A stretch of 64,000 nucleotides of DNA from Sphingobacterium sp. ML3W (GTDB lineage: Bacteria > Bacteroidota > Bacteroidia > Sphingobacteriales > Sphingobacteriaceae). The stretch covers positions 1,612,001 to 1,676,000 of the forward strand of contig NZ_CP009278.1 of NCBI RefSeq assembly GCF_000747525.1. Reading direction: 5' to 3'. Below, in pieces: positions 1 through 64,000 of this stretch; positions within the stretch are counted from its first letter, which is position 1; every line of letters begins with the position of its first letter. The translations under genes were made by a program, and so were the position numbers. The notes beneath the pieces are model-generated. The model searched no databases. It saw only the letters and a program-made list of their open reading frames with translations, and was not told the DNA's origin.

Positions 1-3000
1 TAAATTTACGCTTCGAAGTCGGGAGGAAGAAGCCATGATAAATATCACTTTATTGGAATTTCTGAGACAAGAGCATGGTTTGAATTTAAGTGGTCTTGAA
101 GAGCTACCAAAAGACGGTAAGGGAATCGATGTTGCTCAGGTGATTGCGCATATACGACGGGCAATCATGGAGTTAAAGGGATGGGATATAGCAGACCAGG
201 TGGTATTGGGTAATTTTTCATTTAATAAGCTGATTCTTTGGAACGATATTGCGTATCAGGCGGATCAGATTGCCAAAAGTCCCATTGTTAGGAGTCTTAT
301 GGATGGACAGTTACGATTAGATATTGCTGCGGATAATCCTGTTTTAGATTTTGATAATATTCATCCGACTTCATTAGCATTGCCCATTGCTACTGATGTC
401 TCTCAATTAGAAGCGGTTTTTACTTCCAGTATAAATCAAAGTTTTGTTTTACATGGTCCTCCGGGGACAGGGAAATCACAGACGATTACTAATATTATCG
501 CTAACGCGCTATATCAAGGAAAGAAAGTATTATTTGTAGCTGCAAAGAAGGCCGCATTAGATGTCGTATATAAACGATTGACAGCAATAGGTCTCGCAAA
601 TTTTTGTTTGGAATTGCATTCCAACAAAGCGAAGAAATCGGATGTGCTTGCTCAGCTTTCTGATACGTTGGAACAGCCTCAATTGAAAGGAAATTTCGAC
701 TTTAATGAAGAAGCCAATCGTTTAATAAATGCTAAAAAAGAACTTCAAGTTTATATAGAGTTACTTCATGAACAAAAACCGATTGGTTGGAGTTTATACG
801 ACAGTATTTCTGAAATTAGTGTATTATCAAGCTATGGTTTCCCTGAAATAGAGCTGGGAGAAATAGATTTTAATGTGTTGACAAATGAAAAATGGAAATC
901 TTGGAAAGATGTGGTCGAGGAATTGCAGTCGGTCTCAAAAATCATAATCAAACCCAGCGAAAATCCATTCAAAGGAATTTCACTACTTCAATATTCAGCT
1001 CCAATTCAGCAACAGGTTGAAACATCGGCTCTTCAAGTACAGGAAAATTTATCACACTATGATAGTTTGAGGAATCTCGTTTTATCGGCACTAGATATTC
1101 CGCTTCAAGTATCAACCTGGGACAATCTATATCGGTTTAACGAATTTGCACTTTTATTGTCGAAATTGCCACTGACAGCCTTGTCGCTGTGGCAATTTAT
1201 ATCGAAAAAGAAAGAAGAAGAGAAATTTCAAAAATGGTTATCCGATTTTGAAAACTTTCAGGTTAAGCGACAAAACTTATTGAATATTGCACACAAAAGT
1301 GTGTTGACGGCTAATTTAACGCCTTTAGAGTCGTTATGGAGAGTGGCACAACAAACATGGTTTTTACCTAAGTGGTTGAAAAAAAGGAAAGTAAAAAAAG
1401 GATTGTCTGCCTTTAGTATCCTAGTTTTTAATGACGATGAAACCATTGATCAATTTTTTGCTGATGTAAATACTTTTCAAGAACTCGAAACTAAAGTTAG
1501 ATCACGTGAATATGATGAGATACCAACTTTATTGTCCAGTTCATATTTGGCAGAAGAGACTAATGTAGGTATAATTAAAGAGCAACTTGTATTGTTAGCA
1601 TCGTTAAATCGGATTTTGGTAGAACTTACACCCCTCTCGGTAGGGGAAATTTTAACAAAGTGGATGACTCACTCGAAGCTAAATTCGAACGAGTTGATTC
1701 CTGATCAAGAACAAGTATTACACAGGTTTACCAATGCCTGGGATAGATTATCAGTTGCAATTGATCAATTGCAGGTTGATACACATTTGGATATTCGGAA
1801 ATACCCGATAGCAGGGGACTGGGTGAAGACTATCACTAAAAAGGTTTCTGAGATTGTGGAAAATATTGATACGTTGAAAAATTGGACTAATTATGCTAGG
1901 ATAAGAGAGCGGGCTATTGAATCAGATATACAATGGTTTATAGCGTTGTACGAGCAGGATCGCATTGAGCATGATAATTTGGTTCATCATTTTGATTATC
2001 TTATTCATTTTAATTTAACCAATCAGGTTATTGCTGTACATGAGCCTTTAAATATGTTTAACGTTCTACTATTTGAGGATAAGATCAATAAATATAAACA
2101 GATTGCAAACTCATTTACTGAATTGACAAAAAAAGAGCTGCTGTTGCGTTTGAATGAGCGTTTACCTAATGGCACAATAGAAGCACTTCAAGGTTCTGAA
2201 ATTGCCATTTTGAAACGCGCAATTAAAAACAGAGGACGAGGATTGAGTATTAGGCGGTTGTTTGATCAAATTCCTACGCTGCTACCTCGATTGGCCCCTT
2301 GTATGTTGATGAGCCCGATTTCGGTAGCGCAGTATTTTGAAGCTGATCCGAATCAATTTGATTTACTGATATTTGACGAAGCTTCTCAATTACCTACATG
2401 TGAAGCAGTGAGCTCTTTAGCAAGGGCACAGCATGCCGTCATAGTTGGAGATCCTAAGCAAATGCCGCCTACTTCATTTTTTATGACCAATAAAGTCGAT
2501 GAAGATAATATGGAGATTGAAGATTTGGAGAGTATTTTAGATGATTGCCTTTCTTTATCATTCCCTTCCAAATATTTGTTACGTCATTATCGCAGTAAAC
2601 ATGAAAGTTTGATTGCCTTTAGTAATGCCCATTACTACGATAATAAATTATTAACATTTCCATCTGCAGACGACTTAAATAGTAGAGTGACCTATGAACA
2701 TGTCAAAGGGTATTACGATAAAGGTAAAAGTCGACAGAATAAGTTTGAAGCACAAGCTATTGTCAATGACATAGCAAAACGGCTTCGGAATGATAAAACC
2801 AGTAAGCAGAGTATTGGTATCGTTACTTTTAGCCAGGTGCAACAAAGTCTGATTGAAGATAAATTAAATGAATTATACCGACTTGATCCTGAACTTGAAC
2901 TTTTAGCAACAGAAAGCGAGGAGCCTATTTTCATTAAGAACCTAGAAAATGTACAGGGAGATGAGCGTGATGTAATCTTATTCTCTATTGGCTATGGACC

Positions 3001-4201
3001 GGATGAGCATGGTCAAGTAAGCATGAATTTTGGACCGTTGAATAGGGAAGGGGGCTGGCGGAGACTTAATGTCGCTGTGACCAGAGCACGTGAGGAAATG
3101 AAGGTTTTTGCTACCCTTCGAGCAGATCAGATTAACTTGAATCGAACGGCTTCAGAGGGTGTTGCCGGATTGAAAAGCTTTCTATCTTTTGCTGAGAGAG
3201 GACATTTGATAATTGATGCTTCTCAGATAAAGCTGGAGAATAATCATAGAAATTTAAGTCAAAATGTGGCCGATAGATTGAAAGCTGAAGGATTGACAGT
3301 GAATAAAAATATTGGTACGTCTGATTACAAAGTTGATCTAGGTGTTGTCCATCCAGAATATCCAAAGCAATATATTTTAGCTGTTTTATTAGATGGTCCT
3401 AATTATTTTAATGCTGAAACAACTAATGATAGAGAACTGGTATTACCCCAGATGTTGACAAGCCTTGGTTGGAATATCTTTAGGATTTGGTCATTAGATT
3501 GGATTGAGAATGCTGATGAAGTTGTAGCGTCTATCTTGGAGAAAGTAAATGGACTGTTGCATAAAATAGAAAAAGAGCATGAATCAGTAACTTTAGGAGA
3601 CTATGCGCTTAATGAACATCGCATTGAAGAAATTGATGCTTCTCCGATATTATCGAAGAAGATTCCATATGAATCAACTGTTTTAAAACATGAATATGGC
3701 GGCGAAAATGAATTGCTATATGATATAGAGAATAAAATCATTATTCGAAAACAGATGGAAATGATTATTTATAATGAATCACCTATTAGTCGGCTGTTTC
3801 TTTATAAAAGGATTATTGACCATTGGGAAGCAAAAGCGAGTATTAAAGTTGAACGTATTTTGAATGAAATTATTGACGAATTACAACCTTATATAACCGA
3901 ACATCAGCAGCCATTTTATTGGAAGCAGGAGGATTTACCAGGAATTGATTTTTATCGATCAAATAATGGAGTAAGGCGAACTGTGGAAGATATTGCACCA
4001 GAAGAAATTATTGTTGCATTACAGGAAGCTATCGAGCAAAATATGAGTGTGGCTGAAGAAGATTTGATTCGTTATTTAGCCCGTCAATTTGATTTTCCAA
4101 AAGTAGGGAAGCAAATTGATAGCTCTATGCGATATGCAATTGATTTAGCTGTCGAGAGACAGCTTGTCGCAAAAGAGGAAGGCCGCATTAAGATCTTATA
4201 A
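1..4201 (+). CDS. DUF4011/DUF3320 superfamily I helicase with C-terminal endonuclease-like domain (5' partial)
   Basis: The reading frame is open from base 2 with no stop before the first internal Met at 35, so the true start lies upstream of the window and this is a 3' part. Counted from that Met, Walker A GPPGTGKSQT is at residues 141-150, the Walker B-like IFDEASQLP near 778 and the UvrD-like motif VAVTRARE near 1020, giving an SF1 ATPase with a long, partly coiled insert. Near residues 1070-1170 a Vsr/MTES_1575-type segment (DYKVDLGVV, then AVLLDG, then IWSLDW) follows, and a DUF3320 segment lies near 1235-1300. Family members are usually longer, with an N-terminal DUF4011 region, here missing or cut. 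The role is probably nucleic-acid unwinding and cleavage. Related helicase-nuclease fusions occur in defence contexts, but no partner is visible here. Confidence 0.85.
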   Translation, partial: KFTLRSREEEAMINITLLEFLRQEHGLNLSGLEELPKDGKGIDVAQVIAHIRRAIMELKGWDIADQVVLGNFSFNKLILWNDIAYQADQIAKSPIVRSLMDGQLRLDIAADNPVLDFDNIHPTSLALPIATDVSQLEAVFTSSINQSFVLHGPPGTGKSQTITNIIANALYQGKKVLFVAAKKAALDVVYKRLTAIGLANFCLELHSNKAKKSDVLAQLSDTLEQPQLKGNFDFNEEANRLINAKKELQVYIELLHEQKPIGWSLYDSISEISVLSSYGFPEIELGEIDFNVLTNEKWKSWKDVVEELQSVSKIIIKPSENPFKGISLLQYSAPIQQQVETSALQVQENLSHYDSLRNLVLSALDIPLQVSTWDNLYRFNEFALLLSKLPLTALSLWQFISKKKEEEKFQKWLSDFENFQVKRQNLLNIAHKSVLTANLTPLESLWRVAQQTWFLPKWLKKRKVKKGLSAFSILVFNDDETIDQFFADVNTFQELETKVRSREYDEIPTLLSSSYLAEETNVGIIKEQLVLLASLNRILVELTPLSVGEILTKWMTHSKLNSNELIPDQEQVLHRFTNAWDRLSVAIDQLQVDTHLDIRKYPIAGDWVKTITKKVSEIVENIDTLKNWTNYARIRERAIESDIQWFIALYEQDRIEHDNLVHHFDYLIHFNLTNQVIAVHEPLNMFNVLLFEDKINKYKQIANSFTELTKKELLLRLNERLPNGTIEALQGSEIAILKRAIKNRGRGLSIRRLFDQIPTLLPRLAPCMLMSPISVAQYFEADPNQFDLLIFDEASQLPTCEAVSSLARAQHAVIVGDPKQMPPTSFFMTNKVDEDNMEIEDLESILDDCLSLSFPSKYLLRHYRSKHESLIAFSNAHYYDNKLLTFPSADDLNSRVTYEHVKGYYDKGKSRQNKFEAQAIVNDIAKRLRNDKTSKQSIGIVTFSQVQQSLIEDKLNELYRLDPELELLATESEEPIFIKNLENVQGDERDVILFSIGYGPDEHGQVSMNFGPLNREGGWRRLNVAVTRAREEMKVFATLRADQINLNRTASEGVAGLKSFLSFAERGHLIIDASQIKLENNHRNLSQNVADRLKAEGLTVNKNIGTSDYKVDLGVVHPEYPKQYILAVLLDGPNYFNAETTNDRELVLPQMLTSLGWNIFRIWSLDWIENADEVVASILEKVNGLLHKIEKEHESVTLGDYALNEHRIEEIDASPILSKKIPYESTVLKHEYGGENELLYDIENKIIIRKQMEMIIYNESPISRLFLYKRIIDHWEAKASIKVERILNEIIDELQPYITEHQQPFYWKQEDLPGIDFYRSNNGVRRTVEDIAPEEIIVALQEAIEQNMSVAEEDLIRYLARQFDFPKVGKQIDSSMRYAIDLAVERQLVAKEEGRIKIL

Positions 4202-4400
4202 TGCTAAAGAATTTGAGACTAAAAAATGAACGATAGTACTATGCTGTTTCGATTTATTCCTTGGGTTCATGTTTAATTGGGATGGGCAAGTACGCTAAAA
4301 CTAGGATGATTTAAATCGGCAATGAATAGTTTTTCCAAAAAAGGATGAAGTAAGGAGGTGTTCTAGTTTCGATATGGATAAGTATTTTAGGTACAAAAAA

Positions 4401-4424
4401 AGGAGATAATCGAAATTATCTCCT
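4401..4424 (-). terminator. Terminator of rpsF-rpsR-rplI
   Basis: Perfect 10-bp stem (4401-4410 with 4415-4424) with a 4-nt loop. Seven A residues at 4394-4400 become a U-tract on the minus strand. It sits 27 nt beyond the rplI stop. It may also stop the helicase transcript from the other side, where the tail is only a short T-run. Confidence 0.85.
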
Positions 4425-4450
4425 TTTATGTATGTTATACCGGATAAGAA

Positions 4451-4894
4451 TTATTCAGCAATTACTTCGAAAGGAACTTGAACTTTCACTTCTTTGTGTA
4501 AGTTTAAGTTAGCTAAGTATTCGCCAATTTCTTTAGGCTCAACTTCGAAAGTAATACGACGACGGTCAACATCAAAACCTTTAGCTTTCAAAGCATCAGC
4601 AATTTGAATGCTGTTTACTTTACCGAAGATTTTACCTGTTTCACCAGCTTTAGCACCGATTGATAACTTAACAGTTTCCAATTTAGTAGCTAATTCTGTA
4701 GCGTCTTTCTTAATTTTATCTTGTTTGAACTGAGCTTGTTTAATGTTTTCAGCTAAAACTTTTTTTGCTGATACAGTCGCTTGCATAGCAAATCCTTGCG
4801 GGATTAAATAATTACGACCGTAACCTGGCTTTACATTTACGATATCATTTTGCTCACCTAAGCCTTTGATATCTTGTTTTAAAATAACTTCCAT
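4451..4894 (-). CDS. rplI: 50S ribosomal protein L9
   Basis: L9 of the large ribosomal subunit, 147 residues, the normal bacterial length. The N-terminus has the family signature (MEVILKQDIKGLG, then VKPGYGRNYLIPQG), followed by the long connecting helix (about residues 41-75) and a C-terminal domain ending near FEVIAE. It is the last gene of rpsF-rpsR-rplI, 15 nt after rpsR, with a purine-rich AGGAGG-like run before the ATG. Identity is certain from sequence and gene order. Confidence 0.98.
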   Translation of the reverse strand: MEVILKQDIKGLGEQNDIVNVKPGYGRNYLIPQGFAMQATVSAKKVLAENIKQAQFKQDKIKKDATELATKLETVKLSIGAKAGETGKIFGKVNSIQIADALKAKGFDVDRRRITFEVEPKEIGEYLANLNLHKEVKVQVPFEVIAE

Positions 4895-4909
4895 GTTCTC
4901 TAGTCCTCC

Positions 4910-5173
4910 TTATTTTAATGAATCAGCTAAGTAAGGTAACAAGCCGATGTGACGAGCACGTTTAACCGCTTGAGCTACTTTACGTTGGAATTTCAATGAT
5001 GTACCAGTTAAACGACGAGGTAAGATTTTACCTTGATCATTCACGAATTTCATCAAAAAGTTAGCGTCTTTATAATCGATGTATTTGATACCATTCTTTT
5101 TGAAACGGCAATATTTTTTACGATTGTCCTCTACTTTAGGGGCAGTTACGTACTGGATATTTTCGTTAGCCAT
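4910..5173 (-). CDS. rpsR: 30S ribosomal protein S18
   Basis: S18, 87 residues, a small basic protein that pairs with S6 on the 30S platform. The core YIDYKDANFLMKFVNDQGKI and the following RRLTGTS are diagnostic. The start ATG overlaps the rpsF stop by one base (TAATG), so translation of the two is probably coupled, matching their 1:1 need in the ribosome. Confidence 0.98.
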   Translation of the reverse strand: MANENIQYVTAPKVEDNRKKYCRFKKNGIKYIDYKDANFLMKFVNDQGKILPRRLTGTSLKFQRKVAQAVKRARHIGLLPYLADSLK

Positions 5174-5541
5174 TAGTTTGATCCCTCCTCAGTTTTAGTT
5201 TCCGCTTTTTTGTTGAATGCACCGCTACGTTTTTTCTCGCTGTAAGCTTTAGCATGTTTGTCTAAAGCAATAGTTAAGAAACGCATAACACGCTCATCAC
5301 GTTTGTATTCAACCTCTAATTTATTGATTAATTCTCCTGGAGCCTTGAATTCAGTTAAGTGATAAAACCCAGTTGATTTTTTCTGGATTGGATACGCTAA
5401 TTTTTTCAAACCCCAATTGTCTTCAGCGACAATTTCGGCTCCGCCTTCTGTTAAGATGTTTTTGAATTTTGCGATTGTTTCTTTCGCAGCATCTTCAGAA
5501 AGCAACGGGGTAAGAACGATTACAGATTCGTACTGTTGCAT
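5173..5541 (-). CDS. rpsF: 30S ribosomal protein S6
   Basis: S6, 122 residues, first gene of the ribosomal operon. The start MQQYESVIVLTPLLSE and the internal WGLKKLAYPIQKK are typical. The C-terminus carries a charged tail (KKAETKTEEGSN), a common lineage extension. A strong promoter lies about 50 nt upstream, leaving a short leader; leaders of S6 operons can bind S6:S18, but I see no clear hairpin that would show this here. Confidence 0.98.
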   Translation of the reverse strand: MQQYESVIVLTPLLSEDAAKETIAKFKNILTEGGAEIVAEDNWGLKKLAYPIQKKSTGFYHLTEFKAPGELINKLEVEYKRDERVMRFLTIALDKHAKAYSEKKRSGAFNKKAETKTEEGSN

Positions 5542-5591
5542 TTTGTTAAATAATTATGTTTATTAATTTTTTATCCGTACTTACGGAAGTG

Positions 5592-5623
5592 CAAAGATAA
5601 TTAATAGATTTTAAATATACAAT
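5592..5623 (-). promoter_or_regulatory. Promoter of rpsF operon
   Basis: On the minus strand ATTG (5623-5620), a 20-nt spacer and a perfect TATCTTTG (5599-5592) match the Bacteroidota -33/-7 consensus. It lies between the dapA stop and the rpsF start, so the ribosomal genes can be expressed independently of dapA. Confidence 0.8.
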
Positions 5624-5638
5624 GACTACTGTTAGTTT

Positions 5639-6517
5639 TTATTTTAGTTTTTGCATTTCGGCTTGTATAGCAGTTCGTGTTTTAGCTGATACCGGAATTA
5701 ATGGTAGACGTACGTGGTCTTGACCCAACCCTTGTTCCTGTAGGATATATTTGACACCGCATGGATTGCCATCAACAAAACAAAGATCCGTTATTTCTAA
5801 TAGCGCATTATGCACCGATCTAGCTTCCACAAAATCTCCGGTAGCACATAATGCAGCTAATTGGGATACTTGTGCAGGGTATGCATTGCCAACTACCGAA
5901 ATAATACCTACTGCGCCTAAAGCCATCATAGGTAATGTGGCGGGGTCATCACCTGATATCAATAAAAAATCTGCAGGCTTGTCTCTCAAAATTTCACTGA
6001 ATTGAGCAAAATTACCAGACGCTTCTTTTGTTGCGACTATATTTTTAAAGTCTTTAGCTAAACGTACTGTTGTTTCTGGGGTCATGTTACTTCCTGTACG
6101 TCCAGGTACATTATACAGAATAATCGGAAGAGGGGATGCCTCTGCTATCGCTTTGTAATGCTGATAAATTCCTTCTTGTACTGGTTTGTTGTAATAAGGA
6201 GATACAGATAGAATAGCGCAGAAACCTGTTGGATCAAAGTCTTTGATCTGCTCAACGATTTCGGCAGTGTTGTTTCCGCCGATACCCGCAACTAATGGAA
6301 TGCGAGCATTCACTTGTTTGACAGTGAAATCCCAGATACGCTTTCGCTCATCTTTAGATAAAGTTGCCACTTCCCCAGTAGTACCTAAAGAGACTAAATA
6401 ATTCATACCGGAGTCGATTTGATATTCAATTAGCTTTGCTAAAGAATCAAAATCAACTGTTCCATCTGCGTTGAAAGGTGTAACTAATGCTACACCAGCT
6501 CCATGAAGCTCGTTCAT
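5639..6517 (-). CDS. dapA: 4-hydroxy-tetrahydrodipicolinate synthase
   Basis: DapA condenses pyruvate and aspartate semialdehyde in the lysine/diaminopimelate pathway, feeding peptidoglycan synthesis. Length is 292 residues, standard for the family. The Schiff-base lysine is K164 in VATKEASGN, and the proton-relay tyrosine is Y135 in LYNVPGRTG. GTTGE near residue 45 binds pyruvate. It lies 29 nt after ligA on the same strand and may share its transcript. No terminator separates it from rpsF. Confidence 0.97.
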   Translation of the reverse strand: MNELHGAGVALVTPFNADGTVDFDSLAKLIEYQIDSGMNYLVSLGTTGEVATLSKDERKRIWDFTVKQVNARIPLVAGIGGNNTAEIVEQIKDFDPTGFCAILSVSPYYNKPVQEGIYQHYKAIAEASPLPIILYNVPGRTGSNMTPETTVRLAKDFKNIVATKEASGNFAQFSEILRDKPADFLLISGDDPATLPMMALGAVGIISVVGNAYPAQVSQLAALCATGDFVEARSVHNALLEITDLCFVDGNPCGVKYILQEQGLGQDHVRLPLIPVSAKTRTAIQAEMQKLK

Positions 6518-6546
6518 TGTGTTGATTGTAAAGATTAATATTTAAT

Positions 6547-8589
<2,043 letters not shown>

Positions 8590-8592
8590 TTA

Positions 8593-8624
8593 CAAATAAA
8601 AAGTACGTTTAATCAATTTACAAA
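8593..8624 (-). promoter_or_regulatory. Promoter of ligA
   Basis: Minus strand TTTG (8624-8621), a 20-nt spacer, then TTTATTTG (8600-8593), seven of eight bases of TAnnTTTG. The last base is 12 nt from the annotated ATG, leaving a very short leader. Confidence 0.65.
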
Positions 8625-8640
8625 TAGAAATTAATAAAAA

Positions 8641-8665
8641 ATGCAGCTATTGATAAGAGCTGCAT
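8641..8665 (-). terminator. Terminator of glycosyltransferase operon
   Basis: Eight-bp stem (8641-8648 with 8658-8665) with a 9-nt loop, flanked by A-runs that give a U-tract on the minus strand. It lies between the glycosyltransferase stop and the ligA promoter. Confidence 0.8.
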
Positions 8666-8699
8666 TTTTATGCGTTTTTACTTCATGCGAGTAAGGCGT

Positions 8700-9731
8700 T
8701 TAAAAAAAGTTCTCTTGATCTAAGTCTGAAAATTTTTGTTTCTTATCCAGATAGAAATCAGCAATTATTGATTTCTTATATTCACCAGTCTTATTTTCAA
8801 GTTGAAGATTATTATTTCTTTTTTTAGCGTTTTTGAAAATATTTAGGAAAAAAGATTGATGTGCCCGGCTCACCGCCCAAGCATCTTTGAATTTTCGATC
8901 TAAAAGAAATTTGACTAGAGCTGCAAAATCAAACCAAAAGCGAATAAAAATAATGGTAAAAACCTGACTTATTGCTAGGTTTTTTTGTAGCATATATAGA
9001 TTATTCCTGAAGTTTAAATAAGTTTTTTGTGGGTTGCTCGCATTCAGAGTGCCTCCTCCTACATGATAGACTGTTGAATCTGGGCAGTATCCAATACGAT
9101 AGCCCATCCTTTTTAAGCGCCAGCAAAGGTCTATTTCTTCCATATGTGCAAAAAAATCTTCATCAAGTCCCTGTGCTTCTTTCCACGCATGGCTTTTGAT
9201 GAACAATGCAGCTCCTGATGCCCAGAAAATTTCTTTTTCATCATCATATTGACCAAGGTCATATTCTACCTTATCCATAATACGTCCACAACAGAAAGGG
9301 AAGCCATAGCGGTCCAAGTATCCTCCTGCAGCGCCAGCATGTTCAAATTTGGCTTTATTATGGAAAGCAAGTATTTTAGGCTGCGCCGCAACCAATTTTT
9401 CGTCTCGCTCTAGCATCTCGATGACGGGTTCTATCCAGTTTGGTGTAACTTCAACATCAGAATTGAGTAGCACATAGTAATCTGCTTCGATTCTTGACAA
9501 AATATGGTTATAGCCGCCAGCAAAACCGAAATTCTGCTCGTTTTCTAATAGGGTAATTTTGGGGTATGATGCACTTACAAATGCCAAAGAGTCATCTGTA
9601 GACGCATTATCTCCAATTACGAATTCTATATTTGGGTAACTGCTGTTATATACAGAAGGTAAAAATTTTTCTAAGAAAAATCTCCCGTTCCAATTTAAAA
9701 TAACTACAGCTACTTTAGGGTAATTTTTCAT
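8700..9731 (-). CDS. GT2-family glycosyltransferase
   Basis: Inverting GT-A glycosyltransferase of the rhamnosyltransferase-like GT2 group, 343 residues. Visible are the nucleotide-sugar start VAVVILNWNG, GDNASTD near 40-46, the metal-binding S-D-V at 91-93 (LLNSDVEV) and ED-type acceptor residues in HMEEIDLCWR. The C-terminal part has a hydrophobic patch that may lie on the inner membrane. It overlaps the upstream acyltransferase by 4 nt, so the two are co-transcribed. A job in lipopolysaccharide or surface-glycan assembly is inferred; the sugar cannot be named. Confidence 0.88.
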   Translation of the reverse strand: MKNYPKVAVVILNWNGRFFLEKFLPSVYNSSYPNIEFVIGDNASTDDSLAFVSASYPKITLLENEQNFGFAGGYNHILSRIEADYYVLLNSDVEVTPNWIEPVIEMLERDEKLVAAQPKILAFHNKAKFEHAGAAGGYLDRYGFPFCCGRIMDKVEYDLGQYDDEKEIFWASGAALFIKSHAWKEAQGLDEDFFAHMEEIDLCWRLKRMGYRIGYCPDSTVYHVGGGTLNASNPQKTYLNFRNNLYMLQKNLAISQVFTIIFIRFWFDFAALVKFLLDRKFKDAWAVSRAHQSFFLNIFKNAKKRNNNLQLENKTGEYKKSIIADFYLDKKQKFSDLDQENFF

Positions 9732-10594
9732 TTTCTACGTTTTCTTTTCCATCTTTTGTGAGACCAAAGCCAATATTGTGGTTCTTCGCGGATGATGTTT
9801 TCCGTAAAAGCGTTGTAAATATGGGTGATTTCTTTGTCTGAATAAGCAGATGGATCTTCAATTAATGTGGTAAATTTACAAAAATAATATCCTCTTTTTT
9901 CTTTTCTCCCAATATGGCAATAAACAATAGGTCCATTGGTCATTTTTGATATCCGCTCAAGACCTGTATATACGAGTGTCTCTTGGTTTAAGAATTGGAG
10001 GAAGTAATCCGAATCTGAATAGGTCGGAGCTTGATCTGCCACAAAAACGCTCACACTCGGTTTACCCCTTAATTTAACTAAATGCCTTACAATTTGCTTC
10101 ATGGGTACCATAACTGCTCCAAATCTTGTGCGAACTTGATTATAGACTTGGTCTACGGTCTTATTATTTAAGGGCTTATATACGATAAGTGTTGGTGCAT
10201 CTGTGATGGTGCTTAAGCCATGGATCCCATATTCCCAATTGGCATAGTGGGCAGTAGCTGCAATTACTGTTTTATTTTGATCTAAATGCCTCGTGAGTTC
10301 ATGCTCGTCCACAAGCGTAAGTCTTCTACTGACCTCATCTTTTGAAATGCGCTTAAATTTTAGACATTCTAAAATAAGATCTGGGAAAAAGCGATAGAAT
10401 TTCTTCGCTATTGCACGTATTTCTTCTTCGCTTTTTTCAGGAAATGAATTTCTTAGGTTATCAAAAATCACATTTTTACGATATCGAACAATATAATATA
10501 GGATATAATAAAATAGGTCGGATACCTTAAATATCAACCAGAATGGCATTAAAGCGATTAGATATAAAAGTGCTGATAATGCTTTTTGTTTCAT
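9728..10594 (-). CDS. LpxL/HtrB-family lysophospholipid acyltransferase
   Basis: Membrane-anchored acyltransferase, 288 residues, with an N-terminal hydrophobic helix (about 7-35) and the catalytic HX4E box at H116-E121 (HYANWE). Later family blocks include VADQAP and GLERISKMTNGPIV. In this family the enzyme adds a secondary acyl chain to lipid A; in Bacteroidota some relatives acylate ornithine or other lipids, so the substrate is open. It is first in a two-gene operon with the GT2 enzyme. Confidence 0.85.
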   Translation of the reverse strand: MKQKALSALLYLIALMPFWLIFKVSDLFYYILYYIVRYRKNVIFDNLRNSFPEKSEEEIRAIAKKFYRFFPDLILECLKFKRISKDEVSRRLTLVDEHELTRHLDQNKTVIAATAHYANWEYGIHGLSTITDAPTLIVYKPLNNKTVDQVYNQVRTRFGAVMVPMKQIVRHLVKLRGKPSVSVFVADQAPTYSDSDYFLQFLNQETLVYTGLERISKMTNGPIVYCHIGRKEKRGYYFCKFTTLIEDPSAYSDKEITHIYNAFTENIIREEPQYWLWSHKRWKRKRRK

Positions 10595-10646
10595 GTATTC
10601 TTTGTAACTATTCTAAATCTTACCTGCAAATATCCCTAATTTAAGT

Positions 10647-10654
10647 TATTTTTG
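10647..10654 (+). promoter_or_regulatory. -7 box for WbqC-family gene
   Basis: TATTTTTG matches TAnnTTTG and lies 30 nt before the ATG at 10685. No clear -33 TTG was found at the usual spacing. Confidence 0.45.
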
Positions 10655-10684
10655 CAGCAGATAAAATAAAATTCAGCGATTTTT

Positions 10685-11296
10685 ATGTCAACTCATTTAT
10701 TATTAACAACTTGTTACTTACCTCCAATATCATATTTTCATTGTATTCAACAAAATCCTTTGCCGATTTTGATTGAGAAGTATGATAATTTTCAAAAACA
10801 AACTTATCGCTCCAGAACGCGTATTGCTACTGCAAATGGAATACAGGAATTGATTGTACCTATTCAGCATAGCAAAAGTGAGCGTTCACCAATGTCCCAT
10901 AAACGGATTTCGTACGAATTTGATTGGCAAAGATTACATTGGTTAAGTTTGCAGGCGGCTTATCGAAATTCAGCTTATTTTGAATATTATGAGGATGATT
11001 TTGCTCAGTTTTATAATAAAAAATATGATTTATTATTTGATTATAATGTAGCACAATTAGAGCTTTTGTTAAAATCATTGAAATTGAAGCGAGAACTTTC
11101 CTTTACTGATGAATATTTTAGAGAAGTACCCAATGTGGTAGACCTTAGAGATCAGATTCACCCAAAGAAACAGAGTCTTTTGTTGAATCCTAAACCATAT
11201 TATCAAGTTTTTGAAGAAAAGAATGGATTTTATCCAGATTTAAGTATAGTGGACCTGTTATTTAGTCAGGGACCGCAGTCTAAAAATTACTTTTAA
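10685..11296 (+). CDS. WbqC-family protein
   Basis: WbqC-like protein, 203 residues, usual size. The N-terminal block (LLTTCYLPPISYF), YRSRTRIATANG and the LSLQAAYRNSAYFEYYEDDF block are conserved in the family. WbqC proteins are found beside O-antigen and other surface-glycan genes, and the neighbouring acyltransferase and glycosyltransferase genes fit that. The biochemical role is not established. No signal peptide. Confidence 0.85.
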   Translation: MSTHLLLTTCYLPPISYFHCIQQNPLPILIEKYDNFQKQTYRSRTRIATANGIQELIVPIQHSKSERSPMSHKRISYEFDWQRLHWLSLQAAYRNSAYFEYYEDDFAQFYNKKYDLLFDYNVAQLELLLKSLKLKRELSFTDEYFREVPNVVDLRDQIHPKKQSLLLNPKPYYQVFEEKNGFYPDLSIVDLLFSQGPQSKNYF

Positions 11297-11328
11297 AAAG
11301 TAATTATAGTCGGAATCAAACTTTTTAG

Positions 11329-11362
11329 ACCTATTATTGTTTTTCGATAATAGGTTTGTTTT
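11329..11362 (+). terminator. Terminator after WbqC-family gene
   Basis: ACCTATTAT pairs with ATAATAGGT around an 8-nt loop and is followed by TTGTTTTTT. It ends right at the next start codon (11365), so the barrel-protein mRNA either reads through it or has its start region inside the hairpin. Confidence 0.65.
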
Positions 11363-11364
11363 TT

Positions 11365-12042
11365 ATGAAGAGAATTTTAGCGACTACTTTTTGTTTGTTT
11401 TTGTGTTTTTCTGTTTTTGCTCAAACTGGAGTAGATACCTTACATTTCCGTAAGGTATATTATTTTGGTGGTACTGGAATGGGATTCCCTATGGGGAAAA
11501 CCAAGGATGTTTTATCTCCTAAGTTTTCAGGAAGCTTAGGATTGGATATCTCGTTGAAAAACCCTAAATACTATCTTTATCCTGCATTATATACGTTGTC
11601 ATTTGACTATAAGCAAAAAATTCAAGACAATCAATATGCCTTTAAAGTTGAAGATGCGAATGCGAATTTTTACACTTTATCATTAGCCGGTGGTGTTCGT
11701 AAACAATTGAGATTGTTGAATGCCTATGCCTATGCAGGCCCAGGGTTTGGCTTTCTAGTAGAGCCTAGAGTGCATGTAGATGCTGTCAATAACATTGCAC
11801 AAATAGATAATAAGAAGAAATTTTCTTTTTCAGGTAAACTTGGGGTAGGTGCCGATTATCGGTTTAATGGTTTCTTCCTAGGTATGGAAATCGGATACTT
11901 GCATTCCTTCAATAAAATACAGGAAACGCCAATCAATATCATGACCATTATGGTTGGCCTCAAGTCCGATATAACACGATTGGGTGATAAGGTAATCAAA
12001 GTGATAGGGGTAGATGGCTCGATCAGTGGAAAAGAGAAATAA
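11365..12042 (+). CDS. Outer-membrane beta-barrel protein
   Basis: Secreted protein of 225 residues with a signal peptide (MKRILATTFCLFLCFSVFAQ) and alternating beta-strand sequence rich in Gly and aromatic residues (for example YYFGGTGMGFPMG and YAYAGPGFGF), typical of small 8-strand PorT/OmpA-like barrels. I chose the ATG at 11365. A TTG three codons upstream is also in frame, but it sits in the terminator U-tract and precedes a good signal peptide. Function not known. Confidence 0.75.
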   Translation: MKRILATTFCLFLCFSVFAQTGVDTLHFRKVYYFGGTGMGFPMGKTKDVLSPKFSGSLGLDISLKNPKYYLYPALYTLSFDYKQKIQDNQYAFKVEDANANFYTLSLAGGVRKQLRLLNAYAYAGPGFGFLVEPRVHVDAVNNIAQIDNKKKFSFSGKLGVGADYRFNGFFLGMEIGYLHSFNKIQETPINIMTIMVGLKSDITRLGDKVIKVIGVDGSISGKEK

Positions 12043-12069
12043 TAATTAACTCTTTCCCACTTCTTACCC

Positions 12070-12906
12070 TCAATTATAGATTTTCACAATATCCTCGATT
12101 TTTCCGATCTTTTGATTCGAGATTTGGTTGATGATAATTTTAAAAACTTCAAGACGAGCTTTCTTTTTGTTATCGGTTTCAATTTCAACCCAAGGTGTTT
12201 TTTTTGTACTTGTATTTTTGAACAATTCTTTAATATAGATGCTGTAGGTGTCCCACTTTTCCTGAGCTTGTTTGTCAAGAGGGCCAATTTTCCATTGTTT
12301 TAAGACATCGGTTTTTCTTTCTTCCAGTCTTTTTGCTTGTTCTTCTTTAGAAATGGTCAAGAATAACTTGATTAAGATGACGCCATCTTGTATTAATAGT
12401 TCTTCCACCTCTTTGACTTGTTTTAAGAACAGTTTGTACTGTTCTTCTGTGCAGAAGCCAAATACGGGTTCAACAACAGCACGATTGTACCAGCTTCTAT
12501 CAAAAAAAACAAGCTCTCCAGCATTGGGTAATTGTTTAAAATAGCGTTGAAAGTACCATTGGTTAGATTCTTCTTCTGTAGGCTTAGGTAAGCTAACGAC
12601 ACGCAATTTTTTTGGATTCAGGTATTCGACAAGTCTTTCTATAGCGCCTCCCTTACCGGCAGCATCTCTTCCTTCAAAAATAATCAATACTCGCTTGTTT
12701 TCTGCGATGACGGTATTTTGGACTGCTGTTAGTTGAATTTGCAGTTCATGTAGCTCTTTTTCGTATTCGTATGTTTCTAAAAATTTCTTTTCCTTGATTA
12801 CTTTTTTATCGACCAAGTATTGGAAAACCTCTTTATTGTTTAAGATGTTTACAAAATCTTCTAAATTAAAATCCGCCATATGGAATATATTTAATTGGGT
12901 TACCAT
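12070..12906 (-). CDS. ppk2: Polyphosphate kinase 2 family protein
   Basis: PPK2 transfers phosphate between polyphosphate and nucleotides. Length is 278 residues. The P-loop GRDAAGKGG is at residues 79-87; the lid region and FDRSWYNRAVVEPVFGF block are hallmarks of class I PPK2. Two starts are possible, 12906 and 12879 (MADFNLED); the second has the sequence more typical of the family N-terminus. It stands alone: its neighbour at 13299 is divergent. Confidence 0.93.
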   Translation of the reverse strand: MVTQLNIFHMADFNLEDFVNILNNKEVFQYLVDKKVIKEKKFLETYEYEKELHELQIQLTAVQNTVIAENKRVLIIFEGRDAAGKGGAIERLVEYLNPKKLRVVSLPKPTEEESNQWYFQRYFKQLPNAGELVFFDRSWYNRAVVEPVFGFCTEEQYKLFLKQVKEVEELLIQDGVILIKLFLTISKEEQAKRLEERKTDVLKQWKIGPLDKQAQEKWDTYSIYIKELFKNTSTKKTPWVEIETDNKKKARLEVFKIIINQISNQKIGKIEDIVKIYN

Positions 12907-13169
12907 GTTATAACATTCAATATACGGTAGAAGTTTATTTTTTAGACCGATTACTGCGATAAATATTTTGAACCAACAATAATGTCTTCACTAAGGCGTT
13001 ATACATGTAGTAAATCAGTTGTTCCTTAAATTAAAGAACAGCGGTTTGTTTTATCAAGTATTGATTTGATAAAATTTAAAAAAAAATGAACGGTGCACAA
13101 TAATATAATCAGTCGGTCGTTTTAATTACAAATACTTTTCATAAAATAGGTTAATATATGGCTAACGAT

Positions 13170-13203
13170 AAGCTTGAGGTTCCCCACTTCAAGCTTTTCT
13201 ATT
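13170..13203 (+). terminator. Terminator without an upstream gene
   Basis: AAGCTTGA (13170-13177) pairs with TCAAGCTT (13189-13196) and is followed by a T-rich run. The gene to its left is on the other strand, so nothing annotated is terminated by it; a short RNA is possible. Confidence 0.55.
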
Positions 13204-13249
13204 TTTAGAAGGTCATATATGTAAATAAGAAGTCAATTTTTTTTAAAAA

Positions 13250-13282
13250 TTGTTCAATTTTCATTCTGAGAAACTACTTTTG
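13250..13282 (+). promoter_or_regulatory. Promoter of DUF3050 gene
   Basis: TTG (13250-13252), a 22-nt spacer, then TACTTTTG (13275-13282), a full TAnnTTTG match 16 nt before the start codon. Confidence 0.6.
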
Positions 13283-13298
13283 CTTCAAATCATAAGAT

Positions 13299-14063
13299 AT
13301 GGAATACATCAAGAATGTTAATGACTACATTGCTACGGAAAGAGATCAATTGCTTGCCCATCCACTTTATTCTAAAATAAAAACGTTAGGGGATCTTCAG
13401 GTTTTTATGCAGGGACATGTTTATGCAGTATGGGATTTTATGTCACTATTGAAAGCATTACAGCAAAAGTTAACATGTACTACTACACCTTGGTACCCTT
13501 CTGCGTATCCAGATACGAGATATTTGATTAATGAAATTGTTGTTGCTGAAGAATCAGATGAGTATATTGACGGTAGACGCTTAAGTCATTTCGAGATGTA
13601 TCTTGATGCGTTGGAAGCTATCGGAGGGAGTACACATGAAGTTAATGAGTTCTTAAATCAAGTTTATAAGGGTTCTCCTATTTTCGAAGTGATAGCTGAA
13701 AGCACACTACATTCAAACATAAAAGAGTTTTTGACATTTACCTTTGATATTATTGAAAATGGATCAGCGCATGAAATAGCTGCCGCATTTACATTTGGGA
13801 GAGAAGATCTAATCCCAGATATGTTTTCTTCTATTCTCAAGGAGATTCAACTGAATTTTCCTAATGCAAATCTAGAAAAACTGCTTTATTACTTTGAAAG
13901 GCATATTGAATTGGATGCAGACGAACATGGACCACTGGCGATGAAAATGATTATGGAATTGTGTGGTGATGATCTTGGGAAATGGAAAGAAGTGGAGGAA
14001 GTGTCGAAATTGGCTCTAGAAAAGAGAATTAAATTATGGGATGCAATTGATGCAACGTTATAA
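13299..14063 (+). CDS. DUF3050 domain-containing protein
   Basis: Protein of 254 residues covering the whole DUF3050 family, which has a predicted heme-oxygenase-like, all-helical fold. Conserved patches are MQGHVYAVWDFMSLLKAL, the WYPS region with NEIVVAEESDEY, SHFEMYLDA, and a late FERHIELDADEHGPLA. The His, Glu and Asp residues in the last three patches could bind a di-metal centre, as in related oxidase folds; that is inference. No signal peptide. Function unknown. Confidence 0.85.
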   Translation: MEYIKNVNDYIATERDQLLAHPLYSKIKTLGDLQVFMQGHVYAVWDFMSLLKALQQKLTCTTTPWYPSAYPDTRYLINEIVVAEESDEYIDGRRLSHFEMYLDALEAIGGSTHEVNEFLNQVYKGSPIFEVIAESTLHSNIKEFLTFTFDIIENGSAHEIAAAFTFGREDLIPDMFSSILKEIQLNFPNANLEKLLYYFERHIELDADEHGPLAMKMIMELCGDDLGKWKEVEEVSKLALEKRIKLWDAIDATL

Positions 14064-14098
14064 TCGATTCAATTTAAAGAAGTTTTAATTGTGGGGTT

Positions 14099-14129
14099 AT
14101 TGTAATTTAATTTAAGCATGCTATCTTTG
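14099..14129 (+). promoter_or_regulatory. Promoter of EEP-family gene
   Basis: ATTG (14099-14102), exactly 19 nt, then TATCTTTG (14122-14129). Both boxes fit the Bacteroidota consensus; the ATG follows 29 nt later. Confidence 0.8.
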
Positions 14130-14158
14130 TTATAGAACAAGCCTAGTTGTAAATAAAT

Positions 14159-15067
14159 ATGTTTTTTCAATATCTTCAGGAATTATGGAAATCTTTAATG
14201 CGAAGAAAAGATCATGTTTTCCTACACGAAAAACAATATGAATTGCCCGATTTACTATCGGGCAATTTTTCTGTTATAACGTACAATGTCGCAGGGTTAC
14301 CACAAGTTATTTCATCAGCAAAGACGAATCGGTCAAAAAGTATAGCACATATTGGTGTATTACTAAATAGTTTCGATATTGCCCACATCCAAGAAGATTT
14401 CAATTACAACCACTATTTATACCAATACGGTAACCTACACCCATTTCGTACAATCAGTATGGGGTTAGCCATATTTGGCGATGGGTTGGACTGTTTATCA
14501 AAATATCCACTCTCTAATTTTAAACGGATAGAATGGCTTAATAGAACGGGCTCAGATCGGTTGACACCAAAAGGGTTCAGTTGCTGCACCCTTCACTTGG
14601 GGCAAGGGGTAGAACTCGATTTTTATAATATACATGCCAATTCTCAAGATAATAAAAGAGCCGCACAGGCTAGGAGAGCCAATTATCATCAATTAGCAGC
14701 ATATATCAATAAGTTTTCGGTTGGTAAAGCTATTATTGTCGCTGGAGATTTTAATGCTCATTTTTCATATGCTGAAGATAATTTGGTTGATTTTATGAAT
14801 AAGACGCAATTAAGTGATAGTTGGGTTTCGCTCCAACATAATCATGTGGCACCAACCATTGATCCATTGTTTCTATGTCTAGATATAATGGATATTGATA
14901 ATAAGTCGGAATCAATCGATAAGGTCATGTTTAGGAGCAATGATAGGCTTGTTCTAACACCAAAGCGATATCAAGTGGAGAAAGCAGATTTTGTTAATGA
15001 GCAGGGGCATGCGCTATCCGATCATTGGCCGATTTCAGTCATATTCGATTGGAAGTTGAATCAGTAA
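14159..15067 (+). CDS. Endonuclease/exonuclease/phosphatase family protein
   Basis: Metal-dependent phosphodiesterase of the DNase I/sphingomyelinase fold, 302 residues. The expected catalytic blocks are present in order: ITYNVAGLP near 40, IQEDFN (Glu), NIHANS, GDFNAH near 197, and SDHWPI (the catalytic His) near the end. The YNVAGLP form recalls sphingomyelinase-like members rather than ExoIII. No clear signal peptide is visible from this start. The substrate could be DNA, a phospholipid or a sugar phosphate. Confidence 0.85.
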   Translation: MFFQYLQELWKSLMRRKDHVFLHEKQYELPDLLSGNFSVITYNVAGLPQVISSAKTNRSKSIAHIGVLLNSFDIAHIQEDFNYNHYLYQYGNLHPFRTISMGLAIFGDGLDCLSKYPLSNFKRIEWLNRTGSDRLTPKGFSCCTLHLGQGVELDFYNIHANSQDNKRAAQARRANYHQLAAYINKFSVGKAIIVAGDFNAHFSYAEDNLVDFMNKTQLSDSWVSLQHNHVAPTIDPLFLCLDIMDIDNKSESIDKVMFRSNDRLVLTPKRYQVEKADFVNEQGHALSDHWPISVIFDWKLNQ

Positions 15068-15234
15068 GGAAGGTTTGATATTTCTCCTCTTATAAACCCT
15101 TGCTAGTAGAGGAGATCCGATAATTATTTAATAATCACGAGTCCCAAATAAAAGACTCAAATGAATATTTGTTTTATATATCACAGACTTAAACTGTGTA
15201 TAAAACATACTTATCTAAGTTTAAAAGGAAAAAA

Positions 15235-15669
15235 ATGGCTAACGCAACAGGATATTTAAAAAAGCTACGCTTAGAAGCTAAAAAAAATTTAATTGAGGGA
15301 GAAGCATTCTTAAAGGAGAATGGCATGCGCGATTGCGTAGTAAGCTTACCTTCGGGGTTACAATATGAAATCATTGTGGATGGAGAGGGAAAGACCCCAA
15401 AATTAACAAATAGTGTTAAGTGTTTTTATAAGGGGACCTTAATCAATGGTACAGTTTTCGATTCAACAGAGAAGCGTAAAAAGGCAGCTTCATTTCCTGT
15501 TAACGAAGTCATACCAGGATGGACGGAGGCTCTGCAATTAATGAAAGAGGGAAGTAAGTGGCGTTTGTTTATTCCATCGGCACTTGGATATGGAGAATTG
15601 AGTGTTTCAAAAGAGATTGGTGGGAATGCTACTTTGATATTTGAAGTGGAGCTTGTATCCATTCACTAG
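15235..15669 (+). CDS. FKBP-type peptidyl-prolyl cis-trans isomerase
   Basis: FKBP domain protein, 144 residues from the chosen ATG at 15235, which follows a purine run (AAAAGGAAAAAA). An in-frame GTG 13 codons earlier gives a weak, basic extension. The N-terminal 40 residues are helical; the FKBP fold runs from about 46 with LINGTVFDST, VIPGWTEALQLM, and IPSALGYGE. No signal peptide, so the protein is cytoplasmic. It resembles FklB-type enzymes but is shorter. Confidence 0.9.
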   Translation: MANATGYLKKLRLEAKKNLIEGEAFLKENGMRDCVVSLPSGLQYEIIVDGEGKTPKLTNSVKCFYKGTLINGTVFDSTEKRKKAASFPVNEVIPGWTEALQLMKEGSKWRLFIPSALGYGELSVSKEIGGNATLIFEVELVSIH

Positions 15670-15818
15670 TACGTATATTTTAAAATCAAATAGTCGGTTG
15701 TATGTTCCGTTAGAATTTTAGGACACTTGTATTCTCCAATCAAAACTTTTCGATACTGGGAGATATGGATTTTTGAGGTGAATTTACATTTGATGTTCGC
15801 ATTATTAAGAATAAAAAG

Positions 15819-15826
15819 TAGGTTTG
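15819..15826 (+). promoter_or_regulatory. -7 box abutting folB start
   Basis: TAGGTTTG matches TAnnTTTG and lies only 4 nt before the folB ATG at 15831. Transcription would start at or next to the start codon, predicting a leaderless mRNA. No -33 TTG was found at the ideal spacing. Confidence 0.5.
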
Positions 15827-15830
15827 TAAT

Positions 15831-16214
15831 ATGAAAATATTACAAACCGTTTCTTTAGAAGATGTTCGAGTTTTTGCTCCGATTGGATTTTACGAAGAAG
15901 AGCAACTTTTGGGAAATGAATTTTTAGTACAAGCTTCAGTGAGCTTTGATGCAGGTGATGATGATTACGAAAATTTGGATAAGACTGTCAATTATGAAAT
16001 CTTATATCAAATTATTCAAAAAGTTATGACGCCTAAACGTAAGTTGTTAGAGTCAGCTGCTCATGAGATTTTAAAAGCGATCCATCTGTATTTTTCGTTT
16101 GCGCAATCTATCGATGTTTCCATAAAAAAATTAAATCCTCCTTTTGGAGGTGATTTTGCTCATTCAAAGGTTTCCGTTCGGTACTCACAACCCAATTCAG
16201 GCTTGGTCATTTAA
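15831..16214 (+). CDS. folB: Dihydroneopterin aldolase
   Basis: FolB converts dihydroneopterin to 6-hydroxymethyl-dihydropterin in folate synthesis. Length is 127 residues, normal. The start VSLEDVRVFAPIGFYEEE carries the family glycine-x-tyrosine/phenylalanine block; VNYEILYQII and the late VSIKKLNPP with FGGDF are typical. It is monocistronic, followed by its own terminator. Confidence 0.95.
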   Translation: MKILQTVSLEDVRVFAPIGFYEEEQLLGNEFLVQASVSFDAGDDDYENLDKTVNYEILYQIIQKVMTPKRKLLESAAHEILKAIHLYFSFAQSIDVSIKKLNPPFGGDFAHSKVSVRYSQPNSGLVI

Positions 16215-16251
16215 CCTCCAATCAGAGGAATTCTACCAGACTATCATTTCG

Positions 16252-16290
16252 AAGTCTTGCTTTTAGTTCTGACTATGCAAGGCTTTTTTT
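16252..16290 (+). terminator. Terminator of folB
   Basis: AAGTCTTGC (16252-16260) pairs with GCAAGGCTT (16277-16285, one G-U) and is followed by seven T residues. Confidence 0.75.
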
Positions 16291-17743
16291 ATGATTTTTT
16301 CCTCTGTTGTTATTGCTGTTCCCAAGATGCAAATGACAACAGAAATATGACATCATCTCTTACTGTATTTGTTTAACAATTTTACAAATACATTTATGAT
16401 ATCAAATTTGTTTGGATTGTTCATTTCTATTATAACGAGTAGGGGACACCATAAAATTGGATTTCCAGTTGTGGGGACCTTATTATAAAATCTCTTCTAA
16501 ATATGTATTATAAGTTTATATGGTTACTGTAAATATTTGCTTTATAATTGTTTATGTCTTATTTTCTGTTTTATCCAAACTTTTATCTAGCCCTATTACT
16601 AGAATGTATGCTTCATCTGTTGATTTTCCCTTGTTAGATGGTAGGGTTGTTGAGATTTTGATGAGGTGGCCTGTTGTTCCGATTAACTAGATTATTCTTA
16701 AACGGTTTTAGTTTTCTGTATAGGTGAAGGAATTCGTGGTTCAACCTTTTGTTTTAAGAAGAGAATTAGTTGATTTAACGATCTTTTTGCACGAAGTCTA
16801 GTGATGTACTTGCTTTTTCAAAATCATAGCTTACAGAGGGCTGATGCGTATTCTAGATGATTTACCTTTCTAGAGCCTGATTTGGTTTACTTGATTTGAC
16901 TCATATGTTTTTTATGGAATTGGATTCTAATTCCAACGAAATAGCTGTATATAATACTTGTAATATATAAACTAAATATTCATTTAATTAACATTTAATT
17001 ATTGATTAATAGAATTTTATATAATATTTATTTATCCTTAATCTATTGTGATAAGAGTTTTATCGTATGGCACAACTTGTTATTATCTGTTTTATTTGAA
17101 ATAGTTAGCTAGCTCTAGAAGATGTAACGATAAGAGACAGAGTAATTTCTAGCGCTTTGCTATCCTCTTTTTTAATAGTTGTTTGGCTCTGTGCATAGGT
17201 TATAAATCGATTTGCATTCCTGATCTTAGGTGTAAAACATCCCTATTGGGGATAATTTGTTAAAATTCTATACTATTATTTTTAGTTTCCAAATTTTTGG
17301 TGATTGTTACTTATAATGAGGAGGTTAAGGAATGCTGTCGTGAATGTGAGATTCAATTTTTTCATTATGAATTTTGTAAATATTATGTTCAATAAGTTGT
17401 ATGTCAGTATTTAGTATGTGGTTGTATTACCTGTTTGTTTATATTAATTTGGAATAAAAAACACCTTGCCATCGGAGTGAATGTCGTATTGCAAATTGAA
17501 AACTATAGAGGATTTCATCCATTTTTAACACCGAACGTTTTCGATTTCAAGTGTTTATTCAACAGGTGAAATGGTTTAGTTTTGATTAACCCCTTAGTTT
17601 ACCCGATACTAAATCATGTGCACTGGTATGAAGAGACTCCAAATTTTCGGTCTATGTAAGGTTCATTATCACAATATATAAAAGGAAAATGCCATGGAGA
17701 TTTTATTGAAATAGACGCATAATCTAGAAGGTCTCTTGTAGGT
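16291..17743. other. 1.45-kb region with no recognisable gene
   Basis: All six frames are broken by stops. The longest open stretch I traced runs 16436-16687 on the plus strand without an early ATG (the first ATG, 16604, would give 28 residues). A basic 39-codon minus-strand stretch at 16701-16817 reads like coding sequence but has no start. A small hairpin GGAATT/AATTCC lies at 16916-16934. The block is AT-rich and ends at a good terminator. It could be decayed coding DNA or a long non-coding RNA; I cannot tell which. Confidence 0.6.
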
Positions 17744-17744
17744 T

Positions 17745-17775
17745 AGCGACAATAATATTGTTGTCGCTTTATTTT
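17745..17775 (+). terminator. Terminator at the end of the gene-free block
   Basis: AGCGACAA (17745-17752) pairs with TTGTCGCT (17761-17768) with an 8-nt loop, followed by TTATTTTT. No annotated gene precedes it on this strand within 1.5 kb except folB, which already has a terminator. Confidence 0.7.
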
Positions 17776-17813
17776 TAAATAAAATTGAATTACCTTCATT
17801 TTAAATTTATAAA

Positions 17814-18452
17814 ATGAAAAAACTCACGATTTCCTTGCTGTTTTTATTATTTGTTGTGGCCGCTAAAGGTCAAACACATCGCTTATTATTCCATACAACG
17901 TATGGAGATTTTAAGGTTGTTCTGTATGATTTTACGCCGAAACATCGCGATTTAATATTGAAGGCGATTGACAATCAAGTTTATAAAGATGCGCTATTCA
18001 ATCGTATTATTTCCAATTTTGTGGTGCAAGGAGGAGAACATGATATTGATATAGAACAACGCGAAGCACAGGATCTATCAAATAGAAAACTTCGTTTAGC
18101 GCCAGAATTTGATGATCGGGCATACCATAAGATAGGGGCTTTGGGAGCTGGGAGGGATAGCAATACTGAAAAAGCATCCTTCTTGAATCAAATCTATTTT
18201 GTAGTCGGCAAACCTGTCTCCGCGCATGATTTGAATCAATTGGAAGAAAAAAAAGGAATTAAATATTCGAACGAACAAAGAAGTGACTACTTGAAAAGCG
18301 GTGGGCAACCGCGGTTGGATCATGATTTTACGGTATTTGGCGAGATATATGATGGATTGGAAGTAATCTTAAAAATTAGTAAAGTAAAAACTGATGCCAA
18401 AGACTATCCCTTGCAAGAAGTACGATTCGAATTGTCTGAGATTAAGGATTAA
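17814..18452 (+). CDS. Secreted cyclophilin-type peptidyl-prolyl isomerase (divergent)
   Basis: Protein of 212 residues with a signal peptide ending near AAKGQ, so it acts in the periplasm. The cyclophilin core is recognisable: the strand TTYGDFKVVLYD, then FNRIISNFVVQGG with the catalytic Arg and the Gln, then a late DFTVFGEIYDGLEVILKI. The middle block that usually reads SQFFI is changed to LNQIYFVVG, and an insert of about 35 charged residues follows. It is probably a periplasmic folding helper; catalytic strength is uncertain. Confidence 0.82.
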   Translation: MKKLTISLLFLLFVVAAKGQTHRLLFHTTYGDFKVVLYDFTPKHRDLILKAIDNQVYKDALFNRIISNFVVQGGEHDIDIEQREAQDLSNRKLRLAPEFDDRAYHKIGALGAGRDSNTEKASFLNQIYFVVGKPVSAHDLNQLEEKKGIKYSNEQRSDYLKSGGQPRLDHDFTVFGEIYDGLEVILKISKVKTDAKDYPLQEVRFELSEIKD

Positions 18453-18631
18453 AGTGTACAGTTGAATTCTTTTTATGCGCTGTGATATCGATTATTGTAG
18501 CTTAATTAAGATTTAGTTACTGTTTAATGAGCAATTACGGTAGTTATCGTGGTGGTGAGAACTGGATTAATAGCGGTTCATATTGTGTAAATAATAAAGT
18601 GCATTACATCTTATTTTATTATTTACAGGAT

Positions 18632-19360
18632 TTATTGAGACAATAAGAAGTTTGCATAAAAATTAGGTATTGCACTTGTTTTTATTTCTTTAGTTACCAT
18701 CCTTACATTATAGGGAGTTCGAATGATTTCAGCTACAACACGGTCTTCGTACAACTGCAATAAAAGGTATGAAGCGTCTTTACATTTCTCCTTAGGTCGT
18801 CCAACTGAGCCTGCGTTAATAACCCATTTTTTATCAAGACACTTGATAAAAGAAGTATGCGTATGCCCCATCACCAATATGTCGGCCTGTGTCTCGCTTA
18901 GTATCTGTTCAAACGTACTGTCCGGTTCTGTTTCATACAGATACTCTTCATTGCTTGCTAAACTACCATGAACTAACTGAATACGCCAACGTTTATGTTT
19001 TACTTTGAAATCCAATTGCATCAGATAAGGGCATTGACTTAAAAACAATTTATTTTCCTCTTTAATGATTTCTTTAGTATGGCTAATAGCACGGATACGA
19101 CATTCTGTTTCTTCGTTATTGTGTTTTTGAAGTGGTATTATAGGGTGGTCAAAAGCGATGCGTTCATCGTGATTACCCATTAAGCAAGGGATTTTTTCTT
19201 GTATCACCCGTTCGATCACCTCATTGCTCCAAGGAGCAAAGTCTACCAAATCCCCTAAACAATATCTGTGCTCGATATTCCTTGCTGCGATATCAGCCAA
19301 TACTGTTGTTAGAGCAGGTAAGTTTCCGTGTATATCACTAAAAATGGCAATCTGTATCAT
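18632..19360 (-). CDS. YfcE/MJ0936-like metallophosphoesterase
   Basis: Calcineurin-like phosphoesterase, 242 residues. Metal ligands are visible: D9 and H11 in SDIHGN, D37 in CLGDLVD, N63-H64 in GNHDE, and GHTHTS near residue 167. The ending NAGSVGRPK is typical of the cytoplasmic YfcE-like group that hydrolyses phosphodiesters or nucleotides. No signal peptide. It is convergent with the cyclophilin gene. Confidence 0.88.
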   Translation of the reverse strand: MIQIAIFSDIHGNLPALTTVLADIAARNIEHRYCLGDLVDFAPWSNEVIERVIQEKIPCLMGNHDERIAFDHPIIPLQKHNNEETECRIRAISHTKEIIKEENKLFLSQCPYLMQLDFKVKHKRWRIQLVHGSLASNEEYLYETEPDSTFEQILSETQADILVMGHTHTSFIKCLDKKWVINAGSVGRPKEKCKDASYLLLQLYEDRVVAEIIRTPYNVRMVTKEIKTSAIPNFYANFLLSQ

Positions 19361-19612
19361 ATATAGTTTGTGGGTAAAATTAATAAATTCACCAAAGTAA
19401 TTTATGGTACTTTTTGCAGATTTAGTCGTCTTTTAATTCAATTTTAATCACATTATATATCCTTAACATATTAATTTCCCTTGTGATTTTCTATTATTGA
19501 GGAATAGGTGTAAGAGGAACTACATCTCACTTCTGTTGAACAACAATTTTGAAGATACTGGTAGAAAGCTATTTTCTTATCCTAGATCAATTAATATTGG
19601 CAGTTCTAGTGT

Positions 19613-19620
19613 TAACTTTG
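19613..19620 (+). promoter_or_regulatory. -7 box of pirin gene
   Basis: TAACTTTG is a full TAnnTTTG match 22 nt before the pirin ATG. The nearest upstream TTG is closer than the usual 19-21 nt, so only the -7 box is convincing. Confidence 0.5.
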
Positions 19621-19642
19621 TGGTATACTAAAGGAAAAGAAT

Positions 19643-20503
19643 ATGAAAAATGTAGAAATTATTGCAAAACCGCAAGCAGCTCACTTTGTTGGAGATGGAT
19701 TTCGAGTACATAATTTGATACCAAGTATTGCTTCTGCTACTAGGATGAGTCCCTTTATTCTTTTGGATTATAACTCGACTTACAATTTTCCGCCGAGTGA
19801 AATTCCGAAAGGAGTAGGAGTACACCCACACCGTGGATTTGAAACCGTTACAATTGCCTATAAAGGAAGAGTTGAGCATGGAGATAGCTCTGGTGGAGGT
19901 GGTGTCATTGGGGAAGGTGATGTGCAATGGATGACCGCAGCATCAGGTATCCTGCATAAAGAGTTTCATGAAACGGCATGGAGTAAAATAGGGGGAGATT
20001 TCCAGATGGTTCAATTGTGGGTAAATTTGCCTGCAAAAGAAAAGATGAGTATTCCAAAATATCAGGCGATAGCCAATCATGAGCAAACAAAAGTTAAACT
20101 TGATAAAGGTGTTGTGGAAGTAATAGCCGGTGAATACAAGGGGAATAAAGGACCTGCATCTACTTTTACACCCATGCATGTTATGAACGCTAAACTAGAT
20201 GCGGGTGGAAATGCAATGTTTTCATTTCCTAAACATTATAATACTGCAATGATTGTTATCGAAGGTAATGTGATGATCAATGGTAAAGAGAAGGCACCTT
20301 CAGATCATTTTGTGCTATTCAAAAATGATGGTGAAGATTTTGAAATTCAAGCGATAGATCAAGCAATAGTACTAGTTATGAGTGGAGAGCCTATATTGGA
20401 ACCTATTGTGAGCCATGGACCATTTGTGATGAATACTAGGGAGGAAATCAGTCAAGCATTTGAAGATTTTAATAATGGTAGATTCGGTTATTTAGCTGAT
20501 TAG
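19643..20503 (+). CDS. Pirin family protein
   Basis: Bicupin of 286 residues. The N-terminal cupin has all four metal ligands: H61 and H63 in HPHRGFETVT, H105 and E107 in LHKEFHE. Members with these ligands have been shown to act as quercetin 2,3-dioxygenases, though the physiological role in bacteria is often unclear. No signal peptide. Monocistronic, with its own promoter box and a strong terminator. Confidence 0.93.
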   Translation: MKNVEIIAKPQAAHFVGDGFRVHNLIPSIASATRMSPFILLDYNSTYNFPPSEIPKGVGVHPHRGFETVTIAYKGRVEHGDSSGGGGVIGEGDVQWMTAASGILHKEFHETAWSKIGGDFQMVQLWVNLPAKEKMSIPKYQAIANHEQTKVKLDKGVVEVIAGEYKGNKGPASTFTPMHVMNAKLDAGGNAMFSFPKHYNTAMIVIEGNVMINGKEKAPSDHFVLFKNDGEDFEIQAIDQAIVLVMSGEPILEPIVSHGPFVMNTREEISQAFEDFNNGRFGYLAD

Positions 20504-20506
20504 TAG

Positions 20507-20536
20507 AATAGGCGATTCTCTTGTGAATCGCCTATT
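20507..20536. terminator. Bidirectional terminator, pirin / aminoglycoside nucleotidyltransferase
   Basis: Perfect 12-bp stem (20507-20518 with 20525-20536), 6-nt loop, between two convergent genes. Confidence 0.85.
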
Positions 20537-20547
20537 TTATGAGGTTA

Positions 20548-21399
20548 TTAATCATTTCTAATTTTTAAAATATAACGATAAACGCTATGAGCTTCGTCTA
20601 TATTAACACGGTATTGAAAATGTGCTGCAAGGTTTATTTCTAAGTCTCGGAAAATGGTCATCATATGTATCAATGCAAGCCAATTGTTCTCAATAGATGC
20701 ATCTGCATAGGTTTGTAATATGGATTGATATAATTCCTTAGCGAGGTGTTTTTTTGCAAGTTTTCCAGATTTACCAAAAGAAACTTGAAATTTTTTCTCT
20801 ACACCAATGTGCCAAGCGATTAGATTCATAAACATGGGACGGACTACAGATTCCATCATATCTTTAGCATATAGTACCTCTTTTCGGGCCAGTCCTTTCG
20901 CCACGTATGTGCAAACCCACCAAAACTCATTGCAGGTCTCCTGAAATATTCTTTCATTGGGTTTAACAATGTGATAATCGCTATCATTTGAAGTGATGAT
21001 GTTTTTGAAGAGATGATCTTTGTCTACCCAAATCATTGTTAAACTATCGTTCTTAAAGTCAGAATGGAATTTACTTTTAGGAAACAGGGTTAAATCAACA
21101 CGGTTTTCATCTTCAAAAATCATTAAATACGTGAATGTTACTTTTTCTTCTTTTGGGTCTGACCCTAATAGCATTTCATCTGGAAGTTGCTGAATGATAG
21201 TTTTTCCTAAAAAAGAAGTCCATTCTCTGTCGGCTATAAACGACTCTATATCATTTACAATAAAGAGTAAGTCAAAGTCTTGATATCTGTCGGGGAGAAT
21301 ATTGGGATTTGCACGAGAACCATTGAGTAGAACCGCTCGAACACGTGCATCATTTTTAGCAAAATCGATAATGGTATTTTTAAGTTCTTTGTTATCCAT
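20548..21399 (-). CDS. Aminoglycoside 6-adenylyltransferase-like protein (ANT(6)/AadS group)
   Basis: Nucleotidyltransferase of 283 residues, the full length of streptomycin-modifying ANT(6) enzymes. The NTase motif is intact: GSRANP at 27-32 with D41-x-D43 (DFDLLF). WWVCTYVAKGLARKE and the helical C-terminal half are typical of the family. Such enzymes adenylylate streptomycin. It stands alone with host-like base composition and no mobile element beside it, so it looks like an intrinsic chromosomal gene. Substrate range cannot be read from sequence. Confidence 0.88.
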   Translation of the reverse strand: MDNKELKNTIIDFAKNDARVRAVLLNGSRANPNILPDRYQDFDLLFIVNDIESFIADREWTSFLGKTIIQQLPDEMLLGSDPKEEKVTFTYLMIFEDENRVDLTLFPKSKFHSDFKNDSLTMIWVDKDHLFKNIITSNDSDYHIVKPNERIFQETCNEFWWVCTYVAKGLARKEVLYAKDMMESVVRPMFMNLIAWHIGVEKKFQVSFGKSGKLAKKHLAKELYQSILQTYADASIENNWLALIHMMTIFRDLEINLAAHFQYRVNIDEAHSVYRYILKIRND

Positions 21400-21564
21400 G
21401 ATGAAAATGAGTTATAAATGTCTCGTAATTTGCTTAAATAAAACAATATTGAGTAGATGGAAGAAGAAATTTTGAGAACATTTTTAGTATGAAATAAAAA
21501 TTAAGAAATATAAAATGAATTTCAAAATCATTTTATATTTTGTCCTACTAAATATAAGATACAT

Positions 21565-22425
21565 ATGGCTTCAGGTATATTTGCAATATTGGATGATATT
21601 GCCGCTCTAATGGATGATGTGGCGGTTACGAGTAAAATTGCTGCAAGCAAGACTGCTGGAATTCTTGGCGATGATTTAGCTGTAAATGCGGAGAAAGCTA
21701 CTGGTTTTCTTTCCTCACGTGAAATTCCGGTCTTGTGGGCAATCACGAAAGGTTCGTTTATCAATAAAATCATCATTGTACCAATTGCTTTGTTGTTGAA
21801 TGTCTTTTTTCCTGTCGCCATTAAATTTATTTTAATCATAGGTGGAATCTATCTGGCGTATGAAGGGGTCGAAAAGATTATTGAGTATTTGTTCCATCGG
21901 CAGAAGACAGGTCATGAGGTGGTCGTTGAAAATGAAGAAAATAACAGCGAATTAGAGAAAACTAAAGTAAAATCAGCTATTACAACAGATTTCATATTAT
22001 CTGTTGAGATTGTGATCATTGCATTGGGAACGGTATTAAATGAAAGCCTAACGATTCAAATTTTAACAGTATCTGTCGTTGCTATGTTCGCTACTATTGG
22101 TGTATATGGGATTGTTGCATTAATTGTTCGCATGGACGATGCGGGGTATAAGTTAATCAAGCGATCGAATGATAAAGGTGTCGTTTCTAAATTTGGGCAT
22201 TTATTGGTTAAATCCTTACCTGTTGTCATCAAAGTTTTAGCAGTGGTAGGAACTGTTGCTCTGATTTTAGTGTCGGGTGGTATTTTTGAACATAATATTG
22301 ATTATTTGCATCACTTTTTACCAAATATACCATCTATTTTGAAACAAATTGGTTATGGTATAGTGGCTGGATTATCTGCAGTTCTGGTCATGACAGCAGT
22401 TAAGAAGGCATTTGCTAGTAATTAA
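21565..22425 (+). CDS. DUF808 (YedI-type) integral membrane protein
   Basis: Membrane protein of 286 residues matching DUF808. The N-terminus (about 1-55) is Ala/Asp-rich and conserved: FAILDDIAALMDDVAV, then GDDLAVN. Hydrophobic segments follow near 65-100, 138-195 and 215-285. Function is unknown; no transport motif is seen. It has its own terminator. Confidence 0.85.
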   Translation: MASGIFAILDDIAALMDDVAVTSKIAASKTAGILGDDLAVNAEKATGFLSSREIPVLWAITKGSFINKIIIVPIALLLNVFFPVAIKFILIIGGIYLAYEGVEKIIEYLFHRQKTGHEVVVENEENNSELEKTKVKSAITTDFILSVEIVIIALGTVLNESLTIQILTVSVVAMFATIGVYGIVALIVRMDDAGYKLIKRSNDKGVVSKFGHLLVKSLPVVIKVLAVVGTVALILVSGGIFEHNIDYLHHFLPNIPSILKQIGYGIVAGLSAVLVMTAVKKAFASN

Positions 22426-22448
22426 TATTACGTGAGTATGGTGTGAAA

Positions 22449-22470
22449 AAGGCATCCATTTGGATGCCTT
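22449..22470 (+). terminator. Terminator of DUF808 gene
   Basis: AAGGCATCCA (22449-22458) pairs with TGGATGCCTT (22461-22470) in a perfect hairpin, followed by GTTTGT. Confidence 0.75.
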
Positions 22471-22661
22471 GTTTGTAAGCTTTTAAGCTGCATTTAAGGA
22501 AACAGTTTTTTGATTTTATCTATTTCAAAAGTGTTCTGAGAGTTGAATGATATGGAATTCATATAATGAAGCAATGATTTATTCATTTGTGTTATATATT
22601 AAAAGATTGTAATTCATGGATTATTAAAATATTAATTTTGATCTACAATACTTTTAAGCTG

Positions 22662-22691
22662 TTGTTTTGCCAAATCAAACTGGTATATTTA
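22662..22691 (+). promoter_or_regulatory. Promoter of small winged-helix-like gene
   Basis: TTG (22662-22664), exactly 19 nt, then TATATTTA (22684-22691), seven of eight bases of TAnnTTTG. The ATG lies 37 nt downstream. Confidence 0.55.
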
Positions 22692-22728
22692 GATAAAAGC
22701 AATTCAGCTTTCCCACTATTCAAATAAT

Positions 22729-22962
22729 ATGAGACAGTTAGCGGTTAAAATATTACAGTTGGTAAAAGAACACAAAGATCTTCTACCCTTGATGACAAAT
22801 GAATATTTTCAAGATGAATTGGCCATTTTAGAAAGGAGTGGTTTTATTAGGGGTTATAAGCCAGCAATTGGGCAAAGTCCCTATGAATGCTATGATATTA
22901 CAAGAAAGGGTATCGAACGTCTTATTGAATTAGAAGCATCAAATTATAAAAGAGTAGGCTGA
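22729..22962 (+). CDS. Small hypothetical protein, possible winged helix
   Basis: A 77-residue protein I do not recognise by name. Two N-terminal helices are followed by DELAILERSGFIRGY, then a short turn and YECYDITRKGIERLIELE. That order (helix, beta-wing, 'ITRKG' strand, helix) resembles PadR/MarR-like winged-helix folds. A promoter and a terminator that overlaps its stop codon support it as a real gene. DNA binding is only inferred. Confidence 0.65.
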   Translation: MRQLAVKILQLVKEHKDLLPLMTNEYFQDELAILERSGFIRGYKPAIGQSPYECYDITRKGIERLIELEASNYKRVG

Positions 22963-22978
22963 TTACCTGCTCTTTTTA
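22949..22978 (+). terminator. Terminator overlapping the small gene's stop
   Basis: Ten-bp stem (22949-22958 with 22966-22975, one G-U) and a T-run; the left arm includes the last codons of the 77-residue protein gene. Confidence 0.75.
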
Positions 22979-23043
22979 TTTATGGATCTTTAAGGTAATG
23001 CTTGCGCCTAATTGGAATAAGGTGTTGCATTATGTTTCTTACG

Positions 23044-23060
23044 TAACTAATTGTTAGTTA
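23044..23060. repeat. Short inverted repeat
   Basis: TAACTAA and TTAGTTA are separated by 3 nt, just left of the ssrA-adjacent repeat cluster. Confidence 0.6.
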
Positions 23061-23077
23061 TGTGTTTGAGCTGTTTA

Positions 23078-23123
23078 GCGAGACCAAATTTTGGACAGAA
23101 GTTTGGTCTCGATTTGGTCTCGC
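23078..23123. repeat. ssrA-adjacent inverted and direct repeat cluster
   Basis: GCGAGACCAAA (23078-23088) is the exact inverse of TTTGGTCTCGC (23113-23123). A further direct copy TTTGGTCTCG lies at 23102-23111. The cluster sits about 100 nt beyond the ssrA 3' end, a classic integration hotspot, and may be a remnant of a recombinase site. No integrase gene is nearby. Confidence 0.7.
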
Positions 23124-23167
23124 TGGAAATAAGAAATATGGAATAGTCAGGAGGGCTTATAAACGAC

Positions 23168-23201
23168 AAAACCCTATAAATACTGCTATTTATAGGGTTT
23201 T
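23168..23201 (-). terminator. Terminator of ssrA
   Basis: Perfect 14-bp stem (23168-23181 with 23188-23201) with a 6-nt loop; the outer A/T run supplies the U-tract on the minus strand. It lies 24 nt after the tmRNA 3' end. Confidence 0.85.
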
Positions 23202-23224
23202 GATACTACTTGTTGTGTTAATCG

Positions 23225-23589
23225 TGGAGCCGGAGAGATTCGAACTCTCGTCCAGTCATGGTACTGTATACGCTTTCTACATGCTTAGCTACTCTTTGAG
23301 TGTCGAGCGAGGGAAGGTGAGTTGCTTACCTATACCGTACGCCGTATTTGCTGAGTCTTACAGATGATTAGCAAAATCACACCTGCCAGTTCTATTGTTC
23401 GATGCCCCGAATGTTAAACCAAAGAACAGGATCTAACGGGACAAATAGCTATGTTAAGTCTAACTTAAGCAGCTAAGGCGTAGTTTTCTTCGCCAGTTGT
23501 AATTCTGAAAGTTCCGATTAAAGTGCTCTACTAACAACGCACTGCATGCTTACATAACCGTCTCCATCCTGTCAATTCCGGTCGACCCC
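23225..23589 (-). ncRNA. ssrA: Transfer-messenger RNA (tmRNA)
   Basis: tmRNA rescues stalled ribosomes. About 365 nt on the minus strand. The 5' end GGGGTCG pairs with CGGCTCC near the 3' end to form the acceptor stem (with G-U pairs). The T-arm GAGAGTTCGAATCTC is intact near 23240. The tag frame, read on the minus strand from 23494 to 23465, is GGC GAA GAA AAC TAC GCC TTA GCT GCT TAA, giving GEENYALAA. The discriminator A is followed by CGA, so the terminal CCA is not encoded and must be added. A plus-strand open frame across the 3' end is spurious. Confidence 0.95.
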
Positions 23590-23603
23590 AATTATGTAGA
23601 ACA

Positions 23604-23611
23604 CAAAAATA
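23604..23611 (-). promoter_or_regulatory. -7 box of ssrA
   Basis: Minus-strand TATTTTTG (23611-23604) matches TAnnTTTG and lies 14 nt before the mature tmRNA 5' end. No good -33 box was seen. Confidence 0.5.
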
Positions 23612-23692
23612 CAAATATTATTTCAATAAAGAGCTAATGCAGGCAGTACGAATGTAATTTATTTACTAACTTACATATATTGATATACAAAC

Positions 23693-23717
23693 AATTGTTA
23701 ATCAGAATTGTTATCAG
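23693..23717. repeat. Tandem direct repeat upstream of repeat-protein gene
   Basis: AATTGTTAATCAG (23693-23705) is followed directly by AATTGTTATCAG (23706-23717), differing by one base. It lies 35 nt before the start codon at 23752 and could be a regulator site. Confidence 0.55.
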
Positions 23718-23751
23718 AATGAAATATTCATTGAATCAAAATTAAATCTAC

Positions 23752-25038
23752 ATGGCTAAAGAATTAAAATCTAAAAAAACGAAAAAGACCAATAATAAAG
23801 TGTCTAAACCAGTAGCAAAGAAAAAATCTGCTGATGAAGTCAGTAATATATATGCAACTACTGAAAAATCTAAAAAGCCGCGCAAATTAAAGAAGTCATC
23901 TAAAAAGGAGGTTTCAAATGATGATTCTAAATTAATTAAGGCTTATAAAAAACTGAATAAGAAAGTGCGAGAAGCACTTTTAGATATACAGGAAAAATTA
24001 CCTTTTTTTCATGTAGAGGAGAATGGTCAAACTACCGGTTCAAAGAAAAAAGAAGGTTCATCGAAACCAGTGAAAGAGCAAAAGGCTTCGGATACGAAAA
24101 GTAAGAAGAATGCTGTGGATAAGAAAAGTGCCTCAAATAAAGGTATCTCCCTTAAAAATAAAAAAGAGGATAAACCAGAGCCATCTAAAACTGAAGCGAA
24201 AAAATCTAAAGTTGATAAAAAAAAGAAATCAAACAATGATGAAAGCCCTAAGTCTGTAGCTAAGAGCAAAGCTAAAGCTTCAGGAGAGGTCAAGAATAAA
24301 AAAAGTGAAGGAAAGCAGGATAAAAATTCAATGAAGTCAGTTGCTACTAAAGATATAACAGCTAAAGAGGATGAAACAAAAGCCCCGGTAGCGACAAAGG
24401 TCCCTGAGGTCAAAAAACCTGTAGCGCCTGTTAGTGCTTCTGCAACAAAGCCTGCAACTGCTAAATCTGCGCCTGCTAAAAAGGTTGAAGTAAAAGCTCC
24501 TGTAGCTTCAAAGACAGCTGAGGTCAAAAAAGCTGCAGCTCCTGCTAGTGCTTCAGCAGCAAAGCCGGCAGCTACTAAATCTGCTCCTGCTAAAAAGGTT
24601 GAAGTAAAAGCTCCTGTAGCTTCAAAGACAGTTGAGGTCAAAAAACCTGCTGTGCCTGCAAGTGCTTCAGCAGCAAAGCCGGCAGTGCCAGCGAGTGATA
24701 CTGCATCAAAACCAGTTGCTGCTAAATCTACTGCTAAAAAGGATGAAGCAAAAGCTCCAGTAGCTTCAAAGGCAGCTGAGGTTAAAAAGCCTGCAACGCC
24801 TTCAACTGCTTCTAAAGCAAAGCCGTCAGCTGCTAAATCTGCTTCTGTTAAAAAAGATGAAGCAAAATCTCCTGAAGCTATAAAGAAGGCTGAGGTTAAA
24901 AAGCCTGCGAATGCTTCTGCACCAAAACCAGCAGCTCAATCTGCGCCAAAGACGTTGGAATCAACGAAAACAGATGATGTAAAAGCTCCTGTTGAAAATA
25001 CGTCTCCAACGGAGGATGCTTCTGACGTAAAAAAATAG
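23752..25038 (+). CDS. Lys/Ala/Pro-rich low-complexity repeat protein
   Basis: Protein of 428 residues, no signal peptide. The first 60 residues are very basic; residues 62-88 contain a short ordered-looking helix (SKLIKAYKKLNKKVREALLDIQEKLPFFH). The rest is low-complexity Lys/Ala/Ser/Pro/Thr, with a 38-residue repeat unit (such as KKVEVKAPVASKT) in several copies between about 230 and 380. The composition resembles AlgP- or histone H1-like tails that bind DNA. That is a compositional guess; only the helix could be lineage-specific. The reverse strand of the repeats also has a long spurious open frame. Confidence 0.8.
   Translation: MAKELKSKKTKKTNNKVSKPVAKKKSADEVSNIYATTEKSKKPRKLKKSSKKEVSNDDSKLIKAYKKLNKKVREALLDIQEKLPFFHVEENGQTTGSKKKEGSSKPVKEQKASDTKSKKNAVDKKSASNKGISLKNKKEDKPEPSKTEAKKSKVDKKKKSNNDESPKSVAKSKAKASGEVKNKKSEGKQDKNSMKSVATKDITAKEDETKAPVATKVPEVKKPVAPVSASATKPATAKSAPAKKVEVKAPVASKTAEVKKAAAPASASAAKPAATKSAPAKKVEVKAPVASKTVEVKKPAVPASASAAKPAVPASDTASKPVAAKSTAKKDEAKAPVASKAAEVKKPATPSTASKAKPSAAKSASVKKDEAKSPEAIKKAEVKKPANASAPKPAAQSAPKTLESTKTDDVKAPVENTSPTEDASDVKK
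24460..24900 (+). repeat. 114-bp in-gene tandem repeats
   Basis: Near-identical units inside the repeat-protein gene, for example the segments starting at 24481 and 24595, which are 114 bp (38 codons) apart. Later units are more diverged. Copy number is likely to vary between strains by slippage or recombination. Confidence 0.8.
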
Positions 25039-25062
25039 GCATATGCTATCCTTAAAAATAAT

Positions 25063-25099
25063 AAAAAAGGTTGTTTCATATTATGAAACAACCTTTTTT
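25063..25099. terminator. Bidirectional terminator, repeat protein / dcp
   Basis: Perfect 18-bp arms (25063-25080 with 25082-25099) including A and T runs at both ends, between convergent genes. Confidence 0.9.
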
Positions 25100-25118
25100 A
25101 TAAAACTAAATATTAAGT

Positions 25119-27149
25119 TTATTTAAGTAAGCCAGCTCGCTTGAGTAAAGCATCTACTGTAGGTTCTTGGCCTCTAAATTCTTTATATAAACTCATCGGA
25201 TGTTTAGTGCCCCCTTTAGATAATACAGTATCTTTAAACTTTGTTGCAATTTCCTTGTTAAAGATGCCATTTTGTTTAAAGTAGTCAAATGCATCAGCAT
25301 CCAACACCTCCGCCCATTTGTAACTATAATAACCGGATGAATAACCACCATTGAAAATATGCGAGAATGAAGTACTCATTGCATTATCCACAACATCTGG
25401 ATAGAGTTGTGTAGATGCGAATTGTTCATTTTCAAATTGTTTAAGGTTATTGATTGTTGTTGGATCTTGACCATGCCAGCCCATATCTAACTTACCAAAG
25501 CTCAACTGACGGAGAGTTGCCATACCCTCTAAGAAAGATGCACTTTCACGTATTTTTTCAACGAGCTCCATAGGAATAGCTTCTCCTGTTTCATAATGTT
25601 TAGCGAAAAGAGCAAGGGCCTCCTGTTCATAACACCAGTTCTCCATGATTTGGCTTGGCAATTCGACAAAATCCCAAAACACAGAAGTTCCAGAAAGTGT
25701 AGGGTAAACCGTATCTGCAAGCATACCATGTAAAGCATGACCAAATTCATGAAATAAAGTGGTCACTTCATTAAAGGTTAAGAGTGATGGTTTAGTCTCT
25801 GTTGCTGGTGTGAAGTTACAAACGATCGAAACATGAGGGCGTTCATTAATACCATCTTTCTTATATTGTGGTTTGAAAGAGGTCATCCAGGCACCATTAC
25901 GTTTACCTTTTCTTGGGAAAAAGTCAACATAGAAAACAGCGATGAAATTACCTTTATCGTCTTTTACTTCAAAAGTCTGTACATCTTTATGATATTTGTC
26001 AATAGTTTGTACTTCATTGAAGTGTAAACCAAATAATTTTCCAGCTATTTCAAATGCACCTTCTAGTACGTTCTCTAATTTGAAATAGGGTTTTAACTGC
26101 TCGTCATCAAGTTGAAATTTCTTTTGTTTCAATTTTTCAGCATAATAAGCTCCATCCCATTTTTCCAAAACGGCGATGCCATCGGTTTCATTGGCGAAAG
26201 AGGTCAGTTCCTGAAATTCATCTATTGCGGCAGGTTTTGCCTTGATTAATAGATCATCTAAGAATTCATTTACTTTAACAGGTTTTTGTGCCATACGCTC
26301 TTCTAAAACAAAGTGGGCATGGGTTTCATAACCTAAAAGTTGAGCGCGCTGGAAACGTAGTTTTGTTATTTTTAAAACAATCTCTTCATTATTGTTCTCA
26401 TTTGCCTGGTATCCTTTTTTACCTGCAGCTATGCTTATTGTTTTACGTAGTTCACGATTATCGGCGTAGGTTACAAAGGGTACATAACTCGGGTAGTCCA
26501 AGGTAAAGATCCAACCTGCTTTTTCTTGGGATTTTGCTAATCCTGCTGCCGCTTCTTTGACACCATCCGGCAATCCAGCCAGTTCAGTTTCGTCAGTGAT
26601 ATGAAGTTCATAAGCATTCGTATCTGCTAATACGTGCTCTCCGTATTTTAATTTTAGAAGTGAAAGTTCCGTATCAATAGCACGGAGTTGATTTTTTTCA
26701 TCATCCGCTAGAAGCGCTCCATTACGAACAAAATCTTTATAATTTTTCTCTAATAAGGTAGATTCCTCCACTGTTAGCTCTAACTTATCTTTTTGATCAT
26801 AGATTTGCTTAATTCTTTTGAATAAGTCAAAATTAAGGGTGATATCATTGCCCAATGCTGAAAGTTTAGGAGCAACATCTTGTGCAATTTGCTCCAACTC
26901 GTCGTTTGTTTCCGCTGAATGCAGATTAAAAAAAACATTAGATAGACGATCTAATGGCATGCCCGAAAAAGCGAGTGCTGCAATCGTATTTTCGAAAGTC
27001 GCTTGCTCAGTTGCATGGGCAATATCATCAACTTCAGCCCTAGTGCTAGCGATAGCTTGATCAAATGCTGGTATATAGTCTTCGTTTTTTATTTTAGAAA
27101 ATGGCGCGGTATTATGAACCGTCTCAAAATGTTTTGTTAAGATACTCAT
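25119..27149 (-). CDS. dcp: M3-family metallopeptidase (peptidyl-dipeptidase Dcp-like)
   Basis: Zinc metallopeptidase of 676 residues. The zinc motif HEFGH is at about 467-471 (HEFGHALHGML), with the downstream Glu in the FVELPSQIMENW block. The C-terminal FNGGYSSGYYSYKWAEVLDADAF-type region is characteristic of Dcp/oligopeptidase A. It degrades short peptides. No signal peptide is visible, so it is probably cytoplasmic. Dcp and OpdA are hard to separate by eye; Dcp is favoured. Confidence 0.92.
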   Translation of the reverse strand: MSILTKHFETVHNTAPFSKIKNEDYIPAFDQAIASTRAEVDDIAHATEQATFENTIAALAFSGMPLDRLSNVFFNLHSAETNDELEQIAQDVAPKLSALGNDITLNFDLFKRIKQIYDQKDKLELTVEESTLLEKNYKDFVRNGALLADDEKNQLRAIDTELSLLKLKYGEHVLADTNAYELHITDETELAGLPDGVKEAAAGLAKSQEKAGWIFTLDYPSYVPFVTYADNRELRKTISIAAGKKGYQANENNNEEIVLKITKLRFQRAQLLGYETHAHFVLEERMAQKPVKVNEFLDDLLIKAKPAAIDEFQELTSFANETDGIAVLEKWDGAYYAEKLKQKKFQLDDEQLKPYFKLENVLEGAFEIAGKLFGLHFNEVQTIDKYHKDVQTFEVKDDKGNFIAVFYVDFFPRKGKRNGAWMTSFKPQYKKDGINERPHVSIVCNFTPATETKPSLLTFNEVTTLFHEFGHALHGMLADTVYPTLSGTSVFWDFVELPSQIMENWCYEQEALALFAKHYETGEAIPMELVEKIRESASFLEGMATLRQLSFGKLDMGWHGQDPTTINNLKQFENEQFASTQLYPDVVDNAMSTSFSHIFNGGYSSGYYSYKWAEVLDADAFDYFKQNGIFNKEIATKFKDTVLSKGGTKHPMSLYKEFRGQEPTVDALLKRAGLLK

Positions 27150-27267
27150 AAAGTAAATTTAGTAGATTATTTTGAACCTATGTAGAAAAATGAAAATTAC
27201 GACAGCAAGATGATATTCAAATTTCACTTCATTTTACCAGTCTATTCGTATTAATGGCAGGGATTGA

Positions 27268-28161
27268 TTACGGAGTATAGGGTCTTTTAGGTTCAAAATA
27301 ATTCCATAACAAATGAGAGATTTTTCTAGTGAGATCTTCAGCTTCATTATTTTTGGTCCAACTTTGATCCTTAATGTTATTTGTTAAAACACAAAAGACG
27401 TAATCACCACTAGGAGCATTGACGAGCACGACCTCCCCTCGAGCTTCATCAACAGAACCGGTTTTAGATGCTGTTTTGATATTTGCGGGTATCTGTGAAA
27501 GAGAGCGGTCATTGTAGAAAATATTCCCTAAATGACGATACATGTTTTCTGATGCTTTAGGGCTTACTACTTTACCTTTGTATAGGAGCTCAACCAAGGT
27601 TGCCATTTCTTTTGGAGTTGTTTGTCCCCAACCATATTTTTCCCAGATTTCATTACGCCCTTCGGTACGTGAATTGACTTTCGTGTTTGGAAGCCCTAAT
27701 TGGTCCATCAATAAATTTATCGTGATACCTCCACCAGCAAGTTGTTGATTCCAAATAGAGGCAACATTATCGCTATAGGTTATCATTAAAGCAACCATAG
27801 TAGCCAAATCTGTCTCCGTACTATCCTTGAAAAATTGCATCACTCCTGAACCGCCATATTGCTGAGATGAGCGGTATATGAATTTTTGGTCTAAATTTAA
27901 TTCACCTCGTTCTATTTTATTGAAAATTCCAACTAAGATTGGAACTTTTACGATGCTAGCTGTTGGGAAAACAGTGTCTGCTTGAATAAGAACTTCTTCC
28001 TGTGTCTTAAGGTTCTTGACATAGATACCAATATCTCCGGCAAAGTTTTGCGTCAATTCCCTTAATTTTCGGTCTAATTTTGTATCAATTTTCTGAGCAA
28101 TTAGGCCAGTAGGAATGAGCAATGAAGTTGATATAAGGAGTAATAAAAGATTTGTTCTCAT
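27268..28161 (-). CDS. Class A beta-lactamase-like serine hydrolase
   Basis: Periplasmic serine hydrolase, 297 residues from the ATG at 28161, which starts directly at a signal peptide (MRTNLLLLLISTSLL, cleavage near IAQ). An upstream Met at 28194 adds 11 residues and is less likely. Active-site elements: S69-x-x-K72 in TASIVKVP, S130-D-N132 in YSDN, and K233-T-G in ASKTG. A Glu at 167 lies in the omega-loop position, but the surrounding EGRNE differs from the classic ExxLN. Beta-lactam hydrolysis is possible but unproven; it may act on peptidoglycan fragments. Confidence 0.8.
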   Translation of the reverse strand: MRTNLLLLLISTSLLIPTGLIAQKIDTKLDRKLRELTQNFAGDIGIYVKNLKTQEEVLIQADTVFPTASIVKVPILVGIFNKIERGELNLDQKFIYRSSQQYGGSGVMQFFKDSTETDLATMVALMITYSDNVASIWNQQLAGGGITINLLMDQLGLPNTKVNSRTEGRNEIWEKYGWGQTTPKEMATLVELLYKGKVVSPKASENMYRHLGNIFYNDRSLSQIPANIKTASKTGSVDEARGEVVLVNAPSGDYVFCVLTNNIKDQSWTKNNEAEDLTRKISHLLWNYFEPKRPYTP

Positions 28162-28224
28162 TAGATTTAAATTGTATCTTATAAATGTAATCATAATTAA
28201 ACTAAAATTAATAAGACGAACGAT

Positions 28225-28767
28225 ATGAATCTTTTTATGTTATTATTGGGATGTAAACCACTAGGAAGGCATATTGAACAACATGATATTTATTTTGGAA
28301 TTGCTAATGAGTTGCGGGATTTAGTTCCCTCGATTGTAGATTATTGGCAACAGGCGGACGGAAAGATACACATTGATGCCTGGCGCAAGGTTACAAAAGT
28401 TGGAGAATACCAAATTACTGTTTCTGCAAGCGTCGTTGATAATAGCCAATTAAAACTTTATTTTGTCAATTTAGGGGGATATAAACCTAATGAGTTAGAA
28501 GAATATCATTATAAGGAGCTCGTTGTTGCTTCTGATATAGAACAGGCAAAATGCTTGGCGGAGAAAACTGTTTTCTTCAAAAATCATTTATCTCCACATA
28601 TTGATGATAAGTATGGCATTGATGTCGATGATATCTATGAAATTGAAGATATATTGCCGGAATCATTTAAGCGAAATTTTTATATTAAAATCGATAATCT
28701 TGTTGACAATGAAATAGAAGAGGATGTAGTCACCAACGGATACTATCCACTGGATGAATTGATATAA
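28225..28767 (+). CDS. DUF1543 domain-containing protein
   Basis: Protein of 180 residues. It starts LFMLLLGCKPLGRHIEQHDIYFG, the conserved DUF1543 opening with the GRxxEQHD block, followed by WHIDAW-type and LGGYKP blocks in a second similar half. No signal peptide: the hydrophobic N-terminus is part of the domain. Function unknown. It is divergent from the beta-lactamase-like gene, with a 63-nt gap to the chosen start of that gene. Confidence 0.85.
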   Translation: MNLFMLLLGCKPLGRHIEQHDIYFGIANELRDLVPSIVDYWQQADGKIHIDAWRKVTKVGEYQITVSASVVDNSQLKLYFVNLGGYKPNELEEYHYKELVVASDIEQAKCLAEKTVFFKNHLSPHIDDKYGIDVDDIYEIEDILPESFKRNFYIKIDNLVDNEIEEDVVTNGYYPLDELI

Positions 28768-28943
28768 TAAAGGGATAGGTTGCTTGATTGAAAAGTTTTG
28801 TACTTTTCCATTTAATTTAAGCAGATGAGGTGCGTAATAGATCCCGTAATGTGGGTTACAGGTTTAGATGGTACATGGATTGCAAGATTTTATGAAATCA
28901 CCATTCGGTATGGATTCCAAATTGAAATTTTTTTAATTATAAA

Positions 28944-29107
28944 ATGGAAAATCTAAAATTATCGTTGCAAAGAGAATGTCCAACTAAGACGTGCGAAATA
29001 ATTGGAATTGACAGCGATTTGTTTTATGTTGATATTGAAAAATAGAGATTTGTAATAGGTCAAAATCAACTATATGTAGCTAACAAAGATACAAATGACT
29101 TACTTTA
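28944..29107 (+). pseudogene. Possible decayed small gene
   Basis: The frame starts MENLKLSLQREC and reads plausibly as protein to the TAG at 29043-29045. The same frame then stays open for 20 codons (RFVIGQNQLYVANKDTNDLL) to a second TAG. That pattern suggests a small gene broken by one nonsense change, but a chance open frame of this size is also possible. No promoter box is seen at its start. Confidence 0.3.
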
Positions 29108-29263
29108 GAGACATTATTGTTTTAACCATCTTGCGACCGTATTAATGCATTTCAATGTAATTAATTAACATTTATCAAACTTTATAGCATTTATCTCAGC
29201 AATCAGAAAATGAATTTTTGAAAAAATTAACATGCAAATGTTCATTCTAAAATATAATTGACG

Positions 29264-29271
29264 TAATTTTG
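29264..29271 (+). promoter_or_regulatory. -7 box of J-domain/KTSC gene
   Basis: TAATTTTG is a full TAnnTTTG match 50 nt before the ATG. The -33 position has no TTG. Confidence 0.5.
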
Positions 29272-29321
29272 CAAATCCTAAAATCAATATGGATTGGTTG
29301 GACTAGGGAAAAATAAATATT

Positions 29322-29765
29322 ATGAAAAGAATAACTGAATCCAAAAAGGTTTTTGGTATTACGAAGAATGAAGATTTAGCGACGTTAAAAAAGATATATC
29401 GTGACTTAATCAAAGCTTGGCATCCTGATAAGTTTCAAGATGAAGTGAAAAAAGAGGAAGCGGAGTTGAAGAGTACAGAAATTATTGAAGCATATCACTT
29501 CTTAGTTAGTATAGCTCCTGAGACACATGAAGCTAATGTAGAAGAGTATAACAACACGATCAATAACTTCTTTATCGAGGATTTTGAATTTAAAGGTCAG
29601 ACGTTAAGAGTTACATTTCAGGATAAAAGCACATATGAGTATTTTGGTGTTCCAAAAACTGTGTACACTAAGTTTATTAATGCTGACTCTCGTCCAAGAT
29701 TTGGTAGAAGACAAATTTTCAATTCTTATACATTCCGCAAAAGCGCGAATGGAATGGAAGCATAG
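29322..29765 (+). CDS. J-domain plus KTSC-domain protein
   Basis: Protein of 147 residues with two recognisable parts. Residues 8-65 form a J-domain with the HPD tripeptide at 34-36 (AWHPDKF), the part that stimulates DnaK. Residues 88-141 match the KTSC domain (LRVTFQDKSTYEYFGVP, then YTKFINADSRPRFGR), named for a lysyl-tRNA-synthetase-associated module and otherwise of unknown function. It lacks the Gly/Phe and zinc regions of DnaJ, so it is a specialised co-chaperone at most. No signal peptide. Confidence 0.85.
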   Translation: MKRITESKKVFGITKNEDLATLKKIYRDLIKAWHPDKFQDEVKKEEAELKSTEIIEAYHFLVSIAPETHEANVEEYNNTINNFFIEDFEFKGQTLRVTFQDKSTYEYFGVPKTVYTKFINADSRPRFGRRQIFNSYTFRKSANGMEA

Positions 29766-29781
29766 TCTTATTACTTATCCT

Positions 29782-29817
29782 AAAAAAGGCCTTATTATCA
29801 ATAGTAAGGCCTTTTTT
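29782..29817. terminator. Bidirectional terminator, J-domain gene / CBS gene
   Basis: Perfect 13-bp arms (29782-29794 with 29805-29817) with A and T runs, between convergent genes. Confidence 0.85.
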
Positions 29818-29835
29818 ATACATGAATATTTTGGA

Positions 29836-31200
29836 TTAAGCTTCAGAAATTGCATTGATAATATCGTATTGTGTTATGATATTAATTTTACCAAAATCAT
29901 CTTCTACCAATACTGCCTGCGTTTCTTTGTTAATTAAAGCTGATATCTTGTCTATGGATGTATTTAAATCAACAAAGGGAAAAGGCTTTGTCATTACTTC
30001 TTGCACAGATGATGACCTGAGTGAAGAATTTTCCAATAAGGCACTGAGAATGTCAGATTCAGTTATTTTACCAACTACCATCCCTTGTTGCGTTACAGGT
30101 ATTTGTGAAATATTTAGGGTTTTCATGAAATTGAATGCTTCAAATACAGTTTGATTGACATCTGCGGTAACAATCGCTTGTTCGCCCCTTTTTTTCAATA
30201 TGCTCTTCGCATTTAGTTTCTCATCTTCTAAGAACCCTCTTTCTCTCAGCCAATCCTCATTATACATCTTACCCATGTACCGTGAACCGTGATCATGGAA
30301 GATTACAACCACCACATCATCATCATTTAAAGAGTCCTTTAATTGAATAAGACCAGCCAAAGCTGCACCAGCTGAGTTACCTGCAAAAATTCCTTCTTTG
30401 CGCGCCAATTCTCGAGTCATTAAAGCCGCATCTTTATCGGTTACTTTTTCAAAGAAATCAATCAAACTAAAATCGACATTTTGGGGAAGAAAATCTTCAC
30501 CTACACCCTCTGTGATATAAGGGTATATCTCATCTTTATCAAAAACACCCGTTTCCTTATATTTTTTAAAAACAGAACCATAAGTATCTATGCCCCATAC
30601 TTTGATATTGGGGTTTTGCTCTCTTAAATATCGAGCTGTGCCTGATATGGTACCACCGGTCCCCACTCCAACGACAAGATGGGTAATCTTTCCTTCCGTT
30701 TGTTCCCATATTTCAGGACCCGTTTGCTCATAATGTGCTTGGGCATTTGATGGGTTATCGTATTGATTCGCTTTCCAGCTGTTTGGTACTTCACGTTCTA
30801 AGCGACTTGAAACAGAATAGTAGGAGCGAGGGTCTTCGGGATCTACATTTGTTGGACACACAATTACCTCTGCTCCAAAAGCCCGCAGTGCATCAACTTT
30901 TTCTTTAGATTGCTTATCTGTTGTTGTAAATATACATTTATAGCCTTTGACCACTGCTGCCATTGCCAATCCCATTCCGGTATTTCCAGAAGTTCCTTCA
31001 ATGATTGTTCCCCCTGGTTTCAATAAACCTGCCTGCTCCGCATCTTCGATCATTTTAAGTGCCATCCTATCTTTAATCGAGTTTCCAGGATTGCTGGTCT
31101 CTATTTTAGCGAGGATAGTTCCTTTTAGATCTTTGGTTATTTTGTTTAGTTTAACAAGAGGGGTGTTTCCAATTGTTTCTAAAATGTTATTATACCACAT
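29836..31200 (-). CDS. PLP-dependent cystathionine beta-synthase-like enzyme with CBS domains
   Basis: 454 residues. The PLP fold-type II catalytic domain (about 1-325) has the Schiff-base lysine K43 in NPGNSIKDRMA, the phosphate-binding loop GTSGNTG near 69 and the GVGTGGTISG loop near 177. Two CBS domains follow (about 335-390 and 395-452). This is the architecture of cystathionine beta-synthase, joining serine and homocysteine; O-acetylserine-dependent cysteine synthesis is the alternative. Probably cytoplasmic. Confidence 0.9.
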   Translation of the reverse strand: MWYNNILETIGNTPLVKLNKITKDLKGTILAKIETSNPGNSIKDRMALKMIEDAEQAGLLKPGGTIIEGTSGNTGMGLAMAAVVKGYKCIFTTTDKQSKEKVDALRAFGAEVIVCPTNVDPEDPRSYYSVSSRLEREVPNSWKANQYDNPSNAQAHYEQTGPEIWEQTEGKITHLVVGVGTGGTISGTARYLREQNPNIKVWGIDTYGSVFKKYKETGVFDKDEIYPYITEGVGEDFLPQNVDFSLIDFFEKVTDKDAALMTRELARKEGIFAGNSAGAALAGLIQLKDSLNDDDVVVVIFHDHGSRYMGKMYNEDWLRERGFLEDEKLNAKSILKKRGEQAIVTADVNQTVFEAFNFMKTLNISQIPVTQQGMVVGKITESDILSALLENSSLRSSSVQEVMTKPFPFVDLNTSIDKISALINKETQAVLVEDDFGKINIITQYDIINAISEA

Positions 31201-31246
31201 AAGGTTACCGTTAGTTTCTTTAAAAATAACAAAAAATGTCTATTTC

Positions 31247-32065
31247 TTAGAATTTCAAGTGCTTTACTGTCAGCCCATTATTTTTAAGTTGTTTAAGTGC
31301 ATCTATGCCGATACTGATATGGGCATCTACATATTTAGCGGTTACACTGACATCGCTATTTGCTGTTTTAACACCTTCAGGAATCATAGGTTGATCAGAA
31401 ACAAGTAATAATGCCCCTGTAGGAATTTTATTCGCAAATCCAACACTAAATATGGTTGCGGTTTCCATATCTACTGCCATAGCACGTATGGATTTTAGAT
31501 ATTTTTTAAAATCTTTATCGTGTTCCCAAACACGTCTGTTTGTCGTGTAAACCGTACCTGTCCAGTAATCTCTTGAATGATCACGTATGGTTGTAGAAAT
31601 TGCTTTTTGTAATGCAAAAGATGGAAGGGAGGGTACTTCTGCAGGAAAATAATCATTTGAAGTTCCCTCACCACGGATGGCAGCAATGGGTAATATAAGT
31701 TCTCCAACACCAATTTTCTTTTTCAATCCACCGGTTTTTCCTAAAAAAAGCACAGCCTTTGGTGTAATGGCTGATAATAGATCCATTACCGTGGCTGCCA
31801 TTGGACTACCCATACCAAAATTGATAATGGTGATACCACCCGCAGTTACACTTTGCATAGGTTTATCCTCTCCATAGATGGGGGCATCATCATGCATTTC
31901 AGAAAAAATAGTGATATATTTTGAAAAGTTCGTAAGTAGGATATATTCGCCAAACTCTTCCAAGGGCCTTCCTGTATATCGGGGCAACCAGTTGTGAACA
32001 ATTTCTTCCTTGGATTTCAAACCAGGTGTGATAGGACTATCTACATTTTTTTTACTTTTTGCCAT
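31247..32065 (-). CDS. amn: AMP nucleosidase
   Basis: Nucleosidase of the PNP/UDP phosphorylase fold, 272 residues. It matches the short Bacteroidota type that lacks the long N-terminal domain of the E. coli enzyme. Visible are GKTGGLKKKIGVG near 110-120, RGEGTSNDYFP, AVDMETATIFSVGF (the Met-Glu substrate loop) and LLLVSDQPM (catalytic Asp). It cleaves AMP to adenine and ribose 5-phosphate, helping set the adenylate pool. It lies 46 nt upstream of the cystathionine beta-synthase-like gene on the same strand. Confidence 0.9.
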   Translation of the reverse strand: MAKSKKNVDSPITPGLKSKEEIVHNWLPRYTGRPLEEFGEYILLTNFSKYITIFSEMHDDAPIYGEDKPMQSVTAGGITIINFGMGSPMAATVMDLLSAITPKAVLFLGKTGGLKKKIGVGELILPIAAIRGEGTSNDYFPAEVPSLPSFALQKAISTTIRDHSRDYWTGTVYTTNRRVWEHDKDFKKYLKSIRAMAVDMETATIFSVGFANKIPTGALLLVSDQPMIPEGVKTANSDVSVTAKYVDAHISIGIDALKQLKNNGLTVKHLKF

Positions 32066-32132
32066 AATTCTTCAATTTAATAATTAAACATGTTTGAAGG
32101 AAGAATGATTGATAGAACCCATGCGTTTAAAA

Positions 32133-32161
32133 AAAATCCCTCGCGGTAAGCGAGGGATTTT
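32133..32161 (-). terminator. Terminator of clpP-clpX
   Basis: Twelve-bp stem (32133-32144 with 32150-32161) with a 5-nt loop; A residues to its left give the U-tract on the minus strand. Confidence 0.85.
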
Positions 32162-32163
32162 AA

Positions 32164-33414
32164 TTAAGCGACTTGCAATTTTTTGATATCCGACTTTTCA
32201 AATTTTTTCAATGCATATTCCAATGTGATATGCAATTCTTTTTGATTGGTCTTTTCCTTCGATGTTGGAATTTCAAACATTGCGTCGAGCATAATAGCCT
32301 CGCATATACTTCTTAAACCACGAGCTCCAAGTTTAAATTCATCTGCTTTATCAACAATAAAATTGTAAACCTCTGCATCAAATTTCAACTCAATTCCTTC
32401 GTATTCAAATAATTTTCTGTACTGTTTGATTAACGCATTTTTAGGTACTGTTAAGATACTCAATAGTGTCTCTTTGTCCAATGGATTTAAATACGTTAAT
32501 ACAGGTAATCTTCCTATTAATTCTGGAATTAATCCAAAACTTTTTAAATCCTGAGGGGTGATGTATTTATAAAGATTTTTTAAATCGATTTCTGTTTCAT
32601 CCTCATTCATGCGATAACCTACTGTTTGTGTGCGCAGACGATTCGCAATTTTCTTTTGAATACCATCAAATGCGCCACCGCAGATAAATAAAATGTTGCT
32701 CGTATTTACGGCAATCATTTTTTGATCAGGGTGTTTACGACCACCTTGAGGCGGTACATTAACTACTGTTCCTTCCAAGATTTTAAGCAATGCTTGCTGC
32801 ACACCCTCTCCCGACACATCTCTAGTAATCGAAGGGTTATCACTCTTACGAGCGACCTTATCAATCTCATCAATATAGATGATACCACGTTCAGCTGCAG
32901 CTACATCATAATCGGCAGCTTGTAATAAGCGTGTTAAAATACTCTCAACATCTTCTCCGACATAACCCGCTTCTGTCAATACAGTCGCATCTACGATACT
33001 AAAAGGAACATTTAAAATTTTGGCAACCGTTTTTGCCAATAATGTTTTACCAGTACCTGTTTCACCAACGACAATCAAATTTGATTTTTCAATCTCAATC
33101 TCATCCTCATCAACTTTTTGATTCAAACGTTTGTAGTGATTATAAACCGCAACAGAGATTACTTTTTTAGCATCGTCCTGTCCGATAACGTACTGATCCA
33201 AGTGTTCTTTAATTTCTAAAGGACGAATGAGTTTTAACGCAGTTTGTAATGTTTTACTTTTACGTTGTTTCAATTCTTCCGCTAGAATTTCGCCAGCTTG
33301 ATTGATACAACGGTCACAGATGTGAGCGCCATCTCCAGCGATAAGCATTTGGGCGTCACTTTTACTCATTCCACAGAAGGAACAGTGAACGCCACTATTA
33401 TTATTTTTAGCCAT
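32164..33414 (-). CDS. clpX: ATP-dependent Clp protease ATP-binding subunit ClpX
   Basis: AAA+ unfoldase of 416 residues that feeds proteins, including ssrA-tagged ones, to ClpP. The N-terminal zinc-binding domain has C11, C14, C33 and C36; Walker A GETGTGKT is at 117-124; Walker B is IIYIDEIDK; the sensor RLP block and the ClpP-docking IGF-like loop region follow. It starts 2 nt after clpP stops. Its tagging partner ssrA lies 9 kb away in this window. Confidence 0.97.
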
Positions 33415-33416
33415 TA

Positions 33417-34118
33417 TTATTTAATAATCTCCTTTTTAGGAAGTAAAATCTCATCTATCATTCCAAAGTCCTTAGCCTCTGAAGCCTTCATCCAATAATC
33501 ACGGTCAGAAGATTTTTCTACCCATTCGTAAGTTTGTCCCGAGTGATCAGCGATGATGGTATAAAGCTCTTCTTTCAATTTCATCATCTCGCGTAGATTG
33601 ATTTCCATATCCGAAGCAACACCTTGAGCACCGCCTGAAGGTTGGTGGATCATCACACGAGAGTGTCTTAATGCAGCACGTTTACCTTTAGCGCCCGCAA
33701 CTAATAAAACAGCACCCATAGAAGCAGCAATACCTGTACAGATTGTGGCTACATCTGGTGCAATATATTGCATGGTATCATAAATACCTAAACCTGCATA
33801 TACACTACCACCTGGTGAATTGATGTAGATTTGAATATCTCGTTGTGCATCTGTAGATTGTAAAAACAATAATTGTGCCTGAATGATGTTGGCTACCTGA
33901 TCGTTGATACCATCACCTAAGAAAATAATACGATCCATCATTAAACGTGAAAATACATCCATCTGAGCAACATTTAGTTGACGCTCTTCTACGATGTAAG
34001 GAGTCAAGTTAGTAGGTGTATTTACTTGCGCACGTGCTATAAAACTATCAACATGTTGACTTCCAATTCGATGATGCTTAACTGCATATTTTCTGAATTC
34101 GTTTTTATCTATATTCAT
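33417..34118 (-). CDS. clpP: ATP-dependent Clp protease proteolytic subunit
   Basis: Serine protease subunit, 233 residues, with the catalytic Ser near 133 ([12 protein letters not shown]), His158 (MIHQPSGG) and Asp near 207 (DRDYWM). The N-terminal 40 residues are a longer propeptide-like extension that would be removed on assembly. It forms an operon with clpX. A TAAATTTG box lies 13 nt before its ATG. Confidence 0.97.
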
Positions 34119-34131
34119 ATTCTTTGTGATT

Positions 34132-34139
34132 CAAATTTA
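34132..34139 (-). promoter_or_regulatory. -7 box of clpP-clpX
   Basis: Minus-strand TAAATTTG (34139-34132) matches TAnnTTTG, 13 nt before the clpP ATG; -33 not clear. Confidence 0.5.
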
Positions 34140-34214
34140 TAAGACTAATATAAAACTATATTTTAAATAATAAATACTATATGCCATTTGTTTTACACAT
34201 GAGTTACAATTCTA

Positions 34215-34673
34215 CTAGAGTTGATCATAGTTTGGGAGTTCTTCAATAAATATAAATGATTTATTATCAAAATCTATCTTACAATAGTAATGCTCCAATC
34301 CATTACTCACGAGTAGTAGTGGTATTTTGTGGATGGAATTGTAGTTTGCTATCTGTTCAAAAGTAGCTTGCGTAATCTTTATGTGTGGTGCTTTAAATTC
34401 TGCTAATACTATTTTCTCTCCGCGATTATTATAAATCAATAAATCACTTCTTTTTTGTAAGTCGTTTAATTTCAACCCACCTTCAATTTTCATTAATGAT
34501 TTTGGGTATTTTTTTTTAATATGGAGATAATGTACCCAATGCTGACGTACCCATTCCTCAGGTGTTAAAACAAGTTTCTTTTTTCGCAAATCATCAAAAA
34601 TGAAAATAGTTTCATTTTCTTTTGTCAATTTCGCTGGATAAGGCGGTAAATTTAACGGAATCGGGTTAAACAT
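34215..34673 (-). CDS. Stand-alone HsdR N-terminal (PD-(D/E)XK nuclease-like) protein
   Basis: 152 residues matching the type I restriction enzyme R-subunit N-terminal domain alone. The nuclease core is visible: D77 in KRSDLLIYN, then E92-x-K94 in LAEFKAP, and an EEWVRQ block near 39-44 usual for the fold. The helicase and translocase parts of HsdR are absent and no hsdM or hsdS is near. It faces holA (DNA polymerase III delta), so a repair role is conceivable but unproven. Its -7 box lies 4 nt before the ATG. Confidence 0.8.
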   Translation of the reverse strand: MFNPIPLNLPPYPAKLTKENETIFIFDDLRKKKLVLTPEEWVRQHWVHYLHIKKKYPKSLMKIEGGLKLNDLQKRSDLLIYNNRGEKIVLAEFKAPHIKITQATFEQIANYNSIHKIPLLLVSNGLEHYYCKIDFDNKSFIFIEELPNYDQL

Positions 34674-34677
34674 CTTA

Positions 34678-34685
34678 CAAAGATA
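34678..34685 (-). promoter_or_regulatory. -7 box abutting the HsdR-N gene start
   Basis: Minus-strand TATCTTTG (34685-34678), a perfect match, only 4 nt before the ATG at 34673. It predicts a leaderless transcript. Confidence 0.6.
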
Positions 34686-34775
34686 CTAATTTTGGTTTAC
34701 TCGTAATAATCCCTAAGCAGGAATCTATAATACAAATTTTACTGTTCATCAATTTAGTTGTAATTTAGTGCCATC

Positions 34776-35777
34776 ATGAATATCAGTCCCATTTTAGCAG
34801 ACATAAAGAAACGAAAATTTCAACCCGTATATTTATTGCACGGTGAAGAGAGTTATTTTATAGATGTCATTAGTAATGCCTTGGAGCATACGGTCCTTAA
34901 TGATGCACAAAAAGGGTTTGATCAAACCATATTATATGGGAAGGATACTGATTTCTCAACGATTGTAAGTGCTGCTAGGCGCTACCCCATGATGAGCGAT
35001 CATCAATTGATCATCATCAAAGAAGCTCAGGATCTAAAATGGAAGGACGACGATTTGCTCCTTAAATACGTGGATCAATGTACAGCGACTACTGTATTGG
35101 TGTTTGATTATAAGTATAGTAAATTTGATAAGCGCAAAAAACTGTACAAGGCGATTGAAAAAAAAGGCCTTGTTGTTGAATCAAATAAACTTTACGATGA
35201 TAAGGTAGCCGCTTGGGTTATCTCATATATTAAAGAGCAAGGCTGGAGCATACATCCACAGGCAGCGGCGTTGCTGTCCGAATATTTAGGGACAGAGCTT
35301 TCTAAAATCGTGAATGAGCTGAATAAGTTGATGCTCAATGTGCCGAAAGAAAAAGAAATCGTGGTAGCGGATATTGAACAAAATATAGGTATTTCGAAAG
35401 ATTTTAATGTTTTTGAGCTCAACACCGCATTAGCTAAGCGCAATGCTTTTAAAGCGTATCAGATTATTGATTATTTTGCCGCAAACCCTAAAAGTAATCC
35501 TTTAGTACTTGTATTAGGTAATATGGCAGGATACTTTACAAAGATATTAAAATACCATTATATCGTTGACAAAAATACTGCAGCTAAAGAATTGGGAGTA
35601 CATCCTTTCTTTTTGAAAGAGTATGAACTTGCAGCCCGTAATTACAACAGAAGGAAAACTTTTTCTATTATTGAAAATCTAAAAGATGCTGATCTAAAAT
35701 CAAAGGGAGTCCAGGTTGGAAGCAATACAAATACCAAAGATATTTTGACAGAGTTGCTCTTTAATATCCTTAATTAG
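34776..35777 (+). CDS. holA: DNA polymerase III subunit delta
   Basis: Clamp-loader delta subunit of 333 residues, usual length. The start region YLLHGEESYFID and LIIIKEAQDLKWKDDD are family marks. The three-domain layout fits: ATPase-like fold (1-140), helical middle, and C-terminal collar (about 215-333). Delta binds the beta clamp and opens it. No Walker A is expected or seen. Its terminator follows at 35815. Confidence 0.93.
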   Translation: MNISPILADIKKRKFQPVYLLHGEESYFIDVISNALEHTVLNDAQKGFDQTILYGKDTDFSTIVSAARRYPMMSDHQLIIIKEAQDLKWKDDDLLLKYVDQCTATTVLVFDYKYSKFDKRKKLYKAIEKKGLVVESNKLYDDKVAAWVISYIKEQGWSIHPQAAALLSEYLGTELSKIVNELNKLMLNVPKEKEIVVADIEQNIGISKDFNVFELNTALAKRNAFKAYQIIDYFAANPKSNPLVLVLGNMAGYFTKILKYHYIVDKNTAAKELGVHPFFLKEYELAARNYNRRKTFSIIENLKDADLKSKGVQVGSNTNTKDILTELLFNILN

Positions 35778-35814
35778 GCTAGTAATTCCATTAAATAAAA
35801 TATTATTTTAATCT

Positions 35815-35852
35815 AAAAAAGCCTTTCTCATTTATTTGAGAGAGGCTTTTTT
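35815..35852 (+). terminator. Terminator of holA
   Basis: Fifteen-bp stem (35815-35829 with 35838-35852, one G-U) and a poly-T end. Confidence 0.85.
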
Positions 35853-35936
35853 TGTAATAAGATCTATTTTAAATTGATATAACCAGTTGTTTTATAGTGT
35901 TTTGTGTGTTTTTGTTTTCTTTTTGTAATTTTTAAA

Positions 35937-35974
35937 TTAAACACTTGTTTAATTTAAACACTTGTTTAAATTTG
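35937..35974 (+). promoter_or_regulatory. Tandem TetR operators over the efflux-operon promoter
   Basis: Two identical 16-bp palindromic copies of TTAAACACTTGTTTAA (35937-35952 and 35954-35969), 17 bp apart. The -33 element (CTTG, 35944-35947) lies in the first copy and the -7 box TAAATTTG (35967-35974) overlaps the second, with a 19-nt spacer. Binding of the downstream TetR protein would block RNA polymerase, so the operon is probably self-repressed. Confidence 0.85.
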
Positions 35975-36000
35975 CACACGGTTTTTTTAAATCATCAAGA

Positions 36001-36618
36001 ATGGAATTTAGTGAGAAACAATTAGAAATATTGCATGTTGCAGAGAATCTTTTTTCAAAAAATGGTTTTGATGGGACATCTGTTCGTGACATTGCACAAG
36101 AGGCACAGGTCAATGTCGCAATGATCAATTATTATTTTGGGTCTAAGGATAAATTATTGGATGATTTGTTCACCTATCGAGTTGAAAAATTTAAAATGGA
36201 TGAAAGTATTTTGAACCTCACTTCACCCGTCATGGAAATTCTCGACGAAATGGTCAGTTCGTATATCAAGTATATGAATTCGAGCCTGGCTATTTATCAG
36301 ATTATTGCTATCGAAGCAGGTGTAAAAAGAAGATTAATGCTATCTGATTCATATAAAAATCTAAAGGAACATAATCTACAAGTTATTTCGAGTATTATTC
36401 ATCGCGGAATAGAAACTGGAGAATTTTTATCAGGCAATGATCCAATATTAATCCATGCTACGATGATGGGGACCTTCATGAATTTTCAGATGAATAAAAC
36501 ATTTTTAAAATCGCAATTAAATATAACTACAGACGAGGCCTATAGCAAATATATGGAATCTACCCTAGTCATACATTTACAAAGAACGATTAAAGCTTTA
36601 TTAACATATGCATATTAA
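36001..36618 (+). CDS. TetR/AcrR-family transcriptional regulator
   Basis: Repressor of 205 residues. The N-terminal helix-turn-helix covers about 5-52 (EILHVAENLFSKNGFDGTSVRDIA, then NVAMINYYFGSKDKLL), the usual TetR pattern; the C-terminal part is the ligand-binding and dimer domain. I start it at the ATG at 36001, downstream of the promoter. A TTG start at 35962 would lie inside the operator. It is the first gene of tetR-tolC-hlyD-MFS, overlapping the next by 11 nt, and is expected to bind the tandem palindromes and respond to a pump substrate. Confidence 0.92.
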   Translation: MEFSEKQLEILHVAENLFSKNGFDGTSVRDIAQEAQVNVAMINYYFGSKDKLLDDLFTYRVEKFKMDESILNLTSPVMEILDEMVSSYIKYMNSSLAIYQIIAIEAGVKRRLMLSDSYKNLKEHNLQVISSIIHRGIETGEFLSGNDPILIHATMMGTFMNFQMNKTFLKSQLNITTDEAYSKYMESTLVIHLQRTIKALLTYAY

Positions 36619-37912
36619 AATAGGAAAGTTGGCGCTCTTGCTTTTCTGTCTTCAGGGCTCGGCATTTGCACAGCAAAATGGCCCTCTTACCTTGCAAGAG
36701 GTTATCCATCTTGCACAGACACAAAGTTTAGAAGCAAAAGCTACAGAGACAAAAATTAGAGGAAGAAAACTGGAGTTAGAAGCTTCCAAGAATAGTTTGC
36801 TCCCTGATGCTAAACTAAGTGGCCAATATTTGGCTATGACCTCACCAGATGTAAAACTGCAAATACCACTGTCTTCTTCTTCAGATCCGATGGATATCAA
36901 GGCTAATCAGCTGTTGTTAGGACAGGCTTCCATCAGTATGCCTATCTATACCGGAGGAAAGATTAAAAATAGTATTGCTGCTGCGGGTAATGCTGTAAAG
37001 GCTGAAGAATATACAGCATTGGCACTTAAAGATCAATTAGCACAGCGTGGTATCAATTTGTTTATCAGCTTATACAAAGCACAGCAAACAGCGCTTTTAA
37101 TGGAGGAAAATATAAAAAGAGCCGAGCAACGAGTGATTGATTTCAGAGCCATGGAAGCGAATGGTATTATTCCAAGAAACGACCTTTTAAAATCAGAGCT
37201 GCAATTGTCCAATTATAAAGTTGCCTTACAGGAAGCTGAGAAAAATAAAGCGGTGTTAAATTATGAACTGGTTAATTTTCTAAAATTAGATGAGGGTACA
37301 CATATATCAGCTATACAATTGGAGGATCCTGAAGTTGCTGTAAAATCTTCTGATGCCCAGATTGCACTGAATAATAGAAATGAGTTGAAAGCTCTGCAAG
37401 CACAACACGATATTGCTGAAAATAAAGTCAATATCGAAAAGGCTAACGCATTGCCTAAAATTGCTGTATCTGGAGGTTATGCCGCATTAGATGTACATAA
37501 TTTGTTAACGGTGAAAAATGCCATGAATGTAGGAGTAGGCGTGTCCTATGATATTGGCTCGCTTTATAAAAATAAGAAAAATGTCAATATCGCGCGTAAT
37601 CAAGTTAGTCAAATTGATGAAAATGTTGTCATTATGAACGATAAAATAAAGGTTCAAGTGCAACAAGCAAATGAAAACTTTCAGCTGTCGGTTTCGCAGA
37701 ACCAGCTCTATTCTGAAGCTGTTAGTCAAGCAAATGAAAATTATCGAATCGTCAAGGATAAGTATGATAACGGCGTGGCAGATACAGATGATTTATTAGA
37801 AGCCGACGTACAGCAATTACAGTCAAAAATTAACTTAGCAATTTCCAAAGCGAATACGGTAGAGAAATATTACGACCTGCTTTTGGTAAATGGACAAATA
37901 GCAACAAAATAA
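36608..37912 (+). CDS. TolC-family outer-membrane efflux protein (operon 1)
   Basis: Outer-membrane channel of 434 residues with a signal peptide ending at SAFA-QQ. Two similar helical halves, each starting with a TLQEVIHLA-type segment, give the periplasmic alpha-barrel; the Gly-rich VGVGVSYDIG stretch is a beta-barrel strand. It is the exit duct of a tripartite pump with the next two genes. It overlaps the tetR gene end by 11 nt, so translation is likely coupled. Confidence 0.92.
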   Translation: MHIKIGKLALLLFCLQGSAFAQQNGPLTLQEVIHLAQTQSLEAKATETKIRGRKLELEASKNSLLPDAKLSGQYLAMTSPDVKLQIPLSSSSDPMDIKANQLLLGQASISMPIYTGGKIKNSIAAAGNAVKAEEYTALALKDQLAQRGINLFISLYKAQQTALLMEENIKRAEQRVIDFRAMEANGIIPRNDLLKSELQLSNYKVALQEAEKNKAVLNYELVNFLKLDEGTHISAIQLEDPEVAVKSSDAQIALNNRNELKALQAQHDIAENKVNIEKANALPKIAVSGGYAALDVHNLLTVKNAMNVGVGVSYDIGSLYKNKKNVNIARNQVSQIDENVVIMNDKIKVQVQQANENFQLSVSQNQLYSEAVSQANENYRIVKDKYDNGVADTDDLLEADVQQLQSKINLAISKANTVEKYYDLLLVNGQIATK

Positions 37913-37923
37913 TTATAATAGCA

Positions 37924-39015
37924 ATGGAAAATCAAGAAGAAAAGAAACCATCGAGTAAAAAGTTCGCCTTCATTCTAATAGCCCTTATTTTAGTTGGGGG
38001 TGGTTATGGAGGTTATAAATATATACACGGTCAATCACATGAGACTACAGATGATGCGCAGGTTGATAAAAATATGAACCCCATCATTCCAAAAGTAGGA
38101 GGATATATTTCCCAAGTATATGTGAAAGATAATGATCTTGTCAAAAAGGGGGATACCCTTTTTACCATTGACACTCAAGATTATTTAATTTCTGTGAAAG
38201 AGGCGGAAGCGGCACTCTTGGGAGCAGAAAGTTCTTTCGAGGTTTCAAAAGCTGATGTTAACGCAACCTCAGCGAATGTTGCTGTTTCCGATGCAACTGT
38301 TCGCTCTAACGTCGGAAGTATAGATGCCGCAAAGATTAGAGCCGAACAAGCTCAGAATGATTTTACCCGTTATTCGAACCTATATCATAATCATTCGATC
38401 ACCAAACAACAATATGAGCAAGCGCTGACAGCAAAGTTAGAAGCAGAGAAGCAAGTGGAGATCTTACAGCAACAACGTAATGCCTCCAACTCGCAACGCG
38501 AGGCTGTGGTGAGTAAAACTAATGTAGCAAGTAAGCAGACGTTAGTTGCACAAGCGAATATAGAGCGTGCAAAAGCGGCGCTTGATGCAGCGAAGTTGAA
38601 CCTTTCGTATACGGTTGTGACTGCCTCTGCAGATGGTCAGATTTCTAATGTAAAAATTAGACCAGGTCAAATGGTTAATCCTGGAGCAGCCTTGTTTTAC
38701 ATAGTCGACAATCATGAAACTTGGGTAGTTGCCAATTTCAAAGAGACACAAATGAATGATATCCGTATTGGACAAAAAGTAGAGGTGATTGTAGATGCAT
38801 ACCCAAGTATTAAGTTTGAAGGTGAAGTGAATTCTTTCTCACCAGCGACAGGGTCTAGATTTTCTTTGTTACCTCCGGACAATGCAACGGGTAACTTTGT
38901 GAAAACCGTGCAGCGTCTGCCTGTGAAGATATTATTAACGAATGCTAATACGGCCGATCATATTGCATTATTACGTTCAGGGATGAACGCAGATGTTGAT
39001 GTCCATTTAAAATAG
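37924..39015 (+). CDS. HlyD/EmrA-family periplasmic adaptor (operon 1)
   Basis: Membrane-fusion protein of 363 residues, with one N-terminal membrane helix (about 14-32), a biotinyl-lipoyl domain (around YISQVYVKDNDLVKKGDTLF), a long coiled-coil hairpin (about 90-200) and a beta-barrel domain (GQMVNPGAALFYIV to the C-terminus). The late LLPPDNATGNFVK block is shared with the operon 2 paralogue. It links the MFS pump to TolC. Confidence 0.93.
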   Translation: MENQEEKKPSSKKFAFILIALILVGGGYGGYKYIHGQSHETTDDAQVDKNMNPIIPKVGGYISQVYVKDNDLVKKGDTLFTIDTQDYLISVKEAEAALLGAESSFEVSKADVNATSANVAVSDATVRSNVGSIDAAKIRAEQAQNDFTRYSNLYHNHSITKQQYEQALTAKLEAEKQVEILQQQRNASNSQREAVVSKTNVASKQTLVAQANIERAKAALDAAKLNLSYTVVTASADGQISNVKIRPGQMVNPGAALFYIVDNHETWVVANFKETQMNDIRIGQKVEVIVDAYPSIKFEGEVNSFSPATGSRFSLLPPDNATGNFVKTVQRLPVKILLTNANTADHIALLRSGMNADVDVHLK

Positions 39016-39019
39016 AACT

Positions 39020-40603
39020 ATGACAGCTACACTTGATCAAGATAGTCTTATTGAATATGGGTATCGACGTGTCATCATTACCATTATAGCCGTACTTTGT
39101 GCTTTATTGGAGATTGTGGATACCACGATTGTTAATGTTGCTCTCAATGATATGAAAGGAACATTGGGTGCTACGTTGACTGATATCGCTTGGGTGATCA
39201 CTGCATATGCAATCGCAAATGTTATCGTAATCCCCATGACAAGTTGGCTATCGCAGCAATTTGGTCGCAAAAATTACTTTGCTGCCTCCATTATTATTTT
39301 TACCGTATCTTCTTTTTTCTGTGGTAATTCGACGAATTTATGGGAACTCGTATTTTTTAGATTTATACAAGGAATGGGAGGCGGGGCACTTTTGGTTACC
39401 GCCCAAACCATTATCACTGAAAGCTATCCACCTGCTAAAAGAAGTATGGCACAAGCTATCTATGGGATGGGGGTTATTGTGGGTCCTACTTTAGGGCCAC
39501 CTTTAGGTGGTTATATCGTCGATCATTTCTCTTGGCCTTATATTTTCTATATCAATGTGCCTTTAGGTATTATTGCGGTTCTCTTGACACTTTCATTTGT
39601 TAGAAGTCCAAAATATGGTGAAAAACAAGCTGCAAAAGATGTGGATTGGTGGGGTATGGTATTTCTCATTATGTTCATTGGTTCATTACAATATGTATTG
39701 GAACATGGACAACAAGATGATTGGTTTTCTAATAGTACCATTGTTGTGTTATCCGTGGCCTCCGTCTTAGGATTGTTATTTTTTGTGTGGCGAGAGTTGA
39801 CATATGATCGGCCAATTGTGAATCTTCGCGTTCTAAAAGACAAAAATCTGCAAGTAGGGGTCGTAATGAGTTTTATATTAGGATTTGGTTTATTCGGTTC
39901 AACATTTGTAATCCCGATATACACGCAATCCATTCTAGGTTGGACTGCTACAGATGCAGGGTTACTATTGATTCCAAGTTCACTGATGACGGGCGCGATG
40001 ATGCCTTTTATAGGGAAGATGATTCAAAATGGAGTTCCTCAAAAGTATATGGTAGCGTTAGGTCTATGTATATTCTTTGGTTTTTCATTTGTCATGTACA
40101 GCCGATTGACCAATGATACAGGTGCGGAGCATATGTTCTGGCCATTGATATTCAGAGGGGTCGGTTTGGGTCTGTTATTTGTTCCTGTCATGACTTTATC
40201 CCTTTCTACTTTGTCGGGTAAAAGCATAGGTGAAGGCGCAGCTTTTACAGGTATGATGCGTCAGCTTGGAGGTTCATTTGGAATTGCATTGATTACCACT
40301 TTTATTTCCCGATTCACGCAGGCGCACCGTGTCAATTTGCTCTCGCATCTGGATACCACGAGTTTCGAAGTGCAGCAGCGAGTTAACCAGCTTCAAGCCA
40401 GCTTTATTGCTAAAGGATTTGCTCCTAATGAAGCATTAGCAAAGGCCTATCAGCTATTGGAAGGTTCTGTGACAAAGCAAGCAACTGTATTGTCGTATAT
40501 GGATGTGTTCCTATATATTGGGTTATTATTTATCGCTTGTGTCCCTTTTGTTCTAATGATTAAACAAGGGAAGAATAAAGTGGATACGTCGAGTTTACAT
40601 TAA
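39020..40603 (+). CDS. DHA2-family MFS multidrug exporter (EmrB-like, operon 1)
   Basis: Drug/H+ antiporter of 527 residues with about 14 predicted membrane helices. The first helix has the D-T-T-I-V-N-V-A block of DHA2 exporters; motif A is SWLSQQFGRKNYF; motif C is in GMGVIVGPTLGPPLGGYIVD. It sits 5 nt after the adaptor gene. With the adaptor and TolC protein it should form an EmrAB-TolC-type pump. Substrate unknown. Confidence 0.94.
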   Translation: MTATLDQDSLIEYGYRRVIITIIAVLCALLEIVDTTIVNVALNDMKGTLGATLTDIAWVITAYAIANVIVIPMTSWLSQQFGRKNYFAASIIIFTVSSFFCGNSTNLWELVFFRFIQGMGGGALLVTAQTIITESYPPAKRSMAQAIYGMGVIVGPTLGPPLGGYIVDHFSWPYIFYINVPLGIIAVLLTLSFVRSPKYGEKQAAKDVDWWGMVFLIMFIGSLQYVLEHGQQDDWFSNSTIVVLSVASVLGLLFFVWRELTYDRPIVNLRVLKDKNLQVGVVMSFILGFGLFGSTFVIPIYTQSILGWTATDAGLLLIPSSLMTGAMMPFIGKMIQNGVPQKYMVALGLCIFFGFSFVMYSRLTNDTGAEHMFWPLIFRGVGLGLLFVPVMTLSLSTLSGKSIGEGAAFTGMMRQLGGSFGIALITTFISRFTQAHRVNLLSHLDTTSFEVQQRVNQLQASFIAKGFAPNEALAKAYQLLEGSVTKQATVLSYMDVFLYIGLLFIACVPFVLMIKQGKNKVDTSSLH

Positions 40604-40620
40604 ATGATATGTATGGCTCT

Positions 40621-40659
40621 AAAAAAACAGTAATAGATTTTATCTGTTACTGTTTTTTT
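40621..40659 (+). terminator. Terminator of efflux operon 1
   Basis: A-rich left arm with AACAGTAATAGAT pairing to ATCTGTTACTGTT (one G-U), ending in seven T residues. Confidence 0.8.
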
Positions 40660-40725
40660 ATGCGGTCGTGACAAATATTTTTATGCTAACAATTGTGCTA
40701 TTTGTTTGTTTATAATTTGATATTC

Positions 40726-40743
40726 CTTGTGAACGGTACACAA
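40726..40743. repeat. Inverted repeat upstream of DoxX-like gene
   Basis: CTTGTG and CACAAG are separated by 6 nt, about 45 nt before the ATG at 40788. It may be an operator; no regulator is nearby. Confidence 0.4.
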
Positions 40744-40787
40744 GTTTAACATAGGGATGGGGCTCTAAACAAACTAATGATAGATTT

Positions 40788-41246
40788 ATGAAATTATTAC
40801 TTATTCTTTTTACGGCATTTTTCATTTCTTTAGTAGGTACAAAATTAGTATATGGTTTTTGGGACTTCTCGTTCGCCGGAAATCTAGGGATGTCTGTCTT
40901 TATCATTTTTACAGGATTGTCGCACTTTAAGTTTCAAAAGGGGATGACCATGATGATGCCCGATTTTATGCCTGCAAAGTTGTTTTTTGTTTACTTAACG
41001 GGAGTTTTGGAAATTGCTGCGGGTATTGGGCTAATGATACCATCATTACGTACTATTACAGCCGTATTGTTGATTATTTTCTTTATCGTTGTTTTTATAG
41101 CAAATGTAAATTCCTCAAAAAAGATGATCAATATGTTTAAGGCAGATTATACTGGCCCGGGCATGAATTATCTTTACGCGCAAAGACTTCCTATGCAGCT
41201 TATTTTGATTGCGTGGGTCTGGTATTTTGGGCTATACATAAAATAA
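40788..41246 (+). CDS. DoxX-like membrane protein
   Basis: Membrane protein of 152 residues with four hydrophobic segments (about 4-22, 32-48, 68-100 and 130-150). The block GLSHFKFQKGM followed by TGVLEIAAGIGLMIPS is typical of the DoxX/DoxD-like family. Function in this family is poorly defined; some members are linked to respiration or oxidative stress. Its gene has its own terminator, so it is not part of the pump operon. Confidence 0.75.
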   Translation: MKLLLILFTAFFISLVGTKLVYGFWDFSFAGNLGMSVFIIFTGLSHFKFQKGMTMMMPDFMPAKLFFVYLTGVLEIAAGIGLMIPSLRTITAVLLIIFFIVVFIANVNSSKKMINMFKADYTGPGMNYLYAQRLPMQLILIAWVWYFGLYIK

Positions 41247-41259
41247 TAATGTGCTAAAA

Positions 41260-41290
41260 AATCCTCCATCATCGAGCGATGAGGAGGATT
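41260..41290. terminator. Bidirectional terminator, DoxX-like gene / TonB receptor
   Basis: AATCCTCC (41260-41267) pairs with GGAGGATT (41283-41290), extended by TCATC/GATGA past one bulge, between convergent genes. Confidence 0.75.
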
Positions 41291-41321
41291 AAACCAATTA
41301 TAATAGAGGGAGGAGGGAATA

Positions 41322-44210
41322 TTATTTTGTTAGGATATTATCGAAAGTAATGGACATATAATATAAAGCACCAAGTGTTGGACCACCAGCATATTGAATG
41401 TAGTGGTTGTTGAATACATTACTACCACCAAGTTTTATAACTGCCTTCGTCAGTTTGTAACTCATCTGAGCATCGATATTATGATAAGCAGATACACGTG
41501 CATTTACGAGTGGGCTTTCCCAATCAAAAGCATCTTGCCATTTCCAAACGACATTAAAACCAAAATTTGGTACGATTTCTCTATTTCCAAACGATAGATT
41601 CGATGCCCATTTAGGTGTGTTAAAGCCCGTAACAAAAAGATCTGACTCCTTGTTTTTTGTTATGTCACTGAAATTGATATTGCCAGACAGGGTATAGTTG
41701 CCACTGAAGTTGTACGTTACACCCAAAGAACTTCCGTAGTTATTGTAACTGTTTTTCGCGTTGGTATAAACCCGATAACGTGTTTGTTGCGATCTATTGT
41801 TGGCCAACATATCAAGTACCGAAGCGTCGGTCGTTATTTTGTCTGTGGCAGGAACAGCAACCTCTACCTGCCCCAAGAATCCTTTGTAAACATTGCTGTA
41901 AAGATCCCAATCAATCGCTAATTTATTTTGCAAAAGAACTGCTTTATAACCAATCTCAAAAGACTTGATGCTTTCCGGTTCTGTTGCTCTTAGATTTGTC
42001 ACGGTCAATAGTCCACGGTTCTTAAGTGCTGCATCATTGGATGTCAATCCATTTGCTACATCTTTATTTACTGCAGCATTGAAGGTATTGACAGATTGTA
42101 AAGTATATGAATTATCTAAATACCCAAGGCCCTCATTGATATAAGGTAGGCCCCCTACACGACGCACATTTCCATTATTGACGAATGATAGGGCTTCAAA
42201 AAGAGCGGGAAATCGATAGCCATTCTGAAATGATGCTCTCAAGTTATGTTTCTCTTTTAAAGTATACACAGCCGCGATTCTAGGATTAATTTTAGCGGAA
42301 AATTCTGGATTATAGTCCACACGTAAGGAACCGAAAATCTTTAACTTCTCTTCTAATAAGGATTTTGTAATCTGACCAAAACCACCAATTTTTTTATAAT
42401 AGACATTATCTCCAAAAGAGCCATTGGGTAAAGGTTGACTGCGTTCGGCAACAGGTCTTTTAAAGTCAACAAAATTATTTCCGTCAGGAACAACTTCGTA
42501 TACGGTTGCATCGCCGCCCACAAGAAGGTTGAAAATATTGATATGCCGGCTTAGATCCCACTGGGCATTGGCATGATATGTTCTGCTCATCTGTTTCAAT
42601 TGCGCTCCTCCAGTTGCGGTACCTGTAGCTATACCTGCATTCAGGTGATCCCAATTATTGATCTTCGTGATCGTGTTTTTCAAAGATGTAAAATCATTTG
42701 TACCCGGCTCCACGCGGCCATTATCGGCTAATCTTCTTGCATTTTGCAAGGCTTCTGTTAATGAAGTCCCTTCATTTAATTGTGTCTGCAATGTGTTTTT
42801 GAAAAGATCTCTCCAGGCATTGTTCGATAGATGGGTTAGGTCTAAATTGTCTGCCAAAGGTTTTATATTGTAGGAGTCACCCGTGTTTTCTGTCGAAATA
42901 TAAGTCTTTATGGAGTAGTCATTTCCTTTCAATTCTAATTTGTGATTTTGAACTTTCACATTGTCCAATTGAATTTTATTACCACGTTGGAATACACCAT
43001 CCATTTGACCAAACCGATAACTATAAGACAATTCAGCATTTTCCGTGAAGCGGTAATGCAATGCGGCATCGAATTTTAAGTTTTCGACTGTTGGCTTCGA
43101 TAGATCCTGTTCTTTATATCCCGTTCGCCTAACGATAAGAGATTGGTTAGATTTGCCATCAAAATTTAATCCACTTAAAGTGACAGCATTATTATTTTCG
43201 TCACCGTAAATATTCCAACCATCATAAGCAGGATTGTTATTGCCTGAAAGTTCAGGATAGTTAGGATTTGCTGTGTTTAAATTGTTTGGATTTTGATCTT
43301 GAAATGAATTGGACAGCCAATCGGTACCTCTTAAATAGCTGATATTGACCTTAAATGCAAATTTATTATTAAAGGATTTAGCAAAACGAACGGCATTTTC
43401 GGTTAGGTTGCTCAATTCTCTTCCTGTACCGCCAGTATGATTAAGGCCATTTTTTGTGTACACGCTCAGCCCCTCATAGAGGAAAGGATTTTTGGTCAAC
43501 AGGTTAGCCATACCATTTATTGCATTCATTCCATAGAGTGCAGAGGAGGCCCCAGGAGTTATTTCTATGCTAGCGATGTCTAGTTCCGTCGGACCAATTG
43601 CATTACCAAGTGGAACACCTAATGTAGCTGCTTGCATATCAACACCATCTGCGAGTTGTACAAATCTAAAATTGTTGGGAATGTTGAATCCCCTTGTATT
43701 GGGGATTTTGAAGGTGATACTCGAAGTCGTCATTTGAACACCTTTTACATTTTCCAGCGCATCATAAAAGCTAGGTGCAGGAGACTCCCGGATAGCTCTA
43801 ATATCTAATTTTTCTATAGATACGGGTGATTTTAGAATGCTTTCTTGCGTTCTTGAAGCTGTGACGACCACTTCTTTACCTAGTATCGTTTGTGTCAGTA
43901 ATGCGAGATTCAAATCGGACTCAGGACCCGTAATATCATAGGTTTTAGTTTCAAAACCGACCCCGGATACTTTTATAGTAAAGGGATATTTCGCTTTTGT
44001 GTTGAGTTTAAAATCACCTTTATTATTCGTCGAGGTTCCATTAACGGTCCCTTCGATAGTGATTGTAATCCCTGGTAAAGGTTCCTTTGTAATCTGGTCA
44101 ATGACATGCCCTGTAAGTTCAATTATATTTGTGCCCTGAGCAAATGATGGAAGGGTCGTGGTCATTCCAAGAATCACTATAATAGTAAAATTTAGTACTG
44201 CTCTTTTCAT
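41322..44210 (-). CDS. TonB-dependent outer-membrane receptor with CarboxypepD-like N-terminus
   Basis: Receptor of 962 residues. Signal peptide ends near SFAQG; residues about 30-115 form a carboxypeptidase-regulatory-like beta-sandwich (LTGHVIDQITKEPLPG); the plug domain runs about 120-240 (EVVVTASRTQESILKSPVSIEKLD, with RGFN and GASSALYG); the rest is the 22-strand barrel ending in FDNILTK. It imports a bulky ligand using TonB. There is no SusD partner beside it; the divergent neighbour is a secreted metzincin-like protein. Confidence 0.93.
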   Translation of the reverse strand: MKRAVLNFTIIVILGMTTTLPSFAQGTNIIELTGHVIDQITKEPLPGITITIEGTVNGTSTNNKGDFKLNTKAKYPFTIKVSGVGFETKTYDITGPESDLNLALLTQTILGKEVVVTASRTQESILKSPVSIEKLDIRAIRESPAPSFYDALENVKGVQMTTSSITFKIPNTRGFNIPNNFRFVQLADGVDMQAATLGVPLGNAIGPTELDIASIEITPGASSALYGMNAINGMANLLTKNPFLYEGLSVYTKNGLNHTGGTGRELSNLTENAVRFAKSFNNKFAFKVNISYLRGTDWLSNSFQDQNPNNLNTANPNYPELSGNNNPAYDGWNIYGDENNNAVTLSGLNFDGKSNQSLIVRRTGYKEQDLSKPTVENLKFDAALHYRFTENAELSYSYRFGQMDGVFQRGNKIQLDNVKVQNHKLELKGNDYSIKTYISTENTGDSYNIKPLADNLDLTHLSNNAWRDLFKNTLQTQLNEGTSLTEALQNARRLADNGRVEPGTNDFTSLKNTITKINNWDHLNAGIATGTATGGAQLKQMSRTYHANAQWDLSRHINIFNLLVGGDATVYEVVPDGNNFVDFKRPVAERSQPLPNGSFGDNVYYKKIGGFGQITKSLLEEKLKIFGSLRVDYNPEFSAKINPRIAAVYTLKEKHNLRASFQNGYRFPALFEALSFVNNGNVRRVGGLPYINEGLGYLDNSYTLQSVNTFNAAVNKDVANGLTSNDAALKNRGLLTVTNLRATEPESIKSFEIGYKAVLLQNKLAIDWDLYSNVYKGFLGQVEVAVPATDKITTDASVLDMLANNRSQQTRYRVYTNAKNSYNNYGSSLGVTYNFSGNYTLSGNINFSDITKNKESDLFVTGFNTPKWASNLSFGNREIVPNFGFNVVWKWQDAFDWESPLVNARVSAYHNIDAQMSYKLTKAVIKLGGSNVFNNHYIQYAGGPTLGALYYMSITFDNILTK

Positions 44211-44697
44211 ATTTAATATTTAATCTATCGATTTGGTAGACAAATATATTTTTTAGTTTTCATATTATAGTATTATTTTTTAATAATCTGTTGTTCGGTT
44301 GTTTTAAGTAGTTGTTAATGAGTTAGTTTTATTTTTGTTCATTTCAAAGTTTATTGACGTGATTGCTGCTTTTTTAAGAGTATTGGTTATCATTTATAAT
44401 TATTTTTCTATAAAAATAGCCAAATTCAAAAACAGAATGAAGAGCAGGAATCAGCTGATAGAAAGATATACCGAAAGTGGTGGTCGATATTGTTCTTAAT
44501 TTGCATAGTAGAATTTTCTTGCAAGAGAAAACTAAAAATAATAAAGGTGATTGTCACTATCCTCTCGTTACATAGTATATTAATTATATATAAAAGTCAA
44601 TCGATTGCGCTAGATAAAACATTACATAATTTGAATTATTTTTTTTAAAATGATTTCTCTTTTATAAATTAGGTTAACACCAATGTAAACATTAAAT
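44211..44697. other. Divergent intergenic region
   Basis: 487 AT-rich bases between the TonB receptor and the metallopeptidase gene. Only a minus-strand -7 box (44241-44248) was recognised. No small gene was convincing. Confidence 0.5.
44241..44248 (-). promoter_or_regulatory. -7 box of TonB receptor
   Basis: Minus-strand TATATTTG (44248-44241) matches TAnnTTTG about 30 nt before the ATG; no -33 TTG seen. Confidence 0.4.
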
Positions 44698-46293
44698 ATG
44701 AAGAACAAATCTTTTTACGCATTATGTAGTGCTATACTACTGACAGTTTTTTCCTGTAAAGACATTTCACAGGATTTAATTAATTATGAAGGCGCTCTAC
44801 CTGGTGATGGGAAAAATCAGGTGCTAAATCTTACCAATGAATGGCGGAATAATCCCTACAAATTAAATGTCGTTTATTTTGTTCCGGAAGATTTGGATTC
44901 AATACCAAATTTTAGATCACGTTTGAGTAAAATACTGTTGGACGCACAAGCCATGTTTGCCGATAACATGGATCGCGAAGGGTTTGGAAGAAAATCTTTT
45001 GGCTTGGATTTAATCAATGATACACTCATTAATATCATCTACATTCCGGGTAATTTCGGCAAAGCAACTTATCCATATGATGGAGGACATGGTGCTGTAA
45101 AAGCTGAAGTTGATGCTTATTATTCCTTAAATCCTTCCGCTAAAAAAAGTGAACATAATTTGATCGTTATCCCAACTTACGATAGCGATCCGTCCAATCC
45201 TGGAGGCCCTCCTTTTTATGGAACAGGCACGACCTGCTATGCACTTGATTATGTCAATTTAGATGCGAAAAACTTAGGGATAGGTGGAGATATAGGGTGG
45301 AAGGCAACGGTATGGATAGGAGGGATGATACATGAGTTAGGGCATGGTTTAAATGCAAGTCATAATCGTATGAATAAGACTTTAGCCCCCTCTTTAGGAA
45401 CTGCTTTGATGGGAAGTGGTAATTCTACCTACGGTATTTCAACAACCTCATTGACACAAGCGACTACGGCAACATTTAATAATAGTCAAGTGTTTAGCAC
45501 GGTAACACGTTCGGATTGGTACCAAAATGCATCAGTAGATATTACGTCATTATCATCGTCATTTTCTAATAATAGCATCATCATTTCTGGTAAGTTTACG
45601 ACAACCAAGCCTGTGAAAGATGTTGTTATCTGGCATGATAGAACCCCTTATGGCGGCAATCAAGATTACGATGCTGTACAATGGGCGACTAAGGTAATCG
45701 GGCAAGATAGTTTTAGATTTGAATGTCCATTGTCAGATTTTTACGATTTGACAGACGAGTACCAATTAAGAATTGGTTTTCTACATGAAAATGGAAGTCG
45801 CTCCACCTATGGCTATCTCTATAACTTCGTTAATGGTATTCCTAATCTTTCTCAAGTTGTGGTGCACGATTTATTGCCAACAACTGGATGGTCGATAATA
45901 GCAAGCGATAGTCAAGAAAACGGAAGTCCTGCCAGTAATGTGTTGGACAAGGATCGAAATACGATTTGGCATACACCATGGTCTTCTGCTCAAACACCAC
46001 AACCGCACTATTTCTCTGTTGACATGGGAGCGACACGCTCTGTTAAAGGTCTTGCTTTCCGAAATCGTGATAATTTGAATGGTGCTATGAAAGATGTTCA
46101 TATTTATTCGAGCACAAATGGGACTGCATGGAGTTTAGTGAAAACAGCACAGTTGATACAAGTCTCAGGAAGTTGGATAAATGTCGATCTTACTTCAGTA
46201 TTGAATACCCGATACTTGAAAATAGAGTCGACAAGTTCATGGGGAAATTTCTTCTATTCTCATTTAGCTGATTTTGGTGTTTACTCAAATTAA
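44698..46293 (+). CDS. Metzincin-like zinc metallopeptidase lipoprotein with C-terminal discoidin domain
   Basis: Lipoprotein of 531 residues (lipobox VFSC, Cys at about 20), so surface or periplasmic. A catalytic domain covers about 50-260 with H212-E-L-G-H216-x5-H222 (HELGHGLNASH), a metzincin-type zinc site where the usual Gly at position 8 is Asn. Residues about 270-390 are beta-rich. The last 140 residues resemble an F5/8 type C (discoidin) module (PASNVLDKDRNTIWHT, then HYFSVDMGAT), which binds glycans. Its role may be host or environmental protein or glycoprotein degradation, with the divergent receptor importing products. Confidence 0.82.
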   Translation: MKNKSFYALCSAILLTVFSCKDISQDLINYEGALPGDGKNQVLNLTNEWRNNPYKLNVVYFVPEDLDSIPNFRSRLSKILLDAQAMFADNMDREGFGRKSFGLDLINDTLINIIYIPGNFGKATYPYDGGHGAVKAEVDAYYSLNPSAKKSEHNLIVIPTYDSDPSNPGGPPFYGTGTTCYALDYVNLDAKNLGIGGDIGWKATVWIGGMIHELGHGLNASHNRMNKTLAPSLGTALMGSGNSTYGISTTSLTQATTATFNNSQVFSTVTRSDWYQNASVDITSLSSSFSNNSIIISGKFTTTKPVKDVVIWHDRTPYGGNQDYDAVQWATKVIGQDSFRFECPLSDFYDLTDEYQLRIGFLHENGSRSTYGYLYNFVNGIPNLSQVVVHDLLPTTGWSIIASDSQENGSPASNVLDKDRNTIWHTPWSSAQTPQPHYFSVDMGATRSVKGLAFRNRDNLNGAMKDVHIYSSTNGTAWSLVKTAQLIQVSGSWINVDLTSVLNTRYLKIESTSSWGNFFYSHLADFGVYSN

Positions 46294-46309
46294 GGGAGTT
46301 AAATAGCTT

Positions 46310-46353
46310 AATAAAGAGAGGCCTTGATATTAATATCAAGGCCTCTCTTTATT
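46310..46353. terminator. Bidirectional terminator, metallopeptidase / ABC-F
   Basis: A perfect 44-bp palindrome centred between 46331 and 46332, between convergent genes, with A/T-rich ends. Confidence 0.9.
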
Positions 46354-46367
46354 TATTAAAATAGTGC

Positions 46368-47993
46368 TTATTTGTACATTTCAGCACGTTGTGCTTGTAC
46401 AACTTCACTATTGATATACTCGTCATAAGACATCAATTTATCAATGATTCCTTTCGGAGTCAATTCAATAATACGGTTTGCTACTGTCTCAGTCAATTCG
46501 TGGTCACGAGAAGTAAACAACATGGAACCTTTAAAATCTACCATCCCATTATTTAATGCTGTGATGGATTCCAAATCCAAGTGGTTCGTTGGCTCATCAA
46601 AGATTAAGAAATTTGCTCCTTGTAGCATCATTCTTGAGAACATACAACGCATTTTCTCACCACCGGATAGTACGGAGCATTTTTTCAACACTTCCTCTCC
46701 GGAAAATAACATTTTACCTAAGAATCCACGGATAAATTGCTCATCAGCATCCGGGTTGGTCGTATAATCTCTTAACCAATCTACAAGATTCTCTGTCTTA
46801 CCATCGAAAAACGATGAGTTATCCATTGGCATGTCGGCAGGAGTGATAGTAATACCCCATTTGATATCGCCTGTATAATCTTGGTCGCGGCCTGCAATGA
46901 TATCATAGAATGCTGATGTAATCAATGAGTTGGCACCTAAAACAGCAATTTTATCACCCTTATTGATCATGAAGGTAATGTCCTTGAAGAAAACTTCACC
47001 ATTTACTGTTTTACTCAATCCTTCAACATGTAACGTTTGATCTCCCGGATCTCTGTTCATGGTGTTGAACATGATTGCAGGGTATTTACGGTTAGAAGGT
47101 TTGATTTCATCGATATTGATTTTATCCAAAGCTTTCTTACGAGAAGTTGCTTGTTTTGATTTCGATGCATTGGCAGAGAATCGACGGATAAACTCTTGAA
47201 GTTCTTTTACTTTATCTTCAGTTTTTTTGTTCTGATCTGTACGTTGTTTCAATGCTAATTGTGACGATTCGTACCAGAAAGAGTAACTACCTGTATAGAT
47301 GGTCATTTTACCGAAATCAATATCTACCGTATGCGTACATACAGCATCTAAGAAGTGACGGTCATGGGATACCACCAATACGATGGCTTCATAAGAAGCT
47401 AAGAAATCTTCCAACCAAGCAATCGTATTGATGTCAAGGTCGTTGGTAGGCTCATCGAGAATTAAAATATCTGGTTTACCAAATAAAGCTTGTGCCAATA
47501 GTACACGTACTTTTTGGTTACCATCGATTTCTGATACTAATTTATAATGGAACTCTTCTTTAATACCTAAACTACTTAAAAGAGTAGCAGCGTTAGATTC
47601 AGCATTCCAGCCATCCATTTCTGCAAATAAACTTTCAAGTTCTCCTGCGCGCTCACCATCTGCATCAGAGAAATCCTCTTTCATATAGATAGCATCTTTC
47701 TCTTTCATGATCTTGTAAAGTTCATGATTACCCATCATTACGGTTTCCAATACTGTAAATTCGTCGAAAGCATAGTGATCTTGACTTAAGACCGACATTC
47801 TATCTCCAGGAGTAAAAGCAACAGAACCAGTAGATGGATCGACTTCACCAGAAACAATTTTTAAAAAAGTTGATTTTCCAGCTCCGTTGGCACCAATAAT
47901 ACCGTAACAGTTACCAGGTGTGAATTTTAGATTGACATCTTCGAATAGTACACGTTTACCATAACGAAGGGAAAGATTTGACACATTAATCAT
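46368..47993 (-). CDS. ABC-F family ATPase (YbiT-like)
   Basis: Soluble protein of 541 residues with two ABC ATPase domains joined by a charged linker (about 235-320), no membrane part. Domain 1 has Walker A GANGAGKS (near 36) and Walker B ILILDEPTND; its signature region reads SEIDGNQKV instead of LSGG, as in YbiT-type members. Domain 2 has the altered P-loop GANSLITS in place of a canonical GxxGxGKS, a normal signature LSGGEKMR and FLIFDEPTNHLD. ABC-F proteins act on the ribosome. The non-canonical second P-loop is noteworthy. Confidence 0.9.
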   Translation of the reverse strand: MINVSNLSLRYGKRVLFEDVNLKFTPGNCYGIIGANGAGKSTFLKIVSGEVDPSTGSVAFTPGDRMSVLSQDHYAFDEFTVLETVMMGNHELYKIMKEKDAIYMKEDFSDADGERAGELESLFAEMDGWNAESNAATLLSSLGIKEEFHYKLVSEIDGNQKVRVLLAQALFGKPDILILDEPTNDLDINTIAWLEDFLASYEAIVLVVSHDRHFLDAVCTHTVDIDFGKMTIYTGSYSFWYESSQLALKQRTDQNKKTEDKVKELQEFIRRFSANASKSKQATSRKKALDKINIDEIKPSNRKYPAIMFNTMNRDPGDQTLHVEGLSKTVNGEVFFKDITFMINKGDKIAVLGANSLITSAFYDIIAGRDQDYTGDIKWGITITPADMPMDNSSFFDGKTENLVDWLRDYTTNPDADEQFIRGFLGKMLFSGEEVLKKCSVLSGGEKMRCMFSRMMLQGANFLIFDEPTNHLDLESITALNNGMVDFKGSMLFTSRDHELTETVANRIIELTPKGIIDKLMSYDEYINSEVVQAQRAEMYK

Positions 47994-47997
47994 CCTG

Positions 47998-48005
47998 CAA
48001 AGATA
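47998..48005 (-). promoter_or_regulatory. -7 box abutting ABC-F start
   Basis: Minus-strand TATCTTTG (48005-47998) lies 4 nt before the ATG at 47993, so transcription would begin at or next to the start codon (leaderless mRNA predicted). Confidence 0.55.
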
Positions 48006-48359
48006 CGCTTTATTTCTATTATTTTTACTTGCATTTTTAAGTGTATTGTAAAGTAATCTGTATATTTTTCATCCAATTTAATTTCAAATATGCTACTTTC
48101 ACTAGCTACACTTAAACACTATATGAGCTTGTTAAGTATCTTTCTTAAGAGATATCCATAAAATTTTAAAGCAATATGTCTAGAGCTCTTTGAATGAAGT
48201 AATTTTTATTTCTAAAAACTTGGGATAATAAGAATTGATTTTTTTTGTGATTCACTTTGAAATTTTTAGTCTCGAAACACATATATAACTGTTTAAAAAA
48301 CAGTTATATATTCGTTGTATAAATATTAAGTAATTTTAATAATATTTCTTTTCATTTTA
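48006..48359. other. Gene-free region left of the IS
   Basis: About 350 AT-rich bases between the ABC-F gene and the insertion sequence. The only clear structure is the long hairpin at 48281-48311. Confidence 0.5.
48281..48311. repeat. Perfect 14-bp AT-rich hairpin
   Basis: ATATATAACTGTTT (48281-48294) pairs with AAACAGTTATATAT (48298-48311) around 3 nt. No T-run follows, so it does not look like a terminator. It may be an operator for the gene later displaced by the IS. Confidence 0.6.
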
Positions 48360-48367
48360 TATCTTTG
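48360..48367 (+). promoter_or_regulatory. Stranded -7 box, ancestral promoter of the PEGA lipoprotein gene
   Basis: TATCTTTG, a perfect TAnnTTTG, lies just outside the left IS end. Removing the IS and one copy of the target duplication would place it 23 nt before the ATG now at 49749. It now faces the transposon. Confidence 0.65.
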
Positions 48368-48382
48368 GACTTTATTTTAATA

Positions 48383-48392
48383 GATATATTAT
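48383..48392. repeat. IS target-site duplication, left copy
   Basis: GATATATTAT, identical to 49741-49750 on the other side of the element. Confidence 0.85.
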
Positions 48393-48420
48393 CAGTAGCG
48401 TCCTAAACGTTGAAAAAAGT

Positions 48421-48480
48421 GGCGGTGTTTTGCTATAGCAAAGTTGCTATATTTAAATCGTCAAATTTTAACACACCGCC
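48421..48480 (+). promoter_or_regulatory. Hairpin before the transposase start
   Basis: GGCGGTGT (48421-48428) can pair with ACACCGCC (48473-48480), whose last base touches the ATG at 48481. Inside lies a 14-bp palindrome (48429-48442). In mRNA that starts outside the IS this would hide the ribosome site, as known for other insertion sequences; here it is inference. Confidence 0.6.
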
Positions 48481-49656
48481 ATGGTAAATTTAAACGTTTT
48501 TAGTCAGATTTTATCACTTATCGACCGCGAATTATTCAAGGTTTTGGTTGCTAAGCACAAGAGTGACAAACATTGTAAAGGGATCAACAGCTGGACGCAT
48601 CTTGCTAGCATGTTGTTTTGCCATTTTTCTTCTGCAGATTCAGTTCGTGATATCAGTAATGGCTTACGTAGTACGACTGGTAATTTGAACCATTTAGGTG
48701 TTGGTAGAGCACCCAGCAAGTCCAATATTTCCTATATCAACAAGCACCGCACCCATGAACTCTTTAAAGATCTGTACTTTTCGCTATTAGATAAGCTATG
48801 GCAAAAGGATACCCATTTGCGCAAAGATCTAACGCAATTAAAGCGCAAGGTTTATCTGATGGATGCCAGTATCATCCCTTTATGTTTATCTGTATTTGAC
48901 TGGGCTAAATTTAGAAGCACCAAAGGTGCTGTAAAACTGCACACTGTGCTGGATTATGATGGATGTCTTCCTGTTTTCATGCAGATTACAGACGGGAAAG
49001 TTCATGAAAGCCAGCGTGCGGGTAGCTATAGTTTTTCCAAAGGAAGCGTTGTAGTGGTGGATAGAGGTTATGTGGATTACAACTGGCTCGGGGATTTGGA
49101 CAGCAGAGGTTGTTATTTTGTTACCAGGAGTAAAACTAACATGAAGTACAACGTTATCAAGTCATACCAGAGTGAAGCACTCCTTGAAAAGGGAATCATT
49201 AAAGATGAGATCATTGAGCTTTCTGGTCCATCAGCAGATAGATACAACTCTAAACCATTACGCTTGATTCACTTTTGGGACAGCAGCACAGACAACCAGT
49301 ACCACTTTCTGACAAATAATATCCAATGGAAGGCATCACTAGTAGCTAACATTTATAAACAGCGATGGCAGATCGAGATTTTCTTCAAGCATCTGAAGCA
49401 ACGCTTAAAAATATCATCTTTTGTGGGTACTTCTGAAAATGCGGTCATGATCCAAATATGGACTTCGTTGATTGGAATATTACTGCTCAAATACCTTCAG
49501 AAGAAGGCTAAATACGATTGGAATCTGTCTAACTTGGTCGGGTTTATCAGGATGAATATATTCGTGAAAATAAATATATGGCAATGGATAGATGATCCTT
49601 TTATCAGGCCACCAGTTAAGGGTAAAAATGGACAGCTACAGATATTCTCAGACTAA
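48481..49656 (+). CDS. IS4-family transposase
   Basis: DDE transposase of 391 residues, apparently intact. The catalytic triad can be read: D128 in LMDAS, D194 in VVDRGY, E299 in the YREK-type block YKQRWQIEIFFKHLK. The N-terminal region (about 5-75) resembles DUF4372, common in Bacteroidota IS4 elements. No frameshift or internal stop. It cuts and inserts its own element. Confidence 0.93.
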   Translation: MVNLNVFSQILSLIDRELFKVLVAKHKSDKHCKGINSWTHLASMLFCHFSSADSVRDISNGLRSTTGNLNHLGVGRAPSKSNISYINKHRTHELFKDLYFSLLDKLWQKDTHLRKDLTQLKRKVYLMDASIIPLCLSVFDWAKFRSTKGAVKLHTVLDYDGCLPVFMQITDGKVHESQRAGSYSFSKGSVVVVDRGYVDYNWLGDLDSRGCYFVTRSKTNMKYNVIKSYQSEALLEKGIIKDEIIELSGPSADRYNSKPLRLIHFWDSSTDNQYHFLTNNIQWKASLVANIYKQRWQIEIFFKHLKQRLKISSFVGTSENAVMIQIWTSLIGILLLKYLQKKAKYDWNLSNLVGFIRMNIFVKINIWQWIDDPFIRPPVKGKNGQLQIFSD

Positions 49657-49740
49657 AAAATAGGGTCAAAATTGAAATTATCTAAAAATAGATACTGTTT
49701 CAAGGGAAACACGCGCCTAAAATTTATTTAGGACGGAAGT

Positions 49741-49750
49741 GATATATTAT
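49741..49750. repeat. IS target-site duplication, right copy
   Basis: GATATATTAT; its last two bases are the A and T of the start codon of the next gene, so the element went in exactly at the translation start. Confidence 0.85.
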
Positions 49751-50114
49751 GAAAAGAATTCTACTATTATCGTTATCAGTTATTACATTAACTTCATGTT
49801 CGACAATTTTTACAGGTACAAAACAGACCGTAACCATTAAAACTTACCCAGAAGGCGCTAAAGTTGAGGTTGATGGTCTTGATCGAGGAATAACACCTGT
49901 GGCAGTAAGATTAAAAAAAGGTTTCAGTGGTCAGACAGTTACCTTAAAGAAGGAAGGCTATGAATTTAAGATGTTCCAACCTGAAACTACTTTTAATCCT
50001 GTTTCTGTTTTAAACTTTATAGGATTAATTGGATGGGGTGTCGACGCGGCTACTGGAGCGATGATGAAATATGATCCTAAAGTGTATGAAATAACTCTAG
50101 ATCCTAAAAAATAA
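49749..50114 (+). CDS. PEGA-domain lipoprotein
   Basis: Lipoprotein of 121 residues with a signal peptide and lipobox (LTSC, Cys at 17). Residues about 26-75 form a PEGA-like beta module (VTIKTYPEGAKVEVDG, then GITPVAVRLKKG). A Gly/Ala-rich hydrophobic segment near 88-102 could touch the membrane. Such proteins sit on the envelope with unknown roles. The coding sequence is intact, but the IS ends 8 nt before the ATG and has cut off the natural promoter, so expression may be lost or driven from the IS. Confidence 0.85.
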   Translation: MKRILLLSLSVITLTSCSTIFTGTKQTVTIKTYPEGAKVEVDGLDRGITPVAVRLKKGFSGQTVTLKKEGYEFKMFQPETTFNPVSVLNFIGLIGWGVDAATGAMMKYDPKVYEITLDPKK

Positions 50115-50149
50115 GGATTTTCCATAATCTCATGACCAACATATACACT

Positions 50150-50190
50150 CTGTCGTATGTTTTTTTATAATCCTATACGACAGGGGTTTT
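50150..50190 (+). terminator. Terminator of PEGA lipoprotein gene
   Basis: CTGTCGTAT (50150-50158) pairs with ATACGACAG (50175-50183), followed by GGGTTTTTATTTT; the loop is 16 nt. Confidence 0.7.
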
Positions 50191-50592
50191 TATTTTAACT
50201 TTCTTTGTGACCTAAAAACTATAGTTGTTTTTTTTTTGTGTAACTAATTTACTGTGAATGAGTAAAGAAATCTGCTCCTTCTTCATAAATGAATAGCTCT
50301 CTTTTTATTTTTTTTATCAAAATATTTTAAAGACCAATAATCTGGATTGTTAATGGCTCTGGTATTATCTGTTTTTTTGTTTTCAAATTCCTTTCTAGAT
50401 GTTGATGTTTTTTGAAAGCTTTTACATTATATTATCAGGAAATGGTACTGATTTTATGAAAAAAAATAATTCCCTTACATTCTGATGATAATTCTTGTTA
50501 AATAATGTGAAATATATATGACCGCTGCTAGATCACAGTACGAAATTCAGTAAATTGCTGTTTAATTGATTGAAAATTAGAAATAGGAAGAT
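50191..50592. other. Intergenic region with a possible coding remnant
   Basis: 400 AT-rich bases. On the minus strand, 50283-50426 is open for 47 codons and reads like protein (for example NNPDYWSLKYFDKK), but has no start codon and a stop just upstream. It may be the tail of a lost gene. Nothing else is seen. Confidence 0.4.
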
Positions 50593-50907
50593 ATGAAATG
50601 CCCAAATTGTAACGAAACTTTATTGATGACCGAGCGTCATCAAGTAGAAATTGATTATTGCCCTATTTGTAGGGGCGTATGGTTGGATAAAGGAGAACTT
50701 GATAAGCTGATGTCTTATGCAGCTGATCAAAATAAAGGATCTTCAAATACTTTTGAAGATCGTTCCGTACGTCCTGAACATATAAACAGAGAGAGAGCCG
50801 AAGATCGGGATCAATATCGTGGTGATCATCGCAATGAACATAACAGACATCAACAATATCCTAAAAAGAAGAAATCATTCCTTTCTGATTTCTTTGATTT
50901 TGATTAG
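50593..50907 (+). CDS. TFIIB-type zinc-ribbon protein
   Basis: Small protein of 104 residues. The zf-TFIIB module occupies about 1-42, with C3-x2-C6 (CPNC) and C23-x2-C26 (CPIC), then the GVWLDKGELDKL block. The rest is charged, rich in Arg, His and Asp, ending in an aromatic tail (FLSDFFDFD). This family occurs widely in bacteria with no settled function. Cytoplasmic by sequence. Confidence 0.85.
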   Translation: MKCPNCNETLLMTERHQVEIDYCPICRGVWLDKGELDKLMSYAADQNKGSSNTFEDRSVRPEHINRERAEDRDQYRGDHRNEHNRHQQYPKKKKSFLSDFFDFD

Positions 50908-50999
50908 ATTTTAAATTGTTTTTGTGATTCCTACGAAAGCAAATGTCAGCACAATTATATCGATCTCTTTAAGACCGGTGTAGAACAAATAAGTAAAAG

Positions 51000-51037
51000 G
51001 TCTGCAGAAAGCATTAAAGGTTTTCTGCAGACTTTTT
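51000..51037 (+). terminator. Terminator of zinc-ribbon gene
   Basis: Perfect 11-bp stem (51000-51010 with 51022-51032), then TTTTT. Confidence 0.85.
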
Positions 51038-51247
51038 GCATTATATAGGTTCTCCTTTAATACAGATATTTAAATTCCGTACAGCTAGTTTTGATTGTTT
51101 CTATTATAGAATTAAATTTTCCCTAATGAATACTCTAGAAGTTCACGCGTGTCTTTATTGAATCATATTGGTGTCTATTTATTTGATTTTGTCTATTATG
51201 CGTAATATATTGGCAATTGTGAAGAAATTATTTATCGAAATAGTCTC

Positions 51248-51255
51248 TAAATTTG
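51248..51255 (+). promoter_or_regulatory. -7 box of efflux operon 2
   Basis: TAAATTTG matches TAnnTTTG, 45 nt before the TolC-like ATG. No operator palindrome like that of operon 1 is present. Confidence 0.5.
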
Positions 51256-51300
51256 CAACGCAAAATTTTTATAGAAACGAAAGTGAAACTTATTACCAGA

Positions 51301-52599
51301 ATGGTAAAGCGGATTTTAACAATTGGGTTGTTATTATTTGCTATTTCAGATGCAAAGGCATCTGATACTTTAAGAACTTCTTTGGATGATATCATCAGTA
51401 AAGCAATACTGAATGCCAAGCAAATAGAGCAATCTCATTTGCAAATTGAAGAACGGAATTTAGCTGTGAAACAGCAGCGAATGGAATTACTCCCAGAAAT
51501 TTCATTACGAGGGTCTGCAAGTTACGCAACCAACATGCCTATCTATGATCAAGGCATTTTTAATAGACCTAGCCAGCATGATGTTATCCATTATTTATAC
51601 GATACAGGAGTTGACTTTTATTTAAATCTTTATAATGGGCATAAAGATTTAATGAAAATCGAATCCCGAAAATTGGAGCAGGTGCTCGCTTCGATCGAAT
51701 GGTCCAATGATAAAGCGCGTATCAAATTAGATGTTTGTAACCTGTTCTTAGAGTTGGAAAGATCTTATATGGATCAAGCACTTATTGAATCTGATATTCT
51801 GGATCAAAAGTCGCAACTAAAGGAAATTAAGAACCTGTATAATTCTGGTGTGGTACTGCATAGTGATGTGTTGCGTATGGAACTGGAACTTTCCAAGCGT
51901 GAGATGCTGTCCGTTCAGATTGTTCACGATATTCAAACTTTGAACCAGAAATTGAAATTTATTATTGCCGATGACGTCGATATTATTCCAATTCCTCATG
52001 ATTTTACGGGGACGGTCGAAAGTTATGATGATGCTTGGACATTTGCTAAACATCACGCTTTTAGCCTCCAAAAGTCGGAACAGGAAGTCAGGCTAAAACA
52101 ACTTGCAATCAAACAATATCAAGCTAATTACCTACCTGAATTGTCTCTGGTCGGGAATTTTACATTTGCTAACCCCCAGATATTTCTGTATCCCTACAAC
52201 GATAGTTGGTATAATCTAGGTATTGTTGGTGTTAAATTGAAGATCCCGATTTCATCAGTTTATCGCAATAAGCATGTTGTGCGGGAGGCAAAGATTTCTT
52301 TAGAGCGAGAGGAAGTGAAACATCATTTGGAAGAGGAACAGATGCAAAATCAGCTCCTACAAGCACATTTGGATTATAAACTAGCCTGTGTACAGCGGGA
52401 TGTCTGTTTGAAAAATGTAGGTCTTGCTAAAGAAAATGCGCGTATTATCAAAAATAGGTACTTTAAGTCATCTGCTTTGGTAACTGATTTACTGGATGCG
52501 GATATGGAGCATCTCAAAACCCTATTTGAGCTAGAATCTGCAAAAATAGCGATACAAAAACACTATTATTTTATTGAATTTTTAAAAGGTACTATTTAA
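51301..52599 (+). CDS. TolC-family outer-membrane efflux protein (operon 2)
   Basis: Outer-membrane channel, 432 residues from the ATG at 51301, which begins directly with a signal peptide (MVKRILTIGLLLFAISDAKA). The in-frame Met at 51253 overlaps the -7 box and adds 16 basic residues, so it is unlikely. Two helical repeats with LLPEISLRGSASY and YLPELSLVGNFTF strand motifs give the TolC fold. First gene of a three-gene pump operon; it overlaps the next gene by one base (TAATG). Confidence 0.9.
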   Translation: MVKRILTIGLLLFAISDAKASDTLRTSLDDIISKAILNAKQIEQSHLQIEERNLAVKQQRMELLPEISLRGSASYATNMPIYDQGIFNRPSQHDVIHYLYDTGVDFYLNLYNGHKDLMKIESRKLEQVLASIEWSNDKARIKLDVCNLFLELERSYMDQALIESDILDQKSQLKEIKNLYNSGVVLHSDVLRMELELSKREMLSVQIVHDIQTLNQKLKFIIADDVDIIPIPHDFTGTVESYDDAWTFAKHHAFSLQKSEQEVRLKQLAIKQYQANYLPELSLVGNFTFANPQIFLYPYNDSWYNLGIVGVKLKIPISSVYRNKHVVREAKISLEREEVKHHLEEEQMQNQLLQAHLDYKLACVQRDVCLKNVGLAKENARIIKNRYFKSSALVTDLLDADMEHLKTLFELESAKIAIQKHYYFIEFLKGTI

Positions 52600-53660
52600 T
52601 GAAACCTAAATCTCGTTGGTCATTGACCGATGCTAAGTTGACAACAGTTACGAATTGGATTGCTGTATTTGTTTTGTGTGTGCTATTATTTTGGGGAGGA
52701 CGTACCTTATGGATTAGAATCAATTACGCCTATACCAATGATGCTCAGGTAACGCAATATATTAACCCCATTATTTCCAGAGTGGGGGGCTATGTGGTTT
52801 CGGTACATTATCAAGATCATCAAATTGTGAAACGTGGCGATACTTTATTGATTATTGATAATCGTGAATATAAATATGAGGCAGATCAAGCGAACGCTTC
52901 GGTCTACAAGGAACATGCAGAAATGAATGTACTGAGTAGTCAAAAACAAATTTTGATCGAAGAACACGAATCGTTGAAAAAATCAATTGCTGCCAACGAA
53001 GCCCGCGTCGTAAAACAGCAGTTAGAGTTTAATCGCTATCAGTTTCTATATGAAGAAAAATCTGCTACGGCACAACAACTGGAAGAGGTAAAAGCTACTT
53101 TGGATGTCTATAAAAGTGAAGTAGCGGCTTTGCAACATAAATTGGAAGCTTCAAAAGAGCGCGTGCACGATGTCGATGTACAGAAGACAGTGGTTAGCGC
53201 GGAGAAAAATAGATTATCAGCAGCTGCTGGACGAAAACATCTAGATGTCGGATATACAGTCGTTCGTGCTCCATATGACGGGATGATTGGTAAACGAAGT
53301 ATTGAAGAAGGACAAATGGTCAATGCAGGTGAAGTATTAGGTTTTATAGTGAATGCTGAAACACCAACCTGGGTAACTGCAAATTTTAAAGAAACGCAGT
53401 TACGCTATTTGCATCTTCATGATCAAGTAGAAGTGATTGCTGATGCCTATCCAGATCAGGTATTTAAGGGTAAAATTATTTCAATATCTCCAGCAACTGG
53501 ATCGTCTTTCTCTTTGCTGCCACCGGATAATGCTACTGGGAATTTTGTGAAAATCGTGCAGCGGATTCCGGTTCGAATAGAATTGGATAAAAAACAAGAA
53601 GAACAAGTGTTGCGTTCGGGGATGAATGTTAATGTATCCGTTGCAAAAAATAGAAAATAG
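52599..53660 (+). CDS. HlyD/EmrA-family periplasmic adaptor (operon 2)
   Basis: 353 residues with one N-terminal membrane helix (about 18-38), lipoyl halves (VGGYVVSVHYQDHQIVKRGD and the matching later half), a long coiled coil (about 90-205), and a beta-barrel domain sharing the LLPPDNATGNFVK block with the operon 1 adaptor. Start and stop overlap both neighbours by one base (TAATG and TAGTG), so the three genes are translationally coupled. Confidence 0.92.
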   Translation: MKPKSRWSLTDAKLTTVTNWIAVFVLCVLLFWGGRTLWIRINYAYTNDAQVTQYINPIISRVGGYVVSVHYQDHQIVKRGDTLLIIDNREYKYEADQANASVYKEHAEMNVLSSQKQILIEEHESLKKSIAANEARVVKQQLEFNRYQFLYEEKSATAQQLEEVKATLDVYKSEVAALQHKLEASKERVHDVDVQKTVVSAEKNRLSAAAGRKHLDVGYTVVRAPYDGMIGKRSIEEGQMVNAGEVLGFIVNAETPTWVTANFKETQLRYLHLHDQVEVIADAYPDQVFKGKIISISPATGSSFSLLPPDNATGNFVKIVQRIPVRIELDKKQEEQVLRSGMNVNVSVAKNRK

Positions 53661-55237
53661 TGAAAGGAATATTTAGAGAATGGGTTCCGGAATGGCTTAT
53701 TAAGTTAATTTTATTCAGTTGCTTAATGCCGAGTATGGTTTTATTCTTCTTACCAGGGGCGAATATACAGGTTACTGCAGGTTACTACGGTTCTCAACCC
53801 AGTGATATACAATTTTTGATTATTCTGTTTTATGCTGGATTCGTTGGGTTTTACATCTTAGAAAGACGTTTTTTTCTCTTTTTCCCTGTTAAGCAGTATT
53901 ATGTCATATTCAATCTGTTGCAGGTTTTGAATTGTTATTTGATGTACAGCATCACCGATATTACTTGGGTCTATGGGCTACGATTTATACAAGGTATGCT
54001 GTTTGCAAGTGCAGTCAATCTATCCATATCGATGATATTTTCACGCTTAAATAGCGAGCGTGCTAAGGAAGTCAGTTATTCCATCTTTTTTGGAATGTTA
54101 CTCTGCAGTTCACCTTTTAACAGTTTTGTAACTGCCGAATTTATCGATTCATTTAATTTTGATGAACTATACCTCTATGCCGCTTTGGCTTTTGTACCAG
54201 GTCTATTGCTGGTATTGATTTCAATGAAATCTACGCGTCATGTCAAACCCTATCCTTTATTTTCATTGGATTGGCCAAGCTGTGTTTTTTTTAGTGGCCT
54301 CATCATTGCCTTTGGTTACATGATGGTTTATGGTCAAGAGGTGTATTGGTTCTGGGATTCACATATGCAGGTTGCACTATTTCTAGGCATTGCATTATTG
54401 TTTTGTTTTGTCACTCGCCAATTGGCTTTAAAACGTGTCTATGTCGATATTTCTATTTTCATGAATCGTCGATTTCTTTTGGGCTTACTGATTCTTTATA
54501 TGATGTACATCGAACGATTTTCCCTTTCAGTTTCCAATCAATATTTTCTACAGGTACTCAAAGTAGATCCAATCCACCTGTCTTATATGCAGTGGTTTAA
54601 TATTTTGGGAATTATTATAGGTGTTTTATTTGCCATGTACTGGATCGTTGCGCATAAATCAGTCAAATGGATTTGGATACTAGGTTATTGCTTTTTACTT
54701 ACATTTCATCAGATTATGTTTTTTTCATTTGAAAGTGAAGGAAATGATTATTACTTCTGGATTCCGTTGTGTATACATGGGATAGGGGTAGGATTAATCA
54801 TGGTGCCGACTATATTATTTACGATAGCAAGCGTAAAGCCACATCTTGCGGTTTCGGCGGCAGCTATCTGCTTGGCGGTGCGGTATTTTGGGTATACCAG
54901 TAGTATTGGCTTGCAAAATTTCTTTAAATTATTTGAAAGTAATCAGCATCAACAGGTATTTCAGGATCAGTTGCAACGGAGCAATGTTATTTTGCAGACT
55001 TATTTTGACAAAGAAGCTGCCAAACTACTGGAAAATGGCCTTCAATTTCATGAGCAGGCTACTGCTATAAAACTAGTAGCGGAGCGAGTCAAGAATCAAT
55101 CTTTCGTTCGTTTTGCTATGGATTATTACGAATTGATGTCCATCATCAGTATCTGCATATTAATTCTGATTTTTTTATCACCCTCACTTAAAAGCATGTA
55201 TAAAAAACTTAAACAGAATATGGTGTCACCAGCATAA
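53660..55237 (+). CDS. Diverged MFS transporter (operon 2)
   Basis: Membrane protein of 525 residues with about 14 hydrophobic segments, as in DHA2 exporters, starting at a GTG that shares a base with the adaptor stop. The sequence is much less canonical than operon 1: motif A is not recognisable, and the first helix lacks the D-T-T-I-V-N block. Loops are rich in Tyr, Phe and Trp. By position it is the pump of this operon. Its substrate, and even its energy coupling, are uncertain. Confidence 0.82.
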   Translation: MKGIFREWVPEWLIKLILFSCLMPSMVLFFLPGANIQVTAGYYGSQPSDIQFLIILFYAGFVGFYILERRFFLFFPVKQYYVIFNLLQVLNCYLMYSITDITWVYGLRFIQGMLFASAVNLSISMIFSRLNSERAKEVSYSIFFGMLLCSSPFNSFVTAEFIDSFNFDELYLYAALAFVPGLLLVLISMKSTRHVKPYPLFSLDWPSCVFFSGLIIAFGYMMVYGQEVYWFWDSHMQVALFLGIALLFCFVTRQLALKRVYVDISIFMNRRFLLGLLILYMMYIERFSLSVSNQYFLQVLKVDPIHLSYMQWFNILGIIIGVLFAMYWIVAHKSVKWIWILGYCFLLTFHQIMFFSFESEGNDYYFWIPLCIHGIGVGLIMVPTILFTIASVKPHLAVSAAAICLAVRYFGYTSSIGLQNFFKLFESNQHQQVFQDQLQRSNVILQTYFDKEAAKLLENGLQFHEQATAIKLVAERVKNQSFVRFAMDYYELMSIISICILILIFLSPSLKSMYKKLKQNMVSPA

Positions 55238-55240
55238 TAA

Positions 55241-55279
55241 AAGGCATCCATACACCACATGCTCAGGTATGGATGCCTT
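55241..55279. terminator. Bidirectional terminator, efflux operon 2 / MaoC gene
   Basis: Perfect 13-bp stem (55241-55253 with 55267-55279), between convergent genes. Confidence 0.8.
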
Positions 55280-55287
55280 AACAATAA

Positions 55288-55746
55288 CTAGATAAAATGA
55301 TAAAGGAATATCACATCACCTACATAAGCAGGTTTAGCATTATCCTTGATCAATAGCGTTGCCTCTATGATGACCTTAATTACACCTCTTAAATTGGTGA
55401 CAGTTTTTACTTTAGCCTGTAATTGAACTTCACTATCAACTAATACTGCCTGTCCAAATTTGAGGTTTTCAATACCATAATTGATTTCCATTTTCACATT
55501 TCTCACTTCGGAAATCTGTTTCCACAAGTAAGGGATCATTGAAAGCGTTAAATATCCATGGGCAATAGTTGATTTGAAAGGTCCTTCCGATTCCGCTTTT
55601 TCCTTATCAACGTGTATCCATTGATGATCTAGTGTGGCATCAGCAAAACTATTGATCTGTTTTTGATCTATTTTATGCCATTCGGATAGTCCCAAGAGCT
55701 TTCCCTCATAAGACTTATAATCTTCGTAATTGTTTATTATAACCAT
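55288..55746 (-). CDS. MaoC-family (R)-specific enoyl-CoA hydratase-like protein
   Basis: Hot-dog fold protein of 152 residues from the ATG at 55746. The in-frame Met at 55791 adds 15 poorly conserved residues. The hydratase-2 motif is intact: FADATLDHQWIHVD with catalytic Asp and His, then STIAHGYLTLSM. Such enzymes hydrate trans-2-enoyl-CoA; the natural substrate here is unknown. Cytoplasmic and monocistronic. Confidence 0.88.
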   Translation of the reverse strand: MVIINNYEDYKSYEGKLLGLSEWHKIDQKQINSFADATLDHQWIHVDKEKAESEGPFKSTIAHGYLTLSMIPYLWKQISEVRNVKMEINYGIENLKFGQAVLVDSEVQLQAKVKTVTNLRGVIKVIIEATLLIKDNAKPAYVGDVIFLYHFI

Positions 55747-55981
55747 ATTTTTTGATATGTTAGTTGTAAGTTGATTATTCTTGATATTCAAAACAATTTT
55801 GTTAAATGAATATAGCGAATATATATTAAAATAAGCTCATCCTTTTAAGGAAAGCCATAACTACATAATTTATATATAGATACTGTTTTTGAATGTATAA
55901 AGAATGTGAATAGATTTTTTTATATTGAAAACAAAAAGGCGAGAAAAACTTATTTTTGATAGTTGATTAATTTATGATGTT

Positions 55982-56500
55982 ATGCTTGGTTTTGGACATA
56001 TAGGTAGGAAAATTTTGGTATATGGTTTATGTTGTACCTCACTTGTATTTTCATCGCATGTTATACAGCAAACAACAGCAACAAACGTTGTATATGAGGT
56101 GACATTCCAGAACAATACGGGCAGTGAAATCAACTTAAGCGATTTAAAAGGAAAAGTCGTACTGATCAATTATTGGGCAAAATGGTGTGTCCCCTGTCTA
56201 GCTGAGATGCCTGCACTCAATCAATTGTATGTAGATATGAAAGCTAATGAAAATATCGTTTTCATGGCAGTTGATATGGATCGGGACCTAGGTAAGTCGG
56301 CTCGATTTATGAAAAAAAGAAAATATAGTCTTCCTCTTTATCAGCTCAACTCAGAGCTGCCCGCAGACTTAACCACGCGATCCATACCCACAACGATTAT
56401 ATTGGATAAAAAAGGCTTGTTGGTGAATAAACATGTTGGTACCATGAATTTTAAATCCACCAAATTTAAAGAAGCCCTGCAGCAGCTCAGTGAGGAATAG
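55982..56500 (+). CDS. TlpA-like thioredoxin-fold protein
   Basis: 172 residues with an N-terminal hydrophobic segment (about 8-30) that anchors or exports it, then a TlpA/ResA-type thioredoxin domain: LSDLKGKVVLINYWAKWC with the redox motif CVPC, and the cis-Pro in RSIPTTIILD. It probably reduces disulphides in the envelope, for example during cytochrome maturation; the context gives no further hint. Confidence 0.88.
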   Translation: MLGFGHIGRKILVYGLCCTSLVFSSHVIQQTTATNVVYEVTFQNNTGSEINLSDLKGKVVLINYWAKWCVPCLAEMPALNQLYVDMKANENIVFMAVDMDRDLGKSARFMKKRKYSLPLYQLNSELPADLTTRSIPTTIILDKKGLLVNKHVGTMNFKSTKFKEALQQLSEE

Positions 56501-56513
56501 CATTGCAACGGAA

Positions 56514-56544
56514 AAAGCCATTTCATAATCAATAAAATGGCTTT
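56514..56544. terminator. Bidirectional terminator, TlpA-like / PEP-mutase-like
   Basis: AAAGCCATTT (56514-56523) pairs with AAATGGCTTT (56535-56544), between convergent genes. Confidence 0.75.
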
Positions 56545-56549
56545 TATGC

Positions 56550-57299
56550 TTATTTCGGAAGTTTTGGGTGAATTAAAAAATCATGAAATAATTTCGTGTT
56601 TTCAGCCACTAAATACTCGTAAATTTTTGCACCATGGCTAAGCCTTTTTACTCCAATTTCCGATAATACAGCAGCTTTAGGAAGCTTGTCCGTTAAAAAT
56701 AAATTGAGAGGCAAGCGGGTTGAGTTTACTATTTTTTCAATATCAACTTTAGTTTCTGCCAAGGGTACAAAGAATCCATCGGCACCTGCTTGGTCATAGA
56801 TCTGCGCTCTTTTTAGGGTTTCCTCCAGCGCATTTTCATGCTTAGTCGTGTAAGTATCTGTTCTCGCATTGATAAATATATTTTTTGTCAATGCTTTAAT
56901 GGCTGCTATTTTATCTGAAAGAAGCGTTGCTTTGCCAAGTGTACGTGTAGACTTAACAACTTTTCCATCTTCTAAGTTGATGCCAGCCACTCCTAATTCA
57001 ACGAGTTGCTTGACATACTTGGCGACTTGATCAGGATCATCGGAGTAACCAGATTCAAAATCGACAGAAACGGGTATTTTAACAGATTTCACGATTCTTT
57101 CAACTATAAATAGTAATTCATCCACAGGCATCTGTTCCCCGTCGGCATAGCCAAGTGAATTGGCTATAGCATGACTGGAGCTTCCGAGGGCTTTAAAACC
57201 AGTAGATTCCGCTATTTTAGCGCTTTGTGCATCCCAAACATTTCCTAATAAAAGTAAATCATTTTGATGGTGTAGTTTTGAAAATTTTGTATAAGACAT
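56550..57299 (-). CDS. Isocitrate lyase/PEP-mutase superfamily protein
   Basis: TIM-barrel enzyme of 249 residues. Family marks: GNVWDAQSA near 20-27, GSSSHAIANSLGY (substrate loop), D80 in VSVDFESGY, NLEDG near 115, and INARTDTY. The catalytic Cys of true isocitrate lyase is absent, so a PEP-mutase-like lyase or oxaloacetate-decarboxylase-type reaction is more likely. A GGAGAA element precedes the ATG. Confidence 0.85.
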   Translation of the reverse strand: MSYTKFSKLHHQNDLLLLGNVWDAQSAKIAESTGFKALGSSSHAIANSLGYADGEQMPVDELLFIVERIVKSVKIPVSVDFESGYSDDPDQVAKYVKQLVELGVAGINLEDGKVVKSTRTLGKATLLSDKIAAIKALTKNIFINARTDTYTTKHENALEETLKRAQIYDQAGADGFFVPLAETKVDIEKIVNSTRLPLNLFLTDKLPKAAVLSEIGVKRLSHGAKIYEYLVAENTKLFHDFLIHPKLPK

Positions 57300-57386
57300 A
57301 TGGTATTCTCCGTTCTTTAAGATATAAAACAGGTCAAAGGGTACAATTGTTTTAGAACAGGAAAATAGTCGGAAATATACAGGTAC

Positions 57387-58304
57387 TTATTTCTCTGTAA
57401 GTCCAAAAATTGCAACATGTTCATTTTTGATATACAGGTTGAATGTCTGTTCTGCAATATCGTAGTGTAATTCTTTATTTTCAAGAATCTTATATAAGTC
57501 TGCTTCAATATTTTCACCCATACATGCACGCATCGTAGTTCCTAAGTTTGGGAAGGCAATGGTGTTGCTGTTGATCATAAAAGGACCAAAAAAATTATTA
57601 CAGCTGGAGTTTCCAGATATTTGTCCTTTATCCGCATCAAATAATAGAAAGGCATTATACTTGGCAACTTCCTTGCCATTCAAACTAATTAATTTCCACT
57701 TGTGTCTCGATAAAAATGCAGCTGCAGTTGGCAAAGATTGTTCATTTTTAGCCGCTGTTTTCGCTACTATTTTTACAAGTTCATATTGGTATGCCGACGC
57801 ATCTTGAGGTGGATTTTCTACCCGTGTTCGATTGACGATGATGGTATAAGTGTAACCCTCTTCATATTCAAATCCCTCGATATGACTATAGAAATATTCC
57901 CAATCATCTTTTGGGCTATATTTTACCTGTAAACATTTCATCTGACCTACACCTTGGCAATCGACACGTTTATCATTGATTTCCATCGTTAGGTTTTCGC
58001 CTGCTGATTGCGATTTATGTAATGTCTTTAAGAGTGTATAGCGATAACTGGGTTTGTTGGGTACAGGGTCTGCTAATTTTGTTCTTCTTAGACGTAGTTC
58101 ATAATTGTAATTTGGATCATACTCAAAGGAGTCGATACGCGCATAAAAGGGTTCCCAATCCTTACTATTATAATATTTTACTTGTAGTGCCTTTTCTTGA
58201 GGTATGCCACTTTTTAATTTTATTGTAACATCATTTGTCTGTGCCAATGATGTTAAACTGATTGTTGTGAGAGACAAAAATAATAGGGCTGAAAATTTGA
58301 TCAT
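57387..58304 (-). CDS. Secreted DUF4377-DUF4377-META protein
   Basis: 305 residues with a signal peptide (cleavage near SLAQ). Two tandem DUF4377 units (about 24-98 and 105-182) share the pattern CLQVKY...DWE-FY..I-GFEYE-GYTY...R-R. A META domain follows (about 188-305: KWKLISLNGKEV, then SGNSSCNNFFG and MRACMG). META/HslJ proteins are envelope stress-related; this combined form has no known role. The first DUF4377 lacks the Cys pair that the second keeps (DCQG and MKCLQV). Confidence 0.85.
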   Translation of the reverse strand: MIKFSALLFLSLTTISLTSLAQTNDVTIKLKSGIPQEKALQVKYYNSKDWEPFYARIDSFEYDPNYNYELRLRRTKLADPVPNKPSYRYTLLKTLHKSQSAGENLTMEINDKRVDCQGVGQMKCLQVKYSPKDDWEYFYSHIEGFEYEEGYTYTIIVNRTRVENPPQDASAYQYELVKIVAKTAAKNEQSLPTAAAFLSRHKWKLISLNGKEVAKYNAFLLFDADKGQISGNSSCNNFFGPFMINSNTIAFPNLGTTMRACMGENIEADLYKILENKELHYDIAEQTFNLYIKNEHVAIFGLTEK

Positions 58305-58362
58305 ATGCTTTATTTGTAAATAGAAAACGTTGTGTCATTAAAAAATATTGTATTTTTAATGC

Positions 58363-59244
58363 ATGAACCTTTTAAACAAAGTTATTGTTTTTTCTTTCTT
58401 ATTCGTACAGTTTCATAATGGGTACAGCCAAAGTAGTAAACAGACCTTCAAGTCGCAGTTCGCATTGGCTGAAATTATCGATAAACAATTAAGTGAAATA
58501 TCTGGAATTACTTATGCCACACAATCTTCTTACTTTTGGGTTCATAATGACAGCGGTGATGGGGCTCGGATTTATTTAATTGACAAAGAATGCAAATTAC
58601 TTTGTGACTATGAACTGGAAGCTATTGATGTAAAGGATTGTGAAGATATGGCTCGCGTAATAATCAGCGGGAAACCCTATTTAATTTTGGCGGATATTGG
58701 AGACAATCGGGCTATTCGTACTCATATTACGTTGTATATATTCCCGGAGCCTATATATAAATCCGGGGATAACGCCATGCTGATAGCAAAGAAAGAAATT
58801 CGAACCGTAACCCTGCGGTATAGCGATGGACCGCGGGACGCCGAGGCATTATTTATAGACCCGAAAGATCGACAACTTTATGTAATTTCGAAAAGAGATT
58901 TTCAATCGACGGTTTATAAGGCAGTTATATTTAACGATTTGAAAAAGAATAATGCGCTACTCTCACCAATTATAAAATTGCCTTTTACTTTTGTAACCTC
59001 TGCCGATATCAGCACTTCAGGTGACGAGATTCTTATTAAAAATTTGACTGAAATTTTCTATTGGAAAAGAAACAGGAATGAATCAGTGGAACATACCTTG
59101 TCCAAAAAACCAACCTCAATACCTTATCAAGTCGAGCCACAAGGAGAAGCCATTACTTTTGGAGGAAACGAAGAAGGTTTTTATACAATAAGTGAACGCC
59201 CATTTGGTCTTAAATCATATCTTTATTTTTTTGAAAAACGATAA
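58363..59244 (+). CDS. Secreted propeller-like protein of unknown function
   Basis: 293 residues with a signal peptide ending near GYSQ. Repeating beta motifs (SGITYATQSSYFWVHNDSGD, ADIGDN, RDAEALFIDP, LYVISKRD, GEAITFGG) suggest a beta-propeller resembling phytase- or SdiA-regulated-like domains. Acidic residues in NDSGD and DIGDN could bind Ca. I cannot assign an activity. It ends 1 nt before the esterase gene, so the two are an operon and probably act together outside the cytoplasm. Confidence 0.7.
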   Translation: MNLLNKVIVFSFLFVQFHNGYSQSSKQTFKSQFALAEIIDKQLSEISGITYATQSSYFWVHNDSGDGARIYLIDKECKLLCDYELEAIDVKDCEDMARVIISGKPYLILADIGDNRAIRTHITLYIFPEPIYKSGDNAMLIAKKEIRTVTLRYSDGPRDAEALFIDPKDRQLYVISKRDFQSTVYKAVIFNDLKKNNALLSPIIKLPFTFVTSADISTSGDEILIKNLTEIFYWKRNRNESVEHTLSKKPTSIPYQVEPQGEAITFGGNEEGFYTISERPFGLKSYLYFFEKR

Positions 59245-59245
59245 C

Positions 59246-60079
59246 ATGAAAAACAACAATCACAACTATTGCTTAGTTACGCTATTCTTATTCTTCTTAT
59301 GCGCCAATACACACGCTGCAATTGTAGATACCTTAAATATCAATAGTAAAAGCATGTCAAAAGAAGTAAAAGCAGTTGTTATACTTCCGGAAAAGTACGA
59401 TAAGTCACAACAATATCCAGTGTTATACCTGCTACATGGCTATGGAGGGCGATATGATAATTGGGTTAATAATGTCCCTGAAGTAAAGAAGCTCGTCGAT
59501 ACCTATAATTATATCGTGGTGTGCCCTGATGGTGGTGTCGATAGTTGGTATTGGGATATTCAAGGTGACAATAACTATCAATATGATACTTTTATCAGTG
59601 GAGAGTTGCCCGCATATATCGATGCACATTATATGACCAAAAAAGAAAGAACTGGCCGAGCGATCACTGGCTTGAGTATGGGTGGTCATGGTGCCATTAC
59701 GTTGGCGATTAAACATCAAGATGTATATGGCGCAGCTGGAAGTACCTCTGGTGGCTTAGATATTCGTCCGTTCCCAATGAATTGGAATATCAAAAGTAGG
59801 ATTGGCACATACGCAACACAACCACAGGAATGGGAAACCAGATCTGCTATCAATATGGTGCATCTACTTACCCCAAATCAATTGGAACTTATTATAGATT
59901 GTGGTAAAGAGGATTTTTTTTATAACGTGAATCTAGCCGTTCATGATAAATTAGATTACTATAATATTCCACATACTTTTATTACCCGCGCTGGTGCTCA
60001 TAATTGGGATTACTGGTCTAAATCCATTGTTTATCAGATGGCATTCTTTCATGATTTTTTCAATAAAAAACACAGTTAA
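59246..60079 (+). CDS. Secreted alpha/beta-hydrolase esterase
   Basis: 277 residues from the ATG at 59246, which begins with a signal peptide (ends near THAA). An upstream Met (59192) lies inside the previous gene and is rejected. The nucleophile S144 is in GLSMGGHG, the oxyanion-type HGYGG near 64-68, the acid in IIDCGKEDFFY and the His in AGAHNWDYW. It resembles the antigen-85/esterase D (S-formylglutathione hydrolase-like) group, which includes feruloyl and acetyl esterases. Confidence 0.88.
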   Translation: MKNNNHNYCLVTLFLFFLCANTHAAIVDTLNINSKSMSKEVKAVVILPEKYDKSQQYPVLYLLHGYGGRYDNWVNNVPEVKKLVDTYNYIVVCPDGGVDSWYWDIQGDNNYQYDTFISGELPAYIDAHYMTKKERTGRAITGLSMGGHGAITLAIKHQDVYGAAGSTSGGLDIRPFPMNWNIKSRIGTYATQPQEWETRSAINMVHLLTPNQLELIIDCGKEDFFYNVNLAVHDKLDYYNIPHTFITRAGAHNWDYWSKSIVYQMAFFHDFFNKKHS

Positions 60080-60172
60080 AAAAAATTTAGATAAATAATT
60101 GGCTTTTTTGGATAAATAATTTAGCTTTGTATTGAAGATATTTTTATAACCAAATTATAAACTTAATACTAT

Positions 60173-60199
60173 AAAGCCTTGTTAACCACAAGGCTTTTT
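60173..60199 (+). terminator. Terminator of the propeller-esterase operon
   Basis: AAAGCCTTG (60173-60181) pairs with CAAGGCTTT (60189-60197), then T-run; its left arm contains the -33 TTG of the next promoter. Confidence 0.8.
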
Positions 60200-60208
60200 T
60201 TATCTTTG
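60179..60208 (+). promoter_or_regulatory. Promoter of TonB receptor / DUF4249 operon
   Basis: TTG (60179-60181), exactly 19 nt, then TATCTTTG (60201-60208): a consensus Bacteroidota promoter overlapping the upstream terminator. ATG follows 21 nt later. Confidence 0.8.
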
Positions 60209-60229
60209 AGAAATTACTAAATTAGAAAA

Positions 60230-62566
60230 ATGCGTCGATTACTTAAGCTTATCCCTATCCTTTTAGCCTGCTTTCTCTTTATTTTAAATCAAACTTTCGC
60301 GCAAAGTAAGTTTCAATATTCTGGTTATATCAAGAATGGTGCAAACGGTGAAACGCTGGTAGGAGCAGTTGTACGTGATTTAAACTCAAGTCAAATCGCA
60401 AGAACAAATAATTATGGTTTTTTCTCTATCCAATTGCCTGAAGGCAAGCAATCCTTTGCAATCTCTTATGTCGGTTTTGATGAACAGATATTCGATGTAA
60501 CCATAAGCCGAGATAGCGTTTTGAACGTCGAAATGACGCCAAGTGGAAATAAGTTGGAAGAGGTCGTGGTATCCGGAAGAAGAAAAGTTGGAAATGTCTC
60601 AGGAGTGCAGACAGGTTTAGTTAAATTGGAAATTAAAGACATTAAAAATATTCCTGTTGTATTTGGTGAACAAGACGTGTTGAAAACAATCCAATTATTA
60701 CCAGGAGTGACCAGTGGAGGTGAGGGAAGTAGTTCATTTTATGTACGCGGTGGTGGTGGGGATCAAAACTTGATTTTGTTGGATGAAGCTGCTGTATATA
60801 ACGCCTCCCATCTTTTTGGTTTTTTCTCTACGTTTAATTCCGATGCCATCAAGGATGTTAATTTTTATAAAGGAGGGATGCCAGCCTATTTTGGAGGAAA
60901 AGTATCTTCTGTTATGGATATCAGTATGATCGATGGTAACAATAAGGAATTCGGCGTTGAAGGTGGTGTCGGTCTGATTGCTTCGCGCCTTAAAGTTGAA
61001 GGACCTATTGTAAAAGACAAAGGTTCCTTTATGATCAGTGGCCGTAGAACTTATGCCGATCTGTTCTTGAAACTTTCTAAAGATGAAGATGTCAACCAAA
61101 GTAAACTGTTCTTTTATGATCTCAATGCAAAAGTAAACTACCGCTTTAATAATAAAAACTCCTTGTTCTTGTCTGGATATTTTGGGAAAGATGCCATGGC
61201 CTATAGCAATCTTTTCGATTTCAATTGGGGGAATGCCACTGGGACTGTTCGATGGAATCATGTATGGAACAATAAATTGTTTAGCAACACGACCTTTATT
61301 TACAGTGATTTTAATTATAATGTCAATATAGAAGATAACTCAAATTTTAAGATTACCTCTAAAATCGAAAACATCAATCTGAAGCAGGACTTTCAATATT
61401 ATCCGAATAATGATCATCAGATTCGTTTTGGTCTTCAAACTTCCATGCAGACTATTCGGCCTGCAAGTCTATATGGAGGAGATGGGTCAGCAGTAAATAC
61501 CATTGAGATTGAACCACGCAAAGGTTTAGAAACAGCAGTATATGTCTCAGATGAATGGACGTTGTCGGATAAATTCAAAGCTTTATATGGCTTAAGGGTA
61601 AATCAGTATAGTATGTTGGGGCCAGGCACGATCTATAGTTTTGATGCGGCAGGTAATCCGATTGAAAAAATATTGTATGGTAAAAATAAAGTAATTAAAA
61701 ATTATCTGACCTTCGAACCACGTCTATCTTTGAACTATATGTTTAATGATATGCAGAGTGTAAAAGCTTCGTTTAATCGTAATTCGCAAAATTTACATCA
61801 ATTGACCAATACCACATCCAGTCTTCCTACGGACCAGTTTGTATTGAGTTCAAATAATATCAAGCCCCAGTTGGCCAGTCAAGTCTCCTTAGGTTACTTT
61901 CAAAATTTTCAGGACGCAAAGTATGAAGCTTCTGTAGAGACCTATTATAAAGATTTACAAAATCAGATAGACTTTAAAAATGGTGCAGACCTACAAGCAA
62001 ATGAAATGCTAGATGGTGAACTTTTATTTGGTAAAGGCAGGGCTTATGGTGTTGAATGGTTTTTGAAGAAAAATAAGGGAAAATTGACCGGGTGGTTAAG
62101 TTATACCTTATCAAAAAGCGAGCGTCAATTCGATCAGATCAATGCCGGAGAATGGTTTAATGCAAGACAAGATAAGACGCATAATGTATCTTTGGTAGCG
62201 ATGTATAAATTGACAAATAAGTGGACCTTAGGGGGAACATTTGTGTACTATACGGGCGATGCGGTTACTTTTCCATCAGGAAAATATCAAGTGGATGGCA
62301 AGACATTATTTTATTATACGGATCGTAATCGTTATCGTATGCCCAACTATCATCGTCTGGATGTGTCAGCAACATATGATCCAGGAGCGAAGTTAAACAA
62401 ACGCTACTCTTCTTCTTGGTCATTTGGACTGTACAATGCCTATAATCGGAAAAATGCCTACTTAATTGATTTCAAAGAAAATGAAGATAACCCTAATATT
62501 ACGGAAGCTTATCGGATCGCTTTGTTTGGAATCATTCCTTCTGTCACTTGGAATTTTAAATTTTAA
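60230..62566 (+). CDS. TonB-dependent receptor with CarboxypepD-like N-terminus
   Basis: 778 residues: signal peptide (ends near FAQS), carboxypeptidase-regulatory-like domain (about 28-108), plug (about 115-230 with FYVRGGGGDQNLILLDEAAVY), then the barrel ending in SVTWNFKF. This group pairs with a DUF4249 lipoprotein, found 2 nt downstream, rather than with SusD. The ligand is unknown; iron complexes and small peptides are candidates for such pairs, not proven here. Confidence 0.93.
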   Translation: MRRLLKLIPILLACFLFILNQTFAQSKFQYSGYIKNGANGETLVGAVVRDLNSSQIARTNNYGFFSIQLPEGKQSFAISYVGFDEQIFDVTISRDSVLNVEMTPSGNKLEEVVVSGRRKVGNVSGVQTGLVKLEIKDIKNIPVVFGEQDVLKTIQLLPGVTSGGEGSSSFYVRGGGGDQNLILLDEAAVYNASHLFGFFSTFNSDAIKDVNFYKGGMPAYFGGKVSSVMDISMIDGNNKEFGVEGGVGLIASRLKVEGPIVKDKGSFMISGRRTYADLFLKLSKDEDVNQSKLFFYDLNAKVNYRFNNKNSLFLSGYFGKDAMAYSNLFDFNWGNATGTVRWNHVWNNKLFSNTTFIYSDFNYNVNIEDNSNFKITSKIENINLKQDFQYYPNNDHQIRFGLQTSMQTIRPASLYGGDGSAVNTIEIEPRKGLETAVYVSDEWTLSDKFKALYGLRVNQYSMLGPGTIYSFDAAGNPIEKILYGKNKVIKNYLTFEPRLSLNYMFNDMQSVKASFNRNSQNLHQLTNTTSSLPTDQFVLSSNNIKPQLASQVSLGYFQNFQDAKYEASVETYYKDLQNQIDFKNGADLQANEMLDGELLFGKGRAYGVEWFLKKNKGKLTGWLSYTLSKSERQFDQINAGEWFNARQDKTHNVSLVAMYKLTNKWTLGGTFVYYTGDAVTFPSGKYQVDGKTLFYYTDRNRYRMPNYHRLDVSATYDPGAKLNKRYSSSWSFGLYNAYNRKNAYLIDFKENEDNPNITEAYRIALFGIIPSVTWNFKF

Positions 62567-62568
62567 TA

Positions 62569-63375
62569 ATGAAAATGAAATTATTTTTAAATTATATCTC
62601 CCTATTCATGATTTTATTCCTAGGTTCTTGCGAGGATAAGATCGATCTTGAATTGGGCTCTATTGAAGAGAAGTATGTCATCGTAGCCGACTTACATAAT
62701 GCCAATCCATCGCAAACGATTCAAATCAATAAAGCTGTTGATTTTTCTAACAATACAACTAAAAACCCTGTACTAGGAGCACATGTATTGGTAGAAAATA
62801 CGACGAGTGGACGATCCTATAAATTTGTAGATGGAGGTGATGGGAGCTACACTATCGATAAAATGACTTTAAATGAAGGCGACTCTTATGCTCTTCATAT
62901 TGAAATGTCCGATGGTGAAGCATTTGAAGCAACGTGTAAAATGCCCGTTTTTGTCAATGTCGACTCTATTGGCCTCCTTCGTAAAAAAAGATTTGATGAA
63001 GAGTATATATATGCAACATTGAGCTTTGTCGATCCTGTAGGGGAAGAGAATTATTATAAATACAAATTGAAGTTAAATGACGAAGAATTTAAATTCAGTG
63101 ACGTCTTTAGTGACAAGTTTAATGACGGTTTACTCGTTGAACATGAAATAACAAATGAAGACAATGATTTAAAAGTTGGGGATCGGATTCAGATATTAAG
63201 GCAGTGTATCGCAAAAGATGTGTACACGTATTGGTCCAATATTCAGGGTCAAAATCCAGGATCAGCAGCACCTTTTAATCCAATTTCTAATATTTCCAAT
63301 GGAGCTTTGGGGTATTTTAGCGTCAGTAGTGCACAGTATTACCACCTAGATGTAGCAGAAAAGCGAAAATTATAG
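62569..63375 (+). CDS. DUF4249 lipoprotein
   Basis: 268 residues with a lipobox (LGSC, Cys near 21). The DUF4249 domain fills the rest: KYVIVADLHN opening, PVLGAHVLVEN (a small beta-sandwich), DGSYTIDKM, then a Tyr-rich region with YWSNIQGQNPGSAAPFNPISNISNGALGYF, the conserved family end. The protein is expected at the outer-membrane periplasmic or cell surface, helping the receptor it follows in the operon. Its 3' end overlaps the convergent deacetylase gene by 6 nt. Confidence 0.88.
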   Translation: MKMKLFLNYISLFMILFLGSCEDKIDLELGSIEEKYVIVADLHNANPSQTIQINKAVDFSNNTTKNPVLGAHVLVENTTSGRSYKFVDGGDGSYTIDKMTLNEGDSYALHIEMSDGEAFEATCKMPVFVNVDSIGLLRKKRFDEEYIYATLSFVDPVGEENYYKYKLKLNDEEFKFSDVFSDKFNDGLLVEHEITNEDNDLKVGDRIQILRQCIAKDVYTYWSNIQGQNPGSAAPFNPISNISNGALGYFSVSSAQYYHLDVAEKRKL

Positions 63376-63978
63376 TACTTCAAAACGATAGTTTTTAGCG
63401 AGAAGGTATACTATGGCTTTTGGAAGTGCGTATGTTACACGTGGGATTGCCTTTATATTATCATGAAAGACAATGATGGAACCATTTTCGGTGTTTTCAA
63501 TTGTATTCTTGTAACATTTTTCAGGACTCAAAGATAGGTCGAAATCACCGGTAAGGACATCCCACATGATGATTTCGTAATTTGGATACAAAGTTTTCAG
63601 TTGTGACTTTTTTGCCCTACCATAAGGAGGACGAAACAGCTTACTTTTGGTTAAATGTTGGCATTTTTCAATATTTTCTAAATATTCTTCATCTGTAGTT
63701 ATCCAGCCTTTCAGATGATTATAGGTGTGATTACCCACTTGATGCCCTTCTTCCAAAATTCTTTCAAACAAATGTGGATTTTTTTTAATATTTTCACCTA
63801 CGCAAAAAAAAGTCGCCTTGATGTTGTATTCCTTTAGTGTATCTAAAACAAAAGGAGTGAGTTCTGGAATAGGTCCATCATCAAATGTGAGATAAATTTT
63901 GTTTTCTTTCCTAGATTTATTCCAAATTGATTTTGGATAAAACAGTTTAAGAAAGAAAGGTGCTTTAACAAGATACAT
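63370..63978 (-). CDS. Polysaccharide deacetylase family protein (NodB-like)
   Basis: 202 residues, one NodB domain. Motifs in order: TFDDGP (D33, D34), H84-x3-H88 in GNHTYNH, RPPYGRAK, and a late FHDN. These are the metal and catalytic residues of CE4 deacetylases, which remove acetyl groups from peptidoglycan or glycan chains. No clear signal peptide, only a weakly hydrophobic N-terminus, so it may be membrane-associated. It is complete, starting 22 nt from the window end. Confidence 0.9.
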   Translation of the reverse strand: MYLVKAPFFLKLFYPKSIWNKSRKENKIYLTFDDGPIPELTPFVLDTLKEYNIKATFFCVGENIKKNPHLFERILEEGHQVGNHTYNHLKGWITTDEEYLENIEKCQHLTKSKLFRPPYGRAKKSQLKTLYPNYEIIMWDVLTGDFDLSLSPEKCYKNTIENTENGSIIVFHDNIKAIPRVTYALPKAIVYLLAKNYRFEVL

Positions 63979-64000
63979 ACATTACATTTTAACAAATGTA

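Follow-up and report, generated by a model that had tools for sequence, protein, structure and literature searches.

Two copies of a 16-bp palindrome lie directly upstream of a gene for a TetR-family regulator in Sphingobacterium sp. ML3W. The second copy is fused to a predicted promoter, the TetR gene heads an efflux operon, and the pair of sites is conserved together with this TetR protein. We conclude that the twin sites are very probably the autoregulatory operator of the adjacent repressor, with one dimer at each site, the promoter covered, and the operon held low. Without inducer, each palindrome would hold one TetR dimer, and the two dimers would span -42 to -10, from the -33 element through the spacer into the start of the -7 box. 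RNA polymerase with sigma-A would be excluded, which would keep the expression of tetR-tolC-emrA-emrB low. A pump substrate or a similar ligand would free the dimers, and the pump and the repressor would be induced together. The binding of the sites by TetR, the repression, and the release by a ligand are what we infer. The features are listed in Table 1.

Table 1. Predicted operator, promoter, and genes of the efflux operon. Coordinates are positions in the window, which is the whole stretch of 64,000 nucleotides that was analyzed.
Feature	Position	Strand	Evidence or remark
Operator 1, TTAAACACTTGTTTAA	35937..35952	none	Sequence; kept with TetR orthologues; covers predicted -33 region (-42 to -27)
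Operator 2, TTAAACACTTGTTTAA	35954..35969	none	Sequence; conserved; spans -25 to -10; gives first 3 bases of -7 box
Candidate -33 element, TTG	35945..35947	+	Inside operator 1, 19 nt 5' of -7 box
-7 element, TAAATTTG	35967..35974	+	Sequence; fused to end of operator 2
Predicted transcription start	35979	+	From -12/-5 placement of -7 box (excerpt of PMC6847099)
TetR-family regulator, 205 aa	36001..36618	+	Pfam TetR_N PF00440, 58.5 bits (cutoff 24)
TolC-like outer membrane efflux protein	36608..37912	+	Pfam OEP, 144.4 bits
EmrA/HlyD-type periplasmic adaptor	37924..39015	+	Pfam HlyD_D23, 80.3 bits (above cutoff)
EmrB-type DHA2 MFS drug exporter	39020..40603	+	NCBIfam TIGR00711, 428.8 bits (cutoff 230.2)

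Each 16-mer has two 7-base arms (TTAAACA and TGTTTAA) and a 2-base center. A first-pass annotation of this DNA had reported that the 16-mer is present twice, and the two copies are indeed exact. With a gap of 1 base, they are 17 bp apart, both start to start and center to center, and the pair forms a 33-bp element that ends 31 bp 5' of the TetR gene. In the 5.33-Mb genome, TTAAACANNTGTTTAA occurs at these two places only. When up to 3 mismatches were allowed across the whole window, the 6 matches were not significant (the mean was 2.83, and 10 of 100 shuffles were as high). As the annotation had also stated, 17 bp is not an integer number of turns: at 10.5 bp per turn, the centers are about 223 degrees apart. 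Given this angle and a HlyIIR dimer modelled over about 20 bp (excerpt of PMC1828608), neighboring dimers would be close.

The sites overlap a predicted promoter. According to the available part of PMC6847099, the Bacteroidetes sigma-A consensus is TTTG/TANNTTTG, and the -7 element, TAHHTTTG (TAnnTTTG), has its T at -12 and its G at -5; in F. johnsoniae, the -33 element is much less evident. TAAATTTG fits this -7 pattern, and the -12/-5 placement implies a start near 35979; relative to it, site 1 spans -42 to -27 and site 2 spans -25 to -10. The candidate -33 TTG would then be at -34 to -32, within site 1 (CTTG at 35944-35947 matches 3 of the 4 bases of the -33 consensus, TTTG), and the -7 box begins in the last 3 bases of site 2. 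The placement of the sites over -33 and -7 in the annotation was thus right. The operator-promoter element went unreported by generic scans for sigma-70 promoters and terminators, which is expected in this phylum.

We also compiled the regions upstream of 126 loci, of which 93 are distinct after identical upstreams are merged (L001-L004 and L078-L090 were omitted). The last site runs directly into the -7 box in 68 of the 75 distinct regions with at least two sites, and among the 67 regions whose sites form a 17-bp pair, 49 have a TTG from site 1 at the -33 position; because the compilation mixes loci that were chosen by pattern with loci that were chosen by protein, these fractions are not frequencies in nature. 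Two true tandems (L007 and L038) were counted as single sites owing to a changed or inserted base.

The annotation had placed a TetR gene and an efflux operon directly 3' of the sites, and the TetR gene does head TolC-, EmrA-, and EmrB-like genes. Its ATG at 36001 is the start that aligns in close relatives; the list of frames also contains an upstream TTG start at 35962. The AlphaFold model of the TetR protein (pLDDT of 91.5) has the all-helical TetR fold, and its matches in the PDB include PfmR (3vpr), FadR (3whb), HlyIIR (2wv1), and RefZ (6mj1). The adaptor scores 259.9 bits against the EmrA subfamily (NCBIfam TIGR00998), which is below the cutoff of 390.8. The first 11 bases of tolC are also the last 11 of tetR (36608-36618). 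Sphingobacterium faecium (L003) and Sphingobacterium sp. B16 (L004) have this overlap too, which suggests coupled translation. The order holA-tetR-tolC-emrA-emrB-DoxX is likewise kept in both of these relatives, and the TetR protein of S. faecium is 89% identical to that of the window. More broadly, in 25 of the 28 loci that were checked, the TetR gene has a neighbor homologous to the window's TolC or EmrA; at L097, L098, and L123, there was no TolC or EmrA neighbor match at E ≤ 1e-4. Between holA and the operators (35815-35855 of the window), there is also a terminator-like hairpin, AAGCCTTTCTCA...TGAGAGAGGCTT followed by T's, which a simple scan missed.

The annotation had made its prediction depend on conservation of the repeats upstream of orthologous operons, and they are conserved. 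Among 93 genomes of Sphingobacterium, 42 have an orthologue of the TetR protein at E ≤ 1e-40. The strict tandem is present in 38 of these 42 genomes and in none of the 51 others (Fisher's P = 6e-22, a statistic that ignores shared ancestry). Three of the four misses (G054, G008, and G047) have one changed base in a site and keep the spacing of 17; in the fourth (G037), site 2 is longer by one inserted base, and the TetR match begins only at residue 25. We also aligned 24 representatives of the 42 distinct upstream regions from this genus on site 2 (L003, L004, and L047 were omitted). Both 16-mers and the nTTTG are mostly at 1.5-2 bits per column, and the variable centers and linkers are at 0.5-1.5 bits. 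The flanks are mostly below 0.9 bits; the exceptions are the two bases directly 5' of site 1 (1.6 and 1.0 bits) and a few columns at 1.1-1.3 bits on either side. In most of a distant group within the genus (L011, L012, L015, L016, L018, L019, and L021-L037), the distance from the end of the tandem to the ATG is about 70-80 bases, not 31, which gives a longer leader; L013, L014, L017, and L020 of that group keep a short leader.

We then considered other genomes in two ways. A search by pattern (TTAAACNNNNGTTTAA, a gap of 0-30 bases, and TTAAACNNNNGTTTAA again) matched 40 of 399 genomes from the family, 11 of 395 from the class (including the window's own), and 18 of 397 from a second family. 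Three of those 18 genomes are also in the class set, and the total is 65 distinct genomes. The reversed pattern, our control, gave 0 matches in every genome row listed. In all 65 genomes, a TetR homologue is directly downstream of the match, and in 60 of them, the gap is exactly 1 base, even though 0-30 were permitted; many of the sequences are related, so these counts are not independent events. The gap is 13-14 bases in four of the 65, all from genus g44, and in G190, one base is changed and three sites follow one another at 16 and 17 bp.

A search by protein, across 295 genomes from the class, found 28 homologues at E ≤ 1e-15 besides the window's own. AAAC-N4-GTTT sites are upstream of 20 of these: 9 have the 17-bp tandem, 3 have another spacing (19, 21, or 38 bp), and 8 have just one site close to the gene. 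The remaining 8 have a diverged palindrome, similar to TTAATCAATCGTTTGATTAA or TCAATCAAACGTTTGA, without the AAAC-N4-GTTT core. The pattern had also matched the genomes of five of the nine tandems, so there is some overlap between the two sets. All 28 genes are preceded by a palindrome, but the 17-bp tandem is only one of several layouts, and a single 16-mer may be sufficient for control. Four of the eight loci with a single site lack a strict TAnHTTTG after it (L123, L124, L138, and L141, which is one base off). L139, another of the eight, has a second site 86 bp away. The frame of its TetR homologue has four stops, and the 16-mer fused to the -7 box persists upstream.

Overall, we met spacings of 16, 19, 21, 22, 29, 30, and 38 bp besides 17, so the helical phase between sites is not the same everywhere. 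Still, the preference for 17 bp suggests that the relative placement of the two dimers matters. Three loci (L049, L105, and L106) have three successive operators, with spacings of 16+17 and 22+17. In L097-L100, from genus g44, the sites are 29-30 bp apart, an extra half-site (GTGTTTAA) runs into the -7 box, and the recognition helix differs (NVALLNYYFRSK).

In the window's TetR, the recognition helix is around N38-V-A-M-I-N-Y-Y-F-G-S-K49, and N38, A40, M41, and Y44-K49 are invariant across 32 aligned homologues. Six homologues (L125, L129, L130, L131, L133, and L136) have the helix NMAM, together with TTAATCAATCGTTTGATTAA or a close palindrome directly 5' of the -7 box. Two that are outside the alignment (L142 and L143) have S at position 40, the helix NISM, and TCAATCAAACGTTTGA-like sites. 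The helix is therefore NMAM or NISM in 8 of 8 homologues with a diverged palindrome, and it is N[VIL]AM in all 19 of the other homologues from the protein search that were read (L139 was excluded). As the eight are clustered by genus, this joint change of helix and operator is a lead, not proof.

Could the TetR protein have other targets? The annotation had proposed that further copies of the 16-mer might define a regulon. Perfect copies of TTAAACNNNNGTTTAA are at three places in the genome: the two operators and a third place (L145) that lies within a reading frame. Allowing up to one mismatch gave 55 places on the forward pattern versus 77 for the reversed control across the whole genome, so there is no excess, and no wider regulon emerged. 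We inspected five of the 53 other places: L144, L145, and L146 are inside reading frames, and L148 is between two frames. At the fifth, L147 (G000:C1:4770988), the 16-mer, TTAAACATGTGTTGAA, has one mismatch and overlaps the beginning of a response-regulator-like frame. The main target of the TetR protein appears to be its own operon.

We weighed several other explanations for the repeats. The two might be independent TetR sites without cooperativity, with the 17 bp set only by the promoter, as site 1 supplies the -33 TTG and site 2 supplies the TA of the -7 box. We regard this as a serious contender that falls somewhat short of convincing us. The frequent fusion of site 2 to the -7 box (68/75) and the TTG from site 1 (49/67) speak for it, and at a locus with a 21-bp spacing (L121), TTTG is still 19 nt 5' of the -7 box. 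However, in the 18 of 67 regions that lack the TTG (13 have ACG, 2 have GTG, and 1 each has CTG, ATG, or TCG), the spacing is still exactly 17, so the -33 TTG alone does not explain the spacing; blocking of the -33 region could still be a constraint on it. Also, L105 and L106 have a third site farther upstream. A single dimer on the central dyad between the 16-mers, GTTTAA-N-TTAAAC, seems extremely unlikely to us. This dyad arises in any 17-bp tandem of these palindromes, but it is lost, while the 16-mer is kept, in homologues with a single site (such as L122, L135, L137, and L141) or with another spacing (L121, L134, and L132), and we rejected the dyad for this reason. In addition, its arm centers are 7 bp apart, versus 10 bp in the 16-mer, and the recognition helices of HlyIIR were modelled one full turn apart (excerpt of PMC1828608).

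It is very unlikely that some other regulator binds the repeats. The window's own genome does contain four further TetR-type matches, but the co-occurrence of the tandem with this TetR (38/42 versus 0/51) and the adjacency of a homologue to all 65 pattern matches led us to reject this idea, and the diverged operators accompany a changed helix in all eight cases, albeit clustered by genus. We give almost no credence to a functionless AT-rich repeat. The intergenic region (223 bases) is just 21.5% G+C, but none of 20,000 dinucleotide shuffles of it contained two identical 16-mers that had 6-bp complementary arms and did not overlap, and conservation across several families of the class contradicts this explanation.

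Returning to autoregulation by the adjacent TetR, we tentatively raise a broader idea, about which we are more doubtful than confident: these proteins may be a TetR subfamily of the Bacteroidia with a portable operator-promoter module, namely two copies of TTAAAC-N4-GTTTAA at a strongly preferred period of 17 bp, with the -7 box almost always at the end of the second copy. If so, a 17-bp period without the -33 TTG would reflect a specific way for two dimers to sit next to each other on sites that do not overlap, unlike QacR. Because helix and operator change together, the module could also yield a readable helix-to-operator code for the phylum. To our knowledge, few operators have been defined for regulators from Bacteroidota. 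The present operator is resolved to single bases, is kept across several families, and is tied to a drug exporter. With it, the sites that control many efflux operons could be marked from sequence alone, and it offers a compact, putatively repressible promoter in which the -7 signal is already that of the phylum. As a kind, paired TetR operators that cover a promoter are familiar; a limited search of open papers found no prior account of this operator from Bacteroidia among the matches listed.

Several known systems are similar to this one in part. The operon resembles EmrAB-TolC in that it encodes a TolC-like protein, an EmrA-like adaptor, and a DHA2/EmrB exporter. The EmrR of E. coli is a MarR-type regulator, whereas the regulator here is a TetR gene inside the operon. 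The motif of PsrA is GAAAC-N4-GTTTC; we considered a link to PsrA and dropped it after a literature search without result. RefZ (YttP) from Bacillus subtilis is the best NCBIfam match of the window's TetR, but the score of 82.6 bits (NF037937) is below the cutoff of 180, so the protein is not RefZ, and RefZ acts on division, not efflux.

HlyIIR, a TetR-family protein from Bacillus cereus, has an operator half-site that reportedly resembles TTGTTTAA. Its recognition helix resembles the one here, and three of its four predicted base-contact residues are matched: V41, A42, and Y46, which are predicted to contact bases, correspond to V39, A40, and Y44 here, but S45 is replaced by N43. The backbone contacts N40 and K51 correspond to N38 and K49. 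However, HlyIIR controls another kind of gene, in a Firmicute, and the similarity of the whole proteins is low (phmmer, 41.9 bits). HlyIIR protects about 50 bp, with at least two dimers on the operator (excerpt of PMC1828608).

Finally, the annotation had compared the sites to cooperative binding of the QacR or RamR type. QacR, CprB, and CgmR share with this system two dimers predicted on the promoter, and the half-site spacer of 4 bp that is described for the QacR-like class (excerpt of PMC6018408) is also seen here, as AAAC-N4-GTTT. In that class, as far as the available parts of PMC6018408 and PMC4150764 describe it, the palindromes overlap and share base pairs (28 bp for QacR and 22 bp for CprB), whereas here two separate palindromes extend over 33 bp without overlap. 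The comparison to QacR is thus a loose one: it holds as an analogy of principle, with two sites on a promoter, and not of geometry.
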